Source of the DNA: Planctomycetales bacterium
GTDB taxonomy: Bacteria; Planctomycetota; Phycisphaerae; SM23-33
DNA length: 64,000 nucleotides
Reading direction: 5' to 3'
Assembly: GCA_030612725.1 (NCBI GenBank)
Contig: JAUWNJ010000009.1
Location: 40,322-104,321, forward strand
Shown here: piece by piece, positions 1-64,000 of the stretch
How positions within the stretch are numbered: the stretch's first letter is position 1
How the letters are laid out: each line of letters begins with the position of its first letter
The notes under the pieces: generated by a model
What the model was told of the DNA's origin: nothing
What the model saw: only the letters and a program-made list of their open reading frames with translations
Database searches by the model: none
Translations under genes and position numbers: made by a program

Positions 1-797
1 ATAAACCAATCACGAAGCACGTCCCAGGCTTCGATCCCCGCGAATATCAGCCAGGAGATGTTGACGGCTGTGATGACGTCGTAGGGTATCGTCATCCGGC
101 TCCACCGCCACAGGCGAATCTTAAGCCACCAGTTCCCCTTGCGCGGATCGGTTACTGGACTCTTTCCGTCTATGACAGCCTTTGTGTAAAAAATCCTGCG
201 AAGGACGGTCAGCAGGGGCAATGCCGCCTGCTGGAGGACCATTGCCGGGACGTTGTAGGCGAAGGTTCCGATGAGAATGGCAGCCGACCGCTCGCCCCGC
301 TGCCAGTAGCCGACGGTGCAGGACGTGATGATGTCTTCCGCCCGGGCGCGAGTGTACGAAATCATAAACGCATTGAAAAACGCCAGCATACTCAGGAAGA
401 CGAATGTAACGTTAGCCGGCGACCGGGCGGCGTAATAGACGGCGATACCGGCATAGACGGCGAAATCGCTGTAGCGGTCGAGCGTGCTGTCGAGGAATGC
501 GCCGAAGGGCGTTTTCTTATCGGCGATGCGTGCCACGGCTCCGTCGAGCATGTCGCAGGCAGACGATAGTATCAGCAGCCCGCCGGCCAGCAGGAGGTAC
601 GCATTTGCGCCGCTATATGGATCGAGCGTCCATGCGAATCGGCTTCCCGCGCCGATGGCGTAGCAGACCCCCGCAGCCGCTGTGATGACCATCCCCGTCA
701 ACGTCAGCGCATTGGGCGAGACACCGACTTTGATAAGCCCGCGCGCGACGAAATCGCGTGCAATCATAAACCCGTTACCAATCGCCCGTCCGATCAT
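1..797 (-). CDS. CDP-alcohol phosphatidyltransferase family protein (partial, 3' end beyond window)
   Basis: Minus-strand frame open from ATG at 797 to the window edge (absent from the ORF track because it has no stop). Translation contains DMLDGAVARIADKKTPFGAFLDSTLDRYSD, matching the family motif DxxDGxxARx8GxxxDxxxD; multiple TM segments. Confidence 0.9.
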   Translation of the reverse strand, partial: MIGRAIGNGFMIARDFVARGLIKVGVSPNALTLTGMVITAAAGVCYAIGAGSRFAWTLDPYSGANAYLLLAGGLLILSSACDMLDGAVARIADKKTPFGAFLDSTLDRYSDFAVYAGIAVYYAARSPANVTFVFLSMLAFFNAFMISYTRARAEDIITSCTVGYWQRGERSAAILIGTFAYNVPAMVLQQAALPLLTVLRRIFYTKAVIDGKSPVTDPRKGNWWLKIRLWRWSRMTIPYDVITAVNISWLIFAGIEAWDVLRDWF

Positions 798-854
798 GTG
801 GCTGAATGTACGACAATCCGGCAAAGCAAGCAAGTCAAGACGGGTGGCGTAGCC

Positions 855-1039
855 GCAGTCCGTAGTCCGTAGTCCGTAGGACTCTGCGAGGACTCTGCGA
901 GGACTCTGCGAGAACCCAGATGGGGAACAAAAACGGAACGAAACGGAACGAAACGGAACGATTGGGAACAATTGGGAACGATTGGGAACGATTGGGAACG
1001 AATGGGAACAATTGGGAACGATTGGGAACAATTGGGAAA
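855..1039. repeat. Short tandem repeat block (GTAGTCC; GGACTCTGCGA; CGGAACGAAA; ATTGGGAACG units)
   Basis: Directly visible tandem iterations; the overlapping small ORFs (e.g. 920..1111) are simply translated repeat. Confidence 0.95.
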
Positions 1040-1150
1040 GTTTCCAAAATCCACAAATCCTTGCGAGCCAAGCGTTTATGTTTTTTGAGGTCATTTTTCC
1101 ACCCATTTTAAAAAATCCGCCATTGCCTGGCTTGCCTAAACGGCCCAAGT

Positions 1151-1257
1151 TGATGGTTGACTGGTTGACTGGTTGACTGGTTGATTGGTTGATTGGTTCA
1201 TCTGTTTTTCTTTTCCCTAGTCCCAAGTCCCAAGTCCCTAGTCCCTAGTCCCTATCT
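1151..1257. repeat. Short tandem repeats (GGTTGACT/GGTTGATT units, then AGTCCCAAGTCCCTAGTCCCTA units)
   Basis: Directly visible iterations of 8 to 10 bp units. Confidence 0.9.
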
Positions 1258-1278
1258 GTCCTCTACATTATCTTTTGC

Positions 1279-1415
1279 GTTCGCGTTTGCGCGCGCAAAG
1301 GCGAACACAAAACGGATAGCGACGCCATAAGTCCTTGGTGGCCTTAGGAAAAGTTTTTTTGGAATTTTTCATCTCCCCGATTTTTACGTTCGCCTTTGCG
1401 CGCGCAGATGCGAAC
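1279..1415. repeat. Two copies of a 28-bp near-palindrome GTTCGCSTTTGCGCGCGCARAKGCGAAC
   Basis: Copies at 1279-1306 and 1388-1415, each self-complementary around GCGCGC. Confidence 0.8.
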
Positions 1416-1454
1416 AGATGGATTTTTTCATGGTTTTGAATGTGTGTCCTGATA

Positions 1455-1566
1455 CGGGTGCCGTGGCCGCTGCGTTTGCCTGCCCCCAGGGGGCGGCTAC
1501 GCGGAGATGCGAACGTGAACGTGGTCGCCCCCTGGGGGCAGGCAAACACCGCGGTCACGGCACCCG
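1455..1566. repeat. Family A palindromic element (GGGTGCCGTGGCCGC...GCGGTCACGGCACCC)
   Basis: Long imperfect inverted repeat; shares arms and a GCGAACGTGAACGTGGTCGC core (inverted) with 4175-4254. Confidence 0.9.
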
Positions 1567-1640
1567 GCTCGATGGAAAAATCTTGTAGAGCGGCATATTG
1601 CGGAATACACTTTTTATGGTTCATTAAGGAGTATAGGGCG

Positions 1641-4175
1641 ATGGAAGAGCATTTCGGTGATGAAGTTGCGAAAATGCGTGCGGAGATTGCTTCGCTTCAG
1701 AAACGGCTGCTCGAACTGGAACGTCGAATAAGCGGGCAGGCTGAACCTGCAAAGCCGCCTTTACCATCTCCTAAACCGCCGCCACCGCCGCTTCCGCAGC
1801 GGTCAGTTGTCGAGGCTGTTCCGTCGGGCGAACCGCCTGTCGTGTCGTTACCGCCTTCGGCTCCCGAGCCTGCGACTGCTGACGAACCTGCAAAAAAGAA
1901 ACCTGCCTTATCGCTGGAGCAGCGGGTGGGGGCGAGTTGGCTTAACAAAATCGGAATCGTCGTGCTGATCCTGGCGGCGGTGTTCTTCTTTCAGTATGCA
2001 GCCCAACAAGGCTGGATCAGTCCGACGATTCGTGTTGTCGTAGTGGCGCTGGCGGGTTTGGCGCTGCTTGTGGCGGGCGAATGGACGTTTCGCAAGGCGA
2101 TGCGAATGTTCGCAACCGGCGCGACCGGCGGGGGCATTGCCCTGCTGTACGCGGCTGTTTACGCCGCCAGTCCGAAATTCTACAGCCTGGTGGATACGCC
2201 GACCGCCTTCGCCCTGATGTGCGCGGTAACGCTGATTGGCGTGCTGCTGAGCCTGCGGAGCGGGACATCGGCGACGGCTATTCTCGTCCAGATCGGCGCG
2301 TATGCGACGCCGATGCTGCTGAGTACCGGACGCGACGAGCAGGTAGTCCTGATGATATACCTGATAGTGCTGGCTGTCGGTTTCCTGACAGTCTCCGCCG
2401 TCAAAAAATGGAACACGCTGGCGCCGATCGCGCTGGCCGGCACGATGCTGCTGTTTGGCGGATGGTTCTTCACCTACTACCGCGGCGTCTTATGGGTAAG
2501 GACTTCCGCGTTCGCCTGGTCGCTGTTCGGTCTGTTTCTCATCTATGCGGTAGCCGCTACGTGGGTCAGGCGGGCGCATCAGTTCACCGGCATCGCTGTA
2601 ACGGCTTTGGGCGGGGCGGGGTTAGTGCTGCTCTGGTTTGGAATGAACGATGATATGGCCGCCATCGAAATGGTGGGTCATCTGGTAACGCTGGATGCGA
2701 TTATTTTGGCAGCCTGTCTGCTGCGGCGGTGGCACTGGCTGCGAGCGGGTGTACTGTTCTGGACGGCGGTAACTGTCTTTTTCGTCATCGACCAATGCCA
2801 ATGGTTCGACGAGATTGGTTCCGATAGATTCTTTTCTACCTGGATATGGATATTCTTCGGGCTGTTCACTGTCGATATTCTCATTCGCGCGTGGTGGCGA
2901 AATCGTCGGACGAACGAGCGGCTCGATGCGGTTCTGGCAACGGCTGCGACGGCGGTGATGTTCGCCGCGACGTACGCACTCCTGAATGACAATTACGAAA
3001 AATGGATGGGTCTTTACACAGCCATACTGGCTGTGGCGGCGATTGCATTGGCGATTGGTCTGCTCCGGTTTGGACGGCGGAGAATCCTGGGATATGCATA
3101 CCTTGGCCAGGGGCTGGTCCTGCTGACGCTGGCGATGCCGATTCAGTTCGACAAGGCCTCGCTGACCATCGCGTGGGCGTCGCAGGCAGCCGTTGCGATG
3201 TTGCTCGCCCGCCGGTTGAACATAAGGCTGCTGCTGGCGAAGTCGCCGATTGTGCTGATATTGGCCATTGCGCATTTCGTCATGATAGACATGCCTGACG
3301 ACGCCCGGCTTGCCGCGGTGATGATGACCGTCGGCGGCGTGGAGATTATCTGGTTGATGCTCCTGGCGGCGGGACTGACGGTTTCGGCGTTTGTCTCAGC
3401 GGCGCTGGTTCCCGTCGGCAAGGATAACAAATATATAGCCTGCGGTTTGGTTTGGCTTGGAGCCGGCGTATGGGTCTGGCAAACGTGCATGAACCTCCCG
3501 GCAGTGGCGGTTACGTGGTGGTGGCTGATGCTGGCGTCTCTTGTAGCAGCCGCTGGACTTTGGAGGCGTCGAGAATGGCTGGCAGGAAGCGCCGGCGTAA
3601 TGCTGGCGGCGGTGGCGGGGAAAATACTCGCTTACGATACTTTGTACCTGAATCTTGAGGGGGTAATCCAGGCCGATAGATTCGTCGCTCTGAATTGGCA
3701 GTTTGCCGCCGGTGTTGCGATTGGCGCGATATGCCTGCTGTACGCGAAGGCCCTTTCGCGCCGGTTCCGCGACTGGAAAGACGCCGGCGTTATACAAACG
3801 GTCTCGGTATTGCTGAGTGCGTTGCTGGTGGTGTGGGTTGGAAGTTTCGAAGTGAACCGTTACTTCACCAAGCCACCGGCGGACCTTCCGATAAACGCCG
3901 AACAGGCAGAGCAGATGGCCTATTCGATCTGGTGGGCTGTCTATGCCGCAGGGCTGTTAATCGTGGGTTTTGTAACACGTTATTCGCCGGTTCGATATTT
4001 CGCTCTGGCGATCTTCGCCGTTACGCTGGGAAAGGTTTTTCTGGTCGATATGTCTGATATTGAAGCCGGTTATCGCATCGCGTCATTCCTTGCCCTTGGC
4101 GTGCTGCTCCTGGCGGCATCGTTTCTGTACCAGCGATACTTCCGTGAGGCACTGGCCAAGTGGGACAAAAGATAG
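1641..4175 (+). CDS. DUF2339-type polytopic membrane protein
   Basis: ORF 1440..4175; start chosen at 1641 behind AAGGAG. N-terminal coiled coil, Pro-rich linker, 'LEQRVGASWLNKIGIVVLILAAVFFFQYAAQQGW' followed by many TM helices, typical of DUF2339. Confidence 0.85.
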   Translation: MEEHFGDEVAKMRAEIASLQKRLLELERRISGQAEPAKPPLPSPKPPPPPLPQRSVVEAVPSGEPPVVSLPPSAPEPATADEPAKKKPALSLEQRVGASWLNKIGIVVLILAAVFFFQYAAQQGWISPTIRVVVVALAGLALLVAGEWTFRKAMRMFATGATGGGIALLYAAVYAASPKFYSLVDTPTAFALMCAVTLIGVLLSLRSGTSATAILVQIGAYATPMLLSTGRDEQVVLMIYLIVLAVGFLTVSAVKKWNTLAPIALAGTMLLFGGWFFTYYRGVLWVRTSAFAWSLFGLFLIYAVAATWVRRAHQFTGIAVTALGGAGLVLLWFGMNDDMAAIEMVGHLVTLDAIILAACLLRRWHWLRAGVLFWTAVTVFFVIDQCQWFDEIGSDRFFSTWIWIFFGLFTVDILIRAWWRNRRTNERLDAVLATAATAVMFAATYALLNDNYEKWMGLYTAILAVAAIALAIGLLRFGRRRILGYAYLGQGLVLLTLAMPIQFDKASLTIAWASQAAVAMLLARRLNIRLLLAKSPIVLILAIAHFVMIDMPDDARLAAVMMTVGGVEIIWLMLLAAGLTVSAFVSAALVPVGKDNKYIACGLVWLGAGVWVWQTCMNLPAVAVTWWWLMLASLVAAAGLWRRREWLAGSAGVMLAAVAGKILAYDTLYLNLEGVIQADRFVALNWQFAAGVAIGAICLLYAKALSRRFRDWKDAGVIQTVSVLLSALLVVWVGSFEVNRYFTKPPADLPINAEQAEQMAYSIWWAVYAAGLLIVGFVTRYSPVRYFALAIFAVTLGKVFLVDMSDIEAGYRIASFLALGVLLLAASFLYQRYFREALAKWDKR

Positions 4176-4254
4176 GGTGCCGTGGTCGCGGTGTTTGCGA
4201 CCACGTTCACGTTCGCATATCCGCGTGGCCGCAAACACCGCGGCCACGGCACCC
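4175..4254. repeat. Family A palindromic element between convergent stop codons
   Basis: GGGTGCCGTGGTCGCGGTGTTTGC...GCAAACACCGCGGCCACGGCACCC; first base overlaps the TAG stop of the upstream CDS. Confidence 0.9.
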
Positions 4255-4259
4255 GGCCG

Positions 4260-5429
4260 CTACTTGGCGACTGTGGAGGTTTTGTCTTGCGGGGCGGGTT
4301 CGTAGGTTCCTTCCACCGCTGCCTGACTGTTGGTGGCGATGAAGTCTTCGAGCATCTGGTAAGCTTCGGCGTCGGTGAACTGCTTCGGGGGGTGCTTCAT
4401 TGTATAAGCGGAAACTTCGATTAATGGGCCTGCAAGTCCTCGCTCGCGGGCGAGTTTGCAGCAGCGGATGGCGTCGATCGTCTCGCCTGCGGAATTGGGC
4501 GAATCCTCCACACTCAAACGCAGTTCGATATTCAACGGCACACCGCCGAAACCCCGACCCTCAAGCCGGCAGAAGCATATCTTGTTGTCCTTCTGCCAGG
4601 CGACGAAATCGCTCGGCCCGATGTGAACGGCGTCTGCAGGGAGTGGCACGTCGAGTTGCGACTGGACGGCCTCGGTCTTGGAGATTTTCTTGGAGGTCAG
4701 GCGCGAGCGGTTGAGCATATTGAGGAAGTCGGTATTTCCGCCGGTGTTGAGTTGGTAAGTGGCGTCGATTTTCGCGCCGCGGTCGTGCATGAGTCTGGCA
4801 AGGACGCGGTGGACGATGGTCGCGCCGACCTGGGCCTTTACGTCGTCTCCGATGCACGGGATACCGGCCTGGGTGAATCGCTCGGCCCAGCCGGGGTTCG
4901 ATACGATGAAAACGGGCATGCAGTTTATCAAACTAACGCCGGCTTCGAGGCAGCATTCGGCGTAGAACTCGGTGGCCTGTTGCGAGCCTACGGGCAGGTA
5001 GTTCATGAGGATTTCGGCGCCGCTGTCGCGCAGGAGTTTGACGATATCTTCGGCAGATGCTTCGGGTTTATCGGCGACGACGAAACGCTGATGTTCAGGC
5101 CAGTCCTGCATATGTTCGGCTACGCCGTCCAGGATGTTTCCCATCGTAACGATCAGGTCGTCGTAGCGGAAATTGTCGTAGATGACCTTGGTATTGTTCG
5201 GCGCCGCGAAGACGGCTTCGTGCAGAGGCTTGCCTACCTTGCGGGCGTCGATGTCTATTGCTGCGACGATTTCTATATCGCCGGCGCGGTAGTGGTGAAT
5301 CTCCGGATGCAGCAGTCCTACGCTCTCGGCAGCGGCTTCGTCGGGCGCGTCGTCGTAGTAATGAATCCCCTGAATCAGAGAAGAAGCGCAGTTGCCGATT
5401 CCAACTATAGCTACGCGAATCTTTTCCAT
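4260..5429 (-). CDS. ino1: myo-inositol-1-phosphate synthase
   Basis: MEKIRVAIVGIGNCASSLIQGIHYY... Rossmann start and overall similarity to actinobacterial/archaeal-type MIPS (NYLPVGSQQATEFYAE, LNTGGNTDFLNM). Confidence 0.93.
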   Translation of the reverse strand: MEKIRVAIVGIGNCASSLIQGIHYYDDAPDEAAAESVGLLHPEIHHYRAGDIEIVAAIDIDARKVGKPLHEAVFAAPNNTKVIYDNFRYDDLIVTMGNILDGVAEHMQDWPEHQRFVVADKPEASAEDIVKLLRDSGAEILMNYLPVGSQQATEFYAECCLEAGVSLINCMPVFIVSNPGWAERFTQAGIPCIGDDVKAQVGATIVHRVLARLMHDRGAKIDATYQLNTGGNTDFLNMLNRSRLTSKKISKTEAVQSQLDVPLPADAVHIGPSDFVAWQKDNKICFCRLEGRGFGGVPLNIELRLSVEDSPNSAGETIDAIRCCKLARERGLAGPLIEVSAYTMKHPPKQFTDAEAYQMLEDFIATNSQAAVEGTYEPAPQDKTSTVAK

Positions 5430-5524
5430 CGTATTACCCGCTTCCTTTACTGTTATGGTTCATCTGTTGATTGTAACGCGGATATGCGTTTTCGTCAAGA
5501 AATTGGAAACGGTCAAACAAAACA

Positions 5525-6100
5525 TTAGCAGGGATGCAGGTGTATGAGGAATTCGGTGTTTCCGCCTTTTCCCCGTAGCGGGCTGGTCATCGTTGCCAGT
5601 ATGGCAAAGCCCATTTTTTCGAGTTCCCGGCAGGTTTGGGTGCAAATGTCCGTCGTCTGTTGAGGATCGAGCACTTCCCGACTTGGGGCTTTTTTCCCGT
5701 GGTTCGGCATCTTCGCCAGTTCGTAGTGCGGTTTGAGCAGCGAGACGATGCTGCCTCCGTCGGTCAGCCAGCGGGCGGCGGCTGGGATTATCAGTCGTTG
5801 CGGCGTGAAGGCTACATCGACGACAACCAGGTGAACCTTTTCGTCCGGCTCGTCGGCGTAGAGTGCGTTTGTCCGCTCCATCACGACGACGCGCTCGTCT
5901 TTTCGGAGTTTCCACGCCAGGCAGCCGTAGCCGGTATCGACGGCGAAGACCTTTGCTGCCCCGGCTTGGAGCAGGCAATCGGTGAACCCCCCGACGTTAG
6001 CGCCGAAGTCGGCGCATGTCAGACCGGTAACGTCGATGTCGAAGGCGATCAGAGCGGCGTGAAGTTTCTCCCCGCCACGGGATGTGAATTGGCTTTTCAA
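5525..6100 (-). CDS. TlyA/FtsJ-like rRNA methyltransferase lacking an S4 domain
   Basis: SRGGEKLHAALIAFDI...CADFGANVGGFTDCLLQAGAAKVFAVDTGYG; TTG start with an in-frame stop just upstream, so no N-terminal S4 domain. Confidence 0.8.
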   Translation of the reverse strand: MKSQFTSRGGEKLHAALIAFDIDVTGLTCADFGANVGGFTDCLLQAGAAKVFAVDTGYGCLAWKLRKDERVVVMERTNALYADEPDEKVHLVVVDVAFTPQRLIIPAAARWLTDGGSIVSLLKPHYELAKMPNHGKKAPSREVLDPQQTTDICTQTCRELEKMGFAILATMTSPLRGKGGNTEFLIHLHPC

Positions 6101-6122
6101 GTAATTTCACGGTCGCCGACAT

Positions 6123-6202
6123 CGTAACACGAGCGTCTCACGCAGTGACGCTACGCATCGCCCGCGATTAAAGAAAACATGACCGAGACGGCCATGGCAC
6201 GT
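6123..6202. repeat. Decayed copy of family C palindromic element
   Basis: GTAACACGAGCGTCTCACGCAGTG...CATGACCGAGACGGCCATGGCAC, same layout as 53684-53750. Confidence 0.6.
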
Positions 6203-6206
6203 CGCG

Positions 6207-6476
6207 TTAACCGACGGAAATTTTTTCCAGACGTTTCGCCAGGCGGGATTTCTTCCGGGCTGCGGTGTTTTTGTGGATCGTACCCTTGGCGGCGATTTTA
6301 TCCAGACGCTTATAGACGGTTTTCAACTGCGTCGCAGCCTCATCGGTCTTACCGTCGGCGACGGCTTCGTCGAACGCGCGAACGCTGTCCTTGACGGCCG
6401 ATTTTCGCCAGCGATTAATCAGACGACGTTTTTCATTCTGTCGTATGCGCTTCTTTGCGGAATTCGAATGTGCCAC
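6207..6476 (-). CDS. rpsT: 30S ribosomal protein S20
   Basis: MAHSNSAKKRIRQNEKRRLINRWRKSAVK... canonical bS20. Confidence 0.97.
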   Translation of the reverse strand: MAHSNSAKKRIRQNEKRRLINRWRKSAVKDSVRAFDEAVADGKTDEAATQLKTVYKRLDKIAAKGTIHKNTAARKKSRLAKRLEKISVG

Positions 6477-6651
6477 TTAAAGGTTCTCCTGTCAGTTATA
6501 TTCGCCCCGCAACGGCGAGGCGAACGGGCACTATATCCGATAAAAACGGGAAATGCCACCTAATTTTCTTATTAAAACCCTCGGCCCGCGGAAAAGGAGA
6601 AGCACTCCGTGGGCCGGGGATACGTACCGATTTTCAATTTCCAATTGCCAG

Positions 6652-7878
6652 TTAGCGTTTCCGTCGTCGAATCAGGACGCCGATTCCGCCGATTCCAAGA
6701 ATAACCATCGTTGCCGGTTCGGGAATCTGGATTAACTGTCCGCCGGTTCCACCGTCGAAGACACGGCCGTCGCCCGTATAGGCGCTCGGCGTTTCGCCGT
6801 TCAGGTAGTAAAGCGTCAGGCCGCTCAGGTCGAGTGTCGAACCGGCTAATATGTCGAGGGTCTCGACGTAGAGGACCTCGGCCAGTGCGTCCTGCTGGTT
6901 GTTCGACGCATCGACCAGTGTCAGGTTGGAGCCTTTGGTGGCGGTTCCGACCGTCAGGCCTTCCAGTGCGAAGTTCTCGGTCAACCCAGCCATAACAGCG
7001 CCAAGGTCAGCGCCGCCGACTTCGCAGTTGGCCGTCTTGTCGGTGCCGTTCTCGAACACGAAGGTAATGTTGTTGAGTCCGGCCAGACCTGTCACGGAAG
7101 CGTCGGTTGTCCTGTTCTCGATGTAGGTGTTCCCGCCGGTCAGGCGGATACTGGAACCTGTAACAGCCGTAACTTTGACGTTGGCCCACGTGTCATGCTC
7201 GCCGAACTTGACGCCGCCATTGTTGAAGTAGATGTTGGCCGAGTTATCCAGAATGTTGAACTCACTCGTGTTGGTCGTACCGCTGACAGACATCTTCCAA
7301 CCATGGAACGCTCCGCCGCTAACGTTGGCGATGCCTTTGCCGCCGCCGTAGCCGATCATTACGCCTGTACCACTGTTGAAGTCGCCGCCACTGAAGTTGA
7401 GAGTGCCGGTGGCGCCGTTGTTATAGCCGATGCCTGTGCCATAACCGTAGAAATTGCCCCCGGTCATGTTCAGCGTGCCGTTACCGCCGGCATCGCGGCC
7501 AACGTAGCTCCAGGTGGCCTTGTACCAGGAGCCGGCGCCAACATTTACGACGCCCGTTCCGCCGGCGTAACCGACGTAGGCACTAGTCAGGGTATTGTAG
7601 AATCCGGCGCCGGCGCCGGCTATGGTCATCGTACCGGAACCAGTCGATGTGCCGACGTACAGAGTATTTGCCGCGCAACGGGGGGCGGCATCAGATACGC
7701 ATATCCCGCCGTTTTCGATATAGACCATGTCGGCGGTTGTCGGCGTGCCATTGGGGCTCCATGCGGTGGTTGTGTTCCAGTTACCATTGGCGACGTTCCA
7801 GTAGTAATCTGTGGCTTGGGCCTGTCCGGCCAGTGCTAACATCACCACTACTGCCAATAAAATCGTTGCATTTCTCAT
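6652..7878 (-). CDS. PEP-CTERM sorting-domain exported repeat protein
   Basis: Signal peptide MRNATILLAVVVMLALAGQAQA, repeated VGxxGGxGxxNxxGG units, C-terminal IPEPATMVILGIGGIGVLIRRRKR. Start set at 7878 behind GGAG. Confidence 0.9.
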   Translation of the reverse strand: MRNATILLAVVVMLALAGQAQATDYYWNVANGNWNTTTAWSPNGTPTTADMVYIENGGICVSDAAPRCAANTLYVGTSTGSGTMTIAGAGAGFYNTLTSAYVGYAGGTGVVNVGAGSWYKATWSYVGRDAGGNGTLNMTGGNFYGYGTGIGYNNGATGTLNFSGGDFNSGTGVMIGYGGGKGIANVSGGAFHGWKMSVSGTTNTSEFNILDNSANIYFNNGGVKFGEHDTWANVKVTAVTGSSIRLTGGNTYIENRTTDASVTGLAGLNNITFVFENGTDKTANCEVGGADLGAVMAGLTENFALEGLTVGTATKGSNLTLVDASNNQQDALAEVLYVETLDILAGSTLDLSGLTLYYLNGETPSAYTGDGRVFDGGTGGQLIQIPEPATMVILGIGGIGVLIRRRKR

Positions 7879-8156
7879 TTTTGCTCTCCTAATAAAAAAG
7901 ACTCTCCGAAATGTTCCCTCCTTCGCGCTGCGTTGCGCAAAAGCAGAGTCGGCGGACCATCCGCCAAACCAAAAATCCGAATTGATTCCACCTCCCTTCC
8001 TCTCTACCAAACTGACTTGCAAAAACACATCAGACTCTTTTACGATTCTATCCGACTTATGATTTTATCCGAGTTTCCTATTGAGTCAAGACCGCTTTGG
8101 GGTTAATATTTTTTCTGTTTGCGACAAACAAAAACACCATACTTTGGAGCCCGAAA

Positions 8157-9326
8157 ATGAAGTGTCTAAAAAGAGTCGTAGCGGATATCCCTTTGGAGTT
8201 TCGGTTTGCCCGTCAGGTTATCCGGGGCGTTTATCGGTACGCCCAATCGCACTGTCAATGGGTGCTCGGTATCGGATTGCCCCGCAGACCCGGCAGTGTA
8301 TTGCGAGACAAAAGCGTAGTCGGAATAATCTCAATGCGTCAGCCCGGCGATTACGTGCCCGTCGCTCAGAATTATGGCTTGAAGGCGGTTGGAACAGGGA
8401 TGTGGACGGATGTACGGGAGTTCACTGCTTTGCCGTACGTGGACGTGGACCCGAATGCGATAGGTGAAATGGCCGCTGATTATTTCATCGAGCGAGGTTT
8501 TCGCAGTTTCGGGATGTTCACCACTGCTGATTGCTTCCACGGTCAGTCTCGCGGCGAGGCCTTTGTCGCAGCGTTGCGACGACGGAAACTTCCCTGTGAC
8601 ATATTCGACCCCAAAAAGAAATACCCGTCACGCGGCAAACCGTTGTCCACCGTTACCGATTACAACGAATGCATACGCCGCTGGCTGGTGGGTCTGGCCA
8701 AACCGCTGGCCGTCTTCACCCTCAACGACCCCATCGGAGCGTGGATATGCGCAATATGCTATAGGAGCGATATCCGCGTCCCGGAGGAAGTCGCCGTCCT
8801 CGGCGCCGACAACGACGAGATATTCTGCAATATATGCGGCCCGCCTCTTTCCAGTATCCGGATGCCGGTCGAGCAGGTCGGTTATGAAGCGGCCAGGCTT
8901 CTGGACGCCATGCTCCGAGGCAGGAGAGTTCCCAAGCGTCCCATCCTGCTTCCGCCGATAGATGTGGTAACGCGACAGAGCACCGACATAATGGCTGTCG
9001 ATGACCGCCGTTTCGTCGAGGCAGTGCGGTTCATCCGCGAGCACGCCTGCGAAGGCATTCGCGTCAAGCACGTAACAGCGGCGTCAACGCTGCCGAAACG
9101 AATGATGGAGCGGCAGTTCAAGGAGATACTTGGACGAGGCCCGTTCGCGGAGATCCGCCGGGTCCAGGTCGAAAGGATTAAAATGCTCCTGTCGCAGACC
9201 GACAAGACGCTTGAGGCAATAGCGCCGGATTGCGGATTCGGTAACATTTCGCACATGAGCGTGGCGTTCAAAAAGGCCACCGGCATGGCGCCCGGGGCAT
9301 ACCGCAGGCAGTTCCGAAGCCGATGA
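8157..9326 (+). CDS. XylR-type AraC-family transcriptional regulator (periplasmic-binding-like sensor plus AraC HTH)
   Basis: LacI/PBP-like sensor (VAVLGADNDEIFCNICGPPLSSIRMPVEQVGYEAARLLD) followed by an AraC HTH (IAPDCGFGNISHMSVAFKKATGMAPGAYRRQF). Confidence 0.9.
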   Translation: MKCLKRVVADIPLEFRFARQVIRGVYRYAQSHCQWVLGIGLPRRPGSVLRDKSVVGIISMRQPGDYVPVAQNYGLKAVGTGMWTDVREFTALPYVDVDPNAIGEMAADYFIERGFRSFGMFTTADCFHGQSRGEAFVAALRRRKLPCDIFDPKKKYPSRGKPLSTVTDYNECIRRWLVGLAKPLAVFTLNDPIGAWICAICYRSDIRVPEEVAVLGADNDEIFCNICGPPLSSIRMPVEQVGYEAARLLDAMLRGRRVPKRPILLPPIDVVTRQSTDIMAVDDRRFVEAVRFIREHACEGIRVKHVTAASTLPKRMMERQFKEILGRGPFAEIRRVQVERIKMLLSQTDKTLEAIAPDCGFGNISHMSVAFKKATGMAPGAYRRQFRSR

Positions 9327-9551
9327 ATCGATTGCGGGATGCCTGATATTCTGTAATTCGTTTCCCGAAAAGTAGTAATGCGTGTCGGCGAATTGTCCGA
9401 TGTTGTATCGGGACATGGTGTGAGTGTATGTACACAAAAGGCGCCGATTATGGCGAGTAGGGATGGATATTCTCCGCGATCACGCCGGGGCCACTTCAAG
9501 GCAAGTTCGTGGCGACTTTTTTACCGCAATTATCACCAAGGAATAGTCTAA

Positions 9552-10514
9552 ATGATTCTAAGGAAGAAAAAAGTCAAAGGCCGTGGGGCCGAAGCAAGCC
9601 AGGACGTAATCACGAGATGCCCGAGTAACCCCCTGATTTCACTGGGCGATCTGCCTTTCCGATGCAGCGATATCTGGAACGCCGGCCTGGTTCGGTTCAA
9701 GAACGATTACCTTCTGCTGATAACGGTCGAGACGCTCGTAGGGCAATATGCTATTTATCGCGCCACCAGTCGGAACGGGAAGGATTTTACCGTTGATGCC
9801 GAACCGTTCATGTCCCCGGCACAAAGCGGTCCGAGGCGCGCGGACGAAAGTATCGGCGTCCGCGACCCGCGTATCACGCTAATGGATGGATGGTATTACA
9901 TTACCTATGTAGCCGACGGGGACCATGGGTTGCGTCTTGGACTTGCAAAGACGAAAGATTTTCAATCGGTGGAGCATATTGCTTATATCTCACAGGTGGA
10001 TGTCAAGAACGGTATCCTCTTTCCACGGAAGGTCGGCGGGAAGTATCTCCTTTTGAAGCGTCCGGATGCCGGGTCGAGCATATGGTTGAGTTACTCGAAC
10101 GATCTTGTGTTTTGGGGTTCTTCGACGGTGGTAATGACCCCTCGTGGAGGGTACTGGGATTCCAACCGCATAGGCGCTGCTGCCCCTCCGATCGAGATTG
10201 ATGAAGGGTGGCTTTTGATTTATTACGGCGAGAAGGTTACTTCAGCCGGTCCCCTGGTGCGCCTTGGAGCGGCAATCCTTGACCGGGGAAATCCGACCCG
10301 CGTCCTTGCCAGGTCCAATATCCCAATCCTCACGCCACGCGAGAGATATGAGCGAATAGGCGATGTGCCGAACGTCGTATTTTCCTGCGGCGCGCTTCTG
10401 GAGGACGAGAAGATAGACCTGTATTACGGAGCCTCCGATTCCTGCATCTGCCGGGGGTCAGCGCCGCTGAAAGACGTCCTGCGGGTATGTTTCGAGAGCG
10501 AAAGGGAGTATTAG
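9552..10514 (+). CDS. Glycoside hydrolase family 130 (beta-mannoside phosphorylase-like)
   Basis: GH130-like five-bladed propeller signature: RCPSNPLISLGDLPFRC, GVRDPRITLMDGWYYITYVA, paralogous to the next CDS. Confidence 0.85.
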   Translation: MILRKKKVKGRGAEASQDVITRCPSNPLISLGDLPFRCSDIWNAGLVRFKNDYLLLITVETLVGQYAIYRATSRNGKDFTVDAEPFMSPAQSGPRRADESIGVRDPRITLMDGWYYITYVADGDHGLRLGLAKTKDFQSVEHIAYISQVDVKNGILFPRKVGGKYLLLKRPDAGSSIWLSYSNDLVFWGSSTVVMTPRGGYWDSNRIGAAAPPIEIDEGWLLIYYGEKVTSAGPLVRLGAAILDRGNPTRVLARSNIPILTPRERYERIGDVPNVVFSCGALLEDEKIDLYYGASDSCICRGSAPLKDVLRVCFESEREY

Positions 10515-10517
10515 AAA

Positions 10518-11444
10518 ATGGCGGAAAACACAGGAAGAGACCTGCTGCATCGACACGAAGGGAATCCGATCCTGACGCTCGCCGACATTCCCTATCGCTG
10601 TAACACGGTGTTTAACGGTACACCGGTTAAGGTCAATGGAGAATACCTGGTACTTCTTCGCGTCGAGGGTCAGCAAGGGTACTCGTTCTTTTCACTGGCA
10701 CGAAGCAAGGACGGGTATAGCTTCAAAATGGACCCCGAACCGTGCATGTTACCGGAGAGGGAAGAACCGTGGCGCGTCTGGGAGGAGAACGGTATCGAAG
10801 ACCCGCGCCTGACGGAAATGGACGGTAAGTACTATATTCTCTATACAGCCGTTGGGCGATACGGACACCGCATTGCCCTTGCGAGCACGGAAGATTTCGT
10901 GATTTATCGTCGCATTGCGATGATTTCCGGTCCTGGAAACAAGGACGGCGTGCTGTTCCCCGAAAAGATCGACGGGATGTACGCTCGCCTTGACCGTCCG
11001 ATCGGAAACGGCGTCGGGTGCGTGTGGATTTCATACTCGCCGGACCTGGTTAACTGGGGACGGAGCGAATTTGCCTTTGGTCCTCGCGCGCGATACTGGG
11101 ATTCCAACCGCGTAGGCGCTTCAGCGCCGCCGATTATGACCGAGCATGGTTGGTTGGAGATTTACCACGGCGTGAAAATGACATCGGCAGGCCCGATTTA
11201 TCGTATCGGCGCGGTGATGCTGGATAGGGATAATCCCGCCAAGGTTATCGGTCGCTGTCTTCCGCCGTTGCTGTCGCCGAGGGAGGATTACGAGCGTATC
11301 GGCGATATTGGTAACGTGGTATTCGCTTGCGGCGCGATCGTCGAGGACGACGGGCAGGTCAAAGTCTATTACGGCGCTGCCGACACTTCCATCTGCGTTG
11401 CGACCGCCCATATCGACGAAATAACAGCATCGTGCCTCCAGTAA
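10518..11444 (+). CDS. Glycoside hydrolase family 130 (second tandem copy)
   Basis: HEGNPILTLADIPYRCNTVFNGTPVK, GIEDPRLTEMDGKYYILYTAVG, WDSNRVGASAPPI; tandem paralogue. Confidence 0.88.
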   Translation: MAENTGRDLLHRHEGNPILTLADIPYRCNTVFNGTPVKVNGEYLVLLRVEGQQGYSFFSLARSKDGYSFKMDPEPCMLPEREEPWRVWEENGIEDPRLTEMDGKYYILYTAVGRYGHRIALASTEDFVIYRRIAMISGPGNKDGVLFPEKIDGMYARLDRPIGNGVGCVWISYSPDLVNWGRSEFAFGPRARYWDSNRVGASAPPIMTEHGWLEIYHGVKMTSAGPIYRIGAVMLDRDNPAKVIGRCLPPLLSPREDYERIGDIGNVVFACGAIVEDDGQVKVYYGAADTSICVATAHIDEITASCLQ

Positions 11445-11449
11445 AAATT

Positions 11450-11531
11450 GTAGGCTGGGACGGAGCGAGGCGGAGTCCCACCTTTTTTTGAGATTGAAGG
11501 TGGGACTCCGCCTCGCTCCGTCCCAGCCTAC
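11450..11531. repeat. Family B REP pair: perfect 35-bp inverted repeat, 12-nt loop
   Basis: GTAGGCTGGGACGGAGCGAGGCGGAGTCCCACCTT / exact reverse complement at 11497-11531, between convergent genes. Confidence 0.97.
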
Positions 11532-11541
11532 GCCTTTTCAT

Positions 11542-12051
11542 CTACAAAAGGTCGATCATGTATGGCTTGAGCAGTTTCCTCATCCCTGCCATGTAGGCGA
11601 CACCGACCAGAACAACGCCGATTGCCTGCAGGTTCCATTCACCCAGAACCAGCCCCATCGCCACCCCTGCAGCGGGTGGATGCTCGGTGTCCGTAATAAC
11701 CATAAGTAAAATAGCCAATCCGATCGCTAATGAGGCAAAGAAAACGGTGCCTGTGGATTTGCTGATGACTTCAATTTGGCTGATGACAAGCAGTTGGCTT
11801 AACCAGTAGCACAGCGTACCGACAACGATTCCGACGATGTATCCGCCGATAAGGAAGCGAGCGTCGGAGACGCGTTTGTGCGGCATGGTGAAAATAACAA
11901 ATGAACTTGCTCCCAGAGCGCCGAGGATTGCCGCGTTGGAAACTGCGTCCAGTATTACCATCGCAATCGCCATCGATACCATCGCCAGCGAGCATTGGAG
12001 AAAATATTCAGTTTTATGTTCCTTGAATTTTTCGTCGAATAACCTCATCAT
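11542..12051 (-). CDS. HPP family integral membrane protein
   Basis: Four TM helices, LGASSFVIFTMPH, TDTEHPPAAGVAMGLVL (HPP motif). Confidence 0.85.
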   Translation of the reverse strand: MMRLFDEKFKEHKTEYFLQCSLAMVSMAIAMVILDAVSNAAILGALGASSFVIFTMPHKRVSDARFLIGGYIVGIVVGTLCYWLSQLLVISQIEVISKSTGTVFFASLAIGLAILLMVITDTEHPPAAGVAMGLVLGEWNLQAIGVVLVGVAYMAGMRKLLKPYMIDLL

Positions 12052-12098
12052 TAATATGTTTTCGGGAGTTTTTTCGGGAACTTGAATGGAGGCTGCGA

Positions 12099-13640
12099 AT
12101 GTTGGAGCGACTTTTTAATACGCATCAGATAGCCAACCTGCTCGGTACTAATGAAGCAGCGGTTGACGATTGGATAAAAAGGGGTTGGTTGCCCGTCAGG
12201 GATATGCCCGGCGAGCAGGTCCGCATTTCCGAAAAAGGGCTGGTGCAATTCCTCAAGAACAGGGGTATCGATTTGGAAGCGATTATAACCAACGTCGCTC
12301 CCAATGATGCTCAAGAACCGTTACCCGAAACGGTTTCGCCCGAAGAACCGCTTTCGCCTCCGTCTGAAGAATCACCCCGCACGGAACGTCCCCAGGTTGC
12401 GCCTGCGCCCCAAACCGACAGGGTTCCGCCCGATGAGATCGTTGAAGAGACAGGACATATCGAATCTCATCAGGCCGATCCCGCCGCTCAGGTGGCTGAC
12501 GCCCTGCTCCGGGACGCTGCCGTAAAGCGGGTAAGCCACATTCATCTGGACTCCTGCCGGGACGAACTGTCGCTGCGTGTGCGAATCGACGGCCTACTGC
12601 ACGACAAGCCCAATTTCAAGTCGCGTCTTCCCAAAGGTCTTGGCCCACGTTTAGTGGCGCATTTAAAAAACCTTGCAGGCCTGGAGGTCGGCGAAGTCGT
12701 CGCCCCCCAAACCGGCTCTTTCCGTCTTGACATCAATGGGACGCAGGAGGATTTTCGCCTTGCGACTCATCCGACTCTGCATGGCGAAAGACTGGTGATT
12801 CACGTTCGGCTGCGCGGGCAGGACACCCCAATGCTGGATGGCATCGGTCTGGGGGAAGATGATCTCTCGTCGTTGCGGGCAATGCTGGCTGAACCGTGCG
12901 GACTTATACTGGTGGCAGGACTACCCGGAAGCGGGCCGGCGACGACGCTGCGGGCAATGCTCGCAGAAGTCGATACCGCACGACGGGATGTCGTCGCACT
13001 GGAAACGCGAAGCCAATTCCCGCTCGAAGGCATAAGCCGATACCGCATCGACCGCGAGAAAGGCGATACCGTTGCCGATACCCTGCGATCGCTTTGCAAT
13101 CAGGATGTTGATGTAATCCTGGCTGACGACATTACGGAGCGTTCTGCTGCTACCGGTGCAGTCGAAGCCGCCGTTGCCGGCCGGCTGGTGCTGGCGGGAG
13201 TATTCGCCAGAAATTCCGCCGTTGCGATGGAGATGCTTCTGGAATCCGCCAAGCCATGGACGCTGGCGTCGGCTTTGCTGACGGTAATCAATCTGCGAAC
13301 CGTACGCAAAATCTGCCCGAAGTGCAGGCAGGAAGCCAAACCCCCAGACAATCTGTCGCTGGATTTCCCCGTCTATCGCGGAGCCGGTTGCGACGAATGT
13401 TCGCAAACCGGATATGCCGGCAGGACCGGGCTGTTTTCGCTGCTTCGGGTTGACGAGATTATCGCGGCGATACTGCGAAACAACGACAATGCCGGACAAA
13501 TCATATTTGCCGCCGAACAGGCCGGTATAAAAACGCTCCACCAGGCGGGCCTGGAAAAAGTCCGCGACGGAATAACCTCGCTCGAAGAACTATCGCGGAT
13601 TCTCCCGCAATTCCCCGGAAGCGAAAGAAAGGCAAAATAA
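12099..13640 (+). CDS. GspE/PilB-like ATPase-fold protein with N-terminal MerR/excisionase-type HTH; degenerate Walker A
   Basis: N-term NTHQIANLLGTNEAAVDDWIKRGWLPV; C-term T2SS ATPase layout with CxxC...CxxC (CPKCRQ...GCDECSQTGYAGRTGLF), but P-loop reads GLPGSGPATTL. Confidence 0.8.
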   Translation: MLERLFNTHQIANLLGTNEAAVDDWIKRGWLPVRDMPGEQVRISEKGLVQFLKNRGIDLEAIITNVAPNDAQEPLPETVSPEEPLSPPSEESPRTERPQVAPAPQTDRVPPDEIVEETGHIESHQADPAAQVADALLRDAAVKRVSHIHLDSCRDELSLRVRIDGLLHDKPNFKSRLPKGLGPRLVAHLKNLAGLEVGEVVAPQTGSFRLDINGTQEDFRLATHPTLHGERLVIHVRLRGQDTPMLDGIGLGEDDLSSLRAMLAEPCGLILVAGLPGSGPATTLRAMLAEVDTARRDVVALETRSQFPLEGISRYRIDREKGDTVADTLRSLCNQDVDVILADDITERSAATGAVEAAVAGRLVLAGVFARNSAVAMEMLLESAKPWTLASALLTVINLRTVRKICPKCRQEAKPPDNLSLDFPVYRGAGCDECSQTGYAGRTGLFSLLRVDEIIAAILRNNDNAGQIIFAAEQAGIKTLHQAGLEKVRDGITSLEELSRILPQFPGSERKAK

Positions 13641-13644
13641 TAGT

Positions 13645-13691
13645 ATTATGTCCCCGGATTTTATGTCCCCGGATTTTGTCCCCGGAATTTC
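13645..13691. repeat. Family D repeat (TTATGTCCCCGGAT)n / TGTCCCCGGAATT
   Basis: Three iterations of TGTCCCCGGA; 13-bp inverted match at 15564-15576. Confidence 0.85.
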
Positions 13692-13804
13692 ATTACAACT
13701 TTGGTATGATATTTTACTTGGGCAACCCTTGTTATCCTTTGGGAATATACGATAGGATCACACATCTTTGACAGGTTCGGCTTCACAAAAGGAACATCCG
13801 GTTT

Positions 13805-14791
13805 ATGCGAGAAGACTGGAACAACATCATCTGTATTGACCACTGGGATCCGGATGAGTCCTCCTACGAGAGCGGCTTGTACCCGGAGGGCAGCCGGGAA
13901 AAAGCGGTCTACTTCTCCCCGGCCGATGTGAAACCGTTGCCGTTGAAGCCCAAGTGGCGTTACCTGTTCAAGAAATCCAGGGCTTGGGCGCCGTGGCAGT
14001 TCTGGATGGAAATCATGGCCTACCGGATTGGTCAAATTATGGGTGTTCAGGTTCCCCCTGCTTATGTTGGACTAAGCAAAAAAGAATCGCCGGGACAAGA
14101 AACCTACGGAGCGTTGATAGAATGGTTCTATTCTGAAGATGAACTATACATCGAAGGTTCGCGCCTCATATCCCCGCTCATACCAGGATTTGACCATAAG
14201 ACTGGTAAACAGCATAACTTAAGAACAATCCTGAATCATCTACTCAAAAAACCTTCTGATTCAAACAAGATTTTCCGTAAGATGCTGGAGCACTGGGCCA
14301 AGGTCTTGGCATTTGATACCATAATAGGAAATACGGATCGCCATCCGGAAAACTGGGGCATCATTATCCCACGTAAACCATCCGGCAAGACCATCCCAGT
14401 GAGACTTTCTCCCGCATTTGACAACGGGACGGCAATGTCCTATGAGCAACCCGAAGAACATTTTGCGAGATTCGACAATGAGCAATACGCTACCCGATAT
14501 TTAACCCACCCCCAAAAAGCAAGACATCACATGAGATGGAGTCTTGACGACTGCGGAAATATGAATTTCTTCGATTTTATGTGTAGATTCGTTTCGGAGT
14601 ATCCAAAAACGAAGGCGTCCATTGTACGGATGCTCCAATTTACGTACGACGACCTTCGCGATTGCCTCGAACCTTTAACGGATATTGTTATTGACGAAAG
14701 GTCTCGTTTGACAAAACCGCGGCTGGATTTTACACTAAAGCTTATTATGAGACGAACAACATTGCTCAGAGAAGCGATGGGAAAAATATGA
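13805..14791 (+). CDS. HipA-like Ser/Thr kinase-fold protein
   Basis: WQFWMEIMAYRIGQIMGVQVPPAYVG, catalytic-type DTIIGNTDRHPENWGII and metal-binding-type LSPAFDNGTAM, as in HipA C-terminal kinase domains; 4-nt overlap with next CDS. Confidence 0.8.
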   Translation: MREDWNNIICIDHWDPDESSYESGLYPEGSREKAVYFSPADVKPLPLKPKWRYLFKKSRAWAPWQFWMEIMAYRIGQIMGVQVPPAYVGLSKKESPGQETYGALIEWFYSEDELYIEGSRLISPLIPGFDHKTGKQHNLRTILNHLLKKPSDSNKIFRKMLEHWAKVLAFDTIIGNTDRHPENWGIIIPRKPSGKTIPVRLSPAFDNGTAMSYEQPEEHFARFDNEQYATRYLTHPQKARHHMRWSLDDCGNMNFFDFMCRFVSEYPKTKASIVRMLQFTYDDLRDCLEPLTDIVIDERSRLTKPRLDFTLKLIMRRTTLLREAMGKI

Positions 14792-15516
14792 AGTATATCG
14801 AACACATCATAGAACCGACAAGGCTTCTGTTGTCTTGGCAATCCCCCAGCAGTTCCAGTCGGGGACGCTATATCGTCGCAGAACTGCTTCGTAATGGGGA
14901 TGATGCCGACTTGGTATACCTGAGCGACAGTCAGGACTACATCAAGGCCAAGGAGAAGGGATTCACCGGTGAATATGGCGGATATCCGGGATTCCCTGCA
15001 ATAAACAAGGAACATTCGGGAGTCCTTGCCGCTTTCATAAAGCGACTGCCCCCTCGCTACCGGACTGATTTTGAGAAGTTCATGGACGCTATCAGGATTC
15101 GGCCAGGTACAGATATCTCGGATTTTGCACTTCTGGGATACGCTGGTGCCAGGCTGCCTGGTGATGACTTTTATATCATTCATCCCTTCGACAAGGCCCG
15201 GCCTCCATTTGAATTACTTCTTCTGGTAGCAGGATATAGGTACTATCGCGATAACGTGCCATACGAAGCATTGAAGATTGGAATGGCTGCGAAATTCGAG
15301 GCTGAGCCGAGTAATCCACATGACAAAAATGCCATCAGAATTGTAATACCGGAAGTTGCTGATCAAACCGCTGGATATGTCTGCCGTGGATTGCTACCTC
15401 AATTTCAGCGTTGGCTGGATGCGGGCTGGGATATAGAAGGAACGATTGAGCGGCGAAACGGGGTAAATGATCACCCGATCGTTTATCTTTTTGTCAAAAT
15501 CCGTAAGCCAACTTAA
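14788..15516 (+). CDS. HIRAN-domain protein with N-terminal domain of uncertain (possibly HipA-N1-like) identity
   Basis: C-terminal LLLLVAGYRYYRDNVPYEALKIGMAAKFEAEPSNPHDKNAIRIVIPEVADQTAGYVCRGLLPQF matches HIRAN (EPxNPxDxNAI, GYV). Confidence 0.8.
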   Translation: MKYIEHIIEPTRLLLSWQSPSSSSRGRYIVAELLRNGDDADLVYLSDSQDYIKAKEKGFTGEYGGYPGFPAINKEHSGVLAAFIKRLPPRYRTDFEKFMDAIRIRPGTDISDFALLGYAGARLPGDDFYIIHPFDKARPPFELLLLVAGYRYYRDNVPYEALKIGMAAKFEAEPSNPHDKNAIRIVIPEVADQTAGYVCRGLLPQFQRWLDAGWDIEGTIERRNGVNDHPIVYLFVKIRKPT

Positions 15517-15561
15517 CTGCTTCTATTGCTTGGTACTTTCATAGCTTGGTGCCGGATACCA

Positions 15562-15583
15562 GGAATTCCGGGGACACAATATG
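15562..15583. repeat. Family D repeat, right copy
   Basis: GGAATTCCGGGGACACAATATG, inverted relative to 13677-13690. Confidence 0.7.
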
Positions 15584-15641
15584 ATTGTTATTGACGTTTG
15601 TGTGCGCAAGTTGGTCATATTCCGGAATTCCCCCCTTAATC

Positions 15642-15675
15642 GGAAGAATCTTCCTGGTTGACGGAAGAATCTTCC
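15642..15675. promoter_or_regulatory. Twin dyads GGAAGAATCTTCC spaced 21 bp centre to centre (candidate enhancer-binding-protein sites)
   Basis: Identical 13-bp dyads at 15642-15654 and 15663-15675, ~110 to 145 bp upstream of a sigma-54 promoter. Confidence 0.6.
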
Positions 15676-15786
15676 GGTTTCCAACTTTCGCTCGTAAATA
15701 AAAGACAAAGCAAAAATCGCATCTGTCTTTTGTAACTCCCTTCTGTGTAGCATATTAGAATCATTTCTGACACCTCCCAAAGTCTT

Positions 15787-15802
15787 TGGCACGCACGTTG
15801 CT
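15787..15802 (+). promoter_or_regulatory. Sigma-54 (RpoN) -24/-12 promoter for the flagellar operon
   Basis: TGGCACGCACGTTGCT, exact match to TGGCACGNNNNTTGCW, 42 nt upstream of the fliK start. Confidence 0.88.
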
Positions 15803-15843
15803 CCAATGATGGGCCGACGAAAGGAATTTTCTATACAATCGAT

Positions 15844-17439
15844 ATGAACGTAGCACTGAATAATCTGATAATGCCGGCATCGGCAGCAGCGCCTTCGGGA
15901 GAGGTTTCATCAAAGTCGAAACACTCCGCCTCAGGCCAAGCCGATAAAACCGCAAACTCCGAAGCAAAGCCTGCACAGGCCGACAAACCTGCCAAGAAGT
16001 CTGCGAATTCCAAAGACGCCCCGGACGCCACTAAAAAGAGCAAGGTTCACACCGGTCCGAAAACCTCCGACGGAAAGGCCTCCAAACTCAAAAAGGGCGA
16101 GAAGGTCGTCGTTGCAGCGGTTTCAGGTCCGAAGGTTTTTTCAGAGATTATTCAATCCGCGAAGGCGTCGGGTAATTTTCGTCAGGTCGATAGTGGCGAA
16201 TCGACGGCAGAAGTCCTTACTAAAAAGGACGCCGGGAATCCCGATATTGTGTTCGCGGGCAAGACCCATGCTGTAAAGGGCGACGCTGATTCATTACAGG
16301 TTCGGGCATCCATACTCGGCAAGACACAGGTCGCCCAAGCCACAAATAAGCCCGTCCCGGAAGGTCAGGCAGTGGCTACGTCCGAGGTTGTCGGGAAAAC
16401 CGTTGTCGGGAATCCCGTTGGCAAAGACTCCATTGGCGAAAATGCCGTTGGCGAGATGCCTCTCAATACCGAGCCGGCTGCGTTACACCGCGAGCCTATC
16501 AAGATCACCGAGGCTTTGGCCGATGCGGTTTCGCCTGATACCGGTGCGGAAATCGCGGGGAAATCGCAGATGGGGCTTGAGGCTCCGGAGGTGAATCAGC
16601 AGGTATTGACATCGCCGGCTGGGCCTGTCCTGCCGGCGTTGGTAGAGGGAATGAAGCAGGTTTCCGACGCGACACGCATACCGGCCCCTGTGGCAGGTGA
16701 AAAAAATACCCAGACCGCTTCTTCCGCTACCGGGCGGAAAGTGCTTTCAACGGCAGGGCTTACGCCAAATAAATCGGCCGAGGGTGCCGATGGAACGGAC
16801 GCGGGGATTAAAATCGACACCTTACTGCAAGGTTCTGGCGATCCCGTTGCTGCCGTTGGTCAGACGCAGACAGGGCATGGCGAAACCTCGCAGGAAGTCA
16901 TGCAGCATCTCGGTGCTACCGCCGAGCCGGTTCGCGTTGATACAGTAGATACGCCGACGGTTTCTTCGGAAAACTCGTTGCCGGCACCGGCAGCGAATCA
17001 GGTCGTCGAAGCGTTGCGAGCAAGTGCATCCCGCCAGGGTAATCAGGTCGTAATCCATCTGAATCCTCCGGAATTGGGGAAAGTCAGCATAAGACTGAGC
17101 GTTACCGGAAATGATGTTCGTGGCGTGCTGCGAGTGGAAAACCCCCAGACGCTCACTCAACTTCAGCGAGAGGCCCCCGCCCTTCTGAACCGATTGGCCG
17201 AAGCGGGCGTGCAATTGAGGCAAATGGACTTGTCGCTGAGTGAACAGGGGTCGGGCGATTCATCGCTTTACTCGCAACTGCATGACGAGAGCGGCCTGTG
17301 GGGTCAGAACAATCAGGGCGAAAATTCGCAGCCGACCGCGAGTGAATTACTTTCAGATGAGCATGTTTTGGTCGGCGTTGAAGAGACAGGGCGGGAAGTA
17401 ACCACGCTCGCAGATGACGCGATTAATGTCTGGATTTAG
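15844..17439 (+). CDS. fliK: Flagellar hook-length control protein FliK
   Basis: Long low-complexity N-term and Flg_hook C-term (VIHLNPPELGKVSIRLSVTGNDVRGVLRVENPQTLTQLQREAPALLNRLAEAGVQL). Confidence 0.9.
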   Translation: MNVALNNLIMPASAAAPSGEVSSKSKHSASGQADKTANSEAKPAQADKPAKKSANSKDAPDATKKSKVHTGPKTSDGKASKLKKGEKVVVAAVSGPKVFSEIIQSAKASGNFRQVDSGESTAEVLTKKDAGNPDIVFAGKTHAVKGDADSLQVRASILGKTQVAQATNKPVPEGQAVATSEVVGKTVVGNPVGKDSIGENAVGEMPLNTEPAALHREPIKITEALADAVSPDTGAEIAGKSQMGLEAPEVNQQVLTSPAGPVLPALVEGMKQVSDATRIPAPVAGEKNTQTASSATGRKVLSTAGLTPNKSAEGADGTDAGIKIDTLLQGSGDPVAAVGQTQTGHGETSQEVMQHLGATAEPVRVDTVDTPTVSSENSLPAPAANQVVEALRASASRQGNQVVIHLNPPELGKVSIRLSVTGNDVRGVLRVENPQTLTQLQREAPALLNRLAEAGVQLRQMDLSLSEQGSGDSSLYSQLHDESGLWGQNNQGENSQPTASELLSDEHVLVGVEETGREVTTLADDAINVWI

Positions 17440-17448
17440 GAGAATATC

Positions 17449-17853
17449 ATGAGCGCTATATCAGGAATAACCAGCAGCGCTGAAAGCATTCAGGTCGATT
17501 ATCTGAACCTGCTGATGGCACAGTTGCAGAACCAGAATCCGCTGGAACCGATGAGCAGCACAGATATGACTTCCCAGTTGGCGCAGATTTCGCAGCTGGA
17601 GCGCCTGGAGAGCATCGACAAGCAGATGTCGTCTCTGGAGAACATCGACAGCAGGTTCCAGCAGGCGATGCTGACAGCCGAACTCAACGAAGCGACGGCG
17701 CTAATCGGAAAGACGGTTTCCTTCTTTCCTGCCAATTCGGCCATCGCCGTTTCCGGTAAGGTTGACGGCGTGAACATTGTCGATGGGGCCGCCCTGCTGA
17801 ACGTGGGCGAATACAACGTCAAAGTGGACGACATTATGTCCATCAGCGAATAA
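17449..17853 (+). CDS. flgD: Flagellar hook capping protein FlgD
   Basis: DYLNLLMAQLQNQNPLEPMSSTDMTSQLAQISQLE. Confidence 0.93.
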   Translation: MSAISGITSSAESIQVDYLNLLMAQLQNQNPLEPMSSTDMTSQLAQISQLERLESIDKQMSSLENIDSRFQQAMLTAELNEATALIGKTVSFFPANSAIAVSGKVDGVNIVDGAALLNVGEYNVKVDDIMSISE

Positions 17854-17892
17854 AACGAAAAATTCAGAAACTCTTTCGATAAAGGATAAATC

Positions 17893-19554
17893 ATGGGTAA
17901 TGCACTATTAGCGGGCGTTTCGGGTCTGAAGGCACACCAGACGATGCTTGACGTAACGGGCAACAACCTTGCCAACCTCAATACATACGGATTTAAGGGC
18001 AGCAGGACCGTTTTCGCCGATATGCTCAGCAGTACGCTGCGAGAAGGTACCGAGCCGACCGAGAATACCGGTGGAACCAACCCGATCCAGGTCGGAAGCG
18101 GAACGCAGGTCGCCAGCGTGGACAGGATTATGACGCAGGGTGGTCTGGTTACGACGGGTCAGCCGCTGGATATGGCCATTGAGGGCGAGGGATATTTCGT
18201 CCTGAACAACGGTCAAACCGACGCCTTTACGCGTGTCGGTTCCTTCGCGGTCGATTCGGGTTACTACCTGGTCGATCCCGGAACGGGTTATCGCGTACAG
18301 CGTTTCGGTACCGAAGGCGAGACAGAGGGGTTCCAGACAAACGACAGCATCAAAATTCCTTACGACGTTACACTCGAAGCCCAGGCAACTGAGAATATCA
18401 ACGTTTCGGGCAACCTGAACGGAAACGCATCAAGTCCGACCACCAACGTGTTAGGCAGCAGGTTGCAGTACACTGCAGGAGAAATGGTTACAGAGACTAC
18501 GCTTCTGGCGGACTTGAACGAGACCAGCGGTCTTGTCGATGGCGATGAAATTCAGATTACCGGTACCGATTGCGACGGTGATGCCGTCAACGCCACATAT
18601 ATAATTGCCGACGCGACTACGGCGACAGTGGGGGACCTGCTGACGGCGATTTCCGCTGCGTTCACCGGTTCCACAGCGTCCATCTTCAGCGGCGAAATTC
18701 GCATGACCGATGATGCCGCCGGTTACAGTCAGACGGACATGATGCTGGAATTCACCGGTACCGGCGGCGGTGTCCCGACCGGGACATTCACAATGCCCGA
18801 GTATTTCCAGATTCTTGAGGCGGGTGGTGAGGCTACGCAGGATGTCAGCATCGAAATTTTCGACTCGCAAGGTATCGGTCATATCCTCGGCGCCTCGTTT
18901 GTCAGCAACGTCGCCGGTGATTGGGATCTCGTTATCACCTCTATAGCCGGTGAAGTCGATAATCTGAACGACAGGCGGATCAGCGGAATAACATTCCAGG
19001 AAACCGGTAACTACGGCGGTATCGTAGGTACGCCCCCGGACGATCCGACATTCAGCATAACCTTCAGTAACGCTCCCGATACGGTGCGAGTGATTGAAGT
19101 GGACTTTGGGTTGGTAGGCGGGCGACAGATTACTGTCTCCGGTGAAGAGGTCGGTCTCGCAACCGTCTCAATGGATGACCAGGACGGATATACGTCGGGA
19201 CAGTTGGCCAGTATGTCGGTTACACAGGAAGGTATCCTTGCAGGACTGTTCACCAACGGCGTTACCCAGAATATCGCATCGATTAAAATGGCGGTCTTCC
19301 AGAACCCTGCCGGTCTTGCAGCCTTGGGTAATAGCTACTTCGCAGCCTCCGGAAACTCCGGCGACCCCCTCTACACCAGAGGCATGAGCGGCGGGGCCGG
19401 AACCATCCGGGGCGGATCGCTGGAACAGTCAAACGTGGACGTCGCCGGCGAATTCGTCAACCTCATCCAGGCACAGAACGGATACCAGGCAAACGCAAGG
19501 ACAATCAAAGTCGCCAACGAAATGTTGAAGGAACTGGCAAACCTGATCCGCTAA
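17893..19554 (+). CDS. flgE: Flagellar hook protein FlgE
   Basis: GVSGLKAHQTMLDVTGNNLANLNTYGFKGSRTVFADM...; C-term SNVDVAGEFVNLIQAQNGYQANARTIKVANEML. Confidence 0.95.
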   Translation: MGNALLAGVSGLKAHQTMLDVTGNNLANLNTYGFKGSRTVFADMLSSTLREGTEPTENTGGTNPIQVGSGTQVASVDRIMTQGGLVTTGQPLDMAIEGEGYFVLNNGQTDAFTRVGSFAVDSGYYLVDPGTGYRVQRFGTEGETEGFQTNDSIKIPYDVTLEAQATENINVSGNLNGNASSPTTNVLGSRLQYTAGEMVTETTLLADLNETSGLVDGDEIQITGTDCDGDAVNATYIIADATTATVGDLLTAISAAFTGSTASIFSGEIRMTDDAAGYSQTDMMLEFTGTGGGVPTGTFTMPEYFQILEAGGEATQDVSIEIFDSQGIGHILGASFVSNVAGDWDLVITSIAGEVDNLNDRRISGITFQETGNYGGIVGTPPDDPTFSITFSNAPDTVRVIEVDFGLVGGRQITVSGEEVGLATVSMDDQDGYTSGQLASMSVTQEGILAGLFTNGVTQNIASIKMAVFQNPAGLAALGNSYFAASGNSGDPLYTRGMSGGAGTIRGGSLEQSNVDVAGEFVNLIQAQNGYQANARTIKVANEMLKELANLIR

Positions 19555-19572
19555 CCGAACGGGTAATAACCA

Positions 19573-20733
19573 ATGCACGGATGCTTATCCATAATGGCTT
19601 ACTTCGGACCGATTCTGAGTGAGGTCTCCCCGGTTGACCGTTGGGACGGCGTGCGGAGTTTCACGTCGTCGGCCGACAAATCGTCGGGATTGGTATGGTG
19701 GGTGTTGGTGATTCTTGCTCTTGCCCTTTCGACAGTGGTTGTAATCGCCGCTGTCTGGAAGTACGGGCGGATGCGTCGAAAGGTGGCTGGGTTCCGTCGC
19801 GCCGGCGACCAGGCCGGTCTTAGAACCGAAGAAATAAAACTGCTTATGCACATCGCCAAACTTTCGGGCGTGAAGGACATCACCACTATATTCAACGCTG
19901 ACGGGGCGTTTAATCACGGCCTTGACCGTTTGATGCACAGCGCCAGGGTCGCGGCAATGTCCGAAACTATGTGCGCGAACCTCAACACCATGCTGGGGGC
20001 GTTACGAGAGAAACTCGGCTTCGAGCAAATCATGGACGATGGTACGAAGGCTATCAGTTCAAGCCGGCAGATTGCCCTCGGAAGCAGTGTTTTCATTACA
20101 CTTCCGGGAGGCGACGGTCCGGTCGAAGCCACTATCGTAAGCACCGGAGATTCGGATTTTCTCGTCGAGTCCGATGAACCTCTGGTCGGACACTTCGGTC
20201 AGGTCTGGGTCGTGCGTTGCCCCGTCGGATCAACCGCGTGGGAATTCGACGCGACTGTGATTCGCAGCGACATCGACGGAATAACGCTGAGGCATTCGTC
20301 CGATATTCGAATAATAAACCTCCGACGATTTCCCCGTATTGCGACGAACAAACCGGCCCAGGTTGCCATGTTTCCGTTCAGTGAGGATACGCCCGATCTT
20401 CAGTCGCCTCATTTTGTCCCGGCGGTTGTCGTCGAAATCGGCGGGTCGGGACTGCTGATAGAGATGCCCATGCAGGCGCACATCAACGAAAAAACAATCG
20501 TCATAGTGAAAATCGACAACAGACGCCAGGTCCAGGGCGTCGGGAAGGTCCGACGGGCCTTCACCGACGAAAATGGAAACGAAATGGTGGCGATAGAACT
20601 GGTCGGATTGAACTCGGACGAACTGGCGGAACTGGTCAGCGAAACCAACATTGCAGCAAATCAGCGTAAGACCAAAGTCGCCGAAACCGGTGAAACGTCG
20701 GCTTGGTTACCCGAAGAAAAAGGACACAAATGA
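19573..20733 (+). CDS. Membrane-anchored PilZ-like flagellar-operon protein
   Basis: One N-terminal TM; RRFPRIATNKPAQVAMF resembles a PilZ RxxxR motif; overlaps flgF by ATGA. Confidence 0.6.
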   Translation: MHGCLSIMAYFGPILSEVSPVDRWDGVRSFTSSADKSSGLVWWVLVILALALSTVVVIAAVWKYGRMRRKVAGFRRAGDQAGLRTEEIKLLMHIAKLSGVKDITTIFNADGAFNHGLDRLMHSARVAAMSETMCANLNTMLGALREKLGFEQIMDDGTKAISSSRQIALGSSVFITLPGGDGPVEATIVSTGDSDFLVESDEPLVGHFGQVWVVRCPVGSTAWEFDATVIRSDIDGITLRHSSDIRIINLRRFPRIATNKPAQVAMFPFSEDTPDLQSPHFVPAVVVEIGGSGLLIEMPMQAHINEKTIVIVKIDNRRQVQGVGKVRRAFTDENGNEMVAIELVGLNSDELAELVSETNIAANQRKTKVAETGETSAWLPEEKGHK

Positions 20734-21452
20734 ACGGTTCGATACAAGCGGCAGGTTCGAGCATGGACGCCCTGGGAAAGTGTTACCGGGTCATTACCCA
20801 TAATCTCGCCAATGCCAACACCGTAGGATACAAACGACGAGCCGAGTCGATAAGGCAATCGCTTGCCGGTCAGACGACGGGCGAAACCGGCGGTGAGGTT
20901 ACCAGCCGGCCTTTTATTGATTTTTCACAGGGAAGACTGATTCACACAGGAAGGGCGCTGGACGTAGCCTTGGGCGGAAAGAACGCCTTTTTCGTCATTG
21001 AGACGCCCAAAGGTCAGATGTACACGCGTAACGGCGTTTTTCGCCTGAACGACCAGGGGCAGATGGTGGACTCAAGCGGGCAGAGCGTTGCCGGGCAGAG
21101 CGGTCCGCTTACCGTTCCGGCAAATGTCGGACCGGACGCAGTGAGCATCTCTTCCGACGGGCGGATTTCCGCAAACGGACAGTCCCTCGGACAGTTCAAA
21201 ATCGTTCAGTTCGACAAACCCGAACTGTTAGTGCCGATTGGGAAAAATCGTTTCAGCGCACCGAAATCCGCCGCTCCGAAACAGACGGAAAAACCCGGCG
21301 TTCACCAAAGGTTCCAGGAAGGTTCAAACGTGAGCGTCGTCAAGGAACTTGTTGATTTGATTACTGTAACCAGGCTTTACGAAGCCAACGCAAAAAGCAT
21401 CAAGGCCCACGACGAACGGATGAAAAATATCCTGCAAGTTGCAATGGGCTGA
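20730..21452 (+). CDS. flgF: Flagellar basal-body rod protein FlgF
   Basis: Flg_bb_rod N-term (MDALGKCYRVITHNLANANTVGYKR) and C-term (GSNVSVVKELVDLITVTRLYEANAKSIKAHDERM). Confidence 0.85.
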   Translation: MNGSIQAAGSSMDALGKCYRVITHNLANANTVGYKRRAESIRQSLAGQTTGETGGEVTSRPFIDFSQGRLIHTGRALDVALGGKNAFFVIETPKGQMYTRNGVFRLNDQGQMVDSSGQSVAGQSGPLTVPANVGPDAVSISSDGRISANGQSLGQFKIVQFDKPELLVPIGKNRFSAPKSAAPKQTEKPGVHQRFQEGSNVSVVKELVDLITVTRLYEANAKSIKAHDERMKNILQVAMG

Positions 21453-21470
21453 TTATTTGAGGAGACAGGT

Positions 21471-22253
21471 ATGTTAAGGGCATTTTCAACGGCTGCAACG
21501 GGAATGACGGCTCAGCAGATGATCGTTGACGTCATTGCCAACAACCTTGCCAACATCAACACCGTTGGGTTCAAGCGGAGCCAGGTCGATTTTCAGGACT
21601 TGATGTATGTGAAGATTAAAGAGTTTGGGCGTGAGATTGCTTCGGGCGTAACGGCGCCGGGCGGATTCGAGATAGGAAGCGGCGTAAGTCCCGCCTCCAC
21701 GCTGAAGGTCTTCACACAAGGCGAGCAGGTCAACACCGAGCGGAGCCTCGATATAGCCATTCAGGGCGACGGGTTCTTCCAGGTAACAGGCCCCGGTGGC
21801 GATACCCGTTACACGCGCGACGGATCGCTCAGGGCAAACGCCAACGGCGAATTGGTAACTTCCGGCGGATACACTATGGAACCGGCAATCAGCATCCCGC
21901 CCAGTACCGTCTCGATAAGTGTCGGCAAGGATGGGACCGTTACGGTTTTCGACGGTACGACCACCACGTCGATCGGGCAGATTACGCTGGTGCGATTTGC
22001 GAATCCTTCAGGACTGTCGAGCGAGGGCGGGAACCTTTTGGCTGAAACATCGGCCAGTGGTTCGCCGACCACAGCCACGCCCGGACAGGACGGAGCCGGG
22101 ACGCTCCAGCAGGGATTCCTCGAAAAATCAAACGTTCAGATGGTTACTGAACTGGTCAACCTCATAACGGCCCAGCGAGCTTATGAAATCAACTCGCGGG
22201 CGATCAAAGCCGGCGACGAGATGCTCACCACCGCAAATCGTCTGATCGCATAG
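21471..22253 (+). CDS. flgG: Flagellar distal rod protein FlgG
   Basis: MLRAFSTAATGMTAQQMIVDVIANNLANINTVGFKRSQVDFQDLMY; LEKSNVQMVTELVNLITAQRAYEINSRAIKAGDEML. Confidence 0.96.
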   Translation: MLRAFSTAATGMTAQQMIVDVIANNLANINTVGFKRSQVDFQDLMYVKIKEFGREIASGVTAPGGFEIGSGVSPASTLKVFTQGEQVNTERSLDIAIQGDGFFQVTGPGGDTRYTRDGSLRANANGELVTSGGYTMEPAISIPPSTVSISVGKDGTVTVFDGTTTTSIGQITLVRFANPSGLSSEGGNLLAETSASGSPTTATPGQDGAGTLQQGFLEKSNVQMVTELVNLITAQRAYEINSRAIKAGDEMLTTANRLIA

Positions 22254-22261
22254 GAGACGCA

Positions 22262-23248
22262 ATGATACGTAAATCAGCCAGTATTCTGCTTGGAGTATTG
22301 TTGCTTTGTGCGGTATGTCCGGCTTCGCCGAAGAAAGCCCCGGCTCTGCGGATGCACCTTCCGAGGACGGTGCGTGTACGCGGCGAGTCGCTGAACATGG
22401 GGCGAATCGGCGTAATTCGCGGAAGCGACGCGAAACTCTGCAAAAAAGTTTCGGATATCAAAATGGGCAGACTGCCGTTCTCCGGCGAAAAAATCACCAT
22501 CGACCGACGAACAATACTCTCCCGTCTCGCTACCGCCGGTATTGGCCCGAGGATGATTCAGATTACCGGGGCCCGGAAAGTCGTCGTCATGCTCGACGAA
22601 AAGACCTTCGAATCAGCCAGGCTGATTAAGTCGGCTGAGGCGTTCCTGACCAGGACCCGTCCGGGTCCGGATGGGTGTTCATGGAAACTCGTCCGTCAGC
22701 CAAAAGACCTGAAAGTTACGTCCGCCGATAACATTCAACTCAAGCCTCGCCTCGGCAAGGCGAAGTCCAAAAGGTACATAGAAGTTATAGTCGCAGCCGT
22801 CGGTTCGAAAAAACGTGAACTTGGACGGGCGAAAATACTCTTCAAGCCGGTCTATCGCGTTCAACAGGCAGTCGCGATTAAAAACATCACTTCGGGCGAG
22901 ACGTTCACGAAGACGAACACCGTCGTCAGGATCGTCAGCGTCGAACGCAAACCAACCCGCGAGTGGACAAGTCCCTTTGGACTGATGGCGTCGCGCGACA
23001 TACGGGTCGGCGCGGTTATTCGCCCCGGACTCATGAAGACGCCGAAACCCGCTCTTGTTATCCGCCGCAACCAGACCGTCCAGATGAAGATTGTCGGGCT
23101 TGGGTTCGTGATATCGGGTGTCGGTAAAGCCATGTCTAACGGACGGGTAGGCGAATTGATTAAGGTCCGAAACACCGACAGCAAGCGAATTATTACAGCC
23201 AGGGTGGCCTTCGACGGTACCGTCAGGCCGATTTATGGAAAGAGGTAA
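22262..23248 (+). CDS. flgA: Flagellar P-ring chaperone FlgA
   Basis: Position between flgG and flgH; SAF-like C-term (AVAIKNITSGETFTKTNTVV...GLMASRDIRVGAVIRPGLM). Confidence 0.88.
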   Translation: MIRKSASILLGVLLLCAVCPASPKKAPALRMHLPRTVRVRGESLNMGRIGVIRGSDAKLCKKVSDIKMGRLPFSGEKITIDRRTILSRLATAGIGPRMIQITGARKVVVMLDEKTFESARLIKSAEAFLTRTRPGPDGCSWKLVRQPKDLKVTSADNIQLKPRLGKAKSKRYIEVIVAAVGSKKRELGRAKILFKPVYRVQQAVAIKNITSGETFTKTNTVVRIVSVERKPTREWTSPFGLMASRDIRVGAVIRPGLMKTPKPALVIRRNQTVQMKIVGLGFVISGVGKAMSNGRVGELIKVRNTDSKRIITARVAFDGTVRPIYGKR

Positions 23249-23252
23249 AATT

Positions 23253-23885
23253 ATGAAGATTACACGTTTAATTACCACGGCGGTTTTCTCGATTCTGCTT
23301 TTGACGGGCGTTGCATGGGCGGGTTCCATCTGGGCCAAGGCGAAGTCGCCCAAACCATTACACGCCGACGATACAGCCAGCAGGATCGGGGACATCCTGA
23401 CGATTGTTATCGACGAGCGAACCACAATCGACAATAAGTCCGAGCGGAACCTGGAGAAGAAGTCCTCCCGCAAGACCGGCGTCAAGACAAACGTGCCTTT
23501 GATGAGTGCAATCAACACCGCTACGGGCGGGATGTTCAAACTTACAAAAGCGGATGTGGACATGAGCGCCGAGAACAAGTTCGACGGAAAGGCAGACTAC
23601 GGTAACGAGCGGAAGATGATCGACCAGATAACCGTTACAGTCGCCGACGTGCTTCCGAACGGGAACCTGGTTGTCGTCGGTACGAGGGAGCGCAAGGTCG
23701 ATGACGACAAGCAGGTTATCCAGATCAGCGGCGTGGTCCGTACCAGCGATATTACCTTCGCCAACACGGTTCGCAGCGACAAAGTGGCTGAATTCAAGAT
23801 TACTTTCAAGGACGGTTATCGCGAAAAACGCTTCACCAAACCGGGCTGGTTCGGGCGAGTTCTCAATCTGCTGAACCCGTTCTAA
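23253..23885 (+). CDS. flgH: Flagellar L-ring protein FlgH
   Basis: RIGDILTIVIDERTTIDNKSE...ADVLPNGNLVVVGTRERKVDDDKQVIQISGVVRTSDITFANTVRSDKVAEFKI; start at 23253 (ATGAAGATTACACG). Confidence 0.92.
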   Translation: MKITRLITTAVFSILLLTGVAWAGSIWAKAKSPKPLHADDTASRIGDILTIVIDERTTIDNKSERNLEKKSSRKTGVKTNVPLMSAINTATGGMFKLTKADVDMSAENKFDGKADYGNERKMIDQITVTVADVLPNGNLVVVGTRERKVDDDKQVIQISGVVRTSDITFANTVRSDKVAEFKITFKDGYREKRFTKPGWFGRVLNLLNPF

Positions 23886-23911
23886 TCGGGCCTGATGGAA
23901 GGAATAGACTT

Positions 23912-25003
23912 ATGCGACGCATTCTAACGGGAATAGTTATCATGCTGCTTCTGTTCGCCCTGCCTACGCGGGCAGAGCGGATAAAGGACATCGTCGATAT
24001 TCAGGGCGTCCGAAGCAACCCGCTGCTTGGTTACGGGTTGGTGGTCGGGCTTAACGGTACGGGCGACGATTCGCCTGCCTCCCAGCGGGCGCTGGCGAGC
24101 ATACTACGAAAGTCAGGCCTGGTCCTGGAGCCGAAGGACGTCTCCAGCAAGAACATTGCCAGCGTGATAGTAACGGCGGAACTTCTGCCGTTCGCACGCA
24201 AGGGAAGCAGGATGACCGTAACGGTTTCGGCAATTGGCGATACGACCAGCCTCCAGGGCGGAACGCTTCTGATGACGCCCCTTATGGGTGCCGACAAGCA
24301 GGTTTATGCCGTCGCGCAGGGTGCGATATTAGTCAGTGGGTTCGCTGCCACCGGACAGTCGGCTTCCGTGGCGAAAAATCATCCTACTGTCGGGCTTATC
24401 CCCGGCGGGGCGACTGTGGAAGCAGAAGAACTCGCCGAGTTCGTCGAGAACGGGTTCGTTACGCTGAACCTTCGTAACCCGGACTTCACCACGTCCGAAA
24501 AAATAGCCCAAGCCATTAATTCGATCTTCAGGAACAGTTCAAACGCCGTCGATGCCGGTACGATTAAAGTCGAAGTTCCCAAAACGCTGACTCGCGGCGA
24601 ACTGACCGGATTTATCGATAAAATCTCCGCGCTCAACGTCAAAGTCGATCAGCCTGCACTGGTGGTCATAAACGAGCGGTCCGGTACGATTATCGTCGGG
24701 GAAAACGTCGGTATCTCGACGGTGGCCATCTCGCACGGAAACCTGACAATCGTTACACAGGAAAAGGATTTCGTCTCCCAGCCGCTGCCGTTCTCCAAAA
24801 CCGGCACGACGGAAACAATGAACCGGACCGACATAACGGCCAAGGAGGAGGCAGGCGCTCTGCATGTGGTTCCGCGTCAGGTGTCCGTTTCCGAACTGGC
24901 AAGGGCGCTCAACGCGATGGGGCTTACGCCGAGAGACCTGATATCCATTTTCGAGGCATTGCGCCAGGCAGGAGCACTCCAGGCGAAACTGAAAATTATG
25001 TAA
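23912..25003 (+). CDS. flgI: Flagellar P-ring protein FlgI
   Basis: RIKDIVDIQGVRSNPLLGYGLVVGLNGTGDDSPASQRALASILRKSG. Confidence 0.97.
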   Translation: MRRILTGIVIMLLLFALPTRAERIKDIVDIQGVRSNPLLGYGLVVGLNGTGDDSPASQRALASILRKSGLVLEPKDVSSKNIASVIVTAELLPFARKGSRMTVTVSAIGDTTSLQGGTLLMTPLMGADKQVYAVAQGAILVSGFAATGQSASVAKNHPTVGLIPGGATVEAEELAEFVENGFVTLNLRNPDFTTSEKIAQAINSIFRNSSNAVDAGTIKVEVPKTLTRGELTGFIDKISALNVKVDQPALVVINERSGTIIVGENVGISTVAISHGNLTIVTQEKDFVSQPLPFSKTGTTETMNRTDITAKEEAGALHVVPRQVSVSELARALNAMGLTPRDLISIFEALRQAGALQAKLKIM

Positions 25004-25012
25004 GGGAACATC

Positions 25013-25372
25013 ATGAGCGATTTGTCTCTTCCGATAAACCCGGTTGATTTATCCACTGCGATGCCGCTTGCAGCGGGAAGTGCGGATTTAGCGAAAAGTC
25101 TGGACGGGTTGAAGAATAACATTGATGTAAAGAAAGCTGAAAAGGTAGCCAAGGATTTTGAATCCGTGCTGCTGCACAAACTTATGGAAAGCATGCAGCG
25201 TACGATTCCCGAATCAGGACTGCTGGACAGCGGAATTACAAAGCAGGTCCAGGGCATATTCTGGTTTTACCTTGCCCAGGAAATGGCCGACGCGGGCGGT
25301 GTCGGTCTGTGGCGGGATATTTACTCTCAGATGACCGACCATGCGACGCAGGCGGTGGAGCAAAGCGAATGA
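25013..25372 (+). CDS. flgJ: Rod-binding protein (FlgJ N-terminal domain only)
   Basis: KVAKDFESVLLHKLMESMQRTIPESGLLDSGITKQVQGIFWFYLAQEMADAGGVGL. Confidence 0.85.
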   Translation: MSDLSLPINPVDLSTAMPLAAGSADLAKSLDGLKNNIDVKKAEKVAKDFESVLLHKLMESMQRTIPESGLLDSGITKQVQGIFWFYLAQEMADAGGVGLWRDIYSQMTDHATQAVEQSE

Positions 25373-25884
25373 TTGTGCGAAGCACTGAATCGTTGATTGA
25401 TGAACTCCTGGCGGTCCTCGACGAGGAGATCGAACTGCTGGGGCAGAAGCAGTCGCAACTGGCGGACCTTTCCGAAGCGTTGGTATCGACCGACGATGCA
25501 GCCACCGAGACTCTGATCAAACTAATTGAGCAGACGGAATATACGCAAACCAGGGTCGATCTGAAACTCCAGGACGTTCGCAAGACCCTTGCCGGCGTAT
25601 TCGGATACGACGACGCCAGGGCGTTGCGGCTTTCCGTGCTGGTAACGGAACTACCCGACGCGCAGGCGACGGCGGTGAATGACCGTCGGGAGCGATTGGC
25701 CCAACAGGTCGGCACCCTTCGCAGGCAGCACCTTCAGACAGCCATGCTTTTGATCGAATGTTCCAAAGTTAATCGCATGATGATGGAGTGTTTGTTACCG
25801 GCGGGCGAAGCCGTTACGACATACGACGCGACAGGGACGAACCTCTGGCGGAACGGCGTCGGGCTGGTGGATAAGGAACTATAA
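25369..25884 (+). CDS. flgN: FlgN-like flagellar export chaperone
   Basis: Coiled-coil protein between flgJ and flgK; start at 25369 overlapping the flgJ stop. Confidence 0.75.
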   Translation: MIVRSTESLIDELLAVLDEEIELLGQKQSQLADLSEALVSTDDAATETLIKLIEQTEYTQTRVDLKLQDVRKTLAGVFGYDDARALRLSVLVTELPDAQATAVNDRRERLAQQVGTLRRQHLQTAMLLIECSKVNRMMMECLLPAGEAVTTYDATGTNLWRNGVGLVDKEL

Positions 25885-25888
25885 TCGA

Positions 25889-27847
25889 ATGTTAAATTTC
25901 TCGATAAGCCTCACCGGACTGAACGTCGTTCAAAGCGCCATCGAATTGGTCGGCACCAATCTGTCCAATGCCGGTAGCGAAGGATACCATCGCCAGGACC
26001 CGATTATACGCCCGTTGTGTTTGAACACCTACGGTGTCGTTTCCATCGGCGGAGCCGAAATTACAGAAGTTCGGCGAATGATCGACAACCTGCTGGAAAT
26101 GGAGATCGTGCGTCAACAATCGTCGCTTGGGCAAGCGTCGCAGGAGTTGGCTACCCTGGAAACGATTGAGAGCGTCTTCGGCGAGTTGGATTCCGAGGGC
26201 ATGAACGTGGCAATAAGCCACTTCTTCGACTCGCTGACTGAACTTACTTCCCAGCCTGACAGTCAGGCGCTGCGCGAGCAGGTGGTATGGGCGGCTGACG
26301 GTCTGGCCGGTCAGTTCCGCAATATCGGGCGCTTCATTGATGACGTGATGGAACATGTTCACCTCCAGGCCAGGCAGTACGTCGAGGAAGTCAACTCGCT
26401 TTCGAATGAAATATCCGACCTGAACCAACAGATTACCGCGGTTTCCCTGCGTGGCGGTTCGGCCAACATGCTAAAGGATCGTCGAGACCAGGCAATTAAG
26501 GAATTGGCGGACCTGATAAATATCGAAGTTACCGGCGGGGTCGGTCTTGCCGAAACGACAACCATTTCCGCAAACGGAATGCAGGTTGTAACGGGCACGT
26601 CCGTCATGACACTGGAACTTCAAACCACATCGGATGGGAAATTGGGAATCGCGCCGGAAGGTTCGCCGACGTGCAATACCAGCCTCAGCGGCGGCAGACT
26701 GGCCGGCTTACTTGCACTGAATAACGACATACTCGCCGATATTCGAAGCAGCATGGATACATTGGCCGGACAGATTATTACCGAAGTCAACCAACTGCAC
26801 GTCCAGGGCGTGGGCAAAAACGGTTCGTTTGACGACCTGACAGGGGTATCCGTTTCGTCGGAAACTCTGGATGAATGGTCGCTCGATGTGGGAGCGGGAA
26901 GTTTCTTCATCCGCGTGATCGACACGAACACAGGCATCGCAACACGCCACGAAATCGCGGTCGATCCGACCACCGATACTATCGCGACCATCCAGGCCGA
27001 CCTTGACGCACTTGGAAATATATCGGCGTCGATTGTCGGTTCCGCTCTGCACATCGAAGCCAACGCCGGGTATCAGTTCGATTTCCTGCCGGCTGTTTCG
27101 GCCCAACCACTGGCCGATAACATCACCGGCACCGCCGAGGCAACAATGTCGGGAATATACGAAGGCGACGAAAACCAGGTGTTTACCTGTACGGTGGCCG
27201 GCGACGGCGACGTCGGCGTCGATTCAGGACTTGTGCTGGAAGTCCGTAACGGAGCCGGCGAACTGGTCAAAACGGTCAATGTCGGACAGGGATATGCCGC
27301 CGGCGATGTGTTCGACATCGGTAGCGGGATGTATGTCGCCATTAGTACCGGATCGTTAGTCGATACCGACAATTTCACTATCCAGGCTTTGGCCAGAACG
27401 GACACATCCGGATTCCTTGCCGCAGCGGGGATTAACACGCTGTTCTCAGGTGACACCGCGGCCAATATAGCGGTTCGTGGGGAGATTCTTGAGAGTCCTC
27501 AGGATCTGGCCGGTGATGTCAGCGCAGCCGGTGGCGACGGGATCAACATTCGGGAAATGGCGGATATTGTCCGGCAGACCTTCGCCGCTCTGGGAGACAC
27601 CTCCCCGCAGGACTATTACGGGCAGATCGTCGCCGGCGTCGGTCAGACCATCGCCGTCAGGCAGGCGAGAGTTGCCAGTATGGAAAATATCATGAGGCAA
27701 CTGGGTACTCAGAGAGAGGACATCAGCGGCGTGGACCTCAACGACGAAGCCGCAAAATTGATAGTCCTTGAACGAATGTATCAGGCGATATCGAAGTCCA
27801 TATCCACGCAGAACCAGATGTTGCAGTTCCTTTTCGACATAATATAA
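25889..27847 (+). CDS. flgK: Flagellar hook-associated protein FlgK
   Basis: MLNFSISLTGLNVVQSAIELVGTNLSNAGSEGYHRQDPI; C-term GVDLNDEAAKLIVLERMYQAISKSISTQNQMLQFLF. Confidence 0.95.
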   Translation: MLNFSISLTGLNVVQSAIELVGTNLSNAGSEGYHRQDPIIRPLCLNTYGVVSIGGAEITEVRRMIDNLLEMEIVRQQSSLGQASQELATLETIESVFGELDSEGMNVAISHFFDSLTELTSQPDSQALREQVVWAADGLAGQFRNIGRFIDDVMEHVHLQARQYVEEVNSLSNEISDLNQQITAVSLRGGSANMLKDRRDQAIKELADLINIEVTGGVGLAETTTISANGMQVVTGTSVMTLELQTTSDGKLGIAPEGSPTCNTSLSGGRLAGLLALNNDILADIRSSMDTLAGQIITEVNQLHVQGVGKNGSFDDLTGVSVSSETLDEWSLDVGAGSFFIRVIDTNTGIATRHEIAVDPTTDTIATIQADLDALGNISASIVGSALHIEANAGYQFDFLPAVSAQPLADNITGTAEATMSGIYEGDENQVFTCTVAGDGDVGVDSGLVLEVRNGAGELVKTVNVGQGYAAGDVFDIGSGMYVAISTGSLVDTDNFTIQALARTDTSGFLAAAGINTLFSGDTAANIAVRGEILESPQDLAGDVSAAGGDGINIREMADIVRQTFAALGDTSPQDYYGQIVAGVGQTIAVRQARVASMENIMRQLGTQREDISGVDLNDEAAKLIVLERMYQAISKSISTQNQMLQFLFDII

Positions 27848-27874
27848 GGCTTACGGCGATTGTGAGGTGATTTA

Positions 27875-29317
27875 ATGAGCGGTTGGGGAACGATTTACAA
27901 TAACATGATGTACGGGCTTGAGAATCACTCGCAGACGCTGGCGCGCCTGCAGGAGCAGATTGCTTCCGGTTCAAGGGTAATTCGGGCGTCAGACGATCCG
28001 AGCAACGCGTTTCAGATAATGGACATCAAGTCCCAGACGCGGACGCTGGAAGTGTACTCCGAAAACCTCGACCGGATCGTACTGTCGCTGAAGCAGACCT
28101 ATTCCGTGATACAGGAGTTGTCCAGTTCGTTGTCCGGTGAGGATGGGGCCCGGGGGAAACTTACGCAGGCTGCCAGCGGGACTTACACCGACTCGCAACG
28201 TTCGGGACTGGCGGTGTATTTTGACACACTCCTGGGCCATGCCATTTCACTGGCGAACAGGAAGGTTCTGGGGCAATACGTCTTCGGCGGCGACGCCTCA
28301 GATGCATCGGTGCCTTACGTCGCTCAGTACGAGGATGGCAAAATCGTCTCGGTTACCTACGAAGGAGGCCTGCGGAGTATCAGCGTTCCAGTGGCCTCCG
28401 GCGTGGAACAGTCCGCTACGCTTGTCGGCGAAGAAGTCTTCCGCTCCGACCGGCGAACCGAACCGATATTTTACGGCGACACCGGCGCTGCAGCAGGGGC
28501 CGGCACTTCGACCGTAAGAGGCGACGCCTGGCTGACCGTAGTGCATGATACGACAACCTACGGCGGAGCCACAGGCGTCCTCGCCGGAAGCAGGTCGGAC
28601 GATGAAGACACCATCGTCGGAATGTCTCATAAACTCACGCTCGATGCCGACACAGGAAGGATCAGACTCGATGGCGGACAGTTTGTGGACTACACGGGCG
28701 CTGAAGATAACCTGGAACTCACGAATGTCGCAGGCGACGTGGTCTTTGTCGATATGAGAAGCCTCGCAGGCGGACTGTCCGGGATGATAGACGTTACAAT
28801 CACCGCCACCGGAAAAATGTCCATCGACGACCTCGAAAGCACCGCCGATCTAACGGCGTTTACCGATAACGAAGCTGTTATAGATTCCGTCACCGGCCGG
28901 GTACTTTACGTTGACGCCACAGGTATTGAGCGGACCGGCGTCGAACCGGTGCGGGTCCCCGGAACTTACGACTTGTTCGGAATGCTCATCGGCGCACGCG
29001 ATGCTCTTCTCAATGAGCGGGGACTTTCGGAGGCCGATCAGACGGAACTTATTGGCGAGGCGATCGAGTCGCTCAACGAGGTCTTGGGCGGTCTGACCGA
29101 CAATATGACCGCCGTCGGGGGGCGCAGCCAGGCGATGGATACGCTCAAAATGACATTGGTGAATATACAGGGCGATCTGGATATACGCCGGTCAACACTC
29201 CAGGACGCCGATATCATCGAACTTGCAGCCGAACTTGCAAGAACCCAGACATTCTACGAAATGACACTGGCGGTTACGGCCAGAGTGCTGAGCCTGTCGC
29301 TACTGGATTACCTCTAA
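27875..29317 (+). CDS. flgL: Flagellar hook-associated protein FlgL
   Basis: NNMMYGLENHSQTLARLQEQIASGSRVIRASDDPSNAFQIMDIKSQTRTLEVY flagellin-like N-term. Confidence 0.92.
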   Translation: MSGWGTIYNNMMYGLENHSQTLARLQEQIASGSRVIRASDDPSNAFQIMDIKSQTRTLEVYSENLDRIVLSLKQTYSVIQELSSSLSGEDGARGKLTQAASGTYTDSQRSGLAVYFDTLLGHAISLANRKVLGQYVFGGDASDASVPYVAQYEDGKIVSVTYEGGLRSISVPVASGVEQSATLVGEEVFRSDRRTEPIFYGDTGAAAGAGTSTVRGDAWLTVVHDTTTYGGATGVLAGSRSDDEDTIVGMSHKLTLDADTGRIRLDGGQFVDYTGAEDNLELTNVAGDVVFVDMRSLAGGLSGMIDVTITATGKMSIDDLESTADLTAFTDNEAVIDSVTGRVLYVDATGIERTGVEPVRVPGTYDLFGMLIGARDALLNERGLSEADQTELIGEAIESLNEVLGGLTDNMTAVGGRSQAMDTLKMTLVNIQGDLDIRRSTLQDADIIELAAELARTQTFYEMTLAVTARVLSLSLLDYL

Positions 29318-29423
29318 CCAGTACTCCGTAACATCTAAAATAATGGGTGTCATGTTCTCCCCCTGGGGAATAATATGGCACCCATCAAAATATGTGAGAT
29401 AGTGTAGCAGGGGAAAAACAGTA

Positions 29424-30944
29424 TTGATGACATTGACAGAATATCTTGGCGATGATGCGATTGAACAGTTGGCGGGGATGTTTTCCTCGGCTGCTGGTTC
29501 GCCGGTGCGAATACTCGCGCCTGACAGCAAGGTTTCCGCCGATCCGACTGCGATTGAGACCAAGGTGCTTGTCTCCGGTGAACACGTCGGGACAATCTCG
29601 CTTATCGGAAAAGCCGACTCCGCCGAAAACGCTCGCATGGTCGAACTGATGCGTAACATGCTGGTCCGCCTTTGTGAACAGGCAGGGGAAATTCGCAACC
29701 GAGTCGAAGAACTCTCGGCTATGCACCGGATGACCGCCGCCTTTTCCGAACGCAAAGGTCTGAAGGAAATCCTGCAATTGGTGGCCGAGACTATGGTGAC
29801 GGTTACCGGCGCTGACGCCTGCTCAATCCGCGTATTCAACGAGGAGCGGACCGAACTGCTGCGAATGGCTACCTATGGGCTGAGCGGTGAATACACCTCC
29901 AAGGGTCCGATACGATTGGCCGACAGTAGAATCGATCAGGAGGTTCTCTCCGGAGGCGAGTGCGTCTATATCGCCGATGAGCGGAACGACGAGCGAGTCC
30001 TGTACAAGACCGAAGCGAAGCGCGAAAACCTGGTGTCGGCCTTGTGCACGCCGATGAGTTACCACGAGCGGATTGAGGGTATTATCCGTGTCTATACCCG
30101 CAGACCTCACAAATTCGACTGGTTCGAGACGTCGCTTATTCACGGCGTGGCGTCGCAGGCAGCCATCGCCGTGGTCAACGCTCGCCTGTACGAAGAAGCC
30201 CTTCTGGCCGAGAGAATCCGCCGACATTTGCGTCTTGCCGGCGACGTGCAGAAACGAATGATCCCAACCAATCCGCCAAAGATTAAAGGCGTGGGCATAG
30301 CAGCAATATATATACCCTGCTTCGAACTGGCAGGCGACTTCTATGATTTTATCGATATGGGCAGCGGAAAACTCGGTATTTGCGTCGCTGATGTCGTCGG
30401 AAAAGGCGTGCGGGCGTCGCTTCTGATGGCTTCGACACGATCGTCCCTGCGGGCGCACGCAGCCCACTTATCCGACCTCTCGGAAATACTGTCGGCCGTC
30501 AACGTGGACCTCTGGCGCGAAAGCGAAGCCGGCGATTTCGTAACACTCTTCTTCGGAGTGCTGGACGCGAAGAGAAAAACGCTGACCTATTGCAGCGCCG
30601 GACACGAACCGGTACTACTGGTAAGAAACGGGCAAGTCAGCGAACTGCCCGGAGGAAGCGGCGTACTCGGAATGGACGAGGAAATGCCATTCCACCAGGA
30701 AACACTCGGCCTGGAAAGCGGAGACATACTGAATATATTTACCGATGGACTACCAGAAGCAATCGACTTCCATGACGACGCCTTCGGACGAGAACGAGTC
30801 CACAACGCTGTACTGGAAGCATGCCGACAAAGACGAACAGCAAAAGGAATCGGAAAATTCATACTCTGGGAAATGAGACGGTTCGCAGGCCTGCAAACAA
30901 GGTCCGACGACCTGACTATGGTAACGATACGAATCAGGGACTAG
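29424..30944 (+). CDS. GAF domain plus PP2C/SpoIIE (RsbU-like) phosphatase
   Basis: GAF region (VTGADACSIRVFNEERTELLRMATYGLS) and RsbU-like AGDVQKRMIPTNPP...ELAGDFYDFIDMGSGKLGICVADVVGKGVRASLLMA. Confidence 0.92.
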   Translation: MMTLTEYLGDDAIEQLAGMFSSAAGSPVRILAPDSKVSADPTAIETKVLVSGEHVGTISLIGKADSAENARMVELMRNMLVRLCEQAGEIRNRVEELSAMHRMTAAFSERKGLKEILQLVAETMVTVTGADACSIRVFNEERTELLRMATYGLSGEYTSKGPIRLADSRIDQEVLSGGECVYIADERNDERVLYKTEAKRENLVSALCTPMSYHERIEGIIRVYTRRPHKFDWFETSLIHGVASQAAIAVVNARLYEEALLAERIRRHLRLAGDVQKRMIPTNPPKIKGVGIAAIYIPCFELAGDFYDFIDMGSGKLGICVADVVGKGVRASLLMASTRSSLRAHAAHLSDLSEILSAVNVDLWRESEAGDFVTLFFGVLDAKRKTLTYCSAGHEPVLLVRNGQVSELPGGSGVLGMDEEMPFHQETLGLESGDILNIFTDGLPEAIDFHDDAFGRERVHNAVLEACRQRRTAKGIGKFILWEMRRFAGLQTRSDDLTMVTIRIRD

Positions 30945-30971
30945 GGATTAGGGACTTGGGAATAGGGGTTT
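30935..30971. repeat. STRR (AGGGACTAGGGATTAGGGACTTGGGAATAGGGG)
   Basis: Tandem variants of GGGACTA/GGGATTA; contains the stop codon of the upstream CDS. Confidence 0.9.
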
Positions 30972-30973
30972 AT

Positions 30974-32056
30974 ATGAGTCATTTTTGTCTTTTGGCGAAC
31001 CCTGACGGTTATGCCGTCAGTGATTTCGATTTAACTTCCGACGCCGAGGCAAGGCGGTACTGGGTAAAACTGTTCGAAAAGCATTTTGCCGATACGCTTT
31101 CATACGCCCAGGTCGCCTATGGGCGCGGTGCGCGCAAACAGATTGAATCGGCACGCCTCCAATTCGCCGAGGTAGTTGCCTCACTGCGAGAGAATCCGGG
31201 ACCTGCCGAATCAATCGGGTCCGATCCGCTTGGCATCATTGAATTGTGCCGCCTGCGCGAAAAGGCTCTTCGCGACCACGGCCTGAACGACCCGTTCAGG
31301 CACATCAAGCAGCGTGAGGACGCCTCCGCCATCGAAACCTATCCCGGCGTTACCGACCACCTCAAATCACTGCCGGCGACGGAACGATGGGAGCATCTTA
31401 TTCGCGGCATCTTCGCCGGGAACATTTTCGACCTGGGCAGTACCGCAACAATGGGATATGCCGAGGACAGCGTGGATTTCGAAGCCGTCATCAAGCGGAC
31501 CAGGCCTCGGCCTTGGGCGGTGGACGACTTCGACGAACTGGCGGCGAATCTGCCGACCGACGCAGGTCAACCGGCGCCCTGGGCAAAGGCTGTGGTATTC
31601 GTTGACAATACCGGAGCGGACTTCATCCTGGGTGTGATGCCCTTCGTACGAGAACTCGCCTCTCACGGTACCCAAATCGTCCTGGCTGCCAACGAACTGC
31701 CGACACTCAATGACGTTACCGCCGATGAAGCCGTCGAAATCCTCAACAAACTTGCAAATCTGGACGACGAACTGGCTTCGTATATCTCCGCCGGTCTGTT
31801 CGAGATCGTTTCGACCGGTAACGACATTCCGCTGATTGACTTATCGAAAGTCTCCGACGAATTGAACGCTGCCGCCAGGGACGCCGACCTTGTCGTCCTC
31901 GAGGGGATGGGCAGGAGCGTCGAGAGCAATCTCAACACGGAATTTGCAGTCGATTCGATCCAACTATGCCTCCTGAAGGACCCGATAGTAGCCGCCCGCG
32001 CCGGCGGCGAAGTATTCGACTGCGTGTGCAGATACAGAAAAGGGACTGGGGACTAG
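30974..32056 (+). CDS. DUF89/ARMT1-like damage-control phosphatase family protein
   Basis: VVFVDNTGADFILGVMPFVRELASHGTQIVLAANELPTLNDVT and VLEGMGRSVESNLNTEFAVDSIQLCLLKDPIVA; start at 30974. Confidence 0.8.
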   Translation: MSHFCLLANPDGYAVSDFDLTSDAEARRYWVKLFEKHFADTLSYAQVAYGRGARKQIESARLQFAEVVASLRENPGPAESIGSDPLGIIELCRLREKALRDHGLNDPFRHIKQREDASAIETYPGVTDHLKSLPATERWEHLIRGIFAGNIFDLGSTATMGYAEDSVDFEAVIKRTRPRPWAVDDFDELAANLPTDAGQPAPWAKAVVFVDNTGADFILGVMPFVRELASHGTQIVLAANELPTLNDVTADEAVEILNKLANLDDELASYISAGLFEIVSTGNDIPLIDLSKVSDELNAAARDADLVVLEGMGRSVESNLNTEFAVDSIQLCLLKDPIVAARAGGEVFDCVCRYRKGTGD

Positions 32057-32075
32057 GGATTAGGGACTGGGAAAA
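32039..32075. repeat. STRR (AAGGGACTGGGGACTAGGGATTAGGGACTGGGAAAAG)
   Basis: Same unit family as 30935-30971; encodes the C-terminus (KGTGD*) of the upstream CDS. Confidence 0.9.
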
Positions 32076-32096
32076 GAAAAACAGATGAACCAGTTG

Positions 32097-32188
32097 AAAG
32101 GTGGGACTCCGCTCTGCTTCGCTCCGTCCTAGCCTACGGTTTGCGATGTGGCGTAGGCTGGGACGGAGCGGAGCGGAGTCCCACCTTT
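32097..32188. repeat. Family B REP pair, left of RAYT
   Basis: AAAGGTGGGACTCCGCTCTGCTTCGCTCCGTCCTAGCCTACG ... CGTAGGCTGGGACGGAGCGGAGCGGAGTCCCACCTTT. Confidence 0.95.
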
Positions 32189-32220
32189 CTTTGGATTCGA
32201 CAAACGGTTAGAGTGCATTT

Positions 32221-32766
32221 ATGTCGTCTTATCTGCGAAACTATATCCCAGGCGGAACGTATTTCTTTACGGTGGTTTCGCATCATCGCCGACCAATCTT
32301 TACAACAACGATTGCAAGGCGTTGTCTTCGTGGGGCGATTAAATCTGTTCAATCCGACCGGCCGTTTATCAATGTTGCTATTGTACTGCTTCCAGATCAT
32401 CTTCACGCCGTCTGGACATTACCCGAAGGTGATGCGAACTATTCATTACGATGGAAACAGATCAAAGAGTTTTTCACAAGGGAATACATAGCCCATGGCG
32501 GAAAGGAGGCCCAGGTATCTGCTTCACGTATGAAAAAGGGCGAACGGGGAATTTGGCAGCCTCGATTTTGGGAACATACCTGCAAAAATGAACAAGACCT
32601 TAAACGATGTGTGGATTATCTACACTGGAATCCGGTCAAACACGGACTTATCAGCCGTGTCCAGGACTATCCCTGGTCCAGTTTTCATCAATATGTGCAA
32701 TTGGAGGAATACCCACTCGATTGGGGAGGCGAAAACCCCTGCCCAAATTTCAATATGCCGGAATAA
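32221..32766 (+). mobile_element. REP-associated tyrosine transposase (RAYT, Y1_Tnp/IS200-like)
   Basis: HUH motif in LLPDHLHAVW, catalytic-Tyr region CVDYLHWNPVKHGL, N-term GGTYFFTVVSHHRRPIF; flanked by REP pairs on both sides. Confidence 0.95.
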
Positions 32767-32770
32767 GATT

Positions 32771-32885
32771 AAAGGTGGGACGATAGACGTAGGCTGGGAC
32801 GAAGCAGAGCGAAGTCCCACCTTTCTTTGGGTTGGACAAACAGATTAAAAAAGGTGGGACTCCGTTTCACTCCGTCCCAGCCTAC
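32771..32885. repeat. Family B REP pair, right of RAYT
   Basis: AAAGGTGGGAC...GTAGGCTGGGACGAAGCAGAGCGAAGTCCCACCTTTCTTTGGGTTGGACAAACAGATTAAAAAAGGTGGGACTCCGTTTCACTCCGTCCCAGCCTAC. Confidence 0.93.
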
Positions 32886-32899
32886 AACTGCCCATGCCC

Positions 32900-33106
32900 T
32901 TAAACCTCCACTACCGTGGTCAGCGCCGACTTGGTGGTTTTACGCTTGGGCCGGATGGTCTCAAGATAGAGAGAAATGGCTTCTTTGACGTTCTTCAGAG
33001 CGGATTCTATCGTCTTGCCCTGGCTCATGCAGCCGGGCAACTCCGGCACATCCGCGACGTAACCCTTATACTCGGAATCATAAACAAAATTTACCAACAA
33101 CCTCAT
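32900..33106 (-). CDS. HicB-like antitoxin-fold protein (no adjacent HicA seen)
   Basis: MRLLVNFVYDSEYKGYVADVPELPGCMSQGKTIESALKNVKEAISLYLE; RBS AAGGAG upstream of ATG at 33106. Confidence 0.8.
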   Translation of the reverse strand: MRLLVNFVYDSEYKGYVADVPELPGCMSQGKTIESALKNVKEAISLYLETIRPKRKTTKSALTTVVEV

Positions 33107-33171
33107 TCCGAAGTCTCCTTGATTACACACCATCATCGCGGAAACCAGACAACGTGCCGCATCTGTATGCC

Positions 33172-33201
33172 AAGTCCCTATTCCCAAGTCCCTAGTCCCT
33201 A
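33172..33201. repeat. STRR (AAGTCCCTATTCCCAAGTCCCTAGTCCCTA)
   Basis: Same family as 30935 and 32039, opposite orientation; contains the fba stop codon. Confidence 0.9.
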
Positions 33202-34218
33202 TTTGTAAAAACTCACCATTTCTTTGCATGTGTTGGGTTTGATTTTTCCGGCGTTGCCGGCTTGGCCGAAGGCGGTCATTCGTGCTATGCAGACCTGCTT
33301 CATGGCTTCGCGGGCAGGGGTGAGGTACTTGCGCGGGTCGAACTGCTCCGGGCTTTCGGCGAAAACTTTGCGAATCGCGCCGGTAATGGCCAATCGGCTG
33401 TCGGTATCAACGTTAATCTTGCGGACGCCGTGCTTGATCCCGCGCTGGATTTCCTCGACCGGAACGCCGTAGGTCTGCTTGATGTCCCCGCCGTACTGGT
33501 TGATGATGTCCTGGAGTTCCTGCGGAACGCTCGACGAGCCGTGCATCACAAGGTGCGTGTTCGGCAAACGCTTGTGGATTTCCTCGATAAGGCTCATTTT
33601 CAGCACGTCGCCGGTCGGTTTCTTCTTGAACTTGTACGCCCCATGGCTGGTGCCGATGGCGACGGCCAAGGCGTCCACGCCGGTATCGGCGACGAACTGT
33701 TCTGCCTGGGCTGGGTCGGTGAGATGTTCCTGTGCTTCTTCCTCGCTCAGGCCAGCACCGTGCCCGTCCTCGATTCCGCCGAGTGCGCCGATTTCGCCTT
33801 CGACGCTGACGCCGGCGGCATGGGCGGCTTGGGCGACTTTCTTCGTTACCTCGGCGTTGTATTCATACGAACTGGGCACTTTGCCGTCTTCGCTCAGCGA
33901 ACCGTCCATCATTACGGACGTGAAGCCCTGCTCAATGGCGCTGAAGCAGGTCTCGGCGCTGTTGCCGTGGTCGAGGTGCATGACGATGGGGATTTTCGGG
34001 TATAATTCGACGGCTGCGAGCATCAGGTGCCGCAAATAGGCGTCGTTGGTGTACTTCCTCGCGCCGCGCGACGCCTGGATGATGACGGGGCTGTCGGTTT
34101 CCTCGGCTGCCATCATAATCGCCTGAATCTGCTCCATGTTATTGACGTTCAGAGCGGCAATTCCGTAATCGTTTTCGGCTGCGTGATCCAGCATTGTTCT
34201 CATCGGAACCAGTGGCAT
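33199..34218 (-). CDS. fba: Class II fructose-1,6-bisphosphate aldolase
   Basis: [82 protein letters not shown]. Confidence 0.96.
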
Positions 34219-34321
34219 TGTGGTACCTCGCTTTCCTTTTTCAGGTATATTGTTTCAAGTCCGTTTTTAACAAACCGATTAGGCGGCATTATAGTGGGGC
34301 GCTGGAGAGACATGCAAGTTA

Positions 34322-35338
34322 TCACATCTGTCTGATAAGGTGGATATCCCGGCCTTGGCGTTCTGCGCGGATTTGCCCGGGCAGGTTCACGACTTTTACC
34401 GTCCCGTCCAGAAGTTTCAGCAGGTCGTCGAAGCGTTCCCGCCCAAGCGCCTGCTGCGGCGCATCCATCGCAACGAGAGCGACCCGCATCGCCATGGCCG
34501 CCAACAGCGACGGAACCTTTTTCAACGGTGCGGTTCGCAGGATAATTTCCTTTTCCGACCGCTTTCGGCACGCTCGCTCGAAGAGTCGTTCAGACAGTTC
34601 AGCCAAGGCGGCTTCTGCCTCACCGGCTGCCGACGCCAGACGCAGCAATGCTTCGTCGGCTCGGACGTTCATGCGATCCCGCAATAACGGGAGCAACTCG
34701 TGGCGGATGAAATTTCGCGTGAAGTCCGTCTCGGCGTTGGTGTGATCCGTCCGCCAGGAGAGTCCTTCGTCCCGGCAGAATTGCTCAATCTGTTCGCGCC
34801 TTGCCCAGAGCAGAGGGCGGACGAGGGCGACGTTTTCGTTCAGTTTTCGTTTCGGCGTTATCCCAGCCAGACCGCGAAGGTGCGTGCCGCGAACGATGCG
34901 ATGCAGTACCGTCTCGACCTGGTCGCCGGCGTGATGCGCCAGGGCAACCGCGTCGGCTCGGATACGGGCGGCAATGGATGAAAAGGCTTCGTATCGCCCC
35001 GTTCTGGCGGCCTCTTCAATACCCATCCGCTCCCGCCTGGCCAGTGCTGGCGTATCAATGCGTTCGAGGTGAAACGGTACTTTCCACCGTTGGGCCAATT
35101 CAGCGACGAAATCCGCATCGCCGTCGGCATCGGAGCGAAGACCGTGATGGATGTGCGCGATGTGCAGGTCATATCGCCCGATGAGTCGAAGGGCTGCCGC
35201 CAGGGCAACGCTGTCTGCTCCGCCGCTGACACCGACCAACACAACCTGCCCCGTATCGAGCAGGCTGTGTCGGGCGATGAACGCCTCGGTCTCAATTTTC
35301 AACCTGTCCCTTTGGGATTTCTGATTTCCAATTTCCAA
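34322..35338 (-). CDS. tilS: tRNA(Ile)-lysidine synthase
   Basis: VLVGVSGGADSVALAAAL P-loop, IAHIHHGLRSDADGDADFV, LAHHAGDQVETVLHRIVRGTHLRGLAGI. Confidence 0.95.
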   Translation of the reverse strand: MEIGNQKSQRDRLKIETEAFIARHSLLDTGQVVLVGVSGGADSVALAAALRLIGRYDLHIAHIHHGLRSDADGDADFVAELAQRWKVPFHLERIDTPALARRERMGIEEAARTGRYEAFSSIAARIRADAVALAHHAGDQVETVLHRIVRGTHLRGLAGITPKRKLNENVALVRPLLWARREQIEQFCRDEGLSWRTDHTNAETDFTRNFIRHELLPLLRDRMNVRADEALLRLASAAGEAEAALAELSERLFERACRKRSEKEIILRTAPLKKVPSLLAAMAMRVALVAMDAPQQALGRERFDDLLKLLDGTVKVVNLPGQIRAERQGRDIHLIRQM

Positions 35339-35408
35339 TTTTTCTCTTCCCGATTACCGACCGCTGATTATACTGTTTTTTACCTTTCATAGAGGAAAGT
35401 TTGCGTCC

Positions 35409-37163
35409 ATGAGGCCTGTTCCTGTAAAAAAGCATCACTGGGCCGTTCTGGTAATCCTGGCGGTCGTTGCGATCAATACGCTGGTTACGCTTCGCCAGGA
35501 GCACATTACCGGAAGCCAGGCTGACCTTCTGGCAGAAGTTTATAAGCATCAGGACCCGTCGTTGTACAGTAGCGACGGCGTATTCGCCGGATCGGGTAAT
35601 GATGCCGCCTGGCGGCTCAATTTACCGGCGTGGCAATCCATAGTAGCGTGGGCGATTGAATTCGCCGGCCCGGACGAACCGATTAACGCACTCAGGCTGA
35701 TGGGGGCGGGGATGCTTTGTCTGTACCTGTTGGGCATGTACGTTCTGCTTTACCGCCAGACGCACAGCACGTCGGTAGCCACACTCGTAGCGGTGGCGTC
35801 CATGGCGATTTTCTCGACGTCTCGCCCATACTGGGGGCTTGGACCGATATTTACGGTTACACCGGCGTCGCTGTACCTGTCCGTTGTGCCGCTGTTGGCG
35901 TTGGGGTTCGTTCGGACGCATAAAAAACCGCTGATACTGGTAGTGTTCTTTGCGGTCGGACTGTGCGGAAACATCCATCTGGTTTCAGCGGTCAACCTCG
36001 CTGCCGTAATGTTTATAGCGATGTTGGGGCTGGGACGTCTCAAGCCCGGAGCGTGGTTGAGGGCGGGAGCGTCGTTGGCGGCTGCGGTGATTGGAGCATC
36101 GCCGGCGCTTTACCATTATTACGTTACCTTCAGCCAGACCGGAACATTCGCCTTTCCGATGATGACCTGGCAAGGCCTCAGAACAGTGCTCGACCACAGC
36201 GGAATGAACGTGCTGTATCCGGAGGTACTGATAGAGGCTTTGCGATGGCTTCCGGTGGCCTGTGCGCTTGTTGCGCCGGTGATAATAATTCTGTGCCTGG
36301 CTGGGCGGTATCGGGCGAGCAACCTGGGCGAATGGCTTGGGATGCTGATAGCGGCAGTGTTCGTGGCATTCGGCCTGCACGGACTCATCCAGGCAACTGT
36401 TTGGTGGTTCAGCCCTGCTTCGGGCGGACCGGTATTAATCGGACTCTTCGAGGCGCTTCGCATCGCCATGCTTCCGCTGTATGTCCTCCTGGCCCAGGCG
36501 ACGGTGCATCTGCTGCGAATGACGCACAGGCATCGGGCGTGGGTGCGTGTAACGGCGGGGCTGTTGACGGCAGTGTACCTCGGTTCGAGTTACAACACCC
36601 TCCCGATCCGGCACATGGTTACCGACATGGTCGCCCGGACATCAAAACGTCAAACTTTCAGCCGGCAGCGCCTGCGCAGCGAGTCTGAAAGCGAACTCCG
36701 CCGGATCGCATCGTGGGCGTCTATGAGCACAGCCAGGGACGCACTGTTTATCACCAACAAGGCGGAAATGCGACTTTACTCGCAGCGTTCGCTTCTGGCA
36801 TGCCGGGCCGACCTGCAATACATGCTGCACCTCCAGCCTGAACGCGCGTGCGAATGGGATGAAACAATCATTGCCCAACGGAAACTCCTGAAACCAAGCC
36901 GGGCTACCCAAACCGACGCGAATAAAATCGTCGAATTCGCGGATGAACACCGGAAGCGACGGCGACTGGCGGACGTACCGACATATTTCCTGATTCGAGC
37001 AAAGTCGGCTCCGTTACCGAATGAGAGGCTTGAGCAGATCGACCCGCCCGATAAAAAATGGGGCAAGTACTGGCGACTGTTCCGCGTCGTACCGGCGAAA
37101 CCCGCGACTGCGCCGGCGACTATCCCGGCGGAAACCACAACAACCACAACAAGGAATAGTTGA
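35409..37163 (+). CDS. Polytopic membrane protein of unknown function
   Basis: About 10 hydrophobic segments then a soluble C-terminal domain; no family recognised with confidence. Confidence 0.7.
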   Translation: MRPVPVKKHHWAVLVILAVVAINTLVTLRQEHITGSQADLLAEVYKHQDPSLYSSDGVFAGSGNDAAWRLNLPAWQSIVAWAIEFAGPDEPINALRLMGAGMLCLYLLGMYVLLYRQTHSTSVATLVAVASMAIFSTSRPYWGLGPIFTVTPASLYLSVVPLLALGFVRTHKKPLILVVFFAVGLCGNIHLVSAVNLAAVMFIAMLGLGRLKPGAWLRAGASLAAAVIGASPALYHYYVTFSQTGTFAFPMMTWQGLRTVLDHSGMNVLYPEVLIEALRWLPVACALVAPVIIILCLAGRYRASNLGEWLGMLIAAVFVAFGLHGLIQATVWWFSPASGGPVLIGLFEALRIAMLPLYVLLAQATVHLLRMTHRHRAWVRVTAGLLTAVYLGSSYNTLPIRHMVTDMVARTSKRQTFSRQRLRSESESELRRIASWASMSTARDALFITNKAEMRLYSQRSLLACRADLQYMLHLQPERACEWDETIIAQRKLLKPSRATQTDANKIVEFADEHRKRRRLADVPTYFLIRAKSAPLPNERLEQIDPPDKKWGKYWRLFRVVPAKPATAPATIPAETTTTTTRNS

Positions 37164-37281
37164 TTGTTTTATCAGAAGAAGAGTAAAATACCGTCGCCGT
37201 GGAATCGCCGTTCAGTTCGACATTGCTCACTGTAGGACGGCGACTGCTAAACGGGTTATTGACCAAATGAAAGGAAAGATT

Positions 37282-37827
37282 ATGAAGCGACGAGCAATGC
37301 TGATGGTTTCACTGGTTGGATTGGTGGCGATGATTGGCGGGTGCGGAACGGCCATAGGCGAAGGCGCTGCCTTGGCTATGGGTGCAAAAGGTTCGCCGAC
37401 ACCTATTAAGGCGGTATCAACAAACCTGGGAATCTACCAGCGGTTTGAGTTGGGTACAATCACCGATGATATGGCTGGGAAGGTCCCTCGCCAATTGTTC
37501 ACCTTACTTCCGGGTGCATTCGCAGAGGAATTGAAAGAAGAAAAAATCCCCAACGCCCGTTCCGGGAAAACGCTGCTTATTCAAGGTAAAGTCCTCCATT
37601 ACGAAAGCGCTCCGCCATCGGCAAAGGCGCTGGCCGGTGTTGAATTTATCGTCGCGCGGATTGAACTGGTTGACAAGGACAGCGGACAGGTTCTGGGCGT
37701 AGCAAACTGCGCCGGCTGGACCGACAAACGGATAACACTTGGCGTACCGGAAAAGGCCCAAGGCCTCGCAAGGGCCATCGTCAAGTGGATCGACAAGCAT
37801 TACCCGGAAAATCAACGCACTAAGTAG
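37282..37827 (+). CDS. Lipoprotein of unknown function (DUF4410-like)
   Basis: MKRRAMLMVSLVGLVAMIGGCG lipobox; C-term GVANCAGWTDKRITLGVPEKAQGLARAIVKWIDKHYPE. Confidence 0.7.
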   Translation: MKRRAMLMVSLVGLVAMIGGCGTAIGEGAALAMGAKGSPTPIKAVSTNLGIYQRFELGTITDDMAGKVPRQLFTLLPGAFAEELKEEKIPNARSGKTLLIQGKVLHYESAPPSAKALAGVEFIVARIELVDKDSGQVLGVANCAGWTDKRITLGVPEKAQGLARAIVKWIDKHYPENQRTK

Positions 37828-37857
37828 GACTAAAGCCTAATCGCCCTTCGGGTCGAT

Positions 37858-38058
37858 ATGGCTTATATGTGTCCGTTTCTTGAACAGTCCGACCCGCAAT
37901 GCGCAGGATGTCTCTCGCTGCACCGGCTTGACGATGCGCTGAGGTTCTGCAGCGACAATTACGAGGATTGCCCCGTCTATCGAAAGAAGTGTCTCGACGA
38001 TGCCCGCAACAGCCGAAACTACCGCCAGGAACGCGAGTTCCTCCGCGCTGCCGGCTGA
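37858..38058 (+). CDS. Small Cys-rich protein overlapping the recombinase start
   Basis: MAYMCPFLEQSDPQCAGCLSLHRLDDALRFCSDNYEDCPVYRKKC; six Cys in 66 aa. Confidence 0.5.
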   Translation: MAYMCPFLEQSDPQCAGCLSLHRLDDALRFCSDNYEDCPVYRKKCLDDARNSRNYRQEREFLRAAG

Positions 38059-38935
38059 GGTGCTCTCGGCAATTGAAGCGTTCGAGGACTACCTTCGCGG
38101 CGAGTGCGGCCTGGCCGACAACACCTGCCGGGCCTATCGACGCGACCTTATCCAGTTCGCCACGTTCCTGACCGATACCGGTTGCTGGTCGCTGCGGAAA
38201 ATCAGGCCGGAAAAAATTGAGGATTTTCTGCAATCCCAAAACGCATCCGGTAAAAATCCCTCTTCCACCACTCGCGCACTTGCGGCAGTGCGAACCTTCT
38301 GCCGATTCTGCGTCCTTACCCGCCTCATGGAGGCCGACCCGTCCGTCGCAATCGATCCGCCACGCAAATGGTCCCGCCTTCCGACGACGCTGCATCACGA
38401 AACCGTCCAAATTCTCATGGAAACTCCCGTACCGGATGAAGATACGCACTGGCTCCGCGACCGTGCAGTCCTGGCGCTACTGTACGCTACCGGAATGAGG
38501 GCGTCCGAACTTGCAGGCCTGAAACTCGGCGACATCAATTTTGACCTTGGTATCGTGCGAGTCTTCGGTAAGGGGCAAAAGGAGCGAATCGTCCCGGCTG
38601 CGACGCCGGCTTTGGAGGCGGTCATGCGTTACGTTGACGAGGCCAGGCCTGAGAGCGACGACGTGCTGCTGCTATCGCGCACCGGCAAAGCCCTCCGTCG
38701 CGAGGACATCTTCCGCATCGTCCGCAAATACGTCCGCCGGGCGGCGATTTCAAAACGCATCAGCCCGCACACGCTGAGGCACTGCTTTGCGACGCAACTG
38801 CTGGCCGGCGGAGCCAACCTGCGAAGCGTTCAGGAAATGCTCGGACACTCCGACATCGCCACCACGCAAATCTACACCCACGTGGACACCTCGCGCCTCA
38901 AGGCAATCCACAAAAAGTTTCACCCCCGTGGATGA
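38000..38935 (+). CDS. xerD: Tyrosine recombinase XerC/XerD family
   Basis: LYATGMRASELAGLKLGDINFD, SPHTLRHCFATQLLAGGANLRSVQEMLGHSDIATTQIYTHV (RHRY catalytic set). Confidence 0.92.
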   Translation: MPATAETTARNASSSALPAEVLSAIEAFEDYLRGECGLADNTCRAYRRDLIQFATFLTDTGCWSLRKIRPEKIEDFLQSQNASGKNPSSTTRALAAVRTFCRFCVLTRLMEADPSVAIDPPRKWSRLPTTLHHETVQILMETPVPDEDTHWLRDRAVLALLYATGMRASELAGLKLGDINFDLGIVRVFGKGQKERIVPAATPALEAVMRYVDEARPESDDVLLLSRTGKALRREDIFRIVRKYVRRAAISKRISPHTLRHCFATQLLAGGANLRSVQEMLGHSDIATTQIYTHVDTSRLKAIHKKFHPRG

Positions 38936-39004
38936 AATCATTTACAGGTCGGCGGAACTTCAAGCCCCGCCAACCATTGCCATGATTAAACGTAAGCTGC
39001 TTTC

Positions 39005-40993
39005 CTATCTAATCCTTCTTAACTTCTTGCTTATCTTCTTCAAGACCTTCGGCGTGGTTTCACCTTTGGTCTCTTTCGCCTTCTCGCCCAGAATGGCCTG
39101 ACGATAAACGCCCATCGGCGTGAAGACGCCCTTGGGCGTGTTTTCGGTCCGGTCATAAAGGTATATCAGCAGGTAGTCAAGCGTGCCGGCAACCGGGCTT
39201 TTGAAGGTGAATTTCTCACCGGCCTTCTTTATCTCCACGGTGCTGTAGTGGTACTTACCCTTAATTGGCGTCTTGTATGACTCGGGTATATCCCTGGTCG
39301 CCACTCTTTCTCGCGGCTTGTAGTCCTTCTCGGTTACCACGAATCCGACGACACGCCACTTTCCGGGATACTTCGCGACGAATTTGCTGGTATAGGTCTC
39401 GCCGGCCGCGATGGGCTTGACGATGTCCTCGCGCTCCCATACGCCTTTATAATTAAGCGCCGCGATGATGGCTTTGCCTTTTATTTGAACGTACTGCGCC
39501 CCGCAACTTGGCGAGTCGTGCGGCAGCCAGTCTTCCCAGAAACGATCGATGTGGAAGCCGAGGTAGGTCAGTTTGCTTTTCTCGAAGCCGGGCATGGACG
39601 TAAGGAACGTCATGGTGCCGACGACGCCTCTCAGGCCTCTTTTGAAATTGATTATCCCGATGGTGTCCGCCGGTGCGTGGATGTTGCTTGCCTTGCCGGG
39701 CCAGGTCGTTCTCTTTCCGTCCAGGATGAATTCGTCGTGATTTTTCCGGACGAACGCGCAGATTCGGCTCTTTCCGTGCATTCCCTGCTGGTTGACATTC
39801 TCGATCGCTTTGACCTCAAGCCAGCATTTACCGCCCTGAACGCGATAGGTCGTCGTTACCGGCTTGCGGGATTTGCGTCCCTCGCCGGAGTGTTCGATGA
39901 CGATTTCCTTTGAAGTGTACTTCAGTATCTTCGGGTCCGTCAGCGTACCGTGACCGAAGTCCCGCAGACCTCTTTCATTCTGGAAGACCTTGTATATTTC
40001 GTTGCTATCGACGATGCCGAGACGTTTGGGATCCAGCACGTCCTTCGGCATGAAATTAATTGAGTCGCCCTTATTCGAGAAGCAGAACAGGAAGAAGTAT
40101 TCATTTTCGAGCATCAGGTCGCCGCGGGGCTTGTAGTCGGTTTTCCCGTAGGGAACGGGCGACCACTTGGGCCTGTCCTTCAGCGCCCTGCCGGAGGGCA
40201 TTTTCCGCATGTACTTCTTGTTGGTGTCCCAGATTCGGACGGTTCCGGGCTTGACCGGCTCGTATCCGACGGATGTTCCGGGTGGTATCTTGATTTCCGG
40301 AACCGGTACGAAGACGGGAACTGCCGGCGTCGGCTGCTTGGCGGCGGGGACCTCGGCCTTGGCGGCGGCTTCGCTCGTACCCAGATATACGTCATCGATG
40401 AAGAATATCGCGTTCATTTTCGCGCCGCGGTCCTGCTTGGCGTAAACGTGGAACATTAACACAACCCGCCCTGTTTCGGCCTTGGTGGTGAACGAACCGA
40501 CGTGATGCGTCCACTTCTCCGTCGGAACCACACCGACTGACGTGAACTTCCGGTCGCGCCCGGTGCCGTCGGCCTTGAATCCCCACGGTATGACGTTAAT
40601 CTTGCGGGTAAAACCGCCCCCCTTGATGTAAAAGGAATAGTAATACTTCGTATTGGGCTTGACGACAATAGCATCGGGGCTGTTGTAGCCTCGGGTTTTT
40701 CCAACGGTTATGGCCGTATTGACGCGGTCGTCGCCCTTGAATTTTATAATCTTCAGGTAGGCGCTGCATTTACCGCTGTGGTATATCTTATCGGAAACGC
40801 CCACCTCGGCAGGGGTATTATCGTAACATCCCCACCCCTTCGGCAACTTACCGGTCCATCCGCCGGACAGTTTCTCCTGACCGGCCTGCTCCAGCCCCGT
40901 ATTCGGGGCGATGTTGGTCGTCTCACGCTCGTCGGCGGCAAAACCCACCACCGCAAACGCCAAAATCACACTTGCTGCTCGCACCATAATCAT
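39005..40993 (-). CDS. Exported protein with carbohydrate-binding-like N-terminal domain
   Basis: Signal peptide (ASVILAFAVVGFAA), beta-rich CBM-like region (NTKYYYSFYIKGGG...FFIDDVYLGTS), unknown C-terminal part. Confidence 0.6.
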   Translation of the reverse strand: MIMVRAASVILAFAVVGFAADERETTNIAPNTGLEQAGQEKLSGGWTGKLPKGWGCYDNTPAEVGVSDKIYHSGKCSAYLKIIKFKGDDRVNTAITVGKTRGYNSPDAIVVKPNTKYYYSFYIKGGGFTRKINVIPWGFKADGTGRDRKFTSVGVVPTEKWTHHVGSFTTKAETGRVVLMFHVYAKQDRGAKMNAIFFIDDVYLGTSEAAAKAEVPAAKQPTPAVPVFVPVPEIKIPPGTSVGYEPVKPGTVRIWDTNKKYMRKMPSGRALKDRPKWSPVPYGKTDYKPRGDLMLENEYFFLFCFSNKGDSINFMPKDVLDPKRLGIVDSNEIYKVFQNERGLRDFGHGTLTDPKILKYTSKEIVIEHSGEGRKSRKPVTTTYRVQGGKCWLEVKAIENVNQQGMHGKSRICAFVRKNHDEFILDGKRTTWPGKASNIHAPADTIGIINFKRGLRGVVGTMTFLTSMPGFEKSKLTYLGFHIDRFWEDWLPHDSPSCGAQYVQIKGKAIIAALNYKGVWEREDIVKPIAAGETYTSKFVAKYPGKWRVVGFVVTEKDYKPRERVATRDIPESYKTPIKGKYHYSTVEIKKAGEKFTFKSPVAGTLDYLLIYLYDRTENTPKGVFTPMGVYRQAILGEKAKETKGETTPKVLKKISKKLRRIR

Positions 40994-41086
40994 CTTTTAT
41001 CCCCTTATTTAGTGTCTTTACGCTTCGACTTATTCGCATCTAACCCGCATGGATATCAAACAGGCCGCTCAAAAACAGATTTTCTC

Positions 41087-41485
41087 TCACTCCGGCGGCG
41101 GGGCTATGATCAGCCGCTCGGCGACTTTTGCGAGAAATTCTTTTTCCATTTGCGTAAATCTTATCCGCGTTGGTTTGGTCTGGCGTATGCTGACATGAAC
41201 CCTCGTACTGGGACGTCGGGCGAAAATGTTAAGGTCGTTTGTAACCTTCAGGTCGTATTTAACTTCTGTTCCGAACAGGTCGGACCTCGTACAACAAATA
41301 TAGTACGGACGTGCCTCGTCGTTGATAATGTTGGGCCTCCAGACAATGGCCTCGCCCACAGCGGCGTTCCAGACGATGTCGTAATCAAACGGAAATGCTG
41401 CCGACGTACCACATCCCGTAACCGCCAGTCCAACAATCGCCGGCAACAACGCTGTCAATAACATCCTGGTATGACGCATAATCAA
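41087..41485 (-). CDS. Lipoprotein of unknown function
   Basis: LLPAIVGLAVTGCGTS lipobox; ATGA overlap with DUF1844 gene. Confidence 0.65.
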   Translation of the reverse strand: MIMRHTRMLLTALLPAIVGLAVTGCGTSAAFPFDYDIVWNAAVGEAIVWRPNIINDEARPYYICCTRSDLFGTEVKYDLKVTNDLNIFARRPSTRVHVSIRQTKPTRIRFTQMEKEFLAKVAERLIIAPPPE

Positions 41486-41889
41486 CCTCCCGATGCCTGG
41501 GCCACCTGAACATATGCCATCCGCACCTCGTAAAGGGCTGAATCCAGCAACTTCTTCTCCTGCTCCGTAAGGTTTCCGCCGGTCTTTTCTTCCAGGACCG
41601 AAAGCATGTCGATGTTGTGCTTGGCCAGTTTCAGGTCCAGGTAGCGCTTTTTGGTTTGCGGGTCTTCGACTGCGCCGAGGGCGAAAAGAATCTGCGTAAC
41701 AAGACTCGTAACCAACACGGAAAAACTCGCCGGCGGGATTTCTCCAGGCCCTTTTCCCGTCTCGTCGCCGGCCGGGGGGGACTCTTCCGCGTCGGAAAGT
41801 TTCTGCTTCTCAGTTTCGGCCTGGTTCTTCCAGTCCTCGTCAACGATGATTTTAGGCTTGTCGCCCTCTTGAGACTTTTTCTCGCTCAT
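41482..41889 (-). CDS. DUF1844 family protein
   Basis: FSVLVTSLVTQILFALGAVEDPQTKKRYLDLKLAKHNIDMLSVLEEKTGGNLTEQEKKLLDSALYEVRMAYV. Confidence 0.85.
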   Translation of the reverse strand: MSEKKSQEGDKPKIIVDEDWKNQAETEKQKLSDAEESPPAGDETGKGPGEIPPASFSVLVTSLVTQILFALGAVEDPQTKKRYLDLKLAKHNIDMLSVLEEKTGGNLTEQEKKLLDSALYEVRMAYVQVAQASGG

Positions 41890-41966
41890 GTTCGTTCCTC
41901 TGTTAGTTTAATAAACACTATAGATACCCATTTACGGATAAAAATGCAATCATCGCTCGAGCCAGC

Positions 41967-42692
41967 CTACCGTTTCATCCGCGCCACGAACGCTTCATAA
42001 TCGTCCATCGTGTCTATACCGGGCGTAGCCGAGGCGACCACAGCCACAACAATGCGACGCCCATTTTCCAGTGCTCGCAACTGCTCAAGTTTCTCCGCCC
42101 GTTCCGCCGGCGTCGGCGGCATGGATGCAAACTCCAGCAGGAATTTCTTGCGATATGCGTAAATACCAAGGTGCAGCAAATATTCAGCCCCCCCACCGTC
42201 GCGGTCGTGAGGGATTTTCGCGCGGGAAAAATACATCGCGGAACCGTCGCCAGCCAAGACAACTTTGACATTATCAGGTTTTTCGGCGGCATCGACATTC
42301 AGCGACGCTGCCAACGTCGCCATCGGTGCGCCGGAATCCGTCAGTAGCGATACCAGCCGGTCGATATCGTCCGGTTTTATCTCCGGTTCATCGCCCTGGA
42401 CGTTGACGATGATGTCATTGTCGGCAAGGTTGAGTTTTTCGGCTGCTTCAGCCAGGCGGTCGGTACCGCTGGCGTGGTCGGAGCGAGTCATAATCGCCTC
42501 GCCTCCGAATCTGCGAACCGCTTCAGCGATCCGCTCATCGTCGGTGGCGACACAAACGGCTTCGATACTCCCAACCAGCCGGACGGCTTCGACGACATGC
42601 TGAATCAACGGCTTGCCCGTCTTATCCAGCAGCGGCTTACCCGGCAGGCGTGTCGAGCCATACCTCGCAGGGATAATCGCTACAACCTTCAT
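41967..42692 (-). CDS. kdsB: 3-deoxy-manno-octulosonate cytidylyltransferase
   Basis: MKVVAIIPARYGSTRLPGKPLLDKTGKPLIQHVVE, NVQGDEPEI, ASGTDRLAEA. Confidence 0.95.
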   Translation of the reverse strand: MKVVAIIPARYGSTRLPGKPLLDKTGKPLIQHVVEAVRLVGSIEAVCVATDDERIAEAVRRFGGEAIMTRSDHASGTDRLAEAAEKLNLADNDIIVNVQGDEPEIKPDDIDRLVSLLTDSGAPMATLAASLNVDAAEKPDNVKVVLAGDGSAMYFSRAKIPHDRDGGGAEYLLHLGIYAYRKKFLLEFASMPPTPAERAEKLEQLRALENGRRIVVAVVASATPGIDTMDDYEAFVARMKR

Positions 42693-42741
42693 TAACGATT
42701 GAGTGTATTCCCACCACCGGCAATTGCAACCTCAAATGCCC

Positions 42742-42945
42742 AGGCTCTGTCTGAAAACCATTTCAGACAGGCTTTCAGCGGTCAGCATTCAGCATTCAGC
42801 AAAAGACAAAACAACAAAGTCCACACCTGACCACTTGTTGTTTCTTCATCTTTTGCTGAATGCTGATTGCTGATTGCTGATTGCTGTGAGTAACACCACT
42901 ACGTGGAACGCTTTGAGGCGATGTCTGACTTTTCAGACAGAGCCT
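42742..42945. repeat. Composite inverted-repeat element with internal CAGCATT / TGATTGC tandem repeats
   Basis: Ends AGGCTCTGTCTGAAAA / TTTTCAGACAGAGCCT; internal CAGCATTCAGCAAAAGA vs TCTTTTGCTGAATGCTG. Confidence 0.85.
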
Positions 42946-42979
42946 AGTCCCTAATCCCTGTTTATGTTATTATGCCGTC

Positions 42980-43852
42980 ATGCCTGATAAGCGAATTCTC
43001 ATCATTGTCAACATGGACAAGTCCGGGGTAGCCGAGCGGGTCGAATCGCTGCGCGGATGGTTCACCGAGCGGTCCGAGATCGTCGGCGTAATTGACGTGT
43101 CGGGCGACGAAGACCTTACCGGCGTTCAGGCCGACCTGTGCATCGTCTTCGGCGGCGATGGTACGCTCCTGGCGTCGGCTCGTCGTCTGGCGCCGTCGGG
43201 AATTGCCATGATGGGCGTGAACATGGGAAAACTCGGTTTCCTCGCCGATTTCAGTATCGAGCAGATGACCGAACACCTCGATGCGATCCTGGAAGGGAAA
43301 GTCCGACCCGTTGATCGGATGATGCTCCAGGTAAATCTCGTCGGCGGCGAAGGCGAAAATTCCTTTTCCTCACCGGCGGCAAATGACATAGTCATCTCGG
43401 CGGGGACGCCCTTCCGCATGATTGAACTGTGCATTAATCGCGACGAGGACCACATCGCAACCTTTATGGGCGACGGCGTAGTCGTAGCCACGCCGACCGG
43501 ATCGACCGGTTACAGCCTGTCGGCCGGCGGACCTGTTCTCGAACCGTCGCTGGAGGCTATGGTCATTACGCCCGTCGCGCCACACACGCTGTCGATGAGG
43601 CCTGTCGTCGTAAGCGACGACGCGATTGTGCGTATCACGACCAACCGCCTGAATCCCGGAACGACACTGGTCGTGGACGGGCAGGTCTCTACGCCGCTGG
43701 TCGAAGGGCAAAGAATCGAAATCCGCCGAGCAGATTGGGAGGCAGGAATTATCTCCAACCCCGGTGGGACGTTCTTCAGGACGCTTATCGACAAACTCCA
43801 CTGGGCCAGAAGCCCGCATCATAAAGAAGGACCGGAGAGTAATCGTTCGTAA
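42980..43852 (+). CDS. nadK: NAD kinase
   Basis: DLCIVFGGDGTLLASARRLAP, GVNMGKLGFLADF, GVVVATPTGSTGYSLSAGGPVL. Confidence 0.95.
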   Translation: MPDKRILIIVNMDKSGVAERVESLRGWFTERSEIVGVIDVSGDEDLTGVQADLCIVFGGDGTLLASARRLAPSGIAMMGVNMGKLGFLADFSIEQMTEHLDAILEGKVRPVDRMMLQVNLVGGEGENSFSSPAANDIVISAGTPFRMIELCINRDEDHIATFMGDGVVVATPTGSTGYSLSAGGPVLEPSLEAMVITPVAPHTLSMRPVVVSDDAIVRITTNRLNPGTTLVVDGQVSTPLVEGQRIEIRRADWEAGIISNPGGTFFRTLIDKLHWARSPHHKEGPESNRS

Positions 43853-43964
43853 CAAGGTTCACGTAGTCCCGACGCCGAAATCTCATGCGTCAAATTCCGG
43901 GCAATTTCCTGTCGAGTAAAGGATCATTCACTATTTTCCCGGCTGGGTGATATAATGTCGCGCA

Positions 43965-44954
43965 ATGAAAGACATCGGAAAAGTAATCCGTACTGTAATC
44001 AAGCAGCGCATCCTGCCGCAAATCAAGCGTGACGGAATCCGCAAACTTCTCCTTCCCGAGCAGATCGCCCTCGCCGACTGTGTCAAGCCGACGAAACGCG
44101 AACAACCATGCAGCCTTGAGCACAGCGAGCCTGAACTCATAATCTCCCTGGGCGGAAAAGCGCCGTACCGCATCGCCGACAAGACGTTTATCTTTACACT
44201 CGGCAAAATGGTGCTCATGCCCGGAGGAACCCCTCACGCCCCCGCCCAGACGACCCGATGGTTCACAGGAAACATCGAAATCGGCCGGTCGGCATCGCTT
44301 CTGTTCCTGGGTGGTTATCCGTCGGGTGTTCGGGTACAGGTTGTCCGCATCGACGACGCTTTAGACTCGGCGGACGGAACCCATCCGTGTGTGCTTCTGG
44401 ATCGCCAATCCGGCAGGCTGATGAACAGTCTGGTCGAAGAGGTCCACTCCAGACGACCCGGTTACACCCGGATCGGTCGGTACATGCTCCTGGAGTTCAT
44501 GGAGCGATGCCTCCGTGCATCCTCCGCCGGCGCCAACGTCGCCGACGCATTGACCGTCCTCCCACGCCGCAAGCGGTCCCGCGCCGCCTCGAAACGTATC
44601 CCCAACCGCATTCTTGCCGCACAGGCGTTTATACACTCCAACTACCACATGCCGCTCGTTGGTCTGGACGACATCGCCCATGCGGCGGATACCAGCACAG
44701 GCTACCTCGTCCGACAGTTCAAGTCCGCAATCGGTATGACACCCGCCAAATACCTTCTGGAAGTCCGCATGGAAGCCGCAAGGCAACTGCTTATGACCGA
44801 CCTGAATGTCGGCGAAGTGGGACACCTGGCGGGGATTAACGACCCCGCCTATTTCAGCAGGGTTTTTCGCCGAAGCAACGGCGTCAGCCCGGTTACGTAC
44901 CGCCGGCGGAAGGCCGAATCGGACGGACGCGACGACGCAGAAAGCAACCAGTAA
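43965..44954 (+). CDS. AraC-family transcriptional regulator
   Basis: C-terminal double HTH: MPLVGLDDIAHAADTSTGYLVRQFKSAIGMTPAKYLLEVRMEAARQLLMTDLNVGEVGHLAGINDPAYFSRVFRRSNGVSPVTYRR. Confidence 0.93.
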   Translation: MKDIGKVIRTVIKQRILPQIKRDGIRKLLLPEQIALADCVKPTKREQPCSLEHSEPELIISLGGKAPYRIADKTFIFTLGKMVLMPGGTPHAPAQTTRWFTGNIEIGRSASLLFLGGYPSGVRVQVVRIDDALDSADGTHPCVLLDRQSGRLMNSLVEEVHSRRPGYTRIGRYMLLEFMERCLRASSAGANVADALTVLPRRKRSRAASKRIPNRILAAQAFIHSNYHMPLVGLDDIAHAADTSTGYLVRQFKSAIGMTPAKYLLEVRMEAARQLLMTDLNVGEVGHLAGINDPAYFSRVFRRSNGVSPVTYRRRKAESDGRDDAESNQ

Positions 44955-45055
44955 TTCATGTTTGGCCTGACCGCTCCCTCACTTCTCGCGGCTCGTTTAT
45001 CGCCCGACAGCGCATTTACTTTGTGCGCCCGGTATAAGTTTGGCGTAGCAAGTGG

Positions 45056-46660
45056 TTAGCGTGAGCGGGCGAACAGTTTTCGCCGGGCGGCGGCAATCCA
45101 GGACGGTGAGAAGGGAAAATCGTCATATTCGCTAATTGCCGACAGTAATCTGTCATCCCTGCCCACACCGAGCGTTTGCAGCAAGGCGTAGTCCTGGAGC
45201 GATTCGGCGAACACCTCCCATCGCACTGAATCGATAGGACCGGCCTGACCTGGATAGACCAGGAACGTATCGCCGTAGGCCCAGTTCGGCGCAGCCCCAC
45301 CGTCGCTGACAGTGAACGGGTCGATCATCTGCCGGCTTTTCCGCTTGTACCAGTAATTGTATCCCCAGTGCAAAAAGCCCCGGACGCCGGTGCGATAGAA
45401 CAACCAGCCGCTCATTCGAATCTTCGCCAAGGGCGTATCCATCAGGCGGTTGAGGTATTTGCCCCGCGGACCGCAGCAGAAATAGGCCCAGCACGGGATG
45501 CCGTCGGCCAGGAATTCACGCGCCGTGTTGAGGATGGGTATGGGCATATCGACAAGCCCCTTACGGGCGAAGTCGATCTCGCTGAGCGCGTCCATCATTT
45601 TCATCCACGGTGCAAGATCGTCCAGCATTGCCCGTGCTTTGGCGTAGTTGGCCTGGTGGGCCTGGCCGTGAGGTTCGTCGGAAAGATGGAAGAAGCAGCG
45701 GTCCATAATTTTTTCACGCAACAGGAACCGCTTCAGCGCCGGCAGATATTGGGACAGGAAGGTCCGATAGGTTTTACCGGTGGCGGATGTGGACGGCCGC
45801 CAGAGCAATCGTTCGTCGGCCCCCTGTCCGTGATAGATGCGGATCGCGTTGGCGACGCCCCACTGCGTAAAGAGGTGGCTGAACTCGAATTGGCGTATGC
45901 CGCATGCCGCGGCGGTGCGAATCCACTTCCGCACGTCTGAGAAATCAAAGGCGTATAAGCCTTCTCCGCGGCGGCGGACCTTCAGCAACTGTGTCGGACG
46001 CTTTACGTCATCCAGCGGCGGGGTGAAGACCGGCACGTAGAGCGTATCCTGGCCGTGGGATGCAATGTTCCGGACGTAGCGCCGGAAAATCGGCCAGAAG
46101 GCGTCGGAGAACGGTTCGACGCCGTAATAGTCGCACAGCGCATCGGCGTAAAACCAGTGGGTAACGGGAAAATCCTTCCGCTGCTGCAGCGTTACGTCGC
46201 AGACATCGACGAGAAGTTCGTAGCGGTGGACTCGTCCGGCGAAGTCCGCCGCCAGTCGCACCCGCTGGGGACCGGGCCGGCAGGCGCGATCGACCATGAT
46301 TGTTATCCAGAACGCCGCCGTCTCGCCGGGCCAGAGCGGAAGGCTGTCCTCCTCGAACAGCGGGTCGCCCACGTATCCGGGCAGGCGCCCTTCGTGATGC
46401 CCGTCGATTACGGGTGTGTTGTAATGAGGCACCGGCACATAGCCGACCCGGCGAATGCGAACGCCGACGCCGCTGTCGGATTTGCAGGACAGTCGCACTG
46501 TAACCGGTTCGTCGCCGCCGGCTGCGCGAACGCCCAACTGGCAGGATACCTGCTCGCCCCGTGCAGCCTGGATGCGAAAAATACCGGCCCGCCCCGGCAG
46601 ACTATCCGGCTGGAGCCTGTGCAGTGAATCAGTCAACCATGCCCATGTCTTCGTCGCCAT
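45056..46660 (-). CDS. DUF4091 glycoside-hydrolase-like protein
   Basis: FFHLSDEPHG..., RGFLHWGYNYWYKRKSRQMIDPF, VRWEVFAESLQDYALLQTLG. Confidence 0.8.
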   Translation of the reverse strand: MATKTWAWLTDSLHRLQPDSLPGRAGIFRIQAARGEQVSCQLGVRAAGGDEPVTVRLSCKSDSGVGVRIRRVGYVPVPHYNTPVIDGHHEGRLPGYVGDPLFEEDSLPLWPGETAAFWITIMVDRACRPGPQRVRLAADFAGRVHRYELLVDVCDVTLQQRKDFPVTHWFYADALCDYYGVEPFSDAFWPIFRRYVRNIASHGQDTLYVPVFTPPLDDVKRPTQLLKVRRRGEGLYAFDFSDVRKWIRTAAACGIRQFEFSHLFTQWGVANAIRIYHGQGADERLLWRPSTSATGKTYRTFLSQYLPALKRFLLREKIMDRCFFHLSDEPHGQAHQANYAKARAMLDDLAPWMKMMDALSEIDFARKGLVDMPIPILNTAREFLADGIPCWAYFCCGPRGKYLNRLMDTPLAKIRMSGWLFYRTGVRGFLHWGYNYWYKRKSRQMIDPFTVSDGGAAPNWAYGDTFLVYPGQAGPIDSVRWEVFAESLQDYALLQTLGVGRDDRLLSAISEYDDFPFSPSWIAAARRKLFARSR

Positions 46661-46672
46661 TGTTTGCTCCTG

Positions 46673-48133
46673 TCAATACTTTACGACGTGGCCGTCATAT
46701 TCGGACCACTCGGTCAGAATCATCGGCCTCTCGTAAGGGGCGGTTTCCACGTCGTCGGCGTAATCGCCTCGCTGGAATGCCGGTTTGAACGTCCACGCCT
46801 GGAGGGACATGTCTTCGAGAACACTCCGGGCGGCGTACTGCGTCCCGTGCGGCAACCAGCCGGCAAGTTCTTCTTCCGACGGGACGTTCATTCCGTCCAG
46901 GAGCGTCGGCTCGTTGATGTCGAGCGGCCCGACTGCCTCGGCGTCGCTGCCTAAAAACGCAAGCGCAAGCCGGACCACCAGCGAGGCAGGGGCGATGCGA
47001 ATGTCCAGGCCGGGCAACTTGCAATAAGCGGGCAAAAAGCCCGTTCCATAAGTGTAATCTATCAGGTCGGCGGCAAGGTTTGTCAGGGCCTTCTCGTCAG
47101 ACAAAGCCGCTCCATCCGCCGGCTGGGACGCCAGCGGACCCATCACCGCGGGAACCTCGTACCACTCCATCGGCGCCAGCCTGGCCCGCGCCAGCAGGCA
47201 CAGGCCCTCGGCTGCGGTCAGCACGTCGGTATAGACAGGCCCGCGACGCTCCACCACCCGCCGGGCGAACTCCTCCACGTGCCGACGGGCAACGCGGACG
47301 GGACGATACCTATATAGATGTTTGATGCCGGCAACGTTGGTCCAGGTAACGTTGGGCGCTGCGTTCAGCGCGACGATGAACCGCTCGAAGTTTCGCAGAA
47401 CGGTCGCCACGTCCGCGCCGGCCTCGGCGGGAGGCCCGCAGTCGGCGAGTTTGGGGTTCAGGCCGTGGTAAAAGTTGTGATCCGCATAATCGGCGTAAAG
47501 CGTGTACGACGGATGACATCCGAACATCGAACTGTGATCCGTCCGCCTTGTCAAATCGTCGAGTAACTCCAGCACCTTGGCCAGACGCTGCTCGAAAGCG
47601 GGCGTATCGCGATAGACCTGATCCAAAAGCAATTCCGTCTCCAGCCCGCGTATGTCGAGGTTGTTGCACAGCCAGATGACTCCGTGATTCGCCGGTTTGA
47701 CAGGCCCGTTGAAAAACGGTAGTCCCATCCGCCCGAGGGCGTAGGCGATAGGCGCCGACCATGTATGCCCGTGCCGAGTCAGCGCAGAGCACTTGCCGAA
47801 AACGTCCATCAGCAAATCCACCCCCGGTCGCTCGCGGAAAAGCACCCGGCTGACGGCCTCGTGCCACGACAGGTGCGATGTTTCTTCGGCCGTCGTCGGA
47901 TGGATCGAGCCGCGATCATAGTGCAGGGAAACATCATGGGCGGAAATGGCCTTGATGTCATCGTCCTGACCGTTCTGCACCATGTGGCGAACCTTTTGTC
48001 CTATGATGTGAAAACACCCGCCGGCGAAATTATGCTTCGTCATTATCCTGGCGAACTCGCCCGGAAGACGGTGCGAAGGGTGGTCCGGAGGAGAGACAAA
48101 ATCCTCCACGTCGAAATAAAGCAAACTCAGCAT
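46673..48133 (-). CDS. Polysaccharide-deacetylase-like-fold protein
   Basis: MLSLLYFDVEDFVSPP opening resembles polysaccharide deacetylase-like proteins; classification tentative. Confidence 0.5.
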   Translation of the reverse strand: MLSLLYFDVEDFVSPPDHPSHRLPGEFARIMTKHNFAGGCFHIIGQKVRHMVQNGQDDDIKAISAHDVSLHYDRGSIHPTTAEETSHLSWHEAVSRVLFRERPGVDLLMDVFGKCSALTRHGHTWSAPIAYALGRMGLPFFNGPVKPANHGVIWLCNNLDIRGLETELLLDQVYRDTPAFEQRLAKVLELLDDLTRRTDHSSMFGCHPSYTLYADYADHNFYHGLNPKLADCGPPAEAGADVATVLRNFERFIVALNAAPNVTWTNVAGIKHLYRYRPVRVARRHVEEFARRVVERRGPVYTDVLTAAEGLCLLARARLAPMEWYEVPAVMGPLASQPADGAALSDEKALTNLAADLIDYTYGTGFLPAYCKLPGLDIRIAPASLVVRLALAFLGSDAEAVGPLDINEPTLLDGMNVPSEEELAGWLPHGTQYAARSVLEDMSLQAWTFKPAFQRGDYADDVETAPYERPMILTEWSEYDGHVVKY

Positions 48134-48150
48134 GAAAGTAACTCCTGTGC

Positions 48151-48240
48151 AATTGGTAATTCGTAATTCGTAATTCGTAACAAGTAATCGGTGGTTGGCG
48201 TTTCTCCCGGTTACCGGTTACTACTTACCAATTACTACTC
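48151..48240. repeat. Hairpin of short tandem repeats (GTAATTC units; AATTGGTAA/TTACCAATT)
   Basis: Tandem and inverted units; contains the stop codon of the next gene. Confidence 0.75.
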
Positions 48241-49299
48241 GTCAATATTCGACTTTCCGTAATGAAACTCTATACCCCAACCTTCCCAGCATCCGAACGT
48301 CTTCTTGGGGCATTCTTCCAACGGGAGAATCTTATCCGATTTATCATCGAGGTTGTAGATGTGGAATTTCAATCTCTTTCGCCGAGCCGGCTGGTTGAGG
48401 AAGAAATGCAGTTCGGCCATGTTCAAAGGCCCCTCCTCGCCGAGGTACGCGCCGAGTGCGTAGAAACTGATGTCCATCCATATCCACTGGTTCGACTTCT
48501 CGTCGAATATCTCACAGGTTGAATGACTCCCGCCTGTTTGAATCTGGGTTGTATCGCTGCGGAAGTAAACCTGCCCCATCCCTACTCTGCGAGCGGGAAT
48601 CCCCAGGCAATTGCAGGCGTGAACAAAGATGGCGGCAAAGTTGGAGCAGAATCCTTTGTCCTTTCCGGAAACCATTCGCTCGTACTGCACGAACGGGCGG
48701 GACACTTCCTGCTCGTCCGACGGAAGACCGTCGTGAGGCCAGAGGTCGTCCATCAGGGACTTTATCAGCAACTTCGCCTTCTCGTATCCCGTCTCGACGC
48801 CTTCGACAAGAGGCTTCCATTTCTTCGCGGCGAATTCGAGTTCTTCCGGCGTCGGTTCAGGCCTGCCCCAGTCCTCCACTTCGCCGACGTGGAAATTCAG
48901 TTTGGGTTTGCTGTTCATAATAAGGATGTTCGGGTAGGACATCAGTCCGCCGGCCTTGTAGAACTCGCTGGAGTAGTAGCCGAACTCGAGTGTGTAAGGT
49001 TTCGTTTCAGCCCCGTCGGCGGCGACAGCCTTAACTACAACGTTAACATGCTGGTTGGAGGTTCCGCCCTTTTTGAAGCGCGCCTCGATACCGCCGTCGG
49101 CGGATTTTTCAAACGGCGCGTCATCCATCGAATAGAGGAAATGCGAAAGGCCTTCGATGCTCGATTGCAGGACTATCTTGACGCCGGCGTCATCGCCCGG
49201 CAGTTCTTCAAGGCTTTCGAGCATGATTTCATCCCGCCCGTGATATATCCGCCAGTAATTATCTTTGAACTTTGCTTTGACCTGTCGTGTTGCCATCAC
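48235..49299 (-). CDS. Transglutaminase-like domain protein
   Basis: SGKDKGFCSNFAAIFVHACNCLGIPARRVGMGQ...GGSHSTCEIFDEKSNQWIWMD (Cys/His/Asp triad layout). Confidence 0.85.
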   Translation of the reverse strand: MMATRQVKAKFKDNYWRIYHGRDEIMLESLEELPGDDAGVKIVLQSSIEGLSHFLYSMDDAPFEKSADGGIEARFKKGGTSNQHVNVVVKAVAADGAETKPYTLEFGYYSSEFYKAGGLMSYPNILIMNSKPKLNFHVGEVEDWGRPEPTPEELEFAAKKWKPLVEGVETGYEKAKLLIKSLMDDLWPHDGLPSDEQEVSRPFVQYERMVSGKDKGFCSNFAAIFVHACNCLGIPARRVGMGQVYFRSDTTQIQTGGSHSTCEIFDEKSNQWIWMDISFYALGAYLGEEGPLNMAELHFFLNQPARRKRLKFHIYNLDDKSDKILPLEECPKKTFGCWEGWGIEFHYGKSNIDE

Positions 49300-49413
49300 A
49301 GTCTCCTTTCTTTCGTGTGGGGAAGAATAATACCCCAGGCAATCGGTCTGTCAAGCGCCCGCTTATCAAAAATGTTTTTCCTGGCGGGGTCGATAGCGTA
49401 CAATACCGCGACG

Positions 49414-52400
49414 ATGAAAGTTGACCCAAGATTTTTGGCCTGCGAAGGCCCTGAGATATTTACCGGTAACGAACTGCTCGTTAAGGGCGCTCTTGAAACC
49501 GAAGGCGGCGTGCACCTTCTGGGCGGGTACCCCGGAAGCCCCGTTGCGGGATTCTTCGATTCAATGGCCCTGATAAAGGACCTGCTGAACGAGAAGGGAA
49601 TCCGCGCGGTAATCAACAATAACGAAGCCCTGGCAGCAGCCATGCTCAACGGCTCACAAGTAGCAGGGTGCAGGGGAATGATCGTTATGAAATCCGTCGG
49701 CGTGCACGTCGCCGCCGACGCACTCGCCCTCGGAAACCTGGCCGGTGCCGACCCCGACGGTGGGGCAATCGTTATCTATGGCGACGACCCGTGGTGCGAC
49801 TCGACACAGGTCCCCGCCGACAGCCGATACATCTCAAAACACCTCTACATCCCGACGCTCGAACCGTCCACGCCGCAGGAAGTAAAAGATTTCGTCGGTG
49901 CGGCATTTGAAATATCCGCAGCCTCGGAGTTGTACATGGGGTTCGTGCTGACGAACAACCTCGCCGACGGCGGCGGGTCGGTTATCTGCAAGCCCAACCA
50001 GTATCCCAAACTTACCACGCATCAGCAGGTGTCGCTGGAGACCGAAGCGATTAACCTGGACAAGTACGTCCTTCTGCCTCCGAGAACATGGTGGCAGGAA
50101 GCGAACATGCCCGACCGCCAAGCCAAGGCCATAAGCGAAACCCGCCGGCTTGGAATGAACCGCATCGATTACCCGTCGCAAAGTCGCAAACCCATTGGAT
50201 TTATCTCGGCTGGGCTGGCTCACGCCTATCTGCTCCAGGCGTTGAGCGAGGCGGGGATGCTGGGAGAATTCCCGATCCTGAAACTCGGAATGAGTTATCC
50301 CCTCGATATCGAACTCGTCGAAGAACTGGCCTGTCAGTGCGAGCGAATCGTCATCGTCGAGGAACGGCGAGGATTCATTGAAGAGCAGGTCGGCGAGATT
50401 ATCCTCCGGGCCAGGCAGGCGGGAAAACCGGCGGGGCAAACGGAAGTCTGGGGCAAGAAATTCCCCGGCGGCGTTGAAGGCATCCCCTCGGTGCAAGGCC
50501 TGCACCCGTCTATCATAACCGAGCGCCTCGCCGAACTGTTCAGGCGAATTGAACTCGCCGGTACGAAGATTACCGTTCCACATGCCCTTGAAAATCAGAC
50601 CAAAGCAATCGAAGCGACCACCGGGATGGATGTAGGCAATCTTCATCCCCGCATACCGACTTTCTGTCCGGGATGTCCGCACCGCGATACTTCAGGGCTA
50701 TGCCTGGAAATAAAGAAGCGGTTCACGGACCCGGTTTATATGTCCAAAACCCATGGCTGCAAACCTGTGGACCTGATGTTCCACGGCGACACGGGATGTT
50801 ACACGATGTTGATGTTCCCCCCGACCACGCCGCTGATGCACGATTACTCCGGGATGGGCCTGGGAGCGGGGACCGGAAGCGGGGCAGACCCGTTCATCAC
50901 CAACAAGCAGGTCGTATTCATGGGCGACTCGACCTTCTTCCACTCCGGTCAGATCGCCGTTTCGCAGGCGATTAAACTGGGACAGGACATCACGTTCATC
51001 ATTCTGGACAACCGCACGACCGGAATGACCGGGCACCAGCCGACGCCCGGCGTGGAATACGACATCGTCGGAAACCAAACGCCCGTCCAGGACATCGAGA
51101 AGATCGTCCGCTCAATGGACCTGACCGGCGAATTATCTATCGCTCGCGTGGACCCGGAGCAGCGAGACGAATACGGGCAACTGCTCGAGGAAATGTTCCT
51201 CGCCGACGGCGTGAAGATAATCATCGCCGACAAGGAATGCGGCATCACGCGAATGCGACGAAAACGCCGGTCCGAACGGGCGATTGTACGCCGGGACGGG
51301 TTCCTGGCGACCTGGCAACACATGAACATTAACCAGGAAATCTGCCGCTTCTGCCTGGCGTGCGCAGAAATTACCGGTTGTCCGGGTCTCAAGCACGTCG
51401 AGACTGACTACGGCCCGAAGATGGACACGGATATTACCTGGTGCGTCGATGACGGAGCCTGCGAGCGAATCGGGGCGTGTTCGTCCTTTGAACGAGTTAC
51501 AATCAAACGCAAAGCGATCCCGAGATCGCGCGTGCCCGAACTGGACTTGGACGATATTACCGAACCGCAAAAACGCTCCTTCAGCGGGCTGTGGCGGTGC
51601 TGCCTGGTCGGCGTGGGAGGAATGGGATGCGGCGTCGCCACCACAATCCTCGTCCGCGCCGGACACAAGGAAGGATACCCCGTCGTCTTTTTGGACAAGA
51701 AGGGGCTTGCCATCCGCAACGGCGGAGTCGTCAGCCAGGTCGCTTACAACACCTCCGGGAACCCGACCACCGCGATTATCCCTTACGGACAGGCCGATTT
51801 ATTGATAGGTATCGACATGCTGGAAACAGCGCGGGCAATGGATCCGACAAAACGGACTCGCGCCGTCCAGACGGGACGAACCGTCGTCGTCGTCAACACC
51901 GACAAAACCGCGACAATACCCGGTCTGCTGGGATGGGGTGATTTCGACCCGGACGAACTCGAACGCATTATCCGAAACAATACGCAAAGCGAAGACTTCC
52001 TCGCCCGCAATATCTCCAGCGTCTGCGAAAAATATCTGGGAAGCAGGATTTACGCAAACATTATGATGCTCGGCTTTGCGTTTCAGAAAGGCCTGATCCC
52101 CGTCTCAATGCACTCGATGGCATGGGCGATCAAAGACACCATCCGCGCCGACTTCCGCAAAAATCTCTACGCATTCAACATGGGACGGAAACTTCTCGTC
52201 AAGCCGGACCTGTTCCGAGGAGCACCGAAGCGAACGACGTGGCAAAAGATGCTCGAAGAAAAATGCCGATGCACCATCCGACGATACCGCCAGGGACAGG
52301 TAATCTCCGAAGCCCTGCGGGAACTCTCTGCCCGCGTCATAGAGGACGCCGCTGAACTGAACGAGAACGAGAAGCGGGCAATCGTTGTCCGCCTGTACGA

Positions 52401-54141
52401 CCTGCTCCGCTGGGGCGGGCTTGAATACGCCCGGCGTTACGCACAGGCCGTTACGGAAACCTACAAAAAAGACTCCGCCGATTTCGACTTCGCCGCCACC
52501 CACGCCGTTATCCACAACCTGGCAAATGCCATGCTCATAAAAGACGGTGTATTCATGGCGGAACTATCGACAAGCCACGAAAAATATGCACGCGACCGCG
52601 AAAAATACGACGTCAACACCGCAAACGGAGACAAAATCTCCTATCGCCACCTCTGGCACTGGAAGATGAAATTCGGGCCTTGGAAATGGAACGCCAGTAT
52701 GGCAGTCTATGGCTGGATGCTCCAGGTCCTCAAACGAAGCCAATGGTTACGAAAAATCATCCCGGGATGGCACAAGCACGAACACGAATACCTCCGGCAG
52801 TACGAAGCCGCTGTGGCCGAGTTCGCCTATTCGACGAACGAGGAATATCAACAGCAACTCGCCAGGCTCACCTCTGCTCAGTGCATGGACTGCCTGAACC
52901 CCCGCTGCGCCGAGGCTGGGCTTATGGGGACAGGCTGCCCGCTGGAAAGCGATGTCCCGCAGTGGGTGCAACTCGCCCGCGAAGGAAAGTGGAAAGAGGC
53001 TGCCGAAAAACTATCCGAGACCAATAATTTCCCGGAATTCACCTCGCGGATATGCCCGGCCTTCTGCGAAAGCGCGTGTAAGCAGAAATTCAGCGGATTT
53101 CCCGTCGGTATCAAGGATATCGAGCGGCAGATTATCGACCGCGCCCTGGCTGAAGGATGGGTAACACCGTCTCCCGCTTCGGAAAAAACGGGAAAAACCG
53201 TGGCCGTCGTCGGTTCAGGACCAACCGGCCTGGCCGCTGCACAGCAACTCGCGCGAGCGGGACATGACGTAACCGTCTTCGAGGCTGAAGATGCACCGGG
53301 CGGACTGTTGCGATATGGTATCCCGCAATGGCGACTTGGGGCAGAACTCATTGATCGGCGCGTCGAGCAACTCGCCGCAGAGGGCGTCAAGTTCCGCACG
53401 TCCACTCAAGTCGGCAAAGACATCACAGCCAACGAGTTACACGAGCAATTCGACGCGGTCCTGCTGGCTCTCGGCGCTTCGGCGCCCAAGGACCTGAAAA
53501 TCCCCGGCAGGGAGATTCGAGGCGTCCGGTTCGGAATCGACTTCCTTCGCGACGGCGAAAGCGCAAGCGTTCAGGACAAAGTTGTCGCTGTCATCGGCGG
53601 CGGGCTGACAGGCGAGGATTGCGTCGAAGCCGCAATCGCCCAAGGCGCAAAAAAGGTGCACCAATTCGAGATATTACAGGAAGGTAGCGCGGGCAGTAAC
53701 ACGGGCGTCTCGCCCGTGAAAGACGATCATGGCCGAGACGGCCATGCTACGAAAGTTCATCGTCAATGGTGCGTCGCAACTAAATCTTTCAGCGGAGACG
53801 GAAATCTCACCTCGTTGCAAGCCGTTCGGGTTGCGTGGAAACCTTCGACCAAGGGGCCTGTGATGGAGGCCGTTCCGGGCAGCGAATTTTCTCTGGATGT
53901 GGATGTCGTCCTGCTGGCGATGGGCTTTGACGCCGTACTACCGAAACCCATTGCCGAGCAGTTGAGCCTGGCTAGAGGCGAAACCGGCGGCATTACCACG
54001 AAGTCCTGCGCCACGAACGTTCCGGGCGTATTTGCAGCCGGTGATTTGGTTACAGGCGCATCCTACGTCGCTGACGCGATCGCCGCCGGTCGAAACGCAG
54101 CCGAAAAAATTGACGAATACCTGACGAAAAAAAATGCGTGA
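49414..54141 (+). CDS. Fusion: indolepyruvate:ferredoxin oxidoreductase alpha/beta-like plus GltD-like FAD/NAD(P) oxidoreductase
   Basis: Start set at 49414. IorA-like ACEGPEIFTGNELLVKGALETEGGVHLLGGYPGSP, Fe-S cluster CRFCLACAEITGC, gamma-domain GVGGMGCGVATTILVRAG, GltD-like CMDCLNPRC...GCPLESDVPQW, VVGSGPTGLAAAQQLARAGHDVTVFE, LLAMGFDA. Confidence 0.88.
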   Translation: MKVDPRFLACEGPEIFTGNELLVKGALETEGGVHLLGGYPGSPVAGFFDSMALIKDLLNEKGIRAVINNNEALAAAMLNGSQVAGCRGMIVMKSVGVHVAADALALGNLAGADPDGGAIVIYGDDPWCDSTQVPADSRYISKHLYIPTLEPSTPQEVKDFVGAAFEISAASELYMGFVLTNNLADGGGSVICKPNQYPKLTTHQQVSLETEAINLDKYVLLPPRTWWQEANMPDRQAKAISETRRLGMNRIDYPSQSRKPIGFISAGLAHAYLLQALSEAGMLGEFPILKLGMSYPLDIELVEELACQCERIVIVEERRGFIEEQVGEIILRARQAGKPAGQTEVWGKKFPGGVEGIPSVQGLHPSIITERLAELFRRIELAGTKITVPHALENQTKAIEATTGMDVGNLHPRIPTFCPGCPHRDTSGLCLEIKKRFTDPVYMSKTHGCKPVDLMFHGDTGCYTMLMFPPTTPLMHDYSGMGLGAGTGSGADPFITNKQVVFMGDSTFFHSGQIAVSQAIKLGQDITFIILDNRTTGMTGHQPTPGVEYDIVGNQTPVQDIEKIVRSMDLTGELSIARVDPEQRDEYGQLLEEMFLADGVKIIIADKECGITRMRRKRRSERAIVRRDGFLATWQHMNINQEICRFCLACAEITGCPGLKHVETDYGPKMDTDITWCVDDGACERIGACSSFERVTIKRKAIPRSRVPELDLDDITEPQKRSFSGLWRCCLVGVGGMGCGVATTILVRAGHKEGYPVVFLDKKGLAIRNGGVVSQVAYNTSGNPTTAIIPYGQADLLIGIDMLETARAMDPTKRTRAVQTGRTVVVVNTDKTATIPGLLGWGDFDPDELERIIRNNTQSEDFLARNISSVCEKYLGSRIYANIMMLGFAFQKGLIPVSMHSMAWAIKDTIRADFRKNLYAFNMGRKLLVKPDLFRGAPKRTTWQKMLEEKCRCTIRRYRQGQVISEALRELSARVIEDAAELNENEKRAIVVRLYDLLRWGGLEYARRYAQAVTETYKKDSADFDFAATHAVIHNLANAMLIKDGVFMAELSTSHEKYARDREKYDVNTANGDKISYRHLWHWKMKFGPWKWNASMAVYGWMLQVLKRSQWLRKIIPGWHKHEHEYLRQYEAAVAEFAYSTNEEYQQQLARLTSAQCMDCLNPRCAEAGLMGTGCPLESDVPQWVQLAREGKWKEAAEKLSETNNFPEFTSRICPAFCESACKQKFSGFPVGIKDIERQIIDRALAEGWVTPSPASEKTGKTVAVVGSGPTGLAAAQQLARAGHDVTVFEAEDAPGGLLRYGIPQWRLGAELIDRRVEQLAAEGVKFRTSTQVGKDITANELHEQFDAVLLALGASAPKDLKIPGREIRGVRFGIDFLRDGESASVQDKVVAVIGGGLTGEDCVEAAIAQGAKKVHQFEILQEGSAGSNTGVSPVKDDHGRDGHATKVHRQWCVATKSFSGDGNLTSLQAVRVAWKPSTKGPVMEAVPGSEFSLDVDVVLLAMGFDAVLPKPIAEQLSLARGETGGITTKSCATNVPGVFAAGDLVTGASYVADAIAAGRNAAEKIDEYLTKKNA
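53684..53750. repeat. Family C palindromic element, in-frame inside CDS
   Basis: GTAGCGCGGGCAGTAACACGGGCGTCTCGCCCGTGAAAGACGATCATGGCCGAGACGGCCATGCTAC, encodes SAGSNTGVSPVKDDHGRDGHAT. Confidence 0.9.
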
Positions 54142-54195
54142 AGAAATTCTGCGTGAGGTAATCCATGCTACCTGGCACGACAAGGCAACTGGACT

Positions 54196-54395
54196 TAGGC
54201 CCGAAGGGCCGATCAGATGTTAGCCGGGGGCGTAAGCCCCCGGATAGATTGGAGTTAGAAGCCCAGCCCCGGAGGGGCGAAAGAAAATATCACGCCTCGG
54301 ATGAGTTCTGTCGCCCCGTTGGGGCTTTGGGTAACGCCGAACACTTCTCCGGACCCTCACGGGCCCGGCTAACCTCTAATCGGCCCTTCGGGCCT
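54196..54395. repeat. 200-bp multi-hairpin element with ~32-bp terminal inverted repeats
   Basis: AGGCCCGAAGGGCCGATCAGATGTTAGCCGGG / CCCGGCTAACCTCTAATCGGCCCTTCGGGCCT (2 mismatches); internal CCGGGGGCGTAAGCCCCCGG, AGCCCCGGAGGGGCG, TCGCCCCGTTGGGGCT. Confidence 0.9.
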
Positions 54396-54486
54396 GAACT
54401 GCGAACAGTCGAAACAGATGACGGAGTGGCAAAGATTGCTTCAGTCATCCAGGGCGAACAACGCGAACACAAAGCGGGAGGTTGAT

Positions 54487-55020
54487 ATGCTGCAAAGGAA
54501 GAAAACCGGCGTTTTATCTGTCCTGCTGCTCTGCCTGGCCGCCACTCTCGGCGGGTGCTCTTTTCCCTACAAGGCGACTTCGTATTACCAAGGTTACGCA
54601 AACGTAATAAACGACCTGGACAAGGGATGGTGCACGATGACATTAATGCCGGACATCAATGCAACAACCTTCAAAATACAGATTTCAACTATTGTTATCC
54701 CAACATACTTCATGCATCCTACAAAGTACCTTCAGTTCACCGTTCCAAACAACGAACTTACGCCTGGAAAGAGTTTGAATCTAAAGAACCTGAAAGCGTG
54801 TTCCGTCGGCATTGGATACGACAGGGATGCCGGTAGAATAACCCAAGGGAAAGTTATTGTTGAATCCACAGGACAGACAAGCGTTGTGCTGACAATTGAA
54901 TCGTCTGAATTTGATCGGCGTTTCCAGGGCACCCACAGATTTCGGCGAAGGTCTCCAAGCAAAGACGCGATGAACATAACGGGGCTGGTAACAGATGCAG
55001 AAGAAATCCAAAATCGATAA
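54487..55020 (+). CDS. Lipoprotein of unknown function
   Basis: LLLCLAATLGGCSFPYK lipobox; start at 54487. Confidence 0.65.
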   Translation: MLQRKKTGVLSVLLLCLAATLGGCSFPYKATSYYQGYANVINDLDKGWCTMTLMPDINATTFKIQISTIVIPTYFMHPTKYLQFTVPNNELTPGKSLNLKNLKACSVGIGYDRDAGRITQGKVIVESTGQTSVVLTIESSEFDRRFQGTHRFRRRSPSKDAMNITGLVTDAEEIQNR

Positions 55021-55657
55021 AAAGAAACGCACAGCCATGATTACGGCTTCGCTTAAGAAAATCCATCCAGACGCGAAAACCGCGCTGCATCATCGAAACC
55101 CGCTGCAACTGCTCGTCGCGACGATTCTCTCGGCCCAATGCACCGACGTGCGGGTCAATATCGTTACGAAAGACCTGTTCAAAAAATATAAATCGGCAAC
55201 CGTTTACGCCAAGGCTTCACAGGAAGTATTCGAGCAGGAAATCCGCACCACCGGATTCTATCGCAATAAGGCCAAGAACATCATCGCAACAGCCAAAAAA
55301 CTCATCGACGACTTCGGCGGCAAGGTTCCCGATAACATGGACGACTTAATCTCTCTGCCGGGGGTCGCCCGCAAGACAGCCAACGTCGTCCTCGGCGACG
55401 CATTCGGGAAAAATGAAGGCATCGCCGTCGATACGCACGTCAGGCGTCTGGCTGGGCGGCTTGGGCTTTCAAAGCACGAAGACCCGGTAAAGATCGAAAA
55501 AGACCTGATGGAATTAGTCCCCCGGAAAAACTGGGCTATCTTTTCGCATTTGCTAATCTTCCATGGCAGAAGGGTCTGCACCGCACGAAAGCCCCGTTGC
55601 GACGAATGTGGAATCAGTAAATTATGCCAGAAGAAGGGCGTAGGGCGTAGGGCGTAG
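54995..55657 (+). CDS. nth: Endonuclease III
   Basis: LQLLVATILSAQCTDVRVN, LPGVARKTANVVLGDAFG, AVDTHVRRLAGRLGL, C-x6-C-x2-C-x5-C Fe-S loop. Confidence 0.96.
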   Translation: MQKKSKIDKKKRTAMITASLKKIHPDAKTALHHRNPLQLLVATILSAQCTDVRVNIVTKDLFKKYKSATVYAKASQEVFEQEIRTTGFYRNKAKNIIATAKKLIDDFGGKVPDNMDDLISLPGVARKTANVVLGDAFGKNEGIAVDTHVRRLAGRLGLSKHEDPVKIEKDLMELVPRKNWAIFSHLLIFHGRRVCTARKPRCDECGISKLCQKKGVGRRA

Positions 55658-55712
55658 GGGAAAAACACTGGGTTTGTTGCCCTATTCCCTACACCCTACG
55701 CCCTATGCCCTT
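55636..55712. terminator. Bidirectional hairpin of GGGCGTA repeats between convergent genes
   Basis: GGGCGTAGGGCGTAGGGCGTAGGG ... CCCTACACCCTACGCCCTATGCCCTTTTT; terminator role inferred. Confidence 0.55.
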
Positions 55713-55713
55713 T

Positions 55714-57468
55714 TTATTCCCACATTCTCGCCACCGCCGGGAGGAAGTAATCGGCGACGGTTCGCTTCCAGGTGATTTTTTGTCCCAGGGCTGAACCGCT
55801 TTGAAGCAATTCGGCAATATCGTCGTCGTTTTTCGGCAGTCTGTCAGTCAGTCTGCGTGCGAGGCGTTTTGCCTCGGCTGTTTCGACGGCATCACGTTGA
55901 GCCATGTCTATTCGCATAGCATCGGCGAACGTTGAAGCGGCGGGTACACGAATGAAATCGCCCAGAAGGATATTCGCAGGCATATCCCCGCCGGTGCACC
56001 GCTTCAGCAGCCCGACGCACCCGCAGACATTCGAGACTACGCATATCGCCCCCGCCCCCAGCGGCTCCAACTGGCTTATCCCGAACGGTTCATACACGCT
56101 CAACCCGAATTCGACGTCCGTACCCATACGGACATCGGCTAATGTCATTTCGTCGGGCATACGTTGCCCGCATCGGCTTGACTCCCACCCGAACTGGTTC
56201 ACCAGCACGACCCGAGCGGCTTGGTGATGCTGATTAAAATCCTCGAACAGATCCCCCACAACCTCTTCACCGTTACACATATCCGGATACCCGTGTCGGT
56301 GGCGTACAGGCCAGCCGTAATCGTTTTCCATTCGCAGTATGTCATTTTCCCGTCGTCGCCCTGCCAGCGTGCCGAGCATGAAAAACACTGCCGATCGTCC
56401 CTGTCCGGCGAGTTGTTCATCGAGTTCGTGCAGGATTCGCAGGTTGCGCCAGATACCCTTGCTCAACACCGGACGGGCAACGTGGGTGAAGATGTAATCG
56501 GGCTTGAAGTCGAGAAGGTTTCCGGCGTACTGCATCATCCGCTTTCGAGATTCCTGTCTTTGGGCCAATGTCGGCACAGCAGAGGGAATACCGTTATAAA
56601 CCATTTCCACGGGCACATTTTCGCAGCCAGGCTGGAGGAACCGCATCTCCTGCCCGACGAAATCGCCGACGGCGAATATCGCGTCGCAATGGCGGGCAGC
56701 CTTTATCAGCGGATGCTTGAAATTGTCGCGGACCTCAGGGAAGAAATCCTCAAACCCCTTGTCGGTCTTTTCGGCAGAGGCAAGGAGGTTGTAGAACATC
56801 AAGTCGTGGGCAGGGTGCGTCTCGACGATCCGGCGGACCGAAGCGACCTCGTGGGCGTAAAAAACAGTCCGCACGTCCGCACGCTCATCCATTATCGCCC
56901 TCAATACCGTCGGCATACCCATGTACTCGTGCGAAAAAAGAACCACCGGTAACACGGGCGAGACATCCGTGCTACGTGCGCCGATGATGCGCATCGCCTC
57001 CCACGCAGGTTCAGCCAGGCGGACGTACTGCTCAAATTCCCAGATGTGCTCGAACTTGTCGGACGGAACGTCGAATCTCCCGAACAACTCGGCTTTGAAG
57101 CGATTCAACCGGCCCCGATTACAATTGAATACGTCCACGAGGAGGACTTCGACCTTGGCCGGCGCGGTTGAATCGCCGTCGGACACCTGGCGAGTCCCGT
57201 AAATAATCCCCACCTCGTATGCCTGCTCGACGGGCCTGAATTTCTCTGCCCATCCACCCGTATCTATCCCGTCGATGCTGCTGTAGAGAACCTCGCCGTC
57301 GGGGCCGAACCTTTCAGCCCCCGTCTGATCGGTCGTAAATACCGGTCCAATCAGGACAGTCCGCTCGAAGACCCGCTGGTAATCGTCCGACGTTACCAGC
57401 CCGGCTACGACCGCGCCGATCCCGCCCATCTTCTCGACGGCTTCATGTGTTACGTGAATCGCTACCAC
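55714..57468 (-). CDS. Glycogen/starch-synthase-like glycosyltransferase
   Basis: HVTHEAVEKMGGIGAVVAGL, VVLFSHEYMG, IFTHVARPVLSKGIWRNLRIL, GLSVYEPFGISQLEPLGAGAICVVSNVCG. Confidence 0.85.
   Translation of the reverse strand: MVAIHVTHEAVEKMGGIGAVVAGLVTSDDYQRVFERTVLIGPVFTTDQTGAERFGPDGEVLYSSIDGIDTGGWAEKFRPVEQAYEVGIIYGTRQVSDGDSTAPAKVEVLLVDVFNCNRGRLNRFKAELFGRFDVPSDKFEHIWEFEQYVRLAEPAWEAMRIIGARSTDVSPVLPVVLFSHEYMGMPTVLRAIMDERADVRTVFYAHEVASVRRIVETHPAHDLMFYNLLASAEKTDKGFEDFFPEVRDNFKHPLIKAARHCDAIFAVGDFVGQEMRFLQPGCENVPVEMVYNGIPSAVPTLAQRQESRKRMMQYAGNLLDFKPDYIFTHVARPVLSKGIWRNLRILHELDEQLAGQGRSAVFFMLGTLAGRRRENDILRMENDYGWPVRHRHGYPDMCNGEEVVGDLFEDFNQHHQAARVVLVNQFGWESSRCGQRMPDEMTLADVRMGTDVEFGLSVYEPFGISQLEPLGAGAICVVSNVCGCVGLLKRCTGGDMPANILLGDFIRVPAASTFADAMRIDMAQRDAVETAEAKRLARRLTDRLPKNDDDIAELLQSGSALGQKITWKRTVADYFLPAVARMWE
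56949..56975. repeat. Short family C palindrome, in-frame inside glycosyltransferase CDS
   Basis: GTAACACGGGCGAGACATCCGTGCTAC; encodes RSTDVSPVL on the minus strand. Confidence 0.75.
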
Positions 57469-57557
57469 ACCGGCTCCTCTTGGTAAATTGACAATTGGCG
57501 ATTAACCATTGATAATCTTACTTATTGTAACTTTATCGGTCCGGCAGAATATAGAAA

Positions 57558-58412
57558 GTGGATAAAATGTCTATAAATATTCTTTGCATAGGTGACGTGG
57601 TCGGTAAGTGTGGCCGGGCTGCGTTGGCGGAATTGCTGCCGGGACTTATCCGTCAGCGTGAAATCGACCTTGTCGTTTGCAATGCCGAGAACTCCGCCGG
57701 TGGCAGCGGGTTGACGCCGGCGATGTTCAATAAACTGTTGCACTACGGTGTTGACGTCGTAACGCTGGGCGACCACGTCTATCGAAAACGCGAGATAACC
57801 GAATCGCTGGGTAATTCCGAGCGCATCGTCAGGCCGGGGAACATTTCCGCCCGCGCTATCGGGCGAAGATGGACTGTCGTACCGACCAAATCGGGAAAGC
57901 ACCAGGTGGCGGTCGCGTGCCTTCTGGGTCAGATGTACATGAAACCGGCCGATTCGCCGTGGTCGGCGATAGAGGGAATCCTCGCCGAAATACCACCGGC
58001 GGTGAAGACTCGCGTGCTTGACTTCCATGCTGAAGCCTCCAGCGAAAAAATCGCCATGGGCTGGCATTGCAACGGCCGGGCCAGCGTGGTCTTCGGCACG
58101 CACACTCACATCCCGACGGCTGACGCTCGCGTGCTGGACGGCGGAACAGCCTGCATTTCAGACCTCGGCATGACCGGCCCTTACGACGGCGTCCTGGGCA
58201 GAATGAAGGACCGCGTCCTGTACGCCCTGACAACCTCGATGCCAACGCCGTTTCAGATCGCAAAGAACGACGTGCGATTATGCGGAGCAATCGCAACGGT
58301 CGATCCGACCACGGGCCGGGCTGAGAGCATCGAACGGGTGGAAATCAAAGCAGAAGGACCGGCCGTTACCGAAGAAAAAAATAATTCAAACCACAAAAGA
58401 CACGAAGAATAA
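57558..58412 (+). CDS. YmdB-family metallophosphoesterase
   Basis: ILCIGDVVGKCGRAAL, VVCNAENSAGGSGLTP, VVTLGDHVYRKRE, VVFGTHTHIPTADARVLDGGTACISDLGMTGPYDGVLG. Confidence 0.93.
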   Translation: MDKMSINILCIGDVVGKCGRAALAELLPGLIRQREIDLVVCNAENSAGGSGLTPAMFNKLLHYGVDVVTLGDHVYRKREITESLGNSERIVRPGNISARAIGRRWTVVPTKSGKHQVAVACLLGQMYMKPADSPWSAIEGILAEIPPAVKTRVLDFHAEASSEKIAMGWHCNGRASVVFGTHTHIPTADARVLDGGTACISDLGMTGPYDGVLGRMKDRVLYALTTSMPTPFQIAKNDVRLCGAIATVDPTTGRAESIERVEIKAEGPAVTEEKNNSNHKRHEE

Positions 58413-58418
58413 AAATGA

Positions 58419-58500
58419 GTAGGCTCCGGACGAAGCGAAGCGGAATCCCACCTTTTCTCTTCAATTACCGGGACTACACTCCGCTCCCTCCCGACCTACG
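58419..58500. repeat. Family B REP pair (degenerate)
   Basis: GTAGGCTCCGGACGAAGCGAAGCGGAATCCCACCTTTT ... GGGACTACACTCCGCTCCCTCCCGACCTAC. Confidence 0.85.
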
Positions 58501-59328
58501 GCCTGCGCGTTGGGCGGCGCGGGCGGTTGCCAGGCCTCGGTTGTAGGGTGGTTGGGCATCCATCGCCCAGCGGACGAAATCACGGAATCGCCCCGCCGGT
58601 GCGCCCCAATCGTTACGGGCGTCCATCTCGGTCAAGGCCCGTTTCGGTGTCAGGGCAGAACGGTACAGAAGCCGATACGCTTCCTTAATCTGCTTACGGT
58701 CGGTGTCAGTGATGTAATCGGCGCGGCGCAGACCTACCGAGTTCAATCCCGCGACGTAGTTAATCTGGCTGGCTACCACAAACGGCGGGATATGCTGAGA
58801 AGCGCCCCCGTGGCCTCGTATCATCACCAGTTCGCCGACCCGGCAGAACTGATGCACTCCCGCGTAGGCAGAGAGAATCGCGCCGTTACCGACTTGGCAA
58901 TGACCGGCTACGGTGGCGCTGTTGGTCAGGACGACCCGGTCGCCGAGGACGCTGTCGTGCCCGACGTGCGAACAGGCCATGAAGAAGCATCCGCTTCCGA
59001 TAACAGTCTCGCCGTCGGGAGTTGTCGCCCGGTTGATGGTAACGCCTTCGCGGAAGATATTCCCATCGCCTATGCTAAGATAAGTCTTTTCGGTCGTGTC
59101 GAATTTGTAATCCTGCGGCTCGCCGCCGAGGACGGCGGACGGATGGACGACGTTGCCCGCCCCCATTGTTGTATAGCGCCGGATAACCGCCCCTGCCAGA
59201 AGTTCGCAGTTATTCCCGATTATCACATCCGATTCGACCACGGCATAAGGGCCTACGACTACGCCTTCGCCGAGTTCGGCCCGCTCGCCCACAATGGCTG
59301 TTTCGTGTATTTTTGTCGCCATAAGCAA
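58474..59328 (-). CDS. lpxA: Acyl-ACP--UDP-N-acetylglucosamine O-acyltransferase
   Basis: Left-handed beta-helix hexapeptides; FREGVTINRATTPDGETVIGSGCFFMACSHVGHDSVLGDRVVL, LNSVGLRRADY. Confidence 0.92.
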   Translation of the reverse strand: MLMATKIHETAIVGERAELGEGVVVGPYAVVESDVIIGNNCELLAGAVIRRYTTMGAGNVVHPSAVLGGEPQDYKFDTTEKTYLSIGDGNIFREGVTINRATTPDGETVIGSGCFFMACSHVGHDSVLGDRVVLTNSATVAGHCQVGNGAILSAYAGVHQFCRVGELVMIRGHGGASQHIPPFVVASQINYVAGLNSVGLRRADYITDTDRKQIKEAYRLLYRSALTPKRALTEMDARNDWGAPAGRFRDFVRWAMDAQPPYNRGLATARAAQRAGRRSGGSGV

Positions 59329-59367
59329 TTCTCCACAACACGAATATTATCCGCAAACTACGTAAAA

Positions 59368-59479
59368 TAGTAGCCAGTAGTCAATAGCCGGTGGCCAGTA
59401 GCCGGTCAAAAAATCAAAAACCTCAATACCTTTTTTCTTTTTCGGTTACTGACTACCGGCTACCGACTACCGATTACTA
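59368..59479. repeat. Hairpin of tandem repeats (TAGCCAGTAGTCAATAGCCGG / CCGGCTACCGACTACCG)
   Basis: Left and right arms are complementary tandem variants with a ~40-nt loop. Confidence 0.8.
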
Positions 59480-59516
59480 ATTTGCGTTCGCGTCGTTCAC
59501 GGCTAGAATAACGGTA

Positions 59517-60422
59517 ATGGTGAACGTTTCCGTTACAAACCGTATCGGCGATATCCTGGCCCCTTATGCCGAAGCCGTCAATACCGCCATGGTGTCCGCC
59601 TTATGCGATGAGGCTGTTCCGGCAACGCTTGCCGAAGCGATGCGTTACGCCTGTCTGAACGGCGGAAAGCGTTTGCGTCCGGCGCTGGTAATGCTGGCAG
59701 CCGAAACCGTCGCCGAGAAAGAGCATTGGCTCGCCGATTCGCTCGGCGCGGCGGTGGCCATCGAAATGGTGCACTGCTACAGCCTGGTGCATGACGACCT
59801 TCCGGCAATGGACGACGACACTCTCCGGCGGGGCAGGGAAACCTGCCACGTGAAATTCGGCGAGGCAATGGCTATACTGACCGGCGACGCGCTTCTGACG
59901 CGAGCGTTCGAGGTTCTCTCCGGCGGTTTCGCGGACGCGGGTATTGCGATGAAACTAATCGGGACGCTTTCCGCCGCCGCAGGACCGATAGGGATGGTGG
60001 CTGGACAGGTCGCCGATATGGAACTGTGCGAAGTGCCTCCAGGCGACGAAGGGCGAAGGTATATCCATCTGCGAAAGACTGCCGCTCTGCTGCAGGGGGC
60101 GGTCCGCATGGGTGGAATCTGCGCCGCCGCGAACGAGGCTCAACTTGACGCGCTCGGCGAGTTTGGTGAAAAAATCGGACTGGCGTTCCAGGCCGCCGAC
60201 GACCTGCTCGATGCGGTCGGATCGGCCCAGGCAATCGGAAAAACGCCAGGAAAGGACGCACAAACCGGTAAGCGAACATACGCCGGCGAATTGGGAATAG
60301 AGCAGACCCGACAACTCGTTACCGACCTGACGGACCAGGCCTGCCGCGCGCTGGAAACCTTCGGGCCACGAGCGGAAAAACTGCGAGAATTGACGAACCT
60401 GCTGGCAAAACGAGACCGCTGA
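59517..60422 (+). CDS. ispA: Polyprenyl (farnesyl/geranylgeranyl) diphosphate synthase
   Basis: GGKRLRPALVMLA, CYSLVHDDLPAMDDDTLRRGRETCH (FARM), FQAADDLLDAVG. Confidence 0.94.
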   Translation: MVNVSVTNRIGDILAPYAEAVNTAMVSALCDEAVPATLAEAMRYACLNGGKRLRPALVMLAAETVAEKEHWLADSLGAAVAIEMVHCYSLVHDDLPAMDDDTLRRGRETCHVKFGEAMAILTGDALLTRAFEVLSGGFADAGIAMKLIGTLSAAAGPIGMVAGQVADMELCEVPPGDEGRRYIHLRKTAALLQGAVRMGGICAAANEAQLDALGEFGEKIGLAFQAADDLLDAVGSAQAIGKTPGKDAQTGKRTYAGELGIEQTRQLVTDLTDQACRALETFGPRAEKLRELTNLLAKRDR

Positions 60423-60432
60423 ACCGTAACAA

Positions 60433-62373
60433 ATGATAAATCAAGCATCCCAACCCGACACTCCGGCTTCAGACGAACGGATTCTGTTGGAGCAGATTAA
60501 CTCCCCATCCGATCTGAAGGACAAGTCGCCCGAACAACTGGCTGAAATCGCCGAGCAGATTCGCCGGATGATTATCGAGACGGTCTCGCACACCGGAGGG
60601 CACCTTTCCAGCAACCTCGGCGCAGTCGAACTGACTATTGCACTGCACGTCGTCTTTGATTTCCCTCACGATCGTCTGCTCTGGGACGTTGGACACCAGT
60701 GCTATGCGCATAAGATTCTGACCGGAAGAGCCGGGCGGTTCGATACGCTCCGCCAGTCCGGCGGAATCAGCGGATACCCCGCCCCGGCCGAAAGCGACTA
60801 TGATCTTTTCGCCACCGGGCACGCCGGTACGGCAATATCAACGGCATCGGGTCTGGCGTGGGCGGACAAATCCGCCGAGCGCAAAGTCGTCGCCGTCGTC
60901 GGCGATGCGTCAATCGCCAACGGCGTATCATTTGAGGCGATTAACAACGCCGGACTCCTTAATCGCCAGTTCCTCGTCGTACTCAACGACAACTCAATGG
61001 CCATCGACGTTACGCAAGGCGCTTTGGCGAAATTGCTCGACCGCATGCGCTTGACGCAAACTTACACCGACTTCAAGCAGAGAACCGAGCACGCTCTGTC
61101 CAAGCTGCCGCTAGGCGAAGAAATCGCCGATACTCTCCGCCACATAAAGGAAGGTCTGCGAACCACCGTGCACGGCGAGCAACTTTTCGAGTCGTTAGGA
61201 TTTCGCTATTTCGGCCCGGTCGATGGGCATGACATAAACGCCCTTCTTGATATCTTCCGACGCGTCGCGAAGATTCCCCATCCGGTCATTCTTCACGTCC
61301 ACACCCAGAAGGGTCGGGGATGCGATTACGCCGTCGAGGACCCCTGCCGCTTCCACTCACCCGCCGCCCACACAGTCAACAACGGAGTTGTGGAATTCCC
61401 CACCACAGACCGACCGATGTGGACCGACGTGTTCTCAAAAACACTCATAGACCGAGCGAAGCAGGACGAAAAAATCGTCGCTATCACTGCTGCGATGCCC
61501 GACGGAACAGGACTGGCGAAATTCCGCGATGCGATAGGCGACCGCTACATCGACGTCGGTATCAACGAATCGCACGCCGTCGCAATGGCGGCAGGACTGG
61601 CGAAAGCAGGCATGAAACCCGTCGTGGCCATCTATTCCACATTCCTCCAGAGGGCGTTCGACCAGATATTCGAGCAGGTCGCGCTGCAGAGGCTTCCCGT
61701 GATTTTCTGCATCGACCGCGCCGGTCTGGTCGGAACCGACGGACCCACACATCATGGCCTGCTCGACATCGCCTGCTTCCGACCGTTTCCGGGGATGGTC
61801 GTGATGACGCCGGGCGATGAAGCCGAACTGGTAATGGCCATTGACCTGGCGCTGTCGATGGGCAGGCCTTGCGCTATCCGCTACCCCCGCGACATTATCC
61901 CGGAACCAACCGACGCTTCACAGCGGACGCCATTTGTGCCCGGAAAGGCCTGCGTGGTGCGCGAAGGGACGGACGGCACATTCCTTGCCGCCGGCGCAAT
62001 GGTCGAATACGCCCTCCAAGCCGCTGAAATACTGGCGGAAAAAGACGGCATAAACGCAGCCGTCGTCAGCGCACGGTTCGTCAAACCGCTGGATGAGGAA
62101 CTTATCGCCGAGTTAATCGCAACAGGCAAGCCGGTGCTGACAGTGGAGGACCACTCGATAGCATGCGGATTCGGCTCAGCGGTGATGGAACTGGCGGCAA
62201 AGAAGTCGCTGGACACCTCCGGCGTAAAACTGCTTGGTATCGGCGACCATTTCGTCCCGCACGCCGGACGGGCACAACAACTCGCCGAAGCCGGACTCGA
62301 CGCAACCGGCCTGGCGGAAACCATGCGACAACGTATCGCGGGACATCCCGCAGCCGTAACAGAAAAATTCTGA
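60433..62373 (+). CDS. dxs: 1-deoxy-D-xylulose-5-phosphate synthase
   Basis: SHTGGHLSSNLGAVELTIALHVVFDFPHDRLLWDVGHQCYAHKILTGR, AVVGDASIANGVSFEAINNAG, DGPTHHGLLDIACFRPFPGMVVM. Confidence 0.97.
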   Translation: MINQASQPDTPASDERILLEQINSPSDLKDKSPEQLAEIAEQIRRMIIETVSHTGGHLSSNLGAVELTIALHVVFDFPHDRLLWDVGHQCYAHKILTGRAGRFDTLRQSGGISGYPAPAESDYDLFATGHAGTAISTASGLAWADKSAERKVVAVVGDASIANGVSFEAINNAGLLNRQFLVVLNDNSMAIDVTQGALAKLLDRMRLTQTYTDFKQRTEHALSKLPLGEEIADTLRHIKEGLRTTVHGEQLFESLGFRYFGPVDGHDINALLDIFRRVAKIPHPVILHVHTQKGRGCDYAVEDPCRFHSPAAHTVNNGVVEFPTTDRPMWTDVFSKTLIDRAKQDEKIVAITAAMPDGTGLAKFRDAIGDRYIDVGINESHAVAMAAGLAKAGMKPVVAIYSTFLQRAFDQIFEQVALQRLPVIFCIDRAGLVGTDGPTHHGLLDIACFRPFPGMVVMTPGDEAELVMAIDLALSMGRPCAIRYPRDIIPEPTDASQRTPFVPGKACVVREGTDGTFLAAGAMVEYALQAAEILAEKDGINAAVVSARFVKPLDEELIAELIATGKPVLTVEDHSIACGFGSAVMELAAKKSLDTSGVKLLGIGDHFVPHAGRAQQLAEAGLDATGLAETMRQRIAGHPAAVTEKF

Positions 62374-62458
62374 ACCACAAAGGACACAAAGAGCACAAAG
62401 TAAATAAAAATTAAAATCTTCACCTGTTTTCTTTGTGCTCTTTGTGTCCTTTGTGGTT
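62373..62458. repeat. 28-bp perfect inverted repeat (AACCACAAAGGACACAAAGAGCACAAAG)
   Basis: Exact reverse complement at 62431-62458; 30-nt loop; translates as NHKGHKEHK. Confidence 0.95.
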
Positions 62459-62470
62459 AACTCTTTTTAG

Positions 62471-63265
62471 ATGCTTATAAGGGGAAAGACCTTGAGTAAC
62501 GGAATCCTGACTGAAATGACAATCGAGGATGTCCGCGCGTTCGACCCGGAGGTCGTGGCGATAGGCGTCGGGTCGGTGGAACCTCACGGGCCTGTGCTGC
62601 CTTACGGGACGGACTATTGGCAGGCCGACGCTAGCGTTCGGCAGGGTGTAATCCTGGCCAACAAAGCCGGCGCGCGGGCGCTGATGTACCCGACGCTTCC
62701 GGTCGGAAACAATGCCAACTTTAAGGCCTTCCCATTCGCCTGCCGCATCGGTATTCAGACGCTGATGCAGATGATCCTCGACATCATCAACGCCCTGGCG
62801 GAAGACGGTATCCGCAAGATAGTCCTGTTCGACGGGCACGGCGGAAACACCGACACGCTCCGCGCCACGCTTCGGGCGAACGTCGATGCCCACGGCCCGG
62901 GTCAGGCTCCGTTCGTGTGCCTGGCTTCATACCCGCCGGCAGACGCTTCGCTCGTCGAAGATTACAGCGATCACGGCGGGGAATCGGAGGTCTCGCGGAT
63001 GCTCTATCTGCGAGAAGACCTGGTGCGAAAGGACAAGTTCGACAACTTCCCGTGGGGCGAGAAACCGGCGGTCGAAGCCCTGGCTGGCGAGGGCGTCTAT
63101 TTCGTCAAACCCTGGCATCTTCACGTACCGGCCTCGGCGGGCGGAGATGTGCGAAAAGCCTCTGTCGAGAAAGGCAAGGGACTCATCGAAAACGCAGCCA
63201 AACACCTCGCCCGACTCCTGACACAATTATCAAAAACGCCCTGGTCGGAAACGTTTCCGTATTAA
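62471..63265 (+). CDS. Creatininase family (creatinine amidohydrolase-like) protein
   Basis: AIGVGSVEPHGPVLPYGTDYWQAD, IVLFDGHGGNTDTLRATL, DHGGESEVSRML. Confidence 0.9.
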   Translation: MLIRGKTLSNGILTEMTIEDVRAFDPEVVAIGVGSVEPHGPVLPYGTDYWQADASVRQGVILANKAGARALMYPTLPVGNNANFKAFPFACRIGIQTLMQMILDIINALAEDGIRKIVLFDGHGGNTDTLRATLRANVDAHGPGQAPFVCLASYPPADASLVEDYSDHGGESEVSRMLYLREDLVRKDKFDNFPWGEKPAVEALAGEGVYFVKPWHLHVPASAGGDVRKASVEKGKGLIENAAKHLARLLTQLSKTPWSETFPY

Positions 63266-63267
63266 AC

Positions 63268-63419
63268 GGGGGACGAGGGAACGGAACACTTAATTGCGGA
63301 ATGCCTGCATTTATCGAACACCTGAAAAACATGCTGGGACGGGTCTTGACAAAAAGAAAACCAGGCCCAAAAATCAAGAAGCAGAAGCAGAAGAAAGGAT
63401 AATTAAGTGCTCCGTCCCC
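63268..63419 (+). pseudogene. RAYT transposase C-terminal remnant inside REP-like inverted ends
   Basis: ATG...TAA at 63301-63402 encodes MPAFIEHLKNMLGRVLTKRKPGPKIKKQKQKKG (RAYT-like C-terminal tail) between GGAACACTTAATT and AATTAAGTGCTCCGTCCCC. Confidence 0.6.
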
Positions 63420-63453
63420 ATAATTACTCCTCGGCACGGGATCGAACGAGGAT

Positions 63454-64000
63454 TCACCGCCTATCATGGCCGGATGGGGTTTTCGGTAGGGACAAGTTTT
63501 CGGCAGGGACAACAGCAGTGTTTGCGAGCAGGCGCCAGAACACTTGCTCTGCAACTTTTGGATCCATGTCCTCTGGTGAGCTCAGATGCGCGATTCCTAT
63601 GTACCGACCATCCCTATCGCAAATATCAGCGGATGGGTGGCCTCCCTTCCAAGAAGACGAAAATGCTGTCAGCTGTGGAAGATCCAGACGAGTAATCGGC
63701 GAGTTGTTGATCTTAAGAAGTAGAAGCGTCTTTATCTTCCGTGCGTCGGTCCCTTTGGCCTTGTCCAAATCTGTCGGTGTCACGTCATATACTGCCGTAA
63801 GCAATTCGACGTCAGATTTATAAGTTTCCAAGAAATCCCTCGGATTCGGATAGAACCGACCTATAATATTGAGAACCTCCGGAGAAGGGGCATTGACATA
63901 ACTCCAATTATCTCCATGATACGCAAATATCGCTTTGAATCTGTTACCGAGATGAGTTCCTTGTACTTCTAACCTGCTGAATACTCCTCCATCTTTCTTT
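63454..64000 (-). CDS. Protein of unknown function (partial, 5' end beyond window)
   Basis: Frame stays open upstream of the listed 63831 start to the window edge (KDGGVFSRLEVQGTHLGNRFKAIFAYHGDNWSYVNAPSPEVLNIIGRFYPNPRDFLETYKSD...). Confidence 0.55.
   Translation of the reverse strand, partial: KKDGGVFSRLEVQGTHLGNRFKAIFAYHGDNWSYVNAPSPEVLNIIGRFYPNPRDFLETYKSDVELLTAVYDVTPTDLDKAKGTDARKIKTLLLLKINNSPITRLDLPQLTAFSSSWKGGHPSADICDRDGRYIGIAHLSSPEDMDPKVAEQVFWRLLANTAVVPAENLSLPKTPSGHDRR

Follow-up and report, generated by a model that had tools for sequence, protein, structure and literature searches.

Assignment of the gene pair

The question raised by this locus is to which system a HipA-like kinase gene translationally coupled to a HIRAN-domain gene belongs, and how such a pair came to stand beside flagellar genes, outside any defence island. 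In the window (the whole stretch of 64,000 nucleotides that was analysed), the two reading frames and their ATGA coupling lie exactly where the first-pass annotation had placed them, the overlap covering 14788-14791 and the frames being different (Table 1). A gspE-like ATPase gene (12099-13640) precedes them and fliK (start at 15844) follows, with no other gene in between. No HTH or HipB-like gene is present in this interval, as that annotation had also claimed, and a search of the 3.16-Mb genome for both families found no further HipA_C or HIRAN members elsewhere.

Table 1. Coordinates of the kinase-HIRAN gene pair and of the unit that carries it (window positions).
Feature	Position	Strand	Remarks
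hipI-type kinase gene	13805..14791	+	328 aa; HipA_C PF07804; PDC-M03A, E 3e-35
hipN-type partner gene	14788..15516	+	242 aa; ATGA-coupled to hipI; PDC-M03B, E 1e-23; AlphaFold pLDDT 95.5
HipS-like / HipA N-subdomain-1-like domain (putative)	14821..15189	+	HipN residues ~12-134; based on PF13657 matches of homologues
HIRAN domain	15226..15462	+	HipN residues 147-225; PF08797
Inserted unit, approximate extent	13609..15636	.	Not present in the congeners G499 or G498; ends located to within a few bases
Three REP-like repeats (TGTCCCCGGA...)	13645..13690	+	Left inner end of insert
Inverted copy of the REP-like repeat	15564..15580	-	Right inner end of insert

The PADLOC-DB profiles PDC-M03A and PDC-M03B matched gene 1 and gene 2, respectively, and the second of these profiles recovered all 69 HipN homologues. 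Both parts of PDC-M03, a two-gene candidate defence system, are matched by adjacent genes in the proper order, with no difference found; the family itself is predicted, and no mechanism has been described for it. The same gene order and domain content define hipIN in Gerdes, Baerentsen & Brodersen 2021 (PMC8262856), where the module is put forward as a likely toxin-antitoxin or anti-phage system, and operons combining HIRAN and HipA are discussed as predicted phage defence in PMC11706625. The earlier suggestion of a candidate new split-HipA system was rejected on these PADLOC and literature matches. The literature searched contained neither an experimental study of any hipIN nor another relevant paper on hipIN, HipN or the HipI kinase.

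The pair shares with hipIN the bicistronic arrangement with the kinase first, a small kinase devoid of N-subdomain 1, the absence of HipB, and a partner composed of a HipS-like N-terminus (recognised at the family level) and a HIRAN C-terminus. It fits the Proteobacteria/Cyanobacteria-type HipI subclade, sitting among Pseudomonadota rows with a Planctomycetota relative. The kinase, at 328 aa, is slightly above the 279-321 aa average range of the small kinases, and its nearest relative belongs to the Planctomycetota, which is not one of the phyla given for the subclades of HipI; no other difference was found. Overall, the window pair is almost certainly a hipIN module, and an intact one.

Three related systems were considered and set aside. 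HipL carries these three domains in an identical order, but joins kinase, HipS and HIRAN in a single polypeptide, whereas two reading frames in different frames are found here. HipBST likewise has a kinase without N1 and a HipS-type domain on a separate protein; however, its stand-alone HipS precedes the kinase, while the window partner follows it, lacks an accompanying HipB and carries a HIRAN domain besides its HipS-like part. With no HipB and a different gene order, membership in either HipBST or hipBA was rejected.

The kinase and its partner

Gene 1 passed the HipA_C cut-off narrowly (PF07804, 31.2 bits against 30.5, E 2e-7), and its core residues align to HipA, which bears out the earlier reading of a HipA-type kinase without the N-terminal subdomain: the protein is a HipA-superfamily core lacking N-subdomain 1. 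Its Gly-rich loop, G29-S30-R31-E32-K33, lies near the N terminus and aligns with the G-loop of HipA. Moreover, K56, the catalytic D178 and N183 and the metal-binding D206 line up with the catalytic residues of HipA and are invariant across 60 homologues; the core of the window kinase holds all catalytic residues and is competent by this measure. Residue 30, beside the loop glycine, is a serine here, and 27 of the 60 homologues have Ser or Thr at this position; it is a possible autophosphorylation site. The closest solved structure by profile was CtkA (3akj, E 4e-23), followed by HipT(Lp) of Legionella (8ezr, E 7e-7).

The HIRAN domain that had been read at the C-terminus of gene 2 passed its cut-off clearly (PF08797, residues 147-225, 33.3 bits against 24.7, E 4.5e-8). 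The AlphaFold model of HipN reached a mean pLDDT of 95.5 and a pTM of 0.91, and Foldseek aligned its C-terminal half to lp_0118 as well as to the HIRAN domain of HLTF with DNA (4s0n and 4xzf, probability 1.00); a profile search with HipN also matched HLTF (E 7e-7). By sequence and modelled fold, HipN has a HIRAN domain. Of the residues that contact DNA in HLTF, HipN retains R151 (the arginine of GYRYY), N176 and D179; Tyr93 of HLTF is His178 in HipN, and Phe142 has no counterpart. Since the Phe142 equivalent is missing and Tyr93 is replaced by His178, binding of DNA ends by HipN is not assured. In PMC8262856, the Phe142 equivalent is described as missing in most bacterial HIRANs.

The resemblance of the N-terminal half to HipA N1 or HipS, claimed earlier for the window protein, stood for the family but not for that protein alone. 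Pfam Couple_hipA (PF13657, the HipA N-terminal domain) matched 16 of 69 HipN homologues and, when ten homologues were tested singly, five exceeded its curated cut-off over residues 22-109, whereas in a Pfam search the window HipN itself stayed below the threshold. By single-sequence phmmer, the HipS half gave no HipA or HipS match, and neither was present among the Foldseek matches listed for HipN, where HIRAN dominates. An hhalign comparison with E. coli HipA residues 11-68 was weak, its register being consistent. The HipN family has a HipS-like or HipA-N1-like half, and the window sequence has diverged too far to match Couple_hipA. W17, Y44, R86 and R92 are invariant residues in HipN.

Co-occurrence and phylogeny

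Searches with a kinase-only alignment of five members gave 80 loci in genomes representing species and another 69 in viral, (pro)phage contigs, plasmids also carrying relatives; these 149 loci are the best-scoring, nearer relatives and not all HipA kinases. Applied to them, the HipN profile located the partner as the next gene downstream, in the same orientation, in 129 loci and within the same polypeptide in 16. The pair is therefore kept in 145 of 149 kinase loci, and the co-occurrence proposed as a check by the first-pass annotation is thereby confirmed; of the four exceptions, three are truncated by the end of their contig and the fourth is without HipN. The gaps between hipI and hipN were mostly from -40 to +31 nt, most commonly -4 (ATGA). 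The pairing of the kinase with HipN is not due to chance. In a Mycolicibacterium plasmid (L009:3998-7041), an IS110 transposase gene splits the kinase from the HIRAN gene.

In a tree of 101 kinases, the window kinase was sister to a Planctomycetota sequence (support 100/100, 49% identity), both lying within a group made up mainly of Pseudomonadota. The fused forms (HipL) made up one clade (100/95) nested within the split hipIN, which implies that the parts work as one complex. With a single-protein query, no close relative was found in viral contigs.

Insertion of the window copy

The fliK leader comes directly after the gspE-like gene, without hipIN, in both G499 and G498, two congeners. Since the pair is absent from this site in both, the window copy is an insertion of about 2.0 kb, acquired recently in this genus. 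An 8-bp AATTCCCC stands at both edges of the insert (13609-13616 and 15626-15633) and is a candidate target duplication; beyond these 8 bp at most, no long direct repeat was found around the window pair. REP-like TGTCCCCGGA repeats lie inverted just inside both ends, and the 13-mer TGTCCCCGGAATT occurs in 3.16 Mb solely at the two insert ends. The 10-base core of the repeat has 16 genomic places, compared with one for the reversed control, and two of the 16 fall on contig C6, in the space separating two of the six Y1-transposase genes that the genome has. A REP/RAYT-type involvement in the insertion is suggested by this, though not demonstrated: the window copy may have moved with its REP-like ends, helped by the resident Y1 transposases. 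Terminal inverted repeats as a general hipIN feature were rejected, the flanking inverted repeats of related loci being at chance level; the window had the single highest inverted-repeat score (14, the next being 13).

Apparent mobility of the hipIN family

In 9 of 125 scorable loci (L008, L019, L029, L036, L055, L062, L083, L125 and L138), the pair is bracketed by direct repeats of 56-114 bp when 400 bp of each flank are considered, compared with none of 1,199 control positions of the same length in the same loci. With flanks of 1,500 bp there were again nine loci, one of the nine repeats being slightly longer, against 3 of 1,099 controls, all three from one locus. The repeats are locus-specific and are copies of the adjacent target gene or of spacer sequence. 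In L008 and L125 they derive from a phage integrase gene (5' end), in L029 from leuD (3' end), in L036 from an upstream gene (3' end), and in L055 and L062 from a downstream gene (5' end), apparently the same target; the remaining loci have other sources. The names leuD and integrase were read from translations, the integrase of L008 being annotated. With shared targets counted once, about seven independent events are left.

A mapped empty site for a hipIN insertion is provided by the Pseudoalteromonas locus L029, where a 92-bp duplication from the leuD stop codon surrounds the pair (5680-5771 and 7679-7770). Five relatives match the joined empty site without a break along practically its full 900 bases, at 93-94% identity; the outer flanks run on to both sides of the duplication. 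The two repeat copies are 90% identical to each other, which points either to an old insertion or to a unit that brought its own leuD end, like an attachment site. An apparently different insertion of ~0.9 kb occupies the same leuD site in another genome (G487). For the Pararhodospirillum locus L036, no relative spans the joined site, and for the C. difficile phage the sole match to the empty site was the phage itself.

Restriction-modification (R-M) systems insert with long, variable target duplications of like order (PMC3874152; PMC3031569), a behaviour ascribed to Nobusato 2000 in the summary that PMC3874152 gives. The likeness to these units lies in the nine hipIN loci with target-derived repeats of 56-114 bp, one of them with its empty site; the cargo in hipIN, however, is a kinase pair and not R-M, and the window copy has no repeat of ~100 bp but an 8-bp repeat and inverted REP-like repeats. 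Measured against control positions within hipIN loci, hipIN pairs often seem to insert as compact mobile units. The more specific picture, in which hipIN itself is the unit of mobility, moving without its own recombinase as cassettes of ~1.8-2.0 kb that comprise the pair and its promoter region and often duplicate 56-114 bp of a gene end, thereby leaving the neighbour whole, is tentative and somewhat doubtful. The DNA-end binding of HIRAN could take part in insertion as well as in sensing.

Proposed mechanism and alternatives

The best explanation of the locus, moderately probable when the mechanism is included, is a hipIN pair, a HipI-family serine/threonine kinase with a co-translated HipN, acquired as an insertion of ~2 kb. 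HipN would bind the kinase, its HipS-like half taking the place of the missing N-subdomain 1 and keeping the enzyme off. HipS alone neutralises HipT (PMC6581861), its Trp65 being pushed into a pocket of the HipT Gly-rich loop at the active site (PMC10627512), and from this homology HipN should sit at the same place on HipI. Glu63 and Trp65 of HipS are not recognisably kept in HipN, which has LPPR; since this motif cannot be recognised, the inhibition may differ in detail. On engagement of free or single-stranded DNA ends, from phage or from damage, by the HIRAN domain, the complex would change and release the kinase, which would then phosphorylate an essential, probably translational, target, leading to growth arrest and abortive infection. 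To this sequence of hold, release and arrest, taken as a whole, we give about an even chance. The functional guess of the first-pass annotation is the current best hypothesis and independently matches the proposal in PMC8262856 that HIRAN senses DNA ends of phage or replication intermediates and activates the kinase for abortive infection.

HipN might instead be a guide, its HIRAN domain delivering the kinase to stalled forks or to the ends of DNA; there an effector complex without any toxin-antitoxin balance would phosphorylate a phage or host protein bound to DNA. The HIRAN fold in HipN is compatible with this, and in HipL, a single polypeptide, loss of the partner cannot free the kinase. 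In addition, some members have a third gene for an exonuclease (see also PMC11706625): in the P2-like Escherichia phage 899, a 3'-5' exonuclease gene lies beside a HipL annotated as hypothetical (L006:5431-7635), the kinase part of which is 35% identical to the window kinase, and this exonuclease-HipL pair occurs in 61 of 5,426 complete E. coli genomes. No conserved third gene was found at hipIN loci. A guide would not need a HipS-like half, yet the family half matches the HipT-neutralising HipS domain (PMC6581861), and we hold this role to be unlikely. The model of the fused HipL was poor (pLDDT 58.9), and the interdomain arrangement taken from it was discarded.

The pair might also be selfish, stabilising itself or its carrier by addiction with no phage defence, the HIRAN domain serving autoregulation or mobility. 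Carriage on plasmids and prophages, the many loci that look like small, self-contained insertions, with duplicated target sequence and at positions unrelated to each other, and the ~2-kb insert absent in the congeners would all fit. Mobility and defence are not exclusive, however, and R-M systems show both; the PADLOC prediction and the R-M genes near some loci speak for defence. A type I R-M operon on a Rhodococcus plasmid has hipIN placed between its S and M genes (L010:2460-7086), and the near neighbours of relatives included N6 methylases, restriction helicases, parts of DISARM and BREX, and integrases, each with a few of 134 proteins. In this descriptive survey, defence genes were a minority among the neighbours. 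Pure addiction is, in our estimate, improbable. A non-toxic housekeeping kinase for DNA-damage signalling, to which the HIRAN domains of the repair proteins HLTF and Rad5 could point, is very improbable given the recent insertion in this genus, the phage and plasmid carriage and the patchy distribution, gene 2 being matched in 2 of 393 genomes of the phylum, namely the window genome and one match confined to the HIRAN part.

Implications for the hipIN family

For the family, the reading of hipIN as a DNA-end sensor holding a growth-arresting kinase remains the proposed function, and the very confident fold model of HipN could be used as a starting point. What deserves to be followed up is how the pairs insert. 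Relative to the 2021 description of hipIN, as far as its accessible text goes, it is new that the pairs seem to enter genomes as compact cassettes, frequently duplicating a long stretch of the target. If true, this would tie the kinase-HIRAN modules to the selfish, mobile behaviour of other defence genes.
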